A DNA stretch of 36,099 bases from Methanothermococcus sp. SCGC AD-155-C09. GTDB lineage: Archaea; AGJL01; Methanococci; Methanococcales; Methanococcaceae. Both the position numbers and the translations under genes were made by a program. Below the pieces are notes generated by a model. It was not told the DNA's origin. It searched no databases and was given only the letters and a program-made list of their open reading frames with translations. This document shows, piece by piece, positions 1 to 36,099 of the stretch. Numbering within the stretch: the first letter of the stretch is position 1; each line of letters opens with the position of its first letter. The DNA is taken from NCBI GenBank assembly GCA_019561555.1, contig JAHEQB010000079.1:1-36099 (forward strand), in the 5' to 3' direction.

Positions 1-504
1 AACTATTATATCATTGATTTCTACATTATTCAAGTTTTTTTTAAAATCTCTTAGCATTATCCCTTTTCTATAATCTTTCTGATAGACCTTAGTATATTTC
101 ATGCCAAAAGATCTTAGAATCCTTCTGACATATGGTATAATGAGTATTTTATTCCAAATTTTTCTCTAATTAACTTCTGTATTTCTTTTGTTGTCCATGA
201 ATCTTTTCCCTTTAGAATATTCTTGAGTTCCCCATTATTCTTTGTAAGTTTGGATGGTCTCCCTCCGTATTTTGGAAGTAAACCCCCATATCCTTCTGAA
301 TTCCATTTTTTTAGATATACATAGCCTGTAGCCTTAGAAACTCCTATTGCTCCTGCTGCTTTTTTAACTTTCATTTCTTTGTAGGGGTGTTTTATAAAAT
401 CCTTTTTTAAGGAGTGCTGCATCCTTCTGCTCTCTAATCTTTCTATTTAATTCTTCTTCTGATAAATGTTTTATAACCTTATAAATGCATTTTCCGCTCA
501 TGTT
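1..504 (-). pseudogene. IS630-like transposase remnant, two frameshifts, runs off the left edge
   Basis: The reading starts at ATG 504 (MSGKCIYKVIKHL) and continues through a helix-turn-helix region typical of the N-terminal part of IS630/Tc1-like transposases (KKAAGAIGVSKATGYVYLKK, then KYGGRPSKL). One extra base near 429 moves the reading into the frame that carries the helix-turn-helix. A second shift near 130-131 is needed to continue as VRRILRSFGMKYTKVYQKDY, which then leaves the window at position 1 with the catalytic DDE part unseen. Both shifts break otherwise family-like sequence, so the gene is probably dead, unless programmed frameshifting operates. The assignment to IS630 rests on motif recognition, not on a search. 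Confidence 0.75.
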
Positions 505-591
505 ATTACATTGTTATATTTATAACATAAATATTTTATGTGATCATTACTTAATATATTCATGTTATTATATAAAGTATGAGTTTAGATA

Positions 592-609
592 ATTATGTGC
601 TTGACTATA
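592..609 (-). repeat. Terminal inverted repeat of the IS630-like element
   Basis: Read on the minus strand from 609 the sequence is TATAGTCAAGCACATAAT, followed inward by a stretch resembling ATCTAAACTCATA. It lies about 90 bp upstream of the transposase start. It matches the ends of the dispersed elements in this window, for example TATAGTTAAGAACATAAT at 6661, so it is probably the outer end of the parent IS. The other end is outside the window. Confidence 0.6.
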
Positions 610-966
610 TATTTCTTATCTGGACATACCTAAAATTAAAAATAAAAAATAATATAAAAAAATAAAATTAAAATAATTTTAAAAAAATAATATTTTTAAT
701 CTAAATCTTAAATATGGAGGAAAAAAAATAAAAATATTTGAAAATATATTTAAAAATATAAGAGAAAAAGCAAATACTTAAGAGATAAAAAAATAAATAC
801 TTAAAAAGTAGAAATAAAGTAGAATGTAATACTTAAAGAGTATAAATTCCATACCTCTAATTTTCCCTCTTCCTACGCTCCTAAGCACTGGATGTCCAGA
901 GGAAACTCTTTAAGTATAAGGTTACTTTATTTATAATAAGTTTAAAATGTTATGTGTTTCATTATA
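610..966 (-). mobile_element. Dispersed repeat copy A (MITE-like)
   Basis: The core CCAGTGCTTAGG is on the minus strand at 891-880. It is flanked by an 11-bp inverted pair, TACTTAAAGAG near 830-840 and CTCTTTAAGTA at 906-916. The right end at 949-966 resembles the family terminus (TATAATGAAACACATAAC read inward from 966). The left boundary is not sharp; I place it against the IS terminus at 609. The interior is AT-rich with no coding potential. Confidence 0.6.
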
Positions 967-986
967 ATTATTTTAATGGTGGTAGG

Positions 987-1469
987 TTGGAAATAAAAAG
1001 GAGATATTACCTTAAAAAGAAAGAATTAAAGGAAATAACAGAGGAATTAAATAAAATATTTGGAAAAGAAATAATCCCTAAAGGGGCCAAGGGAGAGTTG
1101 GCAATAACTAAAAACTATGAAACGATTTTAATAGATAATGAACCTGTGGCCTTTAAAATAAACAATAAAGTATATCCTACCTTAAAGACCTTAATACATC
1201 ATAATCTGGATAAAGGTAAGGTAGTGGTAGATATGGGGGCTGTGAAATTTTTAGCCAATGGGGCTGATGTTATGGCCCCTGGAATAGTGGATGCCCATGA
1301 GGATATAAAGGAGGGAGACGTGGTTTTTGTAGTGGATGAAACTCACAATAAGCCATTATCTGTTGGTATTGCCCTAATGGATGGCATAACAATGAAGAAT
1401 TCTAAAACAGGTAAGGCCATAACCACTATACATCATATTGGGGATGATATTTGGAATTTTAATAAATAA
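987..1469 (+). CDS. PUA-domain RNA-binding protein
   Basis: This 160-residue protein has an N-terminal helical basic region (MEIKRRYYLKKKELKEITEE) and a C-terminal PUA domain. The domain begins around VVVDMGAVKFLANGADVMAP and continues through GIVDAHEDIKEGDVVFVVDE to the final strands. The layout matches archaeal stand-alone PUA proteins of the MCT-1/Tma20-like type, which bind structured RNA; the exact target is unknown. The TTG start at 987 is preferred because GGTGGTAGG lies just upstream. An in-frame GTG at 954 would put the start inside the end of repeat copy A and has no good ribosome binding site. The gene is first in a probable operon with the methyltransferase and Nif3-like genes (27 bp to the next start). 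Confidence 0.8.
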   Translation: MEIKRRYYLKKKELKEITEELNKIFGKEIIPKGAKGELAITKNYETILIDNEPVAFKINNKVYPTLKTLIHHNLDKGKVVVDMGAVKFLANGADVMAPGIVDAHEDIKEGDVVFVVDETHNKPLSVGIALMDGITMKNSKTGKAITTIHHIGDDIWNFNK

Positions 1470-1496
1470 TATTTAAAAAACATTTAAAGGAATGTT

Positions 1497-2144
1497 ATGA
1501 GAATACTAAAAATTAAGGATATAATTATAAAAACCCATCATAATGTATATGAACCTGCCGAGGATAGCCAACTTTTAATGGATAATTTAGTAAATATTAA
1601 AAATAAAGTGGTTTTGGATGTAGGTACTGGAACAGGAATACAGGGAATATATGCCTCAAAGAGGGGAAGTAGGATTACAGTTGGAGTGGATATTAACCCT
1701 TATGCCATAGAACTTAGTAAGGAGAATGCCCTATTAAACAATCTAAAATTAAATAAAAATATTTTTTTCTTTCAAAGTGATTTATTTGATAGTATGGATA
1801 TAATAACAAAAAACCTTGGAATAAATAAATTTGATGTTATCCTATTTAATGCTCCCTATCTACCTACCTCTGAGGAGGAAAAAATTCAGGGCTATTTAAA
1901 TTATGCATTTGATGGGGGAAAGGATGGGAGAAGGGTACTTGATAGATTTATTTCAGAGGTTGGAGATTATTTAAAGGAAGATGGAACAATTCAAATAGTG
2001 CAGTCCTCCCTAACTGGGGAGGAGAAAACCCTAAATAAATTAAAAAAATATGGTTTTTATGGTAAAAAAACTGCATATATTAAGTATCCCTATGAGGAAT
2101 TACAGATAATCACTGCAAAGAGGGATTGTAATGATAAACCATGA
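1497..2144 (+). CDS. HemK-family class I methyltransferase, probable release factor glutamine methyltransferase
   Basis: This 215-residue protein starts with YEPAEDSQLL, the N-terminal signature of the HemK2/Mtq2 group. It then has the S-adenosylmethionine-binding loop VLDVGTGTGIQGI (about residues 39-51) and an acidic residue after strand 2 (VGVDINPYA). The substrate motif, NPPY in most members, is here NAPY (about residue 118) within LFNAPYLPTSEEE. Mtq2-type enzymes methylate the GGQ glutamine of translation termination factors, which is the likely role here. A related N-methyltransferase activity cannot be excluded because the second motif residue is altered. The gene overlaps the next one by 14 bp, which indicates cotranscription and perhaps coupled translation. 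Confidence 0.75.
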   Translation: MRILKIKDIIIKTHHNVYEPAEDSQLLMDNLVNIKNKVVLDVGTGTGIQGIYASKRGSRITVGVDINPYAIELSKENALLNNLKLNKNIFFFQSDLFDSMDIITKNLGINKFDVILFNAPYLPTSEEEKIQGYLNYAFDGGKDGRRVLDRFISEVGDYLKEDGTIQIVQSSLTGEEKTLNKLKKYGFYGKKTAYIKYPYEELQIITAKRDCNDKP

Positions 2145-2898
2145 AAAAATGGAATTAACGGTAGAGAAAATAATACATACCATAGAGGATTTTGCACCTA
2201 AAAACTTAGCAATTGAAGGAGATAATATTGGACTTCAAGTTGGGAATGACTTAAATAAATCTGTTGAAAGAATAGGGATTGCATTGGATCCCTCTTTGAA
2301 GGTTATTAAAGGGGCCCATAATAAAAATGTTGATTTTTTATTTACTCACCATCCTATCTTAAAGGATCCTATAAGATCATTTAATGGTCTAATATATGAG
2401 AAATTAAAAATATTAATAGAGGGGGACATAATATTGTATTCTGCCCATACAAATTTGGATATTTGTAAAAATGGTTTAAATGATGCCCTTGCTAAATTGT
2501 ATGATTTAAAGGATGTTGAATATCTATATAGCAATGGATTGGGAAGGATAGGGGTATTTAATGGGACCTTTGAGGATATACTACATCTCACAAAGAAATA
2601 TCTAAATGAAAATCCCAAGGTTGTAAATTCAGAGATTGTTGAGGATAAAAGAGTCTTTAAAGTTGCTGTTCTCTCAGGTTATGGCCTCTCTCAAAGGGAT
2701 ATTGCCCAAGTATCAAAGTTAGCAGATGTTTATATATCTGGAGATTTAACCCATCACTCCGAGATATTGGCAGAGGACCTTAATCTATGTGTAATAGATG
2801 CTGGGCACTATGGCACAGAGGTTTATGGATTAAAGGAATTTTTAAAGTATCTCAATGAAGTATTTGATGATATTGATATAATATCTTTGGATTTTTAA
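2131..2898 (+). CDS. Nif3-like dinuclear metal-centre protein (GTP cyclohydrolase I type 2 homologue)
   Basis: This 255-residue protein belongs to the NIF3/YbgI/DUF34 family. Metal-ligand motifs are visible: FTHHPILKD (about residues 71-79) and SAHTNLD (about 103-109) in the N-terminal half, GDLTHH (about 209-214) and DAGHYGTEVYGL near the C-terminus. These ligands form a two-metal site in family structures. The biochemical role is not settled, so I give none. The start at 2131 overlaps the methyltransferase gene and has AGAGGGA upstream; a second methionine seven codons in (MELTVEK) is a possible alternative. Confidence 0.8.
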   Translation: MINHEKMELTVEKIIHTIEDFAPKNLAIEGDNIGLQVGNDLNKSVERIGIALDPSLKVIKGAHNKNVDFLFTHHPILKDPIRSFNGLIYEKLKILIEGDIILYSAHTNLDICKNGLNDALAKLYDLKDVEYLYSNGLGRIGVFNGTFEDILHLTKKYLNENPKVVNSEIVEDKRVFKVAVLSGYGLSQRDIAQVSKLADVYISGDLTHHSEILAEDLNLCVIDAGHYGTEVYGLKEFLKYLNEVFDDIDIISLDF

Positions 2899-3161
2899 CT
2901 TTTTATTATTTTTAAGGCTGTTATTTCTCATTCCTAAGTATAATTAAAATAAAAATAAGGAATTAAAATTTAGTAATTATCAAAAATAAATAATTAGTAT
3001 TAATGGAAAATTTCTAAACTTATAATAAATATTTTATTTTAATATAAATTTATTTAGAATTAATTAAGAATAATAATTAACATAAAAATTAAAAAATAAT
3101 TTAAATAATTAAAAAATAAAAGTTTAAAATATTATACATAACTAAAAATATAAAAAAATAC

Positions 3162-3517
3162 AATTATGGACGAAAACATAACCTTAATTTAATCTATGAT
3201 ATATAAAAATAATGGAATATAAAATATAACAAAAAGTAATACTTTAAGTCCCATCTTAGCCTGATAAAGTTAATAATTTTCCTGTCAAAGGATTCTACCT
3301 ACCCTTCCAGTGCTTAGGATCATTATATAAATTATATAGGATTAGGATTTACTTTTTATGTATTGCCCTTTTTAAGTATTTTAAAACCTTATATTTTTAT
3401 ATTTTATTTTATTATTTTTTTATCCTTTTCATTAATTCTTAATGGGAATTAAGATTTTATAGTTTATTTTTATTTTAATTATCCTTATAAAATCATTACA
3501 ATTATTGCTTTAACCTT
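3162..3517 (+). mobile_element. Dispersed repeat copy B
   Basis: This repeat fills most of the 690-bp gap between the Nif3-like gene and pheA. The core CCAGTGCTTAGG is at 3307-3318, preceded by GTCAAAGGATTC and followed by GGATTTACTTTTTATG and a T-rich tail, as in copies D, H, J and K. The ends are degenerate: GACGAAAACATAACC on the left resembles the inward reading of copy M, and ATTATTGCTTTAACC on the right resembles the family terminus. The boundaries are approximate. Confidence 0.5.
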
Positions 3518-3590
3518 ATTTATTAATAAAAAATTTTTTTATTTATTTTTACGATTAATTTATTTAATTATTATAATCAAAGGTGAAATT

Positions 3591-4445
3591 ATGATATATT
3601 GTTTAGGGCCCAATGGTAGTTATTCTGAAATGGCTGCCAAGGTATTTTCCAAGATAATAGGGGATAATGATATACTATGTTGCAATTCAATCTATGAGGT
3701 TTTTCAATGTTTGGAGGATTCAGAGGGGCATTCCTCCTGTGGGGTAGTGCCCTCTGAAAATTCCATAGAGGGATCAGTATCCCTTACACAGGATTTATTA
3801 TTGGAGTTTCATGATAAAATAAGAATATATGGAGAATTGGATATAAATATAAATCACTGTTTAATAGGTTATAATAAGGATAAGATAAAAAAAATATATT
3901 CCCATCCTCAAGCCCTTGCCCAATGTAGAAAATACATAAAAAAATATGGATGGGAGGCCATACCTGTATCAAGTACTGCAAAGGCTGTTGAATTGGCATA
4001 TAATACAAAAAATGAGGAAGTTGGAGCAATAGCCTCCAAAGAGGCTGCTAAACTATATAATTTAAAGATTCTTGAGGAATCCATTCAGGATTATAAAAAC
4101 AATACCACGAGGTTCCTATTGATTGGAAAGTATAATTTAAACTTAATTAAATCATTAAAACCAAATTATGATAAAAGCACCAATGAATTAATAAAATCCA
4201 CCATAATAGTAAAGTTAATTGAAAATAAGCCTGGAGCACTCTATGAAATATTGCGGGAATTTAACAGATATAATGTAAATTTAACAAGAATAGAATCTAG
4301 GCCCTCAAAGGAGGAAATTGGAAATTATTTATTTTACATTGATTACATAACTCCAAGTAATGAAAAAGATCTAATATCTGCCTTAAAAGAGCATGTGGCC
4401 CATATTAAGCATTTAGGAAGTTATAGGGTATTTAGTATTGGTTAA
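3591..4445 (+). CDS. pheA: Prephenate dehydratase
   Basis: The enzyme converts prephenate to phenylpyruvate in phenylalanine synthesis. This 284-residue protein has the periplasmic-binding-like catalytic domain, opening with CLGPNGSYSEMAA. The characteristic VPSENSIEGSV (about residues 54-64), SSTAKAVELA and NNTTRFLLIG (about 174-183) follow, the last containing the catalytic Thr-Arg-Phe triplet. A C-terminal ACT domain (about 205-284: IVKLIENKPGALYEILREF, then LTRIESRPS) is the usual site of allosteric inhibition by phenylalanine. There is no chorismate mutase domain, so this is the monofunctional type. The ATG is preceded by AGGTGAA. The gene appears monocistronic. Confidence 0.93.
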   Translation: MIYCLGPNGSYSEMAAKVFSKIIGDNDILCCNSIYEVFQCLEDSEGHSSCGVVPSENSIEGSVSLTQDLLLEFHDKIRIYGELDININHCLIGYNKDKIKKIYSHPQALAQCRKYIKKYGWEAIPVSSTAKAVELAYNTKNEEVGAIASKEAAKLYNLKILEESIQDYKNNTTRFLLIGKYNLNLIKSLKPNYDKSTNELIKSTIIVKLIENKPGALYEILREFNRYNVNLTRIESRPSKEEIGNYLFYIDYITPSNEKDLISALKEHVAHIKHLGSYRVFSIG

Positions 4446-4483
4446 AAATTATTTTTATTTAGTATTAATTAGATTATTTTTAA

Positions 4484-5443
4484 TTACCATTTATGGATAT
4501 ACCCCCCAGGTTTCAATTCTATGTCATCTATGTAATGCCCCTCCTCAATTACCTTACCGATCTTAATTGCCCTTCCATTACATTCTTCCTTTAATTTATG
4601 TATTACCTCTTTGGATCTCTCTGTTGTAAATAGCAATTCAAATTCTTCGCCACTATTTAAGGCGGCTACTATTGGGTCGATGTTTAATCTATGGCAGAAC
4701 TCCATAACATCCTTTGGAATGGCATTTAAAAGTTTTTTACTATATACCTCAAAGTTGCCAATATAGAATAGTTCTTTTTTAAGGCCATCGGATATATCAC
4801 AACAGGAGTTTATATATTCATTTATAACAATTCCCTCATTTACCCTTGCCATAGGTTCTGTTAATTTTTTTATGATATTGGGATATTCCTCTAAAAGGCT
4901 TTCAAAGGTTCTTTTATTAATTATACCCTTATCTTTCATTTTAATAATTTCCAATGCACAATATACCCTTCCAATATCATAGGTAATCATTATATCCTCT
5001 CCAATATTCCCTCCCCTAAATATTGGATTCTTTGTTATCCCAAATGCTGTGCCACAGAGGGTTAATTCCTTTGAATTGTTTGTATCCCCTCCCACAATGG
5101 GACATTTATATTCTCTTGCCATGTGATCCATACCTTTGGTTAATTCCATAATAAAATCCTTTTTTGGGGCATTAAATCCCATTGATACCACAATACCAAG
5201 GGGTTTAGCACACATGGCTGCAATATCTGATAAATTGGCAGTAATTATTCTCATACCTATCTGAAAGGGAGTTAATATATCTGGAAAGTGCGTAGATTTA
5301 AACATCATATCTGTAGTAATAACCAAATATTCCCTTTCCAATTTAAAAACTGCACAATCATCCCCTATGGATTTTAATACATTTCCTTTATAAGTTAGGT
5401 TATTGCCTATTATTTTTATAATATCAAGTTCTGTTAAGTTCAT
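4484..5443 (-). CDS. thiL: Thiamine-monophosphate kinase
   Basis: ThiL phosphorylates thiamine monophosphate to thiamine diphosphate with ATP. The 319-residue protein shows the AIR synthase-related fold with its acidic metal-binding motifs: SIGDDCAVF (about residues 26-34), TTDMMFKSTHF (about 43-53), ANLSDIAAM, VGGDTNNSKE and CDISDGLKKE. Length and motif order are those of normal ThiL. The gene converges on pheA with only 38 bp between the stops. A TATA-rich block at 5474-5488 lies 30-45 bp upstream of the ATG on this strand and could be its promoter. Confidence 0.92.
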   Translation of the reverse strand: MNLTELDIIKIIGNNLTYKGNVLKSIGDDCAVFKLEREYLVITTDMMFKSTHFPDILTPFQIGMRIITANLSDIAAMCAKPLGIVVSMGFNAPKKDFIMELTKGMDHMAREYKCPIVGGDTNNSKELTLCGTAFGITKNPIFRGGNIGEDIMITYDIGRVYCALEIIKMKDKGIINKRTFESLLEEYPNIIKKLTEPMARVNEGIVINEYINSCCDISDGLKKELFYIGNFEVYSKKLLNAIPKDVMEFCHRLNIDPIVAALNSGEEFELLFTTERSKEVIHKLKEECNGRAIKIGKVIEEGHYIDDIELKPGGYIHKW

Positions 5444-5500
5444 AGGTATTCCTCAAATCATCTTAAATGATTAAGTATATATATATAAAAAAATAATTAG

Positions 5501-5508
5501 TTTATATT
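5501..5508 (+). promoter_or_regulatory. TATA box for the C/D box sRNA
   Basis: TTTATATT lies about 25 bp before the predicted 5' end of the sRNA at about 5530, the normal archaeal spacing. The placement is inferred from sequence only. Confidence 0.45.
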
Positions 5509-5529
5509 AATTAATATTACTTTAATTTT

Positions 5530-5587
5530 GGTGGATGATGATCGGAGTAGCTTCTGAGTTATGATGATAGATGGGCGAGCTGACACC
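5530..5587 (+). ncRNA. C/D box guide sRNA
   Basis: All four boxes are present in order: C box ATGATGA (5535-5541), D' box CTGA (5554-5557), C' box ATGATGA (5561-5567) and D box CTGA (5580-5583). The two guide stretches are 12 nt each, the usual archaeal spacing. A terminal stem GGTG (5530-5533) pairs with CACC (5584-5587). Archaeal C/D sRNAs direct 2'-O-methylation by the L7Ae-Nop5-fibrillarin complex five bases upstream of D or D'. The D guide (TAGATGGGCGAG) could pair with an rRNA segment containing TCGCCCAT; that target is inference. The RNA sits between divergent thiL and the PgpA-like gene. Confidence 0.85.
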
Positions 5588-5780
5588 ACTTGTTTTATGT
5601 TTTTAGAGGTTTAGAATATATTTTTTATAATTTTTTTAAATAAATAAAAAATAATTAAAAATTTATTAAATAAAAAATAAAAGAAAATAAAATATAATCT
5701 TAAAATTTTAAAATATAAAAAATAAAGCATAGGGTTATAAAAGAAAGGCCCTAATAAAAAAGAACATTGCTACTTACATC

Positions 5781-5845
5781 AAGTAAGATACTGGACTCTA
5801 TCCTTCTCAAATGTAAAAGTTAAAAAATTAACTTTAAAAGTAAAA
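5781..5845 (+). repeat. Second dispersed repeat, copy 1
   Basis: This stretch matches 23468-23534 on the other strand. Shared parts are AAGTAAGAT at one end, a TC-rich middle and the palindrome AAAGTTAAAAAATTAACTTT (5816-5835) at the other. It has no coding potential and lacks the CCAGTGCTTAGG core, so it is a separate or strongly diverged family. The rest of 5588-5991 is AT-rich, apart from a small TAGGG/CCCTA hairpin near 5730-5753. Confidence 0.5.
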
Positions 5846-5991
5846 ATCCTTCATTTTTAGTGTTTTTAGATATTCTTAGGAAATACTGATTTATTATTTT
5901 TAATTAATTTAAATTATTTTTATTTTTTCAAATTATTTATTTTTTATAATTTTTTTATTTAATTTTATAAAATAATTCTTAAGGTAATAGG

Positions 5992-6459
5992 ATGAATAAC
6001 TGTAAGGATATTTTAAATGACTCTAAAATAAGTCTTTTGAAAAATCTGGAAAAATATGGGGTTAATTTGGAAAATATGATAGACTGTGGAATGGAACTGT
6101 GCATTTCCAATGGGGATAAATATAATATCCGAAAAAAACTTGAAAAAATAATATTAAATAAGTTAAATGATCCCAATGTATTGATATTACTAATCTGTGC
6201 CTTAAAACTTGAAGAAGAGGGCATTAAGGGGAACTTACCCTTTGATTATAATGAAGATCCAAATTATATTTATGCAGATGAAGTTATTGGAATGGCAATT
6301 GCCAATGAAATATCTGGAACTAAAGGGATTTTTAACTTTAAATGGTATGATGCAAAAAAGCCCGGTATAATAGGAATTCTTGATAAAAAAGGATATATTT
6401 TTTTAGACGATGCCATAGCAGGTTTTATTGCAGGCTGTATGTCAAAGGTATTTGAATAA
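5992..6459 (+). CDS. PgpA/CobZ-like lipid or alpha-ribazole phosphatase
   Basis: The C-terminal half of this 155-residue protein has the signature of the phosphatidylglycerophosphatase A superfamily: YADEVIGMAIANE (about residues 94-106), FKWYDAKKPG (about 116-125) and the terminal IFLDDAIAGFIAGCMS. In methanogens a member of this family, CobZ, dephosphorylates alpha-ribazole phosphate in cobamide synthesis. Other archaeal members may act on archaetidylglycerophosphate, and the sequence alone does not choose between them. There is no clear membrane segment, which favours a soluble CobZ-like role. The ATG follows AAGGTAATAGG. No other cobamide gene is nearby. Confidence 0.65.
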   Translation: MNNCKDILNDSKISLLKNLEKYGVNLENMIDCGMELCISNGDKYNIRKKLEKIILNKLNDPNVLILLICALKLEEEGIKGNLPFDYNEDPNYIYADEVIGMAIANEISGTKGIFNFKWYDAKKPGIIGILDKKGYIFLDDAIAGFIAGCMSKVFE

Positions 6460-6466
6460 TATATAA

Positions 6467-6642
6467 ATTATAAAGCACATAATTTCCTAATAAAGTAACA
6501 AAAAATAATAAACTCTGTAAAAGATTGCCTTTTTCCCAGTGCTTGAGCATTAAGGAGATAGTATATGATCTTTACTTTTTATGTTTTTACTTCCTTCTTA
6601 AATATTTTAAAATCTTAGATTACTATATTTATCTTAACTATA
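6467..6642 (+). mobile_element. Dispersed repeat copy D (short)
   Basis: The core variant CCAGTGCTTGAG is at 6536-6547, followed by CTTTACTTTTTATG and a stretch resembling TTAAAATCTTAGATTA, shared with copies B, H, J and K. The left end (AAAGCACATAAT) and the right end (ATCTTAACTATA, ending at 6642) are forms of the family terminus. The copy is about 176 bp and starts just after the stop of the upstream gene. Confidence 0.55.
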
Positions 6643-6660
6643 TTATTTTATTTTTTTAAT

Positions 6661-7077
6661 TATAGTTAAGAACATAATATCTTAAACTTATAGCCTATAA
6701 TACACTTAAAAAAACATTTATAATAAAACCTATAAAAAATAAAATAAATAATTATTAAAAAATAATAAAAATATAAAATTGTAGTAAAACATAAAATATT
6801 TCAAACTTATTATAAATATAATAATCTAATACTTAAAGGGTTTCCTCTGCACTTTCAGTGCTTGGGGGTGTAAGGGAGTAGTAATATGGAATTTCTATTT
6901 TTTTTATCTTCTTATATATCTTTAAGTATTTATTTTCCCCTTTTATCTTAAGATCTGGATTATTTTATTTTTTTAATTTTTAATTTTAATTATTTTTTTT
7001 ATTTTAATTTTTTTTAATTATTTTTTTATTATTTTTTATATTTAGGTTTGGTTTAAAAAATTATGTTCTTAACTATA
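6661..7077 (+). mobile_element. Dispersed repeat copy E: 417-bp MITE with perfect 18-bp terminal inverted repeats
   Basis: The left end TATAGTTAAGAACATAAT (6661-6678) and the right end ATTATGTTCTTAACTATA (7060-7077) are exact reverse complements. The core is at 6855-6866 (TCAGTGCTTGGG), within a hairpin that includes GCACTTTCAGTGC. No reading frame of note lies inside. The TA at each outer edge fits insertion at TA, as Tc1/IS630 elements do. This is the best-preserved copy of the family in the window. Confidence 0.8.
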
Positions 7078-7203
7078 AATTTTTTTATTTTATAATTATT
7101 TTTTGGAATAAGGTTTTTATTTTATTAAGTTTTTTAAGACTATAAAAATAATAGAATTAAATTTTAAGTTTTAAATTCCAATAAAAATAGTAAAAAAGAT
7201 TTT

Positions 7204-7235
7204 TTTGAAGAGTCCCAGATGGGTTCCCCTTCAAA
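7204..7235 (-). promoter_or_regulatory. SECIS element of fwdB
   Basis: Read on the minus strand, a lower stem (TTTGAAG with CTTCAAA) is followed by a short mismatched step. Next come the conserved asymmetric internal loop GAA opposite A and an apical stem CCC/GGG closing a 4-nt loop ATCT. This is the archaeal SECIS form, placed in the 3' region about 85 nt after the fwdB stop. It directs selenocysteine insertion at TGA 8267-8265. Confidence 0.85.
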
Positions 7236-7319
7236 AATATTACTTTATTCTGTAGGAGATAGGATACCCAAATTATTTAATATTTATTACAAATTTACAG
7301 GAAGTTATTATTTAATTAA

Positions 7320-8627
7320 TTATAACATTTCCTTTACTTTTTTAAGCATGTAATCGAAAACATCTTTGTCAGTCCAGATTCCCTCTGGAACATCAACGAC
7401 CTTTTTAAGTTCTAATGGAACCCCATCCATTCTATAGGCTACGCCTCCAGTTTCCACTCCTGAAAAGGAGGTGGGTATTACAATATTTGATATTTCTGTG
7501 GTGGGAGTTTGGTGAGGGTCTACACATACCAAGGGTATTTTTGCCATGTGTTCAATTGCCTTTTGTGGGAAGTGTGCCCCAGAATCTGCTGCAATGTTTA
7601 GCATCATATCAGTCTCTCCTCTCTGGAGAACATCATTTGCACAGGTTTCCCCTGGGTTGTATCTTGGATAGCCCCTTGTGAGATCCACACCAAATGGATA
7701 TCCAGTGAGCCATGTAACAACCTGGTTAAATCCATTTACGTTGTAATGTCCTCTCATTGGCATTAATCCAAACTTAGTATAGGTATTTAAGTCAATAATC
7801 AAGTTAATTGCAATATCTACGTTTCTATGTCTTCCCTTGGACATTGTTACTCCCATACCGAAGTATAACTGTCCAAACTGAGCACTTTTACAAAGATCCA
7901 TTGCCTCATAGATAGTTTCAACAGGAACTCCTGCCACAGAATCAACTTCAAATTCATAGCCTCTAAGTGCAGCCCTCATGGCACTTACCAATTCATAGTC
8001 CTTATGGGGTTCCAACTGTACATGTACATCTGCCAATTTTGCAGTATCTGTTTTTCTTGGATCCACCACAATTACAGTTCTGTCGTTTCTTCCCCTCTCT
8101 CTGAAAAACCCTCTGGCATATATAGAATATCTTCCCATGTGTCTTGGGTGGGCATGTATTGGATTACATCCCCAGAATATTACTACATCTGACCTACTTT
8201 TGGCTTCACCAAGAGTACAAACTGGGTATCCTATCTCCTGAACTGCCAATAGTGAAGGTCCATGTCAAACACTTGCAGTGTTATCCAATATGGCACCTAC
8301 TTCAATACCAGTACTTATTGCTGCATGCTGGGCATTACAATCTATGGATGAAAATCCATACATCAAAGGTAATTTTGATTCTACCAATAATCTCGCAGTT
8401 TCTTCTATTGCTGTTTCATAGTCTGTCTTTTTGAAATCATCTTTTTTATTCTCCCTCATTAAAGGCTCTGTATATCTTACAGCACCTTCAAAGTGCATGA
8501 ATTTTGCATGGCCTATCCTACATGCATTCTTTGTTCCAACTATGTGGTTATTCTCTACCATAACTTCAATGTCATCGCAGAGACAACCACAAAATGGACA
8601 TACAACATTTTTTATAACTTCTACCAA
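7320..8627 (-). CDS. fwdB: Formylmethanofuran dehydrogenase subunit B, selenocysteine-containing
   Basis: This is the catalytic subunit of the tungsten enzyme that reduces CO2 to formylmethanofuran in the first step of methanogenesis. The protein opens with [20 protein letters not shown], the N-terminal iron-sulfur motif. It reads through an in-frame TGA (8267-8265) in the context DNTASV-Sec-HGPSLLA, the position where FwdB and FmdB carry the selenocysteine or cysteine that ligates the metal. The remainder is molybdopterin oxidoreductase fold ([18 protein letters not shown], then [16 protein letters not shown]), about 435 residues. A TTG start at 8627 is preferred because GGGGTGA lies 5 bases upstream. 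A GTG three codons earlier (8636) would overlap that site. The other Fwd subunits are not in this window. Confidence 0.93.
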
Positions 8628-8791
8628 AGGAATCACCCCTTATTGGGCTTTATTAATTATTTATTTTTAAAATTATTAATTATAAATAGTTAAATTATTA
8701 ATGATAAATATAATTATTTTTTATAATATTTATATTTTTTTATATTATTTTATTTTTATGATTAATATAAATTTTTAATACCTATAAGATT

Positions 8792-9940
8792 TTATCTTAA
8801 TTCCAATACTTTCTTTTTCTCAGCCTCGGCACAGGATAGACAGAGTAAGCACATTACACAGTACCCCTTTAATGGTATCTTTCCCCTGCTTAATCTCAAG
8901 GTTTTCATAGGACATACTTCAACACACTTGCCACACTTATCACATAAATGTGGGCTAAACTCTATTCTATTATAATTCTTCCCCCTATGATTTATAGTAC
9001 CTAATTTCAAGGCCCCAGTTGGACATGCCACAGTACATGCTCCACAAACTATACACATTTTTATAGTTTTTGTTTTTTTATCTGCCACAATTGCATCTGT
9101 TGGACATACTTTGGAACATTTTTCTAATATATCATAGTCCTTCTCAATAATTACTAAGCCCTCATCTGTAATTGGATGTGCTGATTCGTATTTTACCTCC
9201 AAGGTTAGAGCATCTACAGGACAGGCCTTTACACATAATTCACATGCAGGACAGGCCTTTGGTAACTTAACTATGAGTTTTTTTCTATTAAATTTTATCA
9301 TATTTCCAGGACAGGTCTCAACACAAACTATACATCCTATACATTTATTCTCATCAACCTCAAACTTAAGTATTTCTTTCTTTCTCTTCTTAGGTATCTT
9401 ACCTGAAACAAATATGGCATTCCATGGACAGGTTTGGGCACAGATGGAGCAATATATACATTTATCTTTATCAATAACGGCTCTGTTATCCTCCATGGTT
9501 ATGGCATCTACAGGACATACTGGAACACAGATTTCACATCCCACACAATCATCAGTAACACCTATTGGCTCCTCAGGTATTTTGATTTCCTTGGGAGGCT
9601 TTTCAATTAAACCAGGTATGGATATTATGTCTATTGGACATATCTCAACACATCTTTTACATAGGACACAGTGTCCCTTGGAGTAGGGAAGTCTATCATC
9701 AACCTTTTTTATCTTTGTAGGACATGCCTCTGCACAGGCTCCACATTTTATACACTTTGATGGTTTAAATGCCACCACGTTATTTGATTCATATAGGGCC
9801 CCAGTGGGACATGCATTAACACATTGCATACATAAAATACAAACCTTAAATGGGGCTATCTCAATGGCTTCCATAGGACAGATGGCAGCACAGGCATTAC
9901 ATACTAAACAGGCTTCCTCTTGAATTTTAATACCACCCAT
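8792..9940 (-). CDS. vhuB: Polyferredoxin associated with the F420-non-reducing hydrogenase
   Basis: This 382-residue protein is built almost entirely of tandem ferredoxin-like repeats. Ten complete CxxCxxCxxxCP motifs are visible. A degenerate ninth unit ([12 protein letters not shown]) retains only two cysteines, and the last unit is [10 protein letters not shown]. It would therefore carry roughly eleven [4Fe-4S] clusters. VhuB/MvhB polyferredoxins accompany the Vhu hydrogenase and are thought to pass electrons; the exact acceptor is not settled. The start is preceded by AAGGAGG. The gene lies between vhuU and fwdB, as in M. jannaschii. The 155 bp to fwdB are AT-rich with nothing recognisable. 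Confidence 0.92.
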
Positions 9941-9970
9941 ACTAAACCTCCTTGCAGGTGAATTAAGTAT

Positions 9971-10080
9971 TATAGTTAAGCATATGATCTTTTAAATTTA
10001 TAGTAGGAACATAACTCCCTGAACTCGTCCTTTAAAAGTATATAAATAATCACTTTCAAAATATTATGTTCCTTACTATA
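9971..10080. mobile_element. 110-bp mini-element with family termini, upstream of vhuB
   Basis: The left end TATAGTTAAGCATATGAT (9971-9988) and the right end ATTATGTTCCTTACTATA (10063-10080) are the same termini as in copy E. A second inner terminus (TATAGTAGGAACATAA) follows at about 10000. The CCAGTGCTTAGG core is absent, so this looks like an internally deleted copy. It occupies part of the 330-bp vhuU-vhuB gap. The rest, up to the vhuU SECIS, is T-rich. Confidence 0.6.
10038..10047 (-). promoter_or_regulatory. Putative TATA box for vhuB
   Basis: ATTTATATAC on the minus strand lies inside the mini-element, about 100 bp before the vhuB ATG. It would place a transcript start near 10015 and a leader of about 75 nt. 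Inferred from sequence only. Confidence 0.35.
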
Positions 10081-10237
10081 ATTATTTAATATTTTTTTAT
10101 TTTTTATATATATTTAATTTTTTATTTTTTTAATTATTTATTATTTTTATTATTTATTTTTTTATTTATTTTATTATAATTATTTTATCTTTTTTTTAAA
10201 TTATTTTAATTATTTATTTTATTATTTTTATTTTTTC

Positions 10238-10269
10238 CCTACAACCTCCCATAAGGGTTTGGTTATAGG
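10238..10269 (-). promoter_or_regulatory. SECIS element of vhuU, with a variant internal loop
   Basis: On the minus strand a 9-bp lower stem (CCTATAACC with GGTTGTAGG, one G-U pair) leads to an internal loop AAA opposite A. Above it is the apical stem CCC/GGG with loop TTAT. The usual 5' loop sequence is GAA, as in the other three SECIS elements here. The element starts two bases after the vhuU stop codon. Confidence 0.8.
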
Positions 10270-10271
10270 AT

Positions 10272-10409
10272 TTAATCCTCTTTTTTTATTTCAAATATTA
10301 CTTCTCCCTTTTTATTTTTAACAATCATGTGGGCAGCACATGAGTATCATGGGTCATAAGCCCTTAAAACCATTTCTATGAGGTTCAATTTTTTTTCATC
10401 TATGTCCAT
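10272..10409 (-). CDS. vhuU: Selenocysteine peptide of the F420-non-reducing hydrogenase
   Basis: This 45-residue gene contains one in-frame TGA (10349-10347). The product starts MDIDEKKLNL and carries AYDP-Sec-YSCAAH at residues 18-27, which is the C-terminal DPCxxCxxH nickel-binding motif of [NiFe] hydrogenase large subunits with selenocysteine replacing the first cysteine. In methanococci this piece is a separate small subunit that completes the active site of VhuA and is processed after the histidine. Here that would leave 27 residues and remove the tail MIVKNKKGEV onward. GGTGATAG precedes the ATG. The gene is 31 bp after vhuA. A standard ORF call misses it. Confidence 0.95.
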
Positions 10410-10440
10410 ACTATCACCTTTAATAGCATTTACATAGTAT

Positions 10441-11697
10441 TTACTTAAAGATCTCTGTTGCAGCCTGTTGAATGGCCTTTTCCATTGTAGGTACATTGTG
10501 AGTTGAGGCCACTATCATATTGGCCTTTATAACAATTCCCCTATCATCTGTCTCATAATTATGTATTAATACCCCTCTTGGAGCCTCTACAACACCAACA
10601 CCATTGCCTGCCTTTGGTTCTACCTCCACCTTTATATCTGTGGAGGTAATTTCACTATCCTCTAAAAGTTCCTTGGTTCTCTCACAGGCCCCCAATAATT
10701 CTACAAGTCTTGCATGATTGTAGGCCAAGGATTGATTAGCAGGACTTCCAAATAAATCTATAAACTCCTTTCTGGCCTCCTCAGCCAAAGGTGTTGCCAT
10801 ACTATCACATACATTCATCATTGCCAAAGGACCCACTCTATAAATACCTTCAGGATATCCTGCCTTTTTACAGTAGGGATACTTTACATAACTGTGAGGT
10901 ACAGTATGTTCTCCAATATACTCTAAATATTCTGAAGGCATAAATTCTATTTTTTCACTACCATCAGGGGATAGGAATCTTAAATTACCATCATAAAAAT
11001 TATGCTTTCCATCCTTAACTATACCTAAATACCAGGTATCTATTGTTCCCAAGGATTTTATTTCATCCATGTACTGTTCATTTAATGATTTAATTAAATC
11101 AATACTTTCCTTTGAATACTCTATCATAGTGTCAATTTCCTTTAAAAATGCATCTCTCTCCTCTTCACTTAGGTTCTTGGATATTCCTCCAGGAATTCCA
11201 GTCACCGGGTGAATAGGCCTTCCTCCAGTCTTTTCTATTAATGTCTGACCAAACTTCCTCATGGCTATTGCCTTTTTAGCAACCTCTGGAGCCTTATCTA
11301 TGATCCCCACAATGTTTCTAATTGAAGGATCTGCATCAGGACCTAATACTAAATCTGGAGCCGCAAGATAGTAGAAGTGTAGGGCATGACTATGTATCAT
11401 GTTCCCCATAAGCATTAATTCCCTAAGTTTTTTAGCAGCACTTGGAATTTCAACCCCCCAAGCAGCATCAACAGCCTTAACACTTGCAAGATGGTGGGGA
11501 GTTTGACATATTCCACAGATCCTAGTTATAATCCTTGGTACCTCTTCAGCAGGTCTTCCTACAACAAATTGCTCAAACCCCCTTATTGCAGTAATGTGCA
11601 ATTTAACATCTGTTGGTTTTCCTGAATCATCCAATGTAATTGTAACTTTACCATGGCCCTCAACACGACTTATTGGCTCTATAGTAACTTTACCCAT
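10441..11697 (-). CDS. vhuA: F420-non-reducing hydrogenase large subunit
   Basis: This 418-residue [NiFe]-hydrogenase large subunit begins VTIEPISRVEGHGKV and holds the N-terminal nickel motif RICGICQTPHH at about residues 61-71. It ends at QQAATEIFK without the second CxxC motif, which is supplied by VhuU encoded just downstream. This split is characteristic of the selenium-containing Vhu enzyme. The hydrogenase oxidises H2 and delivers electrons through VhuD to HdrA. GGTGACC precedes the ATG. A possible TATA element (TTTATAAAA, near 11725) lies close upstream, so vhuA may have its own promoter in addition to read-through from vhuG. Confidence 0.96.
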   Translation of the reverse strand: MGKVTIEPISRVEGHGKVTITLDDSGKPTDVKLHITAIRGFEQFVVGRPAEEVPRIITRICGICQTPHHLASVKAVDAAWGVEIPSAAKKLRELMLMGNMIHSHALHFYYLAAPDLVLGPDADPSIRNIVGIIDKAPEVAKKAIAMRKFGQTLIEKTGGRPIHPVTGIPGGISKNLSEEERDAFLKEIDTMIEYSKESIDLIKSLNEQYMDEIKSLGTIDTWYLGIVKDGKHNFYDGNLRFLSPDGSEKIEFMPSEYLEYIGEHTVPHSYVKYPYCKKAGYPEGIYRVGPLAMMNVCDSMATPLAEEARKEFIDLFGSPANQSLAYNHARLVELLGACERTKELLEDSEITSTDIKVEVEPKAGNGVGVVEAPRGVLIHNYETDDRGIVIKANMIVASTHNVPTMEKAIQQAATEIFK

Positions 11698-11843
11698 AAT
11701 AGGTCACCATGTTTTATTTAATTTTTATAAATATTAATTAATATAATTAAATAATAATTAATGGATATAATTACAATTAATAGGTAGTATAACAATCAAT
11801 GAATATACGTTAGATGCATATACAGTCCTTCTTATAATATGAT

Positions 11844-11933
11844 AATTCCATACTTAAAGAGTTTCCTCTGCACTTCCAGTGCTTAGGAGTGTGGAGGAAA
11901 GGAGGTAGTGGTATGGAATTTCTACTCTTTAAG
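11844..11933 (+). mobile_element. Dispersed repeat copy F, core hairpin, inside the vhu cluster
   Basis: The core CCAGTGCTTAGG (11876-11887) sits in a long hairpin, TTTCCTCTGCAC pairing with GTGTGGAGGAAA (11862-11900), capped by TCC/GGA around the loop AGTGCTTA. Two further arm pairs cross each other: AATTCCATAC (11844) with GTATGGAATT (11911), and CTTAAAGAG (11853) with CTCTTTAAG (11925). The termini are not clear. The element lies in the 456-bp gap between vhuG and vhuA and is the only recognisable feature there besides the possible vhuA promoter. Confidence 0.7.
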
Positions 11934-12153
11934 CATTCATTTTCCCTTAAATCTTTATGTATTTTATTTTTTACCTTTTATCTTAGGATTTAGATTAAAT
12001 TTATTACTTTTTTAGGTTATTTTAATTTTATTTTTTTATTATTTATTTTTTAATGTATTTACTTAAATAATCTTAAAATCTCATTAATTATTTTATTATT
12101 AATTATTTTTTTATTTTTTTACCATACTTTATTTTTTTATTTATTTTTATTTT

Positions 12154-13020
12154 TTATTTCTCCACTTTCTTAGGTATTAATGCATCAGCCATTGAGAATC
12201 TATAGAATAGACCTACTTTATCTGGAAGTTTTAGCACTGCATCACCTGTAGGTGCAAAGGCATCTGCTCCTGCAGATCCCTGATCTATAACACCATCTGT
12301 TTTTCCATAGCAACCTCTACAGGGAATATTTACTGATGGACACATTGCCCCACAACCTGCCCTTGTAGCCATACCTAAGCAGGTATATCCCTGTTCATAT
12401 AGGCACACTACTTTATCAGGAATGCCCTCAAAGGTTCTCTTAAGTTCCTTAGGATAGGTACCTTCCTTTTTTCTTTGACATTCATCACAGAGTATTTTTG
12501 TAGGTATGTTAGGTTTCTTACCTTCCAATAGTGCCACTATTAAATTTGCATTATGTTCTGGTTTTGGAGGACATCCTGGTACTGTATAATCCACCTTTAT
12601 AATATGGGATACTGGATACACCCTATCCAATAGTTTTGGAATATTTTCCTCTGGAATTTCACCGGGATTATCTGTTGAATTGGTAGAGTAGGCTTCATTC
12701 AATAAATTTTTGTTGGGGTATAAATTACCAAGGGCAGGGATACCCCCATAAGCGGCACATGTTCCCCATGCCACCACAATTTTTGATTTTTCTCTAATTT
12801 CCTCTATAAGGTGCTTATCGTGCTCATTTCTGGCTCCCCCCTCTATAAGGAATACATCTATGCCCTCTGGAATTTCCTTTATATCTGCTACAATAGGCCC
12901 ATAAACAATTTCCAAATTGGGGAGAACATCTAAAAGTTTTTCGTGAAGATCCAACAGTGACATGTGGCAGCCAGAACATCCACATAATTGAATCATTCCT
13001 ACTTTCACTTTATCTGCCAT
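12154..13020 (-). CDS. vhuG: F420-non-reducing hydrogenase small subunit
   Basis: This 288-residue small subunit carries the electron relay of the [NiFe] hydrogenase. Proximal-cluster ligands are visible in QLCGCSGCHMSLLD (about residues 12-25), WGTCAAYGGIP (about 85-95) and VPGCPPKPEH. The C-terminal half holds the further clusters (CDEC, then GYTCLGMATRAGCGAMCP and PCRGCYG). The ATG is preceded by AAGGGTGA. The gene follows vhuD by 124 bp. It acts in the soluble Vhu/Mvh-Hdr complex. Confidence 0.95.
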   Translation of the reverse strand: MADKVKVGMIQLCGCSGCHMSLLDLHEKLLDVLPNLEIVYGPIVADIKEIPEGIDVFLIEGGARNEHDKHLIEEIREKSKIVVAWGTCAAYGGIPALGNLYPNKNLLNEAYSTNSTDNPGEIPEENIPKLLDRVYPVSHIIKVDYTVPGCPPKPEHNANLIVALLEGKKPNIPTKILCDECQRKKEGTYPKELKRTFEGIPDKVVCLYEQGYTCLGMATRAGCGAMCPSVNIPCRGCYGKTDGVIDQGSAGADAFAPTGDAVLKLPDKVGLFYRFSMADALIPKKVEK

Positions 13021-13064
13021 ATATTAATCACCCTTATTAAAATAATAAATATTAAAATAAAATA

Positions 13065-13080
13065 CCTCCTACTTTGGAGG
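13065..13080 (-). other. Small hairpin between vhuD and vhuG
   Basis: CCTCC and GGAGG form a 5-bp stem with a 6-nt loop, followed on the minus strand by TATTTTATTTTAA. It lies between the vhuD SECIS and vhuG. It could weaken transcription or be a processing site; the function is not shown. Confidence 0.3.
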
Positions 13081-13088
13081 CAGTCATT

Positions 13089-13115
13089 CCATAGGTCCAT
13101 ATAGGTTCCCCATGG
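13089..13115 (-). promoter_or_regulatory. SECIS element of vhuD
   Basis: On the minus strand CCATGGG pairs over 7 bp with CCTATGG (one G-U). The internal loop is GAA opposite A, and the apical stem CC/GG closes TATAT. It lies 29 nt after the vhuD stop and is the only SECIS seen for the two TGA codons of vhuD. Confidence 0.85.
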
Positions 13116-13144
13116 AACTCATCCTTTTTAATATTTCTTTTCCT

Positions 13145-13558
13145 TTAACCCTGACTGGATTTGAGAGGATTAGGGCCTAATTTATTGATTCTTTCGGACA
13201 TGAGATTTGATGCCTCAACAAACTTGGCGGCATCTGCTGCACTCATGAAGAACATCTCTATCCTTTCTCCCCCTATCCCAAGTTCCTCCAATATTTCCTT
13301 TGTAAGTTTAACTCTTTCTTCGGCCCTAAAGTTTCCAGTCTCAAAGGCACATTCATGAGGTTTTCAACCAACAACCATTACACCATCGGCCCCCTTTTGG
13401 AATGCCCTTAGTGCATAGGCTATATCAAACCTACCAGTACAGGGTATTCTTACAACCCTAATAGATGCAGGGTATTGCATTTTACTTGTACCAGCCAAGT
13501 CTGCTGCACCATATCCTCACTGGTAGCATGAAAATACTATAATCACTGGATCTTCCAT
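13145..13558 (-). CDS. vhuD: F420-non-reducing hydrogenase iron-sulfur subunit with two selenocysteines
   Basis: The frame runs from ATG 13558 to TAA 13145 and crosses two TGA codons, 13519-13517 (residue 14) and 13366-13364 (residue 65), giving 137 residues. The contexts are VFSCYQ-Sec-GYGAAD and VMVVG-Sec-KPHECAF. With C11, C40 and C70 these positions match the cysteines of MvhD, the [2Fe-2S] subunit that carries electrons from the hydrogenase to HdrA. The frame stays coding-like on both sides of each TGA, and a SECIS follows, so selenocysteine is favoured over mutation. GGTGA lies upstream of the start. Ordinary ORF prediction does not recover this gene. Confidence 0.93.
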
Positions 13559-13593
13559 ATTTTCACCAGTATTTTATTTTAATTTATTTTTAT

Positions 13594-13671
13594 TATAGTT
13601 GGGCATGCCCTCTTAATTATATTCTATTTTAAAGTTTTATATATTCTAAAATATTTTATTGCTCCACTATA
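13594..13671. repeat. 78-bp inverted-repeat block upstream of vhuD
   Basis: TATAGTTGGGCA (13594-13605) and TGCTCCACTATA (13660-13671) are imperfect reverse complements (10 of 12). The spacer is AT-rich. The ends start like the family termini (TATAGT). The block is 36 bp from the vhuD start, so it could be a tiny element or an operator. Confidence 0.4.
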
Positions 13672-13904
13672 ATTATTTTTTAGTTATATTCTATTTCTTT
13701 TAATATTTTTATTTATTTTTTTTAATTATTTGATAATCAATAATTTATTTTTTAAATTATTTATTTTTTAATTTATTTTTTATTTTTTTAATTTTATAAT
13801 TATTTTTTTATTTTTTATTTTTTAATTTTTTTATTATTTTCTTTGATTTATAAAAACTTAAATAAATATTTAAAATCCCATAAGGACTACATAGTCCCAA
13901 TCAA

Positions 13905-13935
13905 CACTATCCTGACAATTTGTCTTCGGATAGTG
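13905..13935 (-). promoter_or_regulatory. SECIS element of hdrA
   Basis: On the minus strand the 8-bp perfect stem CACTATCC/GGATAGTG is followed by the internal loop GAA opposite A. The apical part is GACAAATTGTC, a short stem with a small loop. It lies 150 nt after the hdrA stop, unusually far for this set. A separate palindrome (GGACTATGTAGTCC, 13897-13884) follows it. Confidence 0.82.
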
Positions 13936-14084
13936 CATCATCTTGCGGGATTGTATAACCACCCTAATGTTAATTTAATTAATTTTTATTTTTATTATTT
14001 TTTTATTATTTTTTTAATATTTATTTAATTCTTAGTAATTATTAGCCATATAGTATATAGGTTGTGCCATCCCAAATTATAGTT

Positions 14085-16061
14085 TTAATGATTTACTAAC
14101 TGATGGGCCTCAAATATTCCATCGATTATTGAGATTATCTGCTCATCTCTGTAGTATCTCAATTGCATGGCCCCACTTGGACAGGCTCCACAACAGGAAC
14201 CACATCCTTTACAGGCAATATCATCCACAACTGCTATTAGATGCCCATCTTCTTCTTTATAGGATATTGCATTGTAGGGGCACATTGCTCCACAGATTTC
14301 ACATCCACCACATAAATCTTCATCTGCTAAGGCCCTTATCATTTCTATGTTAAATTCTCCCTTGGACATTGGAATTGCCACAGCACTTGCTGCACCCTTG
14401 GCCTGAGCCACGGTATCTGGAATATCCTTAGGTCCTTGAACTACACCGGCAATGGCTATACCATCAACTTTGGTATTAACAGGAGCCAATTTTGGGTGAA
14501 GTTCCTTTAGGAATCCATCTGGGCTAATATCCAATCCCATCATTTTTGCCAAGTTCTTTGTTTCAGGCCTTGATACAAGTCCTGCAGATAATACCACAAG
14601 ATCTGCCTCAATCTCAAGGACTTCTCCCATTAATGTATCCTCCACTCTAACAATCAAGTTTTTAGTTTCTGGATCTTCAATGATGGTCCCTGGTCTTCCC
14701 CTTATGAACTTAACTCCAAACTGTTCCTGGGCCCTTTGATAGTATTCCTCATAACCTTTACCAAAGGATCTAATATCCATATAGCAGATATATACCTCGG
14801 AGTTAGGGTCGTGCATTTTCATTAATTGGGCATTTTTTAGAGCAAACATACAGCAAATCCTTGAGCAGTATGGATTACCCACCTTTAAATCTCTGGAACC
14901 TACACACTGTATAAATACAGTTCTATGTGGATGCTTTCCATCACTGGGCCTTATTTCATGGCCACCTGTGGGTCCTGCAGGGTTAATCATTCTCTCCAAT
15001 TCTAAGGTTGTTATGACATTATCATAAACCCCATATCCATACTCCTCCTTTAAGGTGGCATCAAATTCATCATAGCCTGTTGCTGTAATAATTGTGCCCA
15101 CCTTTAATTTAATTTCCTTTGGCTCTTGATTGAAATCAATTGCCTCAGGACCACAGGCCCCTTCACATAATCTACAATCTATACAGTAGTTTTTATCGAT
15201 GGTATATATCAATGGGACGGCTTGTGGGAATGGCACATATATGGCTTTCCTAGTACCCAATCCTAAATCAAATTCATTGGGCACCTCTATTGGACACACT
15301 GCGGCACAGGCACCGCATCCAGTACATTTGGATTCATCCACGTATCTTACCTTTTTTTCGACAGTTACTTCGAAATTACCAATATACCCGGAAATTTCCT
15401 TTATTTCGGCATAGGTAATTACTTCAACATTAGGGTGGTTTGCTACTGTAACCATCTTAGGGGCTAAAATTCACAGGGCACAGTCATCAGTAGGGAATGT
15501 CTTGGCCAACTGGGCCATTCTCCCTCCTATGGATTCATCTTTATCTAACAAATAAACCTTATAACCTTGATCTCCTAAATCAAGAGCGGCTTGTATTCCA
15601 GCAATACCTGCTCCAATAATCAAACAGGATTTATCTACCTCTACAACCTTTTGAGGTATGTCTTCCAATCTTTTGGCTCTCTCTACTCCACCAGCAACTA
15701 ATTCCATGGCCTTTTTAGTTGCCTTATCTACATCATCCATATGGACAAAGGAATCCTGTTCTCTAATATTTACAAATTCTAAGTAATAGGGGGATAAGCC
15801 TGCCTCTGCAATACATGTCCTAAAGGTAGGTTCGTGAATCTTAGGAGTACATGCTGCAACAACTATTCTATTCAACTTATAATCCTCTATTGCCTTTTTA
15901 ATTATTTTTTGACCTGGGTCAGAACAATAAAAGGGATATGTCTCTGCATACACTACTCCATCAAGTTTTGAAGCAAATTCCTTTACGGCTTCACAATCCA
16001 CGAAACCATTAATGTTGGCACCGCAGTGGCAAACAAAAACCCCAACTCTGGGGCTATCCAT
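14085..16061 (-). CDS. hdrA: Heterodisulfide reductase subunit A, selenocysteine-containing
   Basis: HdrA is the FAD subunit where electrons from H2 are bifurcated to ferredoxin and to the CoM-S-S-CoB heterodisulfide. The 658-residue product has VGVFVCHCGANI near the N-terminus and an FAD-binding GAGIAGIQAAL around residue 153. In-frame TGA 15473-15471 (residue 197) lies in the context FPTDDCAL-Sec-ILAPK, the place of a conserved cysteine. Four ferredoxin-type motifs follow (CTGCGACAAVCP, CIDCRLCEGAC, CGGCEICGAMCP, CKGCGSCCGACP). The start at 16061 is chosen because GGAGGTGA precedes it. A methionine 25 codons upstream (16136) would translate the leader repeats. HdrB and HdrC are not in the window. 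Confidence 0.95.
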
Positions 16062-16071
16062 ATATTCACCT

Positions 16072-16129
16072 CCATATATGGGTTTATAATCTATATGTAT
16101 TTGTCTATATCTATGTATAGGTTTATAAT
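16072..16129 (-). repeat. Direct repeat in the hdrA leader
   Basis: Two copies of a 19-bp sequence occur on the minus strand, ATTATAAACCTATACATAG (16129-16111) and ATTATAAACCCATATATGG (16090-16072). They match at 16 of 19 positions and start 39 bp apart. They lie directly upstream of the hdrA ribosome binding site. They could be an operator; the role is not known. Confidence 0.5.
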
Positions 16130-16266
16130 ATCCCAATATACTAAATGTAATATGTTAAATACCTATTATAAAAATATATGTCTCAATAATATTAATAAGA
16201 TTTATTAAATATATTATACATAATTACAATTTATTCATAAGTTAATTAAAATCAATAAACGAAAAA

Positions 16267-16275
16267 TATATATAT
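16267..16275 (+). promoter_or_regulatory. TATA box for the candidate structured RNA
   Basis: TATATATAT, preceded by the purine-rich CGAAAAA, lies about 30 bp upstream of ATGC at 16295-16298. That arrangement resembles stable RNA promoters of methanococci. Inferred from sequence. Confidence 0.45.
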
Positions 16276-16296
16276 TAGAAGTATTAATTAGATTAT

Positions 16297-16410
16297 GCAC
16301 GGTGTGGGACAGTGGCAAAATATTTTGTTACACCCCCAATATGCTGCTGATAACACCGTGTGTTGGAGACTCGTTCTCCTAAACCCCATTCCCACCCCCT
16401 CATACCCCAG
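16297..16410 (+). ncRNA. Candidate structured non-coding RNA
   Basis: This is a GC-rich island in very AT-rich surroundings. It folds as a long hairpin: CACGGTGT (16298-16305) with ACACCGTG (16353-16360), then an internal loop GGGA/ATA, then CAGTGGCA with TGCTGCTG, then a smaller top stem closing TTACACCCC. A second hairpin, GGAGA/TCTCC with loop CTCGT (16365-16379), and a C-rich tail follow. There is no coding frame, no T-loop of a tRNA, no C/D boxes and no clear ACA box. I do not recognise the family. It lies between divergent hdrA and carS; the 3' end is a guess. Confidence 0.55.
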
Positions 16411-16677
16411 ATTATCAAAGAATAATTTTAAATGATTTTTTATTGGAATTTAAATATATTCAACACCCCCAATCTATTTTATCCCCTCCCACTTTGTTTC
16501 GTTATAATTTATTTTCTTATATATTATATTTTTTTTAGAGAATTTGAGTATATTGTAAAAAGTTAATATAACATATATCCATATATATAAATATATAAAA
16601 ATATTGTTATTTTGGATATATTTAAATAAGTATTTAATAAATTAAAAAAAATAAAAATTATAAGTTTGAGGGATTTT

Positions 16678-17214
16678 ATGGATATTATTTATTTAATAAT
16701 TAACTCATTAATATATATTCTACCTGCATATACTACAAATGCCACCGCCTGTATATTTGGAGGAGGTAGGCCCTTAGACTCAGGTAGGATGTTCATAGAT
16801 GGAAGAAGGATAATAGGAAATGGGGTTACCTACAGGGGGACCTTTTTTGGACTGTTATGTGGTGTTATTGTTGCCATTTTAGAGGGTATTTTTTTTAATT
16901 TGGATATTTTTGGAAATATTGCATTTCATTACAATATCCTTGAATGGGCATGGATTGGTTTATTGTTATCCTCGGGGGCACTATTTGGGGATATGTTAGG
17001 TAGTTTTATTAAAAGAAGATTAGGATTTGCCCAGGGAAGGCCTGTCCCCCTATTGGACCAACTTGGTTTTGTAGTATTTGCCATATTATTTGCCTATCCC
17101 TTTGCACCAATACCTTGGGATATGATTATTTTGTTGCTAATTATAACTCCATTAATACATTTACTTAGTAATATTTTGGCCTATTTATTGGGAATTAAAA
17201 AAGTATGGTGGTAA
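16678..17214 (+). CDS. carS: CDP-archaeol synthase
   Basis: CarS activates 2,3-bis-O-geranylgeranylglycerol phosphate with CTP to form CDP-archaeol in membrane lipid synthesis. This 178-residue protein is almost wholly membrane-embedded, with about five hydrophobic segments. It shows the family motifs LPAYTTNATACIFGGGRPLD near the N-terminus and GALFGDMLGSFIKRRLG (about residues 101-117) with GRPVPLLDQLGFV after it. The ATG at 16678 follows GAGGGATTTT. An in-frame TTG at 16666 falls within that ribosome binding site and is rejected. The gene stands alone. Confidence 0.92.
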   Translation: MDIIYLIINSLIYILPAYTTNATACIFGGGRPLDSGRMFIDGRRIIGNGVTYRGTFFGLLCGVIVAILEGIFFNLDIFGNIAFHYNILEWAWIGLLLSSGALFGDMLGSFIKRRLGFAQGRPVPLLDQLGFVVFAILFAYPFAPIPWDMIILLLIITPLIHLLSNILAYLLGIKKVWW

Positions 17215-17419
17215 TTTTAGTTTTAAATATATTTAAAAACAATAAAAAAATAAAGAATAATTATAATAAATGATATAAAGAAAAACGGATTAACTATAAT
17301 TAGAACTTAACTTAAATCATGTCTATTTAATAATTAAAAATAATTAAAAAAATTTAAAAAATAAAAAAATAAAAATAAAATTAATTTAAAAATATAATGA
17401 ATAATCTAAACCTTAAGAT

Positions 17420-17798
17420 AATATAAAAATAAATGCTTTAAAGTATAAAGAAAAGTAATACTTAAGGAATAGAAATTCCATACTATTCAAGGATATAAAA
17501 AAATATAGTCAAGGACAACTTTAAACCATATTTCAACATAAAAAATAAAAATAATCAATTTAAAAAATAAAAAAATAATAAAAAAATAAAAATTAAAATA
17601 AACCTAAAAAAATAATAAAATTAATCAAATCTTAAAGACATTATGAAAAAAGTAATACTTAAATTTAAGAATAATAAAAGATTTTTAAATTTTTTTAATA
17701 TATTTATTATTTTTTAAATATTCTAAAATTTTAAATTAATTTTATTAATTTTTTATTTAATTTTTTATAATATAATACAAATGTTTGTTTGGAATTAT
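17420..17798. mobile_element. Degenerate dispersed-repeat remnants (copy G)
   Basis: Arm sequences typical of the family occur at 17455-17495 (AATACTTAAGGAAT, AATTCCATACTATTC), without the core. A clear left terminus, TATAGTCAAGGACA, starts at 17504, and a weak right terminus (GTTTGGAATTATA) ends near 17798, just before the hom stop. The 590-bp gap between carS and hom otherwise holds only A/T runs. Confidence 0.4.
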
Positions 17799-17801
17799 AT
17801 T

Positions 17802-18821
17802 TTACCCCATTTTTTTACTTTTTAAATAAATATTTATAATATCACTTAAAATAGCCGAAGAGGTTTCCACATCTCCTGCTCCCCTTCCAACCACAATAAC
17901 CTCCTTTGCCAAATCAGTATTTAACATGGCCACATTTAAAGAGCCCTTTACATTCAATGGATCATCAAGGGGTATTAATTTAGGGCCTACCTCAAGTTTA
18001 TTTTCACCTACCTCCCCAATCAATTTTATAGTATATCCCCCTTTATTGGCCATGCTAAGTGCCTCAGGGGTTATTTTAGTTATTCCCTCGATATTAACAC
18101 CCCTTATTGTAACCTCCATATTCATAATGGAATTTGCCAAGATAACTATTTTTGCAGCAGTATCCAAGCCACTTATATCTTGATGAGGGTTAGTTTCTGC
18201 TATTCCAAGTTCCTGGGCTTCCTTTAATACAGTATCAAAATCAAGTTTTTCCCTTTCCATCTTTGTTAAAATATAATTTGTGGTTCCATTTAGTATTCCC
18301 TTTATCTCTGTAATCTCATTGCCAGCAAGGGTTTCCTTTGCCAAATTGATTATGGGCATTGCCCCCCCAACTGAGGCCTCATACCTAAATATTCTATCAT
18401 ATTTTTTAGCATAGGACAATAGTTCATTGAAGTATAGGGCAAGGGGCCCCTTATTTGCAGTAATTACATGTTTTCCACTTTTAAATCCCTCAATTATATA
18501 GGTCTTGGCTGGCTCTCCACTTTCTATGTTAGTGGGAGTGGCTTCAATAAGGGCATCTGCCTCGATGGATTTTATAACCTCCACTATTGGTAGGGAGGTT
18601 CCCTTTTCAGGATACTTTGATATTTTTCCAGTTTCTTCCTTAACCCTTAATGCCAATTCAAGGTCTAAACCATTTTCATCTATGGCGGCACCACTTCTAT
18701 CACAGATTGCCACTACCTTTAAATCCATGCCATATTTATTTTTAAGATATTCCTTTTTTTTTCTAATAACATTAATAACCCCTTTACCAATTATTCCAAA
18801 ACCAAGTAATATTACCTTCAT
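17802..18821 (-). CDS. hom: Homoserine dehydrogenase
   Basis: The enzyme reduces aspartate semialdehyde to homoserine for threonine and methionine synthesis. The 339-residue protein has an N-terminal Rossmann motif, VILLGFGIIGKGV. The NAD(P)-contact region VITANKGPLAL (about residues 119-129) and substrate-domain motifs YEASVGGAMPI and ILNGTTNYILT (about 181-191) follow, then PHQDISGLDTAAKIVIL. It lacks a C-terminal ACT domain, which fits the partner gene 18 bp upstream encoding a free ACT protein. The two are probably one operon. Confidence 0.93.
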   Translation of the reverse strand: MKVILLGFGIIGKGVINVIRKKKEYLKNKYGMDLKVVAICDRSGAAIDENGLDLELALRVKEETGKISKYPEKGTSLPIVEVIKSIEADALIEATPTNIESGEPAKTYIIEGFKSGKHVITANKGPLALYFNELLSYAKKYDRIFRYEASVGGAMPIINLAKETLAGNEITEIKGILNGTTNYILTKMEREKLDFDTVLKEAQELGIAETNPHQDISGLDTAAKIVILANSIMNMEVTIRGVNIEGITKITPEALSMANKGGYTIKLIGEVGENKLEVGPKLIPLDDPLNVKGSLNVAMLNTDLAKEVIVVGRGAGDVETSSAILSDIINIYLKSKKMG

Positions 18822-18839
18822 ACTTTCTCCTCTATTTTA

Positions 18840-19319
18840 TTAAAAAGATTTAATAAATAATAAGTTTTTCTCCTTAGATAGTTTATCAAGTTCATTGTAT
18901 AAATCATTTAATTTTTCAGAATCCACTATTATTTTCATTCTTGCAGAGGACTCTTTAAATGGATCAGGCATTGAAAGATCTAAATCTATCACTAATCCAT
19001 ATTTATTCAATCTATCAATGGTATCCCTTATATCTGTATCTACCACATGACCAATAACAACTAAATCTATGTCCCTTTTTCTAATGGAGTTATTTACCTT
19101 TGTAATTATGACATCTAACTTCTCAAGTTCATCTATCATTTCATTTAATGTCTTATCCTCCAAACCATCTACAACCAACCTTACAGGAATCCTACCATCT
19201 ACTTTCTTTTCCCTTAAATGTATTACACTATGAATATTTATACCCATTTTTGATATGGGGGTTAATGCCTTTATTAGTTCTCCAGGGGCATCCTTTAATT
19301 CCAAATCTAAGATAATCAT
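18840..19319 (-). CDS. ACT-domain protein, likely regulator of homoserine dehydrogenase
   Basis: This 159-residue protein has an N-terminal ACT domain (IILDLELKDAPGELIKAL, then INIHSVIHLREKK). A second region (about residues 80-159) contains DIDLVVIGHVVDTDIRDTID and a second ACT-like beta-alpha pattern. ACT domains bind amino acids and control enzymes. The gene precedes hom by 18 bp, and hom lacks its own ACT domain, so it may sense threonine or a related amino acid for that step; this is inference. AGGTGA lies upstream of the ATG. Confidence 0.75.
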   Translation of the reverse strand: MIILDLELKDAPGELIKALTPISKMGINIHSVIHLREKKVDGRIPVRLVVDGLEDKTLNEMIDELEKLDVIITKVNNSIRKRDIDLVVIGHVVDTDIRDTIDRLNKYGLVIDLDLSMPDPFKESSARMKIIVDSEKLNDLYNELDKLSKEKNLLFIKSF

Positions 19320-19613
19320 AACATCACCTTACTTAAAGGGATAGGCTAATTTCTTTTACTTAGATACTTCAATTTTTCTAATTAAAATATTATTTTTTAT
19401 AATTATAATTTATATATTATTATAGATCATTTAATTAAAAAATTATTTATTATAAAAGATATAAAATCATATATAGAATAAAATTAGGTTTATTAAAAAT
19501 AAAAATATAAAAACATTATTAAAATAAAATAATTATATAATAAAAAATATTTATAAAGTTATCAAAAAAATTAATAAAGTGCAAAAATAATATAAATAAA
19601 AAATTAAATAAAT

Positions 19614-19995
19614 TATAATCAAGTACATAAATATTTTAAACATATAATCTTAAAATAAATATATACTAAAAAACAAAACATAATAGATAATTATTTTAAT
19701 TCTTTATTTTAGATAATATATCTTTTATAATACTCATCTTGTCAAAGGATTCGATTTGCTTCCCTAGTGCTTAACATCAAAGAAATATTATAGGATTTTT
19801 ACTTTTTATGGTTTCATTCCTTACAAGTATTTTAAATTCTTAGATTATTTGTTTTATTTTTTATATTCTTATTTTTTTTTTAATTATTTAATTATTAATT
19901 AATTTTTTATTCAATATTTTATAATTTTATATGAAATTCAATTGAAATTAAAAATATTTTTTTAAAATTATAAAATATTATATTCTTTACAAATC
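19614..19995 (+). mobile_element. Dispersed repeat copy H
   Basis: The left terminus TATAATCAAGTACATAAA starts at 19614 and continues with the shared inner TTTTAAACATATA. The core variant CCTAGTGCTTAA is near 19763-19774, preceded by GTCAAAGGATTC as in copy B and followed by GGATTTTTACTTTTTATG. The right end (ATTATATTCTTTAC) is near 19995. It occupies about half of the 784-bp divergent gap between the ACT gene and the ABC-class ATPase gene. Confidence 0.6.
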
Positions 19996-20103
19996 TAATG
20001 ATTTATACTTTTTTTATTTTTTAATTTATTTAAATAATCTATATTTTAATAATTTATTTTATATTATATGTTGTTTTATATAACCCATAAAATTAGGGAA
20101 ATA

Positions 20104-21435
20104 ATGAAAACCTGGCAATTTATAGAAGAGGTTATAAAATACATTGGCACATCCAATTTAAATAGGGAATCCCTAAAATCCCCAAATAGAAATAAGTTAT
20201 TCTATGCCAGTGAGCAGGGAGATAAAAAAATAAAGGTAGTCTTACCCTTCATTTTTAGAAGGGAGGATTTAATTAATTTAAATAAATATGGACTTGAAGG
20301 AAGTACCTCCAAGATTATTGAATATATAAAGGAAAAAATGAGAAAAGGAAAATTCCCCCAATTATCAGGAAACCTTGGAAGGAGGTACAGGGAACTTTAC
20401 GAACCCCTTACTGTGGTAAATTGTGATATGAACATTGGAAGTAATCTATGGAGGGCAGATAGGTATAACTACATAGAGGGGGATAGAATACATCTACTTC
20501 TTAGGATGGTGTTTAAAGAGAAAAATCCCAAAGAAATAGGAAGGAAAATAGATGAACTATCCCAAGAATTGGCAGAATACATAGAAAAAATTCCATACAA
20601 TCCCTTGGAAAGGGAAAATATAAACATAATAAATCAGAAGGATTTAAGAAATAAATTAGATGATTTAGGTTTAGTATCATTTATAGGAGATAACTCAAAA
20701 CCTGCAAGGAGTTATACTCCAATTAGAAGACATTTTAGAATTGCTGGGCCTAAGGAGGGGGCCAATATACCCTTTATAACTCCAAAGGAGTTAAACCCTG
20801 TAGAGGTGGAACTATACGATGGAACTATAATTACTGGCTTAGGTATTCAAAAAAAAGAGGTATTTATCATAACTGGAAGAAATGCCCAGGGGAAAACTAC
20901 CCTACTTGAGGGAATAGAGAGTGGGCAGGATGATCACCTCATAGGGGATGGAAGGGAGTATATAATCACTACAAGGAACCTATCCAAATCTACAACAGGT
21001 ACTATGGAGATGCATGGTTGTGATATTAGTTTATTCTTTGAAAAACTACCAAAGGGATTAAATGGTACTCCAAAGAATGTTATTGGAAGGGCCTCAGGCT
21101 CCATGACTATGGCCTATATGATACAAGGAGCCATGGCAAGGGGCGTGGATTTAATACTCATAGATGAGGATAATTCTGCAGTAAATTTACTTGTAAATGG
21201 TTTGCTATCCAATTGGTTTGAGGGGGTAAAGCCCCTTTCAGAGATCATATTAAAGGAAAGGGAGAAGTTAAGTTGTGGATTCATCATAACCACAAGTAGT
21301 TTGGATTTACTAACTGCTGCAGGGGATAGGGCAATATACTTAGAGGACCATAGAGTTAAGTATTTGGATTTGAAGTATTTTAGAAGGGAACTTAGTAAGT
21401 ACTATTTAAGGTTAAGTAAGGAATTGGAGAATTAA
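20104..21435 (+). CDS. ABC-class ATPase of the COG3044 type
   Basis: This 443-residue protein resembles the 'predicted ATPase of the ABC class' family. It has a long N-terminal domain (with GRRYRELYEPLTVVNCDMN), Walker A GRNAQGKTT (about residues 258-266), a signature-like RASGSMTMAYMIQGA and Walker B LILIDEDNSAVNLL (about 350-363). Members usually read DEDTSATNF there, so NSAVNL is a variant. No transmembrane segment is visible, so it is not a transporter. The biological role is unknown. The ATG at 20104 is chosen for AGGGA just upstream over an ATG at 20068 without one. The U32-family gene follows by 72 bp on the same strand. Confidence 0.75.
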   Translation: MKTWQFIEEVIKYIGTSNLNRESLKSPNRNKLFYASEQGDKKIKVVLPFIFRREDLINLNKYGLEGSTSKIIEYIKEKMRKGKFPQLSGNLGRRYRELYEPLTVVNCDMNIGSNLWRADRYNYIEGDRIHLLLRMVFKEKNPKEIGRKIDELSQELAEYIEKIPYNPLERENINIINQKDLRNKLDDLGLVSFIGDNSKPARSYTPIRRHFRIAGPKEGANIPFITPKELNPVEVELYDGTIITGLGIQKKEVFIITGRNAQGKTTLLEGIESGQDDHLIGDGREYIITTRNLSKSTTGTMEMHGCDISLFFEKLPKGLNGTPKNVIGRASGSMTMAYMIQGAMARGVDLILIDEDNSAVNLLVNGLLSNWFEGVKPLSEIILKEREKLSCGFIITTSSLDLLTAAGDRAIYLEDHRVKYLDLKYFRRELSKYYLRLSKELEN

Positions 21436-21507
21436 GAAATAGGTAATTAAGAAATTGGGTATTAATAAATTAGGGAATTAATACATAAAAATATAATGGG
21501 TGATAAT

Positions 21508-22740
21508 ATGGTGGAATTACTATCTCCTGCAGGGGATTTAACCTGTTTAAAGACGGCAATTGACTATGGAGCAGATGGGGTATATTGTGGATTAAAGGAA
21601 TTCAATATGAGAATAACATCTAAGAACTTCAGTAGAGAGGAATTAAAAGAGGGAGTAAAGATTGCAAAGGACAACAATAAAAGAATCTACCTCTGTTTAA
21701 ACACAGTAATATATGAAAATGATCTAAGAAAGTTAAAGGATGTTTTAGAATTTGCAGTTGAATCAGAGGTGGATGCCATTATAGTTAGTGATTTGGGAGT
21801 AATGTCCTTAGCCAAAGATTATGGTCTTAGGATACATGCAAGTGTTCAAAGTAATATTACCAACTCCCTAAGTGCCAAATTTTATAGAAAGTTTGCAAAG
21901 AGGATTATACTATCCAGGGAATTAACACTGAATCAAATAAAGGATATTAGGGAGAAATTAAAAGGGGAAAACATAGACTTGGAATTGGAAGGTTTTGTTC
22001 ATGGGGCACTCTGCGTGGCAATAAGTGGAAGGTGCTTTTTAAGTTCCTATCTATTTAATAGAAATGCAAACTGTGGAGATTGCCTCCAACCCTGTAGAAG
22101 AAGATGGAAATTGATAAATGAGCACCACGATGGAACCCATGAGTTAATCTGTGAGGGGAAGTTTCTCCTATCTCCCAAGGACCTATGTATGGTAGAACAC
22201 ATACCAGAACTTATGGGAGTACTGGATAGTTTTAAAATTGAGGGCAGAGGTAAGAATGCCGACTATGTAATGAGAACTGTTAAGACCTATAGGGAGGCCA
22301 TAGACTCTGTACTGGATGGAACCTATCATGAAAAAATACCTTACTTTAAAAAGGAACTTCTTAAATCTTACAATAGGGAGTATGACACAGGGTTTTATTT
22401 TAGAGATAGGGAGAATAAACAGGATTTTCAATACCATATTGAGGGGAATGCCTCCCCCTATAAAAAAGTAGAGATTGGGGCTGTAGTGAATTTCTACAAG
22501 AGGGTAGGGGTGGCAGAGATTAAACTTTCAAGGGATTTAAAGGTGGGAGATACTATACTTATAATGGGAAGGAAAACAGGCTGTATAGAGGAGAGAGTTG
22601 AATCTATGGAAATAGATCATAGGCCTGTAAAGATTGGTAGAAAGGGGGAGAGTGTTGGAGTTAAGATTAAGGGTATTGCAAGGGAAAATGATAGAGTTTT
22701 TGTTCTAATTAAAAATAATGAAAATAAAAATAAAAAATAA
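21508..22740 (+). CDS. Peptidase U32 family protein
   Basis: This 410-residue protein begins VELLSPAGDLTCLKTAIDYG, the TIM-barrel start of U32 proteins. The hallmark region is GFVHGALCVAISGRCFLSSY, followed by RNANCGDCLQPCRRRW (about residues 164-200). Its cysteines match those implicated in iron-sulfur binding in tRNA/rRNA hydroxylation members such as TrhP and RlhA. A C-terminal beta-rich domain follows (from about residue 320). Despite the family name, an RNA-modifying role is as likely as proteolysis. The start at 21508 is chosen because GGGTGATAAT immediately precedes it; an ATG at 21496 overlaps that site. Confidence 0.82.
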   Translation: MVELLSPAGDLTCLKTAIDYGADGVYCGLKEFNMRITSKNFSREELKEGVKIAKDNNKRIYLCLNTVIYENDLRKLKDVLEFAVESEVDAIIVSDLGVMSLAKDYGLRIHASVQSNITNSLSAKFYRKFAKRIILSRELTLNQIKDIREKLKGENIDLELEGFVHGALCVAISGRCFLSSYLFNRNANCGDCLQPCRRRWKLINEHHDGTHELICEGKFLLSPKDLCMVEHIPELMGVLDSFKIEGRGKNADYVMRTVKTYREAIDSVLDGTYHEKIPYFKKELLKSYNREYDTGFYFRDRENKQDFQYHIEGNASPYKKVEIGAVVNFYKRVGVAEIKLSRDLKVGDTILIMGRKTGCIEERVESMEIDHRPVKIGRKGESVGVKIKGIARENDRVFVLIKNNENKNKK

Positions 22741-22854
22741 AATTTATAAAAAATAATTAAAAATAAAATAAATGGATAAAAATAAAAAATTTAAAAAATA
22801 ATAATTAAATTAAAAAAATAAAATAATAAAATAATAAGAGAAAAAATATAAATA

Positions 22855-23037
22855 TTTTAAGATATATGAGAAATAAATACTTAAGATATAAGAAAAATAA
22901 AATACCTAAAAGATAGAATTCCTTACTATTATCCTCCTTCCTCTTACACCCCTAAGCACTGGAGTTGAAGAGAAAATCCTTTAAGTATGAGATTACTATG
23001 TTCAGAATAAGTTTAAAACATTATATGCTTTGCTATA
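22855..23037 (-). mobile_element. Dispersed repeat copy I
   Basis: The core CCAGTGCTTAGG is on the minus strand (22962-22951), with TTTTCTCTTCAACT before and GGGTGTAAGAGGAAGGAGG after it. The outer end at 23037 reads inward TATAGCAAAGCATATAAT, then TTTTAAACTTATT, a good terminus match. The other end is not distinct within the A-rich sequence after the U32-family gene. Confidence 0.6.
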
Positions 23038-23044
23038 CATGGTT

Positions 23045-23466
23045 AAGGACATATCCAGATAAGATAATATTAATATAAATTATAATAAAAAAATATTAAT
23101 GCCCTTAAATAAGAATTAAAAAAATAAAATAATTATAAAAAAATAATAATTTATATTAAATAAAAAAATAATAAAAAATCATTAAAAAGAGAAAATTTCT
23201 TCCAATACTCCTAAGTACAATAGGATAATTTATTTATAATTATTTATTTATAATTTATTTCTTATTATCTCTTTAATGCTTTTATATAGAGTATTTAAGG
23301 GAGATGGTTTTTTATTTTTATATTATTCTTTATTCTTTTTCTTATTTTTATTTTATTTTTTATATTTATTATCTTTTTAATTTTAAATTCATTTTATCTA
23401 TTTGTCTTTCTTTTTATTATAATAATTTTTATATTTTTTTGATCATATTTCTTTCTGGACATGCCT
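23045..23466. repeat. Possible second element with inverted ends
   Basis: AGGACATATCCAGATAAG (23047-23064) at the left and CTTTCTGGACATGCCT (23451-23466) at the right are imperfect reverse complements. A related sequence, CTTATCTGGACATACCT, lies at about 616-632 next to the IS terminus. The interior is A/T-rich with a truncated CCTAAGTAC-like core near 23210. Boundaries are tentative. Confidence 0.35.
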
Positions 23467-23467
23467 A

Positions 23468-23534
23468 TTAACTTTTAAAGTTAATTTTTTTAACCATTAC
23501 ATCCAAAGGGAGAGTAGAATCTGCATCTTACTTT
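23468..23534 (-). repeat. Second dispersed repeat, copy 2
   Basis: Read on the minus strand this matches 5781-5845: AAGTAAGAT at the start, a pyrimidine-rich middle, then GTTAAAAAAATTAACTTT. See the entry at 5781. Confidence 0.5.
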
Positions 23535-23559
23535 AACATACTGAGTGCTCTTGTTAGTT

Positions 23560-23690
23560 AATTCTTTATGATCTTTTCTTGCATCTTCTTAGGTATAATA
23601 TCCTGGTTATACCCTCTGTCTCTGCCACTTTTTAACATTCTTTTCTCCAAAGGGATGATTTATAAAAAATTTTTTAGGAATTTATGTTTT
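23560..23690 (-). pseudogene. Short degraded transposase fragment
   Basis: On the minus strand, FFINHPFGEKNVKK and, one frame over, VAETEGITRILYLRRCKK align with FIKHPYKEMKVKKAAGAIGV and YVYLKKW of the IS630-like remnant at the left edge. A frameshift separates the two parts and a stop follows at once. Only about 40 codons are left. The rest of 23690-23818 is T-rich with nothing recognisable. Confidence 0.45.
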
Positions 23691-23818
23691 TTTTAGATTT
23701 CTATCTATTTATCTCTTTTTCTATTGTTTTATTATTTTTATGAATCTCTTTTCTATCTATTTATTTTTTTATTTTTTATTAATCTTATTATATTTTTTTA
23801 TTTTTATTCTTATCCCAC

Positions 23819-25069
23819 TTAAACAAAACTCTCCAACTCCTCTAACTTTACACTTTTCTGTTCTCCAGTTTTCATATCCTTTAAGGATACCCTACCCTCT
23901 TCAAGTTCCCTCTCCCCAATAATTATAACCTTGGATATTCCAATGGTATTGGCATAGTTAAGTGCCTTGTTTAACTTCCTGTTCATGAGATCTACCTCTA
24001 CCACTTTGCCCCCTTTCCTAAGTTCATCTGCAATCCTTAGGGATCTCTTAAGTAGATTTTTATCCTTTTTAGCAGGTACAATAAGTATTGATTCCTCCTT
24101 AATCTCAAAATCATCAATGTTTAACATGATCCTATCAAAACCATAGGCAAAACCAACTGCAGGAGTAGGCTTCCCTCCAAATAGTTCTATTAAATTATCA
24201 TATCTTCCCCCGCCACATACCTGTCTCGCTCCTTCCTTTTTTCCATATATCTCAAAGACCATTCCAGTGTAATAATCCAAACCCCTTGCTATTCCAAAAT
24301 TTACTATAATATTCTCGTATTTTACAAAGTCCAATATCTCCTCTAAGTTTTCCAGGGCTTGAAGGGAGAGAGGATAGTCCTTTAAAATTTCCTTTAATTC
24401 ATTTATTATATCTCTATCCCCTTTAAAGTTCAGTAAATTGAATATGGCCTCCTTTAACTCCTCAGGGGATTCAATATCACAAAGATAGTCTTCAAGGCCC
24501 CCATAATCCTCCTTATCAATTAACCTTCTTATTTTTAACTCCCTATCCTCAGATAGATCGAATCTTTTAAATATGCCCTTTAGTACTCCAAGATGACCTA
24601 TATTTATTTCATAATCCATATCTATGGCATTTAGGCCATCCATGGATAGGTTTATAATCTCGGCATCTGCTATTGGGTATTCACTACCAATTAACTCACA
24701 ACCCATCTGCCAAAATTCCCTGTATCTACCTGCCTGGGGGTTTTCATATCTAAAACAGTTTGCAAAATAGTACAGTTTTAAGGGTTTAGGTAGGTTTTTA
24801 AGTTCATTTAAATAGAATCTAACAACTGAGGAGGTAACTTCAGGTCTAAGGCCCATCTCTCTATTTCCATGGTCCTTAAATACAAAGAGTTGCTTTCTAA
24901 TATCCTCCCCAGTTTTTTTGGAGAGTAGTTGAAAACTTTCAAATGTGGGAGTAAGTATCTCTTTAAAGTTATAGGTTTCAAATACTTTCCTAAGTTTTTT
25001 TTCTATGATTCTTCTTTTTTTCATCTCCATAGGCAAAAAGTCCCTTGTTCCCTTTGGTTTATTAAACAT
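23819..25069 (-). CDS. hisS: Histidyl-tRNA synthetase
   Basis: This is a class II synthetase of 416 residues. Visible are [12 protein letters not shown] at the N-terminus, [13 protein letters not shown], motif 2 [20 protein letters not shown] (about residues 107-126), the histidine-specific [16 protein letters not shown] (about 259-274) and [15 protein letters not shown]. Motif 3 [11 protein letters not shown] follows, and then a C-terminal anticodon-binding domain (from about residue 325). Length is normal. The gene is convergent with the U32-family gene and has no close same-strand partner except the MIP18-like gene about 107 bp upstream. Confidence 0.95.
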
Positions 25070-25176
25070 TGTTCCACCTATATTAAAAAAACAAAGTTAT
25101 AAAAAATAATTAATAAAAAATAATATTTTAAATTATTTAAAATTATAAAAAAAATAAAAAATAAAGTGAATGATTT

Positions 25177-25458
25177 TTATTTATTTATCATATTATTAAG
25201 TTCCTCTTCCATCATATGGCCCTTTACAGTTACTTTTACATCTTTTACACCTTTGATTTTCTTAACAACATCCTTTGAACTCATCGCCATTCCCATTACA
25301 CTCATGCATGCTGGATTTGTAGGTATCAATTCAAATGAAACGTTATTTTCCTCGTCTATCTCTATGTTTTTTATTAATCCCATATCCACTATACTGATTC
25401 CCATGTGAGGATCTGCAACCTTTTTTAATGCATTTAATACATCATCCTTAGTTACCAT
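25177..25458 (-). CDS. MIP18/DUF59-family protein, iron-sulfur assembly factor
   Basis: This 93-residue protein consists of one MIP18 domain: VLNALKKVADPHMGISIVDM (about residues 7-26) with the usual DPxxxxxxVDMGLI pattern, then IPTNPACMSVMGMA with the conserved cysteine (about residue 51). Archaeal and bacterial relatives (SufT-like) help insert iron-sulfur clusters. That would suit an organism rich in iron-sulfur enzymes, but direct partners cannot be named. AGGTGATAT precedes the ATG. Confidence 0.8.
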   Translation of the reverse strand: MVTKDDVLNALKKVADPHMGISIVDMGLIKNIEIDEENNVSFELIPTNPACMSVMGMAMSSKDVVKKIKGVKDVKVTVKGHMMEEELNNMINK

Positions 25459-25609
25459 AATATCACCTTAATAAAAAATATTTTTATAATGATTTTTTAA
25501 TATTTTTACTTATTTTTTTAAGTACTTTAACTTATTGTTTATATTTTTTTAATTTTTAATGGTGTTGATATTTTTTTTATTGTTTTTAATAATGTTTTAT
25601 GTTTTATTT

Positions 25610-25830
25610 TGATTAAATATGATCTTAACTATAATACCTTGTATATGGGTAAAAAAGACATTATGTTATAGGAAGAAATATTTTAAAGTCCTACCTTGTT
25701 AAGTATAACTTTCATAATGTTCTTCTGTAAAGAAAATCCTTCTGCTCTTAGTATTTAGGGTATTAAGAGGATAATATAGGATTTTTACTTTTTTAATGTA
25801 TTTACTCCCTTTCTAAGTTTTAAAATCCTA
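25610..25830 (+). mobile_element. Dispersed repeat copy J
   Basis: The diverged core CTTAGTATTTAGG (25747-25759) is preceded by GTAAAGAAAATCCTTC and followed by GGATTTTTACTTTTTTAATG and the T-rich tail of the subfamily. A weak left terminus (ATATGATCTTAACTATA) lies at 25618-25634. The element fills much of the 525-bp gap between the MIP18-like gene and the aspS stop. Confidence 0.5.
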
Positions 25831-25982
25831 ATTATTTTATTCTTAATTTAATTATTTTTTAATTTTTTATATTATTTTTAATTTTTTAAATTATTATTTT
25901 AATTATTTTATTTTTTATGGATTTATTATAGATATTTTTATTTAAAACTATATCTATCTTATTCATATTCAAAATAAAATAT

Positions 25983-27311
25983 TTAAGGAGTTAATCTCTG
26001 TCTATCCCTTGGGAAGAGAACACACTCTCTAATATTTTCCTGGGCACCAATTATCATCATAAACCTATCGGCCCCCAATCCCCAACCTGCATGGGGGGGC
26101 ATGCCATATTTAAAGGCTTCCAAATAACTTCCAAAGTTCTCTGGATTCAATCCCATTCTTTTAATGCCCTCTACTAATAGATCATATATATGGTTTCTCT
26201 GTGCCCCTGAGGATATCTCCAAATCCTTATACATCAAATCAAATGCTTTGCATAACCTTGGATCCTCCTCATTTGGTAGGGTATAGAAGGGCCTAATTTC
26301 AATTGGCCAATTGGTTATAAAGTAAAATCCATCCATATGCTCTCCCAATGCCTTTTCAGCAACTCTTGAAAGATCCTCTCCCCATTCCATCTCAACACCC
26401 TTGGAATTTACAATATCCACTATCTCATCATATTTTAGTTTTGGAAATGGAACCTCCTGTACGTTTAAATCCACTCCAATTACATCTAATTCCTTTTTAC
26501 AGTGTTTATTTAGATGAAGTAAGGTATTATGGACCACACTCTCAAGTATTGCCATGGCATCTCTATCATCTGAAAAGGACATCTCACAATCTATGGATAT
26601 TGCCTCATTTAAGTGTCTTCTTGTATTGTGCTCCTCGGCTCTAAATATGGGACCTATTTCAAATACCCTATCAAAACCTGCTGCCATCAACATCTGTTTA
26701 TACAACTGGGGACTCTGACCTAAGAAGGCCTCCCTTTCAAAGTAGGATATTGGAAATAGTTCAGTGCCCCCTTCTGTTGCACTTGCCACAAGTTTTGGAG
26801 TATTAACCTCAATAAAGCCTTCATCATAAAAGGTATTTCTGACAGATCTTAACATTTCAGATCTTAATTTAAATAGAGCCTGTATCTTTGGCCTCCTAAG
26901 ATCTAGGAATCTATTATCCAATCTTGTATCTATATCGGCAGGTACCTTCTCTGATGGATCCAAGGGCAATGGAGATTCCGCCCTATTTAATATTTTGATC
27001 TCTGTGGGTATTATTTCATATCCCGCAGGTGCCTTTTCATTTGCCACAACCTTTCCCTTAATACCTACAACATCCTCCCTTCCAAGGGATTTTCCAATAT
27101 CAAATACCTCCTTGGATACCTTCTGCTTTGGGATTACTATCTGTATCATTCCTTCTCTATCCCTCAATATTACAAATATTAATTTACCTAATTTTCTTAT
27201 GGAATTTACCCAGCCAGCAATAATTATTTCTTCTCCATCCATTTCTGCCTTTATTTCATCTGAAAAATGAGTCCTTCTCCAATTGCCCATACTGTCTATT
27301 TTATTATCCAT
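25983..27311 (-). CDS. aspS: Aspartyl-tRNA synthetase
   Basis: This class II synthetase of 442 residues has an N-terminal OB-fold anticodon domain ([20 protein letters not shown]) and the catalytic core. The flipping-loop region is [17 protein letters not shown]. Motif 2 is [20 protein letters not shown] (about residues 221-240), and motif 3 is [20 protein letters not shown] near the C-terminus. It is the short archaeal form without the bacterial insertion. Whether it is discriminating or also charges tRNA-Asn cannot be decided here. The ATG follows GAGGACACC. Confidence 0.95.
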
Positions 27312-27359
27312 GGTGTCCTCTCATATTTTTATTTTGTTTAATTATTAATTATTAACTAT

Positions 27360-27741
27360 TGTAGTCAGGAATATAATCTCCTAAATTTATAATCTAATAA
27401 AAGGATTATATAACAAAGAAAATTTACTGTAAATATATCCCTACCTTACCTTGAACTAAGGTTCATAATGATAGTACTATCAGAAGTATCCTTTTCCTAT
27501 TGCTCAAGGAGCATTAATGAGAATAATGTAGAATTTTTACTTTTTATATATTTATTTTTTTTAGGTATTTTAAAATCTTATATTTTTATTTTTTTATCTT
27601 GATTATCCTTTATTTTTTATTTTATTTTTTAATAATTATTATTTATTAATTTTTATAATTTTAATATTTTTATTATTTTTTTAAATATTTTTTTTGAAAC
27701 TTAGGTTTTTTATTATTATAAATATTTTTGTTCAGACTATA
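27360..27741 (+). mobile_element. Dispersed repeat copy K, about 382 bp
   Basis: The left terminus TGTAGTCAGGAATATAAT (27360-27377) continues with CTAAATTTATAATCT. The right terminus TTTTTGTTCAGACTATA ends at 27741. The core is diverged (CCTATTGCTCAAGG, 27496-27509), but GAATTTTTACTTTTTATA and TTTTAAAATCTTA of the subfamily follow. It spans nearly the whole gap between aspS and the PHP gene. Confidence 0.6.
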
Positions 27742-27753
27742 ATCACTTATCAA

Positions 27754-28449
27754 TTATAAATGCTTAATAGTATATCTATTCAATCTGGGATACCTTAAAG
27801 TACCAGATTTATTAATTTTTTTGGATAATTTACTAAGTACCTTTATATTCATAGGATTTCCCAATTTTCCATAGTATTTTAAACCATTCTTATTGTTCTT
27901 TCTTAAGGCCCTTAAAAAATCCTTAGGGTTCTCTCTATCAAAGTCCTCAATTATTAAGTATGCATTACCTAACTCCCAGGGAAAATGGGTATCACTACCT
28001 ACTCCCATGAGTATGTTGTTTATTTTGGCATATTCATAAGCCATTTCATTGGGCCTATTATCTAGGCACCTACTGTTAAAAATCTCTACAATATCTACCC
28101 TCCTTTTAAAATCCTTATTATTTAATATATCATCATATCTACAGAGGGATTTACCTCTCCCTCCATCAAAGGGATGAGGCAAATATATCAATCCCCCCTG
28201 ATCCTTTACATTATCTATTGCTTCGAAAATATCCCTTTCATTTACCTGTTCATTTAAAAATAAGCCTACAAACTCCCCTTTGTCTGTTGATATTTCCTCT
28301 CCAGGGATTCCAAAATCTGTCTTTGTTAGTACATTGTGATCACATATTACTGGCAATATATTTTTGGCGGAGCATAGTTTCTTTAGCCATTTTATTGGGT
28401 TTAACGAACAACTGGATCTTATGGTATGAACATGCATATCAAATTTCAT
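27754..28449 (-). CDS. PHP-domain phosphoesterase
   Basis: This 231-residue protein has the PHP metal-binding motifs: FDMHVHTIRSSCS at the N-terminus, VICDHN (about residues 34-39), YLPHPFDGGRG (about 94-104) and MGVGSDTHFPWELG (about 149-162). PHP proteins hydrolyse phosphate esters of nucleotides or sugars using a cluster of metal ions; the substrate is unknown. There is no ribosome binding site better than the ACCAAATGAAA context; GGTGAAAA is just upstream of the ATG. The only nearby same-strand gene is the deaminase 129 bp upstream. Confidence 0.8.
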   Translation of the reverse strand: MKFDMHVHTIRSSCSLNPIKWLKKLCSAKNILPVICDHNVLTKTDFGIPGEEISTDKGEFVGLFLNEQVNERDIFEAIDNVKDQGGLIYLPHPFDGGRGKSLCRYDDILNNKDFKRRVDIVEIFNSRCLDNRPNEMAYEYAKINNILMGVGSDTHFPWELGNAYLIIEDFDRENPKDFLRALRKNNKNGLKYYGKLGNPMNIKVLSKLSKKINKSGTLRYPRLNRYTIKHL

Positions 28450-28578
28450 TTAATTTTCACCAAATAAGATTATACTTTTAAATTTTTTTAAATAAATATA
28501 AATTTTTAACTTTTTATAAAATATAAAAAATTGTTTATTATAAAAAAGTAAATTTTTATTACTGACAAAATTTTTATT

Positions 28579-29877
28579 TTAATTAAATTTTTTAATTATA
28601 TTATCCACCCTACTATAAATATCCTTTAAAAGGCCATCCTCTATTTTTGAAAACCTTTTATTTTTCAACAATACCTCCCCATTTACAATCACTGTATCCA
28701 CATCATTTCCATTTGCAGAATAAACTATATTTGATTTTATGTTATGTATGGGCCTTAAATGTGGGCCATTTAAATCCAATAGTACAATATCCCTATTTTC
28801 AAAACCTATTGATTTACTATTGAAGGCCATACTTAGGGCAGTGTCTATATCTCCCACTGTAGGGTCCCATCTATGGGCCTTATGAAGTAATGCCATTATC
28901 TTAATCTCCTCAAGTATATCTAAATTGTTATTACTGGCAGGTCCATCAGTTCCAATGGATAGGGATACCCCTTCATTTAACATCTCCACAAGGGGCATAA
29001 CCCCTCCACTGGCAAGTTTCATATTACTCCCAGGGCAATGCACCACCTTTACATTGTACTTTGCAAGTTTTTTTACCTCATTTTTTGTAATCCATACACA
29101 GTGGGCAACTATTAAATTGTCGTTCAATATTCCCAAACTCTCCAAGTAATCCACAGGTCTCATTTTAATATTATTCTCCATCTCTACAACCTCGTACCTA
29201 GTCTCTGATATATGGGTATGTATCAAAGTATTGTACTCCTCGGCTATTTCTCTGCATCTTAGGTAGGTCTCCTTTGAGCATGTGTAGGGAGCATGAGGGG
29301 CTATAACCACCTTAACTATTTCCTCCCCTCTGTATTTTTTTATAAATTTTTCTGACATACTTAGTAGTTTATCTGGGTCCTTACATTGGGGAGTGGAGAA
29401 ATCACTTATTGGAAAACCTATGGCTCCCTTTATTCCAACCTTCTTAGTGGCCTTAACTACCTCTTCAGGAAAGAAGTACATATCATTAAATGAGGTAATG
29501 CCAAACCTTAACATCTCAAGGCATCCAAGTAGTGATCCATAATATACATCCTCCTCTGTAAGTTTTGCCTCCATCTTCCATATTTTATCCTTTAACCAAT
29601 TTTGTAGTATCATATCATCGGCAATTCCCCTTAAAAGGGTCATTGCTATATGAGTATGGTTATTTGTTAATCCTGGAATTGCACATTTGTTTTTACCATC
29701 AATTATCTTTAAATCTTTTTTATTTAAATTATGTTTTTCTATGAGGTTTTTACCAGAATATATCTTTATTTCTTCTTTACTACTGTTTTTATCTTTTTTT
29801 ATTAATAAATCTATATTTTTATGAACATTTAAATTAATATCTATATAGTAGTTTAAATTCTCTATAACTATATCCAT
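28579..29877 (-). CDS. dadD: 5'-deoxyadenosine / MTA / SAH deaminase
   Basis: This amidohydrolase of 432 residues belongs to the MtaD/SsnA group. Metal and catalytic motifs are TNNHTHIAMTLLRGIADDM (about residues 65-83), APHAPYTC, THISET, VAHCVW and SIGTDGPASNNNLDILEE. In M. jannaschii the orthologue deaminates 5'-deoxyadenosine, S-adenosylhomocysteine and methylthioadenosine, by-products of S-adenosylmethionine enzymes. The ATG at 29877 is chosen for TGGTGATTTT immediately upstream. An ATG at 29925 would add 16 residues not typical of the family. Confidence 0.88.
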   Translation of the reverse strand: MDIVIENLNYYIDINLNVHKNIDLLIKKDKNSSKEEIKIYSGKNLIEKHNLNKKDLKIIDGKNKCAIPGLTNNHTHIAMTLLRGIADDMILQNWLKDKIWKMEAKLTEEDVYYGSLLGCLEMLRFGITSFNDMYFFPEEVVKATKKVGIKGAIGFPISDFSTPQCKDPDKLLSMSEKFIKKYRGEEIVKVVIAPHAPYTCSKETYLRCREIAEEYNTLIHTHISETRYEVVEMENNIKMRPVDYLESLGILNDNLIVAHCVWITKNEVKKLAKYNVKVVHCPGSNMKLASGGVMPLVEMLNEGVSLSIGTDGPASNNNLDILEEIKIMALLHKAHRWDPTVGDIDTALSMAFNSKSIGFENRDIVLLDLNGPHLRPIHNIKSNIVYSANGNDVDTVIVNGEVLLKNKRFSKIEDGLLKDIYSRVDNIIKKFN

Positions 29878-30175
29878 AAAATCACCAGGGGGCTGGAAAA
29901 GTAAAAGGTTATTGTTTTTAGTCATTTATGGGGATATATGAAAAAATAGTTCTAATTGTAAAAAAATGCTAATGGAAATAACAATAATAAAAAATTTAAT
30001 ATTATTTTATTAGTTTTTTAATATTATTTTGTTTATAATATAATATTATTTTTTATTAAGATCCTATAGGAATTAAGGTATTCTGCATTTTTAATATAAA
30101 TTTTTGTTAAGATTAATTTTATGTTATATATTGCTAATGTTTAAATTATATATAATATAGGGGTAATCATATTAT

Positions 30176-30565
30176 TATAGTTTTAAAAAACTATTTATAA
30201 CAATAAAAAACATTAATTCTAAAAGAATCCTTCCTGAATAAGAATAATTTATAAAAATAATAATATAAAAAATGTTAAAATAATTAAAAAAATAAAAAAA
30301 TTAAAATAAAAGAATTATAAAAATTTTTATATGGAAATTAAGAATAATCAAAAAAATAAAAAATCTAAAATTTTTGTAAAAATTAGAAATTCTATAATTA
30401 TTTTCCTTATACTCCTAAGCACTGGGAGAAGAGTAATTCTCTCAAATATAGTATTATGAAAATTTCATAAGGACTAAGATAAAAAAAGACTTAATGTATC
30501 TCCTTTATTAAGTATATTACATTAATATATTATAAATTATAAGTTAAGGTTTTTATTTGGCTATA
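30176..30565 (-). mobile_element. Dispersed repeat copy L, about 390 bp
   Basis: The core CCAGTGCTTAGG is on the minus strand (30425-30414), with CTCTTCTC before and GAGTATAAGGAAAA after it. The end at 30565 reads inward TATAGCCAAATAAAAACC; the other end near 30176 (TATAGTTTTAAAAAA) is weak. It sits between divergent dadD and the surface-protein genes. The remainder of that 834-bp gap is A/T-rich. Confidence 0.5.
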
Positions 30566-30711
30566 ATAATACACCCATAATTTTATAATTAATTTACAAT
30601 GTATATAAATATAAGATTATAAACAAAAAAATATTTATTTATGGCCATATACACTATATATTGTTATAATTATTTTTTTATTTACCAAAAATATAGGCGA
30701 CAGGGATTGTT

Positions 30712-31545
30712 ATGTTAATTTTATCAAAATTAAAATCAAAAAAAGGATATATTTTTACCTTTAATGCCATAATTTCAGTTATGATAATACTTATGATATT
30801 CTACGTAGGATACTTTGCAATAACCCATAATATTTTAACCATCCATGAGGAGAAAAGAGATATTGAGGCCTTTGAAAAGAGTAATTTAATAGCAAATAAA
30901 TTATTTGAGGATCATGAGTTTCCATCAAATTCTTATATTCCTGATTATTTAAAATTTATAAATAGAGTAAGGGAGAGATACTATACCTCTTCAGGAAACA
31001 CTATCCCAGGAACCTTTGATCCTCTTTCAATTAGGGGTATTGGTAATGAAGGTATTATAAGGTATAATTTAACAATACACTCTAATGTAAATAACACTAA
31101 CATTATTGGTAGTATGTCATATAATTTTAGCAATAAATATGTTAAAACAAAAAATCTCTTGATACCTGTAAAAACTTGGAATTATCCTTCCACATATGGA
31201 ATAAATGAAAATATATCTAAGGGAGAAATACTATATTTTGGTACTAAAGGATCCTCTAAATTGAATTATATCAATATCTCTGCCCCGCAATCTGTAGATG
31301 TGGTGCTCTCTGTTAATGGAGTTCCATTTAGTATGCACGTCAATAATACTCCAAAAATAAGTGAATTTGGAAAGGTAATAAACACCCACAGTTCAGAGAT
31401 CTATCAACCTAACGAAATAAAGATATTAAGTATATCCAATGATATACCTGTAACTCTAAATATTATATATTCTAATATTTCTACCATATATGTACTAAAG
31501 TTAAGGCCTGCAAATATATCCAGTATTATAAATTTGAAAGATTAG
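30712..31545 (+). CDS. Exported membrane-anchored protein of a surface-structure cluster
   Basis: This 277-residue protein begins with a short basic stretch (LSKLKSKKG) and one long hydrophobic segment (IFTFNAIISVMIILMIFYVG, about residues 14-33). The remainder is polar, asparagine- and serine-rich and beta-strand-like, with many N-x-S/T sites, as in secreted archaeal proteins. The start resembles prepilin leaders (KKG before a hydrophobic helix) but lacks the usual glutamate at +5, so processing is uncertain. I do not recognise a named family. It is followed at 13 bp by a second similar gene and then a DUF2341 protein, so the three probably form one operon. Confidence 0.6.
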   Translation: MLILSKLKSKKGYIFTFNAIISVMIILMIFYVGYFAITHNILTIHEEKRDIEAFEKSNLIANKLFEDHEFPSNSYIPDYLKFINRVRERYYTSSGNTIPGTFDPLSIRGIGNEGIIRYNLTIHSNVNNTNIIGSMSYNFSNKYVKTKNLLIPVKTWNYPSTYGINENISKGEILYFGTKGSSKLNYINISAPQSVDVVLSVNGVPFSMHVNNTPKISEFGKVINTHSSEIYQPNEIKILSISNDIPVTLNIIYSNISTIYVLKLRPANISSIINLKD

Positions 31546-31558
31546 GGGGGAGATTATT

Positions 31559-32089
31559 ATGCTGATATTTGATATGGATGTGCTAATTGCCGTAATTATT
31601 CTCATTGTTGGGATGGGATTCTTTACCATGTCCATGGTGGAGCATACTAACAATTATGCTGATGCTGTGAGAACAAACATTCTATATGACAAGGCAAGTG
31701 ATCAATTAAAATCCCTTGTATCTGATGGTACTTTGGAATCTGCCATACTGCTTATAAACAATGGTAATGGATCTATAGCAGAGGATGTATTAAAAAATAG
31801 GATTAATTTAGAGAATTATAATTTAATTATTGGAAATTACATCATATCAAAGGGAAGTTTAAGTAATAGAGATATAGTTATGGCATCGGCAGTTGTAGTG
31901 ATGAACAGAACAGAAGGATGGTACGGTATATATGGAGATGGCAATTCACTCCATATAACAAACAAACATTTTCTAAGTGAGGATGATGTATATGATTATT
32001 TAAACAATTTTAACTACCCCTATAAAAGGGCAATATATTACTTTAACTCAAGTAGTCCTATTGAAGTTACATTGATTTATGGTGGTTAA
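31559..32089 (+). CDS. Small pilin-like membrane protein
   Basis: This 176-residue protein has an N-terminal hydrophobic helix (MDVLIAVIILIVGMGFFTMS, about residues 6-25) with almost no leader, and a soluble remainder with several N-x-S/T sites. The helix is followed by a helical stretch (EHTNNYADAVRTNILYDKAS) like the stalk of pseudopilins. No prepilin peptidase site is evident. GGGGGGAG precedes the start. The stop is 2 bp before the next ATG, which suggests translational coupling. The function is unknown; it is probably part of an envelope-bound complex with its neighbours. Confidence 0.55.
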   Translation: MLIFDMDVLIAVIILIVGMGFFTMSMVEHTNNYADAVRTNILYDKASDQLKSLVSDGTLESAILLINNGNGSIAEDVLKNRINLENYNLIIGNYIISKGSLSNRDIVMASAVVVMNRTEGWYGIYGDGNSLHITNKHFLSEDDVYDYLNNFNYPYKRAIYYFNSSSPIEVTLIYGG

Positions 32090-32091
32090 AA

Positions 32092-33927
32092 ATGTATGTT
32101 TCTCAAAGTATGATTACCTTGGTATTATTACTGTTATTAACGGGAGCCTTATTTTATAATACCATAGATATTCAAAAAAAACAGGTAATAGAGGAAATGA
32201 GGGCGTCCTCAGTTGATTTAAAATCCTCCTCTGTGGATCATGTAGTATCCTCCTCCCTATCTCCCATATTCAACAAGGTGTTAAATGATGCCAGTTTAAA
32301 AGTTGCTAAGGAGGGATTTTTTAACAATCCTGATGAAGTTGTGGATTACTTAAAAAACAATTCAGAAAATAATGTAAGGGATTATTTAAATAATATAAGT
32401 AATTACTACAGTAATCAGGGTTATAACTTTACCTACTCCTTTAATATAATTAATATTACCATGGTTGATGGATTTACTTTTAAAATAAATTATAATTTTA
32501 ATTATACCCTATCCCACAATGGGACCATAAATAAAACAGAAAATATAAACTCCTTCCAATATGTAACTGTAAAAACCATACTGGATGCATATCATTATTT
32601 AAAACCAATATATATTATGCCAATAAATATATCCAATCCTAACAATTACGATTTAACAGACTTTCAAGTTAAAATTATTCTAAACAACAGCAATTTTGAT
32701 TTCTCCAAAGATCCAAATGGTACAGGGTTGAGATTTGTAGATAAGGAAAGCAACCATATACCCTATTGGATAGAGTATTGGAACTATACAGATGATAGTA
32801 CTAACAACAATAGGGCAATTATATGGATAAAGGTTCCTATATTGGAGGCCAATCAAAATACCACCATATACTTAGTATCTACTTACCCAAAAATACCTGA
32901 GAGTAATGGAGATGAAGTATTTGAGTTATTTGATGATTTTGAATATAATAATTCAATAGATACTAAGTGGAATGACCTCTATGGGGACTGGGATTACAAT
33001 ATAACCAATAATCTCTTATACAACCCTATATACAATAGGCAAATAATTGGATGTGAAGATGCTCCTCCAGTTGCAAGAATAATTTCCTTAAATGATATAA
33101 GTTTGGAGAATTATACAATAGAAGTTATTGCAAAGGGAGAGAATAATTATAATATACCGAATAGTGGAATACCTTATCCTGCTCCAAATATAATGGTAGG
33201 GTATTTTGCAGACCCTCAAAATGGAAGCAATACACTCCACCCAGATGCTTTTTATACCTTTGATTTAGGGGGAAAGTGTAGATGGTGGGGTGTGAATGTA
33301 AATACACTAAATACTATAAGTGATAATATATATTGGTCCGAATCTTTGAATGGAGTTGTTACACTTTCAACAATAATGATATGTAAGGAGTACCCGCATT
33401 CATATGACTATATCAATAGGGATTTATTATTATATTATTCTACTCAACAACCTGAAAAAGGAACTTGGTACCACATAAAAATCCTTATTAGGGGAAATAA
33501 AGTTTATGGAACCTACACCCCTCTAAATGATTATATTAACAACAATGAAAACCCAGGGATGATAAGTACAACAATAAACATCCCCTATGGAAGTTACTTT
33601 GAACTTGGAACCTCTTGGGGGGATCATAATAACTCCCAATATCAAAACGTATACTTCGATAACTTCAGGATTAGAAAGTATGCACCAAAGGAACCTGAGG
33701 TATATGTCAGTGGAAACGTTAAAAGAACATATCCACTTATATATATCTCACCAAGTAGGTCCTATGGAACCCACTATGGAGAAGGAGGTAGTTATAACCC
33801 CTATTTTATAGAGGATACTTCAGGTGAATGCCCCTCAATTGTAGATATGCTCGCAGGAAAGGATACTAAGGAATGGGAATATGGATACGGTATAAGAGTA
33901 ATAGATTTTATACCCACTGAGGATTAA
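32092..33927 (+). CDS. DUF2341 and LamG-like domain surface protein
   Basis: This 611-residue protein has an N-terminal hydrophobic segment (ITLVLLLLLTGALFYNTI, about residues 8-25), then a helical and asparagine-rich region to about residue 170. A DUF2341 domain follows (about 172-265, with LTDFQVKIILNNSNFDFSK and GLRFVDKESNHIPYWIEYW). A LamG/concanavalin-like region is at about 275-530, starting at FELFDDFEYNNSIDTKWND. Such pairs bind glycans or mediate adhesion in surface proteins. The C-terminal 75 residues contain two cysteines and no anchor, so attachment would be through the N-terminal helix. Numerous N-glycosylation-type sites are present. The ligand is unknown. Confidence 0.7.
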   Translation: MYVSQSMITLVLLLLLTGALFYNTIDIQKKQVIEEMRASSVDLKSSSVDHVVSSSLSPIFNKVLNDASLKVAKEGFFNNPDEVVDYLKNNSENNVRDYLNNISNYYSNQGYNFTYSFNIINITMVDGFTFKINYNFNYTLSHNGTINKTENINSFQYVTVKTILDAYHYLKPIYIMPINISNPNNYDLTDFQVKIILNNSNFDFSKDPNGTGLRFVDKESNHIPYWIEYWNYTDDSTNNNRAIIWIKVPILEANQNTTIYLVSTYPKIPESNGDEVFELFDDFEYNNSIDTKWNDLYGDWDYNITNNLLYNPIYNRQIIGCEDAPPVARIISLNDISLENYTIEVIAKGENNYNIPNSGIPYPAPNIMVGYFADPQNGSNTLHPDAFYTFDLGGKCRWWGVNVNTLNTISDNIYWSESLNGVVTLSTIMICKEYPHSYDYINRDLLLYYSTQQPEKGTWYHIKILIRGNKVYGTYTPLNDYINNNENPGMISTTINIPYGSYFELGTSWGDHNNSQYQNVYFDNFRIRKYAPKEPEVYVSGNVKRTYPLIYISPSRSYGTHYGEGGSYNPYFIEDTSGECPSIVDMLAGKDTKEWEYGYGIRVIDFIPTED

Positions 33928-34019
33928 TGTATTAAAAAATATTTTATAAAAAAAATTAATTTCAAAAGAACCAATAAAAAATATTATAAAAAAATAATAT
34001 AAAAAAATTAAAGAAAATT

Positions 34020-34226
34020 AAGATCATAAAAATACATTAAAAAAATTATAAATCCCATATATTCCCCTCTTTAATACCCTAAGCACTGGGAAAATAGGCA
34101 GTCCTTTAAAGGATATATTATAAAAGTTATACTCAATGAGGTAAGAACTTAAGTTATTTCTCTTTATTATTTTATCCTTTTATTTTTATTACATAAAAAT
34201 TATAGTTAAGGTTATGTTTGACTACA
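34020..34226 (-). mobile_element. Dispersed repeat copy M
   Basis: The core CCAGTGCTTAGG is on the minus strand (34089-34078), with CTATTTTC before and GTATTAAAGAGGGG after it. The end at 34226 reads inward TGTAGTCAAACATAACC, then TTAACTATAA. The other end is not sharp. Confidence 0.55.
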
Positions 34227-34440
34227 AATAAAATAAATATTAAGATTTTAAAATATATATCAAAAGAGAATAAATACATAAAATTAGAGATCTCATCATT
34301 ACCATCCTTGAAATGCCCTGAGCACTGAGAGGGTAGATGAAATTCTTTCTAACAGTACTGTATCATGAATTTCATCAGGTTAAGGTAAAGTAGATAAACT
34401 TAAAGTTATTCCTTTATTGTTTAATTGCAAGGTTTCTACT
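34227..34440 (-). mobile_element. Dispersed repeat copy N
   Basis: The core variant CTCAGTGCTCAGGG (minus strand, 34329-34316) is followed by CATTTCAAGG. A further inverted pair, GATGAAATTC near 34337 and GAATTTCATC near 34368, lies beside the core. It abuts copy M in tandem and reaches almost to the leuA stop. Termini are weak. Confidence 0.5.
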
Positions 34441-34498
34441 CCCTTTTTATTTTTTTAAAATTTTTTTATTTAGTATTTATTATTAATTTTTATTATTT

Positions 34499-36073
34499 TT
34501 AAGTATTTAATTTTTTATTACAATGTCCCATAATCATAACTCTATTTACTCCCTCAATTATGGCCTCAACTGAGGCCCTTACTATGTCCTCATTTGCAGC
34601 CTTTACAGTTACCTCCCTTCCATAACCTTCCAATTTAATAATAACCTCTGCCAAGGCATCTGTGCCTCCAGTTATGGCATTTATATGATACTCCTTTAAT
34701 TTTATTTTTTCACCTATTATGGATTGAATAGCCCTTATGGCAGCATCCACTGGACCAACACCTACCTTGGATGCAATATGTTTTTCATTGTCTATGGTTA
34801 GTACTACACTGGCAGTGGGAATTACCTTATTTCCTGTCATAACAGCAATCTGTTCTAAATTCACTATCCTCTCTGATTTTAAGGTTCTCCTGGTTAGATC
34901 CTCAACTATGGCTATTACATCGTTGTCTGTAATTCTCTTTTCCTTATCTCCAATGTCCTTAATTCTATTGACAATCTCCTTAAATTGCTCCTCTGTAAGA
35001 TTCTCTCCAACTTTAAAACCTAACTCCTTTAACTTAGACTCTATGGCGTGGGAGCCAGTGTGTTTTCCCAAGATAATCTTTCTCCTCTGACCAACAATCT
35101 CTGGAGGTATAGGTTCATAGGTTAGGGCATGGGCAAGTACCCCATGGGCATGTATTCCACTTTCATGGGCGAAGGCATTCTCTCCAACTATGGCCTTATT
35201 TACCTGGGTTTTTATTCCTGTTAATTTAGATACTAAATTGGAAATTTCTGTAAGTTTTTCACTTTTTATATTGGTATTTATTCCATATATCATTTTTAGG
35301 GATAATACTACCTCCTCTAAGGCAGCATTCCCTGCCCTCTCTCCAAGACCATTTATGGTACAGTGTATCTGTTGGGCTCCCCCTTCAATGGCTCCTAAGG
35401 AGTTTGCCACGGCCAAACCAAAATCATTATGACAATGTACAGATATAGGTAGTGAGATCTCCTCCCTTATTTTCTTTATAAGATATTCCATAGCCTTGGG
35501 AATCATCACTCCTACAGTATCTGGTACATTTATTCTATCTGCTCCCGCCTCTTCAACGGCCCTATATACTTCTATAAGATATTGGGGTTCTGTCCTTGTG
35601 GCGTCTTCCCCTGAGAATTCCACAGTTATACCATGATCCTTTATATACTCCACAGCCTCCACAGCCTTTTTTATTATCTCCTCCTTATCCATCTTTAACT
35701 TATACTTTCTATGTAGTGGAGAGGTGGCTATAAAGGTATGGATAGAATCCACGTCACAATCTATGGCAACCTCTATGTCCTTTTTAACAGCCCTTGCAAG
35801 GGCACAGATCTCTGCATCCATACTAAGAGAGGTTATTCTTTTAATAGCCTCCCTCTCTCCCTGGGAGGATATGGGAAACCCTGCCTCTATCACATCTACC
35901 CCTAAGTTATTTAGATTTATTGCAATCTCTACCTTTTCCTCTGGAGTTAAGGATACTCCTGGAGTTTGTTCCCCATCCCTTAGGGTGGTATCAAATATGG
36001 CGACTTTATCAGGAAGGGGGATATTTTCTATGGCTCCTTTTATAATTTCATTATCCTCACAGTAGGGTTTCAT
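34499..36073 (-). CDS. leuA: 2-isopropylmalate synthase
   Basis: LeuA condenses acetyl-CoA with 2-oxoisovalerate in the first step of leucine synthesis. The 524-residue protein has the catalytic barrel motifs [20 protein letters not shown] (about residues 27-46), [20 protein letters not shown] (about 211-230) and [15 protein letters not shown]. Then come [10 protein letters not shown] and a C-terminal regulatory dimer domain (from about residue 395: [35 protein letters not shown]). That domain mediates leucine feedback. Homocitrate and citramalate synthases share the barrel; overall length and the match to M. jannaschii LeuA favour leuA. GGTGGAATT precedes the ATG, 26 bp from the window end. 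Confidence 0.88.
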
Positions 36074-36099
36074 AATTCCACCAGTAATTATAATTTTTT

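Follow-up and report, generated by a model that had tools for sequence, protein, structure and literature searches.

A conserved structured RNA gene beside the selenoprotein gene hdrA in Methanococcales and its possible role as a trans-acting riboregulator

Comparison with described RNAs

Trans-acting intergenic small RNAs (sRNAs) of methanogens are described for Methanosarcina mazei, i.e., sRNA154, sRNA41 and sRNA162 (PMC5867862; for sRNA162 PMC3510493), and sRNA154 bears an anti-ribosome-binding-site sequence in a loop (PMC5867862). The RNA gene considered here, which is situated between hdrA and carS on a contig of Methanothermococcus sp. SCGC AD-155-C09 (the window, i.e., the whole stretch of 36,099 nucleotides that was analysed), likewise represents a stand-alone methanogen RNA with hairpins; however, no relation in sequence or structure to the M. 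mazei sRNAs was found, the order is a different one, the neighbour is hdrA instead of nitrogen genes, and the targets are predicted ones. In Firmicutes, sRNAs of the RsaA/RsaE type possess unpaired C-rich strands that suit G-rich Shine-Dalgarno sites. Such unpaired C-rich strands are shared by the present RNA, whereas the RsaA/RsaE type is bacterial and of unrelated architecture, and pairing is a prediction in our case.

The principle of discovery, a GC-rich island in an AT-rich genome, is the same as for the archaeal Hgc RNAs, which are said to have come out of a screen for GC content in M. jannaschii and P. furiosus by Klein et al. in 2002. The RNA matches none of the Hgc families archived in Rfam; unarchived M. 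jannaschii candidates may include it. Noncoding RNAs of M. maripaludis are listed in the supplement of PMC8716108. The RNA is absent from Rfam and may have been sighted earlier in the lists of Klein 2002 or PMC8716108. No description of a structurally conserved regulatory RNA for Methanococcales was found in the searchable literature.

Concerning the same operon region, the flpD RNA (RF01737) or methanogen SECIS is also a hairpin with a purine-rich internal loop. The SECIS, however, belongs to the 3' UTR of the mRNA and carries a GAA/A loop, whereas the RNA beside hdrA exhibits GGGA/AUA, is situated on the opposite strand, divergent from hdrA, and possesses its own promoter, such that it does not constitute an archaeal SECIS. 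A match to the flpD RNA itself is found in the window at 13898-13945 (minus strand), between the stop of hdrA and the next gene. It folds as CACUAUCC-GAA-GACA..UGUC-A-GGAUAGUG, i.e., in the GAA/A form of the methanogen SECIS, and in this genome looks like the SECIS of the selenoprotein gene hdrA and not like an element that regulates flpD in cis.

Locus, predicted fold and distribution

The structured RNA gene (16297 to around 16410, plus strand) stands alone in the intergenic region between the divergent hdrA and carS, in an island with a GC content of 51% on the plus strand (16300-16399), compared with 9-18% in the flanking intergenic DNA. On one side lies hdrA (14085-16061, minus strand), encoding the selenoprotein HdrA, with an in-frame TGA as Sec codon at codon 197 (15471-15473, minus strand). 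A single TGA is found in all orthologs of this selenoprotein gene that were found across the order, Cys paralogs excepted; such an in-frame TGA would make gene callers split hdrA. On the other side, carS (CDP-archaeol synthase; PF01864, E 7.6e-65) extends from 16678 to 17214 on the plus strand. A GC-rich island between hdrA and carS with no coding frame had already been claimed in a reading of the sequence alone (hereafter the sequence-only reading), and the analysis agrees with it: no ORF of at least 60 aa overlaps the RNA and no reading frame is open across the homologs, which rules out a protein gene.

In all checkable homologs (23/23), the RNA is situated upstream of Sec-hdrA on the opposite strand, with hdrA as its divergent neighbour, despite changes of the gene downstream. 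The latter is usually carS in Methanococcaceae, but three M. maripaludis-like genomes (L031, L032, L035) have a different gene in its place; in Methanocaldococcus, unrelated genes are found downstream, and cl22 is also among the downstream genes of homologs. Because the downstream gene changes while the adjacency to hdrA stays, the RNA is not a cis leader or riboswitch of that gene.

A BRE/TATA promoter (CGAAAAA TATATATA) is located at 16260-16274 on the plus strand (-37 to -23), with the TATA box TATATATA at 16267-16274 (-30) and ATGC at 16295-16298; the 5' end of the RNA is predicted at around 16295-16297. The promoter-like TATA and the ATGC start context had been noticed from the sequence alone, and the position of the TATA box turned out to be kept: a TATA-like octamer starts around 30-33 nt 5' of the first stem base in 23/23 homologs of both families (in L013, where the script chose another copy at -57, the octamer ATTATATA at -33 was read by eye).

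The 3' part of the RNA is formed by a G-free, C-rich tail ending in CCCCATTCCCACCCCCTCATACCCC (16384-16408, plus strand). This tail (CCATTCCCACCCC..TCATA, or CCAUUCCCACCCC..UCAUA in the RNA) is nearly invariant in 14 Methanococcaceae though predicted to be unpaired, in line with the C-rich tail of the sequence-only reading. Probable terminator U-tracts follow at 16426-16441 on the plus strand (T4 at 16426-16429 and T6 at 16436-16441); in M. maripaludis, tracts of U4 or longer are the terminator signal (PMC8716108). In Methanocaldococcus homologs, the C-rich tail is followed directly by T6-T7. A second C-rich block (CAACACCCCCAATCTATTTTATCCCCTCCCAC; 16461-16492, plus strand), which resembles the Methanocaldococcus tail AACACCCCTCCCCCACA, has a counterpart 22-86 nt 3' of the first tail in 11/14 Methanococcaceae and is missing from three in which carS moved away; it may extend the RNA at its 3' end or be an element of its own ahead of carS. 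An independently transcribed, Methanococcales-specific RNA of around 110-150 nt in length is predicted from these sequence features.

The conserved fold consists of two stacked stems (hairpin 1) and a second hairpin, all on the plus strand. The basal stem of 9 bp is formed by its 5' arm GCACGGTGT (16297-16305) and its 3' arm ACACCGTGT (16353-16361), and the middle stem of 8 bp by 16310-16317 and 16342-16349. Between these stems lies a 4x3 internal loop, GGGA/AUA, of which the GGGA strand (16306-16309) is identical in 23/23 homologs, and the AUA strand continues from the 3' arm of the middle stem (16342-16352, CTGATAAC motif), in which CTGA and the following AC are invariant (23/23). The apical loop is C-rich and comprises 24 nt here (16318-16341); its length varies widely, and its CCCCC (16333-16337) is invariant in 23/23. 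Hairpin 2 (GGAGA CTCGT TCTCC, 16365-16379) possesses a 5-bp stem (16365-16369/16375-16379).

Folded as a single sequence, the plus strand is modestly better than chance (z -1.9, 6/200 shuffles) and the opposite strand no better than chance (z +0.9). Since single-sequence folding is only weak evidence, the case for an RNA rests on comparison. When folded separately, all 14 Methanococcaceae homologs adopt the common shape, hairpin 2 included. For hairpin 1, the covariation set comprised 23 sequences (19 distinct rows) and 19 pairs. Standard pairs occupy 96.9% of the cells, a share that falls to 25.7-63.2% once the partner strand is slid, and changes on both sides are found at 12/19 pairs. The covariation score reaches 0.563, compared with 0.238 for shuffled alignments (0/500) and 0.183 or less for slid ones. 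Two-sided compensatory changes exist at six of the nine basal pairs in the 23 sequences; the middle stem (helices 2 and 3 of the test, 99.2% and 87.5% paired) adds six two-sided pairs. The basal stem is mostly GCACGGUGU/ACACCGUGU in Methanococcaceae, and GGCGCGGGU/ACCCGCGCC, GGUGCGGGU/ACCCGCACC or GGCGCUGGU/ACCAGCGCC in Methanocaldococcus. In Methanococcaceae, hairpin 2 exhibits two-sided changes at 7/7 pairs (alignment A6, which was itself fitted to the model); in Methanocaldococcus, it is lost or replaced by an unrelated palindromic hairpin. Of the three-part hairpin proposed in the sequence-only reading, the basal and middle stems thus stand, as they covary, whereas the apical third helix is not conserved; the second hairpin it had described covaries in Methanococcaceae. 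The same reading had suggested looking for conservation and covariation of the stems in relatives, and both are found in hairpin 1 among close as well as distant ones.

It is the unpaired parts of the RNA that stay constant, i.e., GGGA, AUA(A), CCCCC in the apical loop and, for Methanococcaceae, the tail. Every homolog possesses a C-rich loop and a C-rich tail with hardly any G. A pseudoknot of GGGA with UCCC or CCCAC of the tail is possible in 22/23, on strands that hardly vary. In L055 and L057 only, GGGTTATCAG located 3' of the hairpin matches the reverse complement of CTGATAACCC in the same RNA without a mismatch, which suggests an alternative fold in those two species.

Homologs were searched for by BLAST (DNA) and then by covariance models, the genome counts being based on the hairpin-1 model R3. 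The DNA search revealed the element across Methanococcaceae, and the covariance models extended its range to Methanocaldococcaceae. R3 matches exist in 24/36 Methanococcales genomes, exactly one in each of the 24, which belong to these two families (E 6e-14 to 2e-8), and in 0/261 other archaeal genomes at E 0.01, under stricter filters by which weak matches may be lost. Two named public contigs carrying the element are Methanothermococcus MAGs. Three of the 12 genomes without the RNA (12/36) are incomplete or have no hdrA locus (G001, G007, G032). In the remaining nine (G004, G005, G006, G008, G010, G019, G025, G031, G034), the sequence upstream of hdrA differs wherever it was read. A strict link of the RNA to the Cys-hdrA paralog is rejected, as the paralog occurs in just 12/24 RNA-bearing genomes.

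Concerning known RNA classes, Rfam 15 yields no match, be it at the gathering threshold over the region, at E<=10 for 16150-16660, or at E<=5 when ten homologous loci are scanned; ARAGORN finds no tRNA or tmRNA in the window. A box C/D sRNA is rejected, as the CUGA lies within the covarying middle stem and no box C is found near the 5' end. An H/ACA RNA is rejected as well: judged from features read by eye and from the absence of an Rfam H/ACA match, there is no ACA within 15 nt 3' of the basal stem and no GA/GA pair in the 4x3 loop. The internal loop also shows no GA/GA pattern of a k-turn. The sequence-only reading had assigned the stretch to a structured RNA of unknown family, at odds with tRNA, C/D and plain H/ACA patterns, and had proposed an Rfam scan; the covarying stems, the 24 genomes and the results of ARAGORN, box reading and Rfam all speak for this assignment. 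As expected of independent archaeal intergenic sRNAs, the RNA possesses its own promoter and a conserved structure outside ORFs. That a real conserved structured RNA gene exists here is close to certain; that it is transcribed is deduced from the conservation of promoter and structure. Elsewhere in the window, a box C/D sRNA, sR2 (RF01139, 54.5 bits), is found at 5531-5585 on the plus strand.

Proposed function and alternatives

The RNA probably acts as a trans-acting riboregulator that uses its C-rich single strands and works on other RNAs, a function that we infer and that is weakly supported. Overall, an independent sRNA acting in trans via the C-rich strands is the best explanation, with a probability of roughly 0.4, and the antisense mechanism itself is put forward tentatively. 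It is suggested because strands that are C-rich, G-free, unpaired and conserved are expected of an sRNA aimed at G-rich ribosome-binding sites. The rigid hairpin would present the unpaired C-rich loop, while the tail would stay free of structure by containing no G; these C-rich strands would pair with the G-rich ribosome-binding sites of several mRNAs, such that translation would be blocked or tuned. The GGGA/AUA internal loop might be bound by a partner protein or might lock onto the C-rich tail. The RNA is single-copy, is kept over two families and adjoins the core Hdr-Vhu electron-bifurcation operon. As a rather unlikely extension, it might constitute an ancient, order-wide regulatory RNA beside the Sec-Hdr operon, in which GGGA/AUA and the arrays of C-runs would set the translation of energy-metabolism genes, and which would be the first conserved riboregulator of Methanococcales, mostly free of Hfq. 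Methanococcales include genetically tractable model archaea and the RNA is deletable in M. maripaludis, such that archaeal riboregulation becomes directly testable.

The main alternative, somewhat unlikely in our estimation, is a protein-binding decoy, scaffold or cofactor that would act in a CsrA- or RNP-type manner through GGGA/AUA and the C-runs, without pairing to mRNAs. It would account for an internal loop that is invariant over two families while the flanking stems change, for C-runs in at least two copies per RNA, and for a Methanococcaceae tail that is nearly invariant without any long complement of tail or loop conserved elsewhere in those genomes. A single conserved long-duplex target of the Methanococcaceae tail or loop is rejected, since the complements GAGGGGTGGGAATGGG and GGGGGTATGAGGGG, the RNA itself aside, occur only as scattered imperfect sites in differing places; this also counts against the antisense mechanism. 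The candidate partner Hfq, however, is distributed over Methanocaldococcaceae and the genus g4 and is absent from most RNA-bearing Methanococcaceae; because of this absence, neither dependence on Hfq nor Hfq as a general partner is accepted, and the protein bound would not be Hfq. Control of the divergent hdrA-vhu operon by the RNA or by its transcription, in cis or by pairing with the hdrA mRNA, would tie the element to selenium and methanogenesis: adjacency to Sec-hdrA is order-wide, the sole genome with just Cys-hdrA (G019) is without the RNA, and the hdrAU-vhu-fwuB operon of M. maripaludis responds to selenium (PMC11097638). We regard this as doubtful, since the RNA is missing from eight genomes that retain Sec-hdrA, around 0.55-1.05 kb separate the RNA from the start of hdrA in M. 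maripaludis-like genomes (with a small gene between them in two), and the selenium regulon study PMC11097638 mentions no small RNA. The translation start of hdrA ranks 1st-4th in pairing among neighbouring genes at every locus; because pairing of the RNA with hdrA of its own genome is no better than with that of swapped genomes (p 0.5-0.98), hdrA mRNA is rejected as a cis target.

Two further explanations carry very little weight. A divergent form of a known class of housekeeping guide or RNP RNAs (H/ACA-like or similar) could be recognized in the GC-richness, the own promoter and the hairpins with an internal loop, yet it is most improbable given that Rfam yields nothing at E<=10, that neither an ACA box 3' of the stem nor a k-turn GA/GA is present, and that several lineages have lost the RNA. 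Slightly less probable still is an element acting at the level of DNA instead of RNA, i.e., a G-quadruplex-forming strand, as four G-runs exist on the strand complementary to the tail, or part of the promoter of hdrA or carS; the compensatory changes in the stems, the TATA spacing on the plus strand (23/23) and the independence of the downstream gene argue against it.

Pairing with translation starts

Concerning the proposed antisense action, pairing with translation starts was assessed for 376 genes of one Methanocaldococcus genome and for 348 genes of Methanococcus G018, with composition-matched shuffles for comparison. In the Methanocaldococcus sample, 21 starts pair strongly with the C-rich strands, versus 7.6 (sd 4.1) for shuffled ones, 0/80 of which reach 21; shuffling shortens C-runs, however, and the signal may partly mirror G-run Shine-Dalgarno sites. 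The Methanococcus sample yields 9 starts versus 4.7 for shuffled ones, which is not significant (p 0.14). Support for an antisense action is moderate in Methanocaldococcus and little in Methanococcus.

In Methanocaldococcus, the top site is a perfect match of 12 nt at the acd start (an ADP-forming acyl-CoA synthetase alpha-like gene), selected from the very sample on which it was first scored. A G-run at this site is kept in relatives, with 12 nt in G028 and G029, 10 nt in G024, 15 nt in G030 and 9 nt in G000 (via the loop of G000's own RNA). The G-run (TGTGGGGGAGGG or similar) is found at the acd start in L251 and L276 and in G024, G026, G028, G030 and G035 (L291-L298), just 3' of a conserved TATAAAAATTTTTCT and with 9-15 nt of perfect complementarity to the RNA tail; G-runs at this start are common to many RNA-bearing species, and are missing from the three RNA-lacking Methanocaldococcaceae and from M. 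maripaludis-like genomes. Within families, the RNA-specific match is not significant (p 0.13). A conserved TATAAAAA at around -38 of acd represents a possible promoter, and the acd mRNA may start downstream of the G-run, which would leave the site untranscribed. As a conserved target, acd is a lead only, being confounded by Shine-Dalgarno G-runs, phylogeny and this possible promoter. The TGTGGGGGAGGG motif is also found before the MNYFCRINRIKEG gene, which we take from its sequence to be desulfoferrodoxin-like, in three Methanocaldococcaceae genomes (L283, L284, L289).
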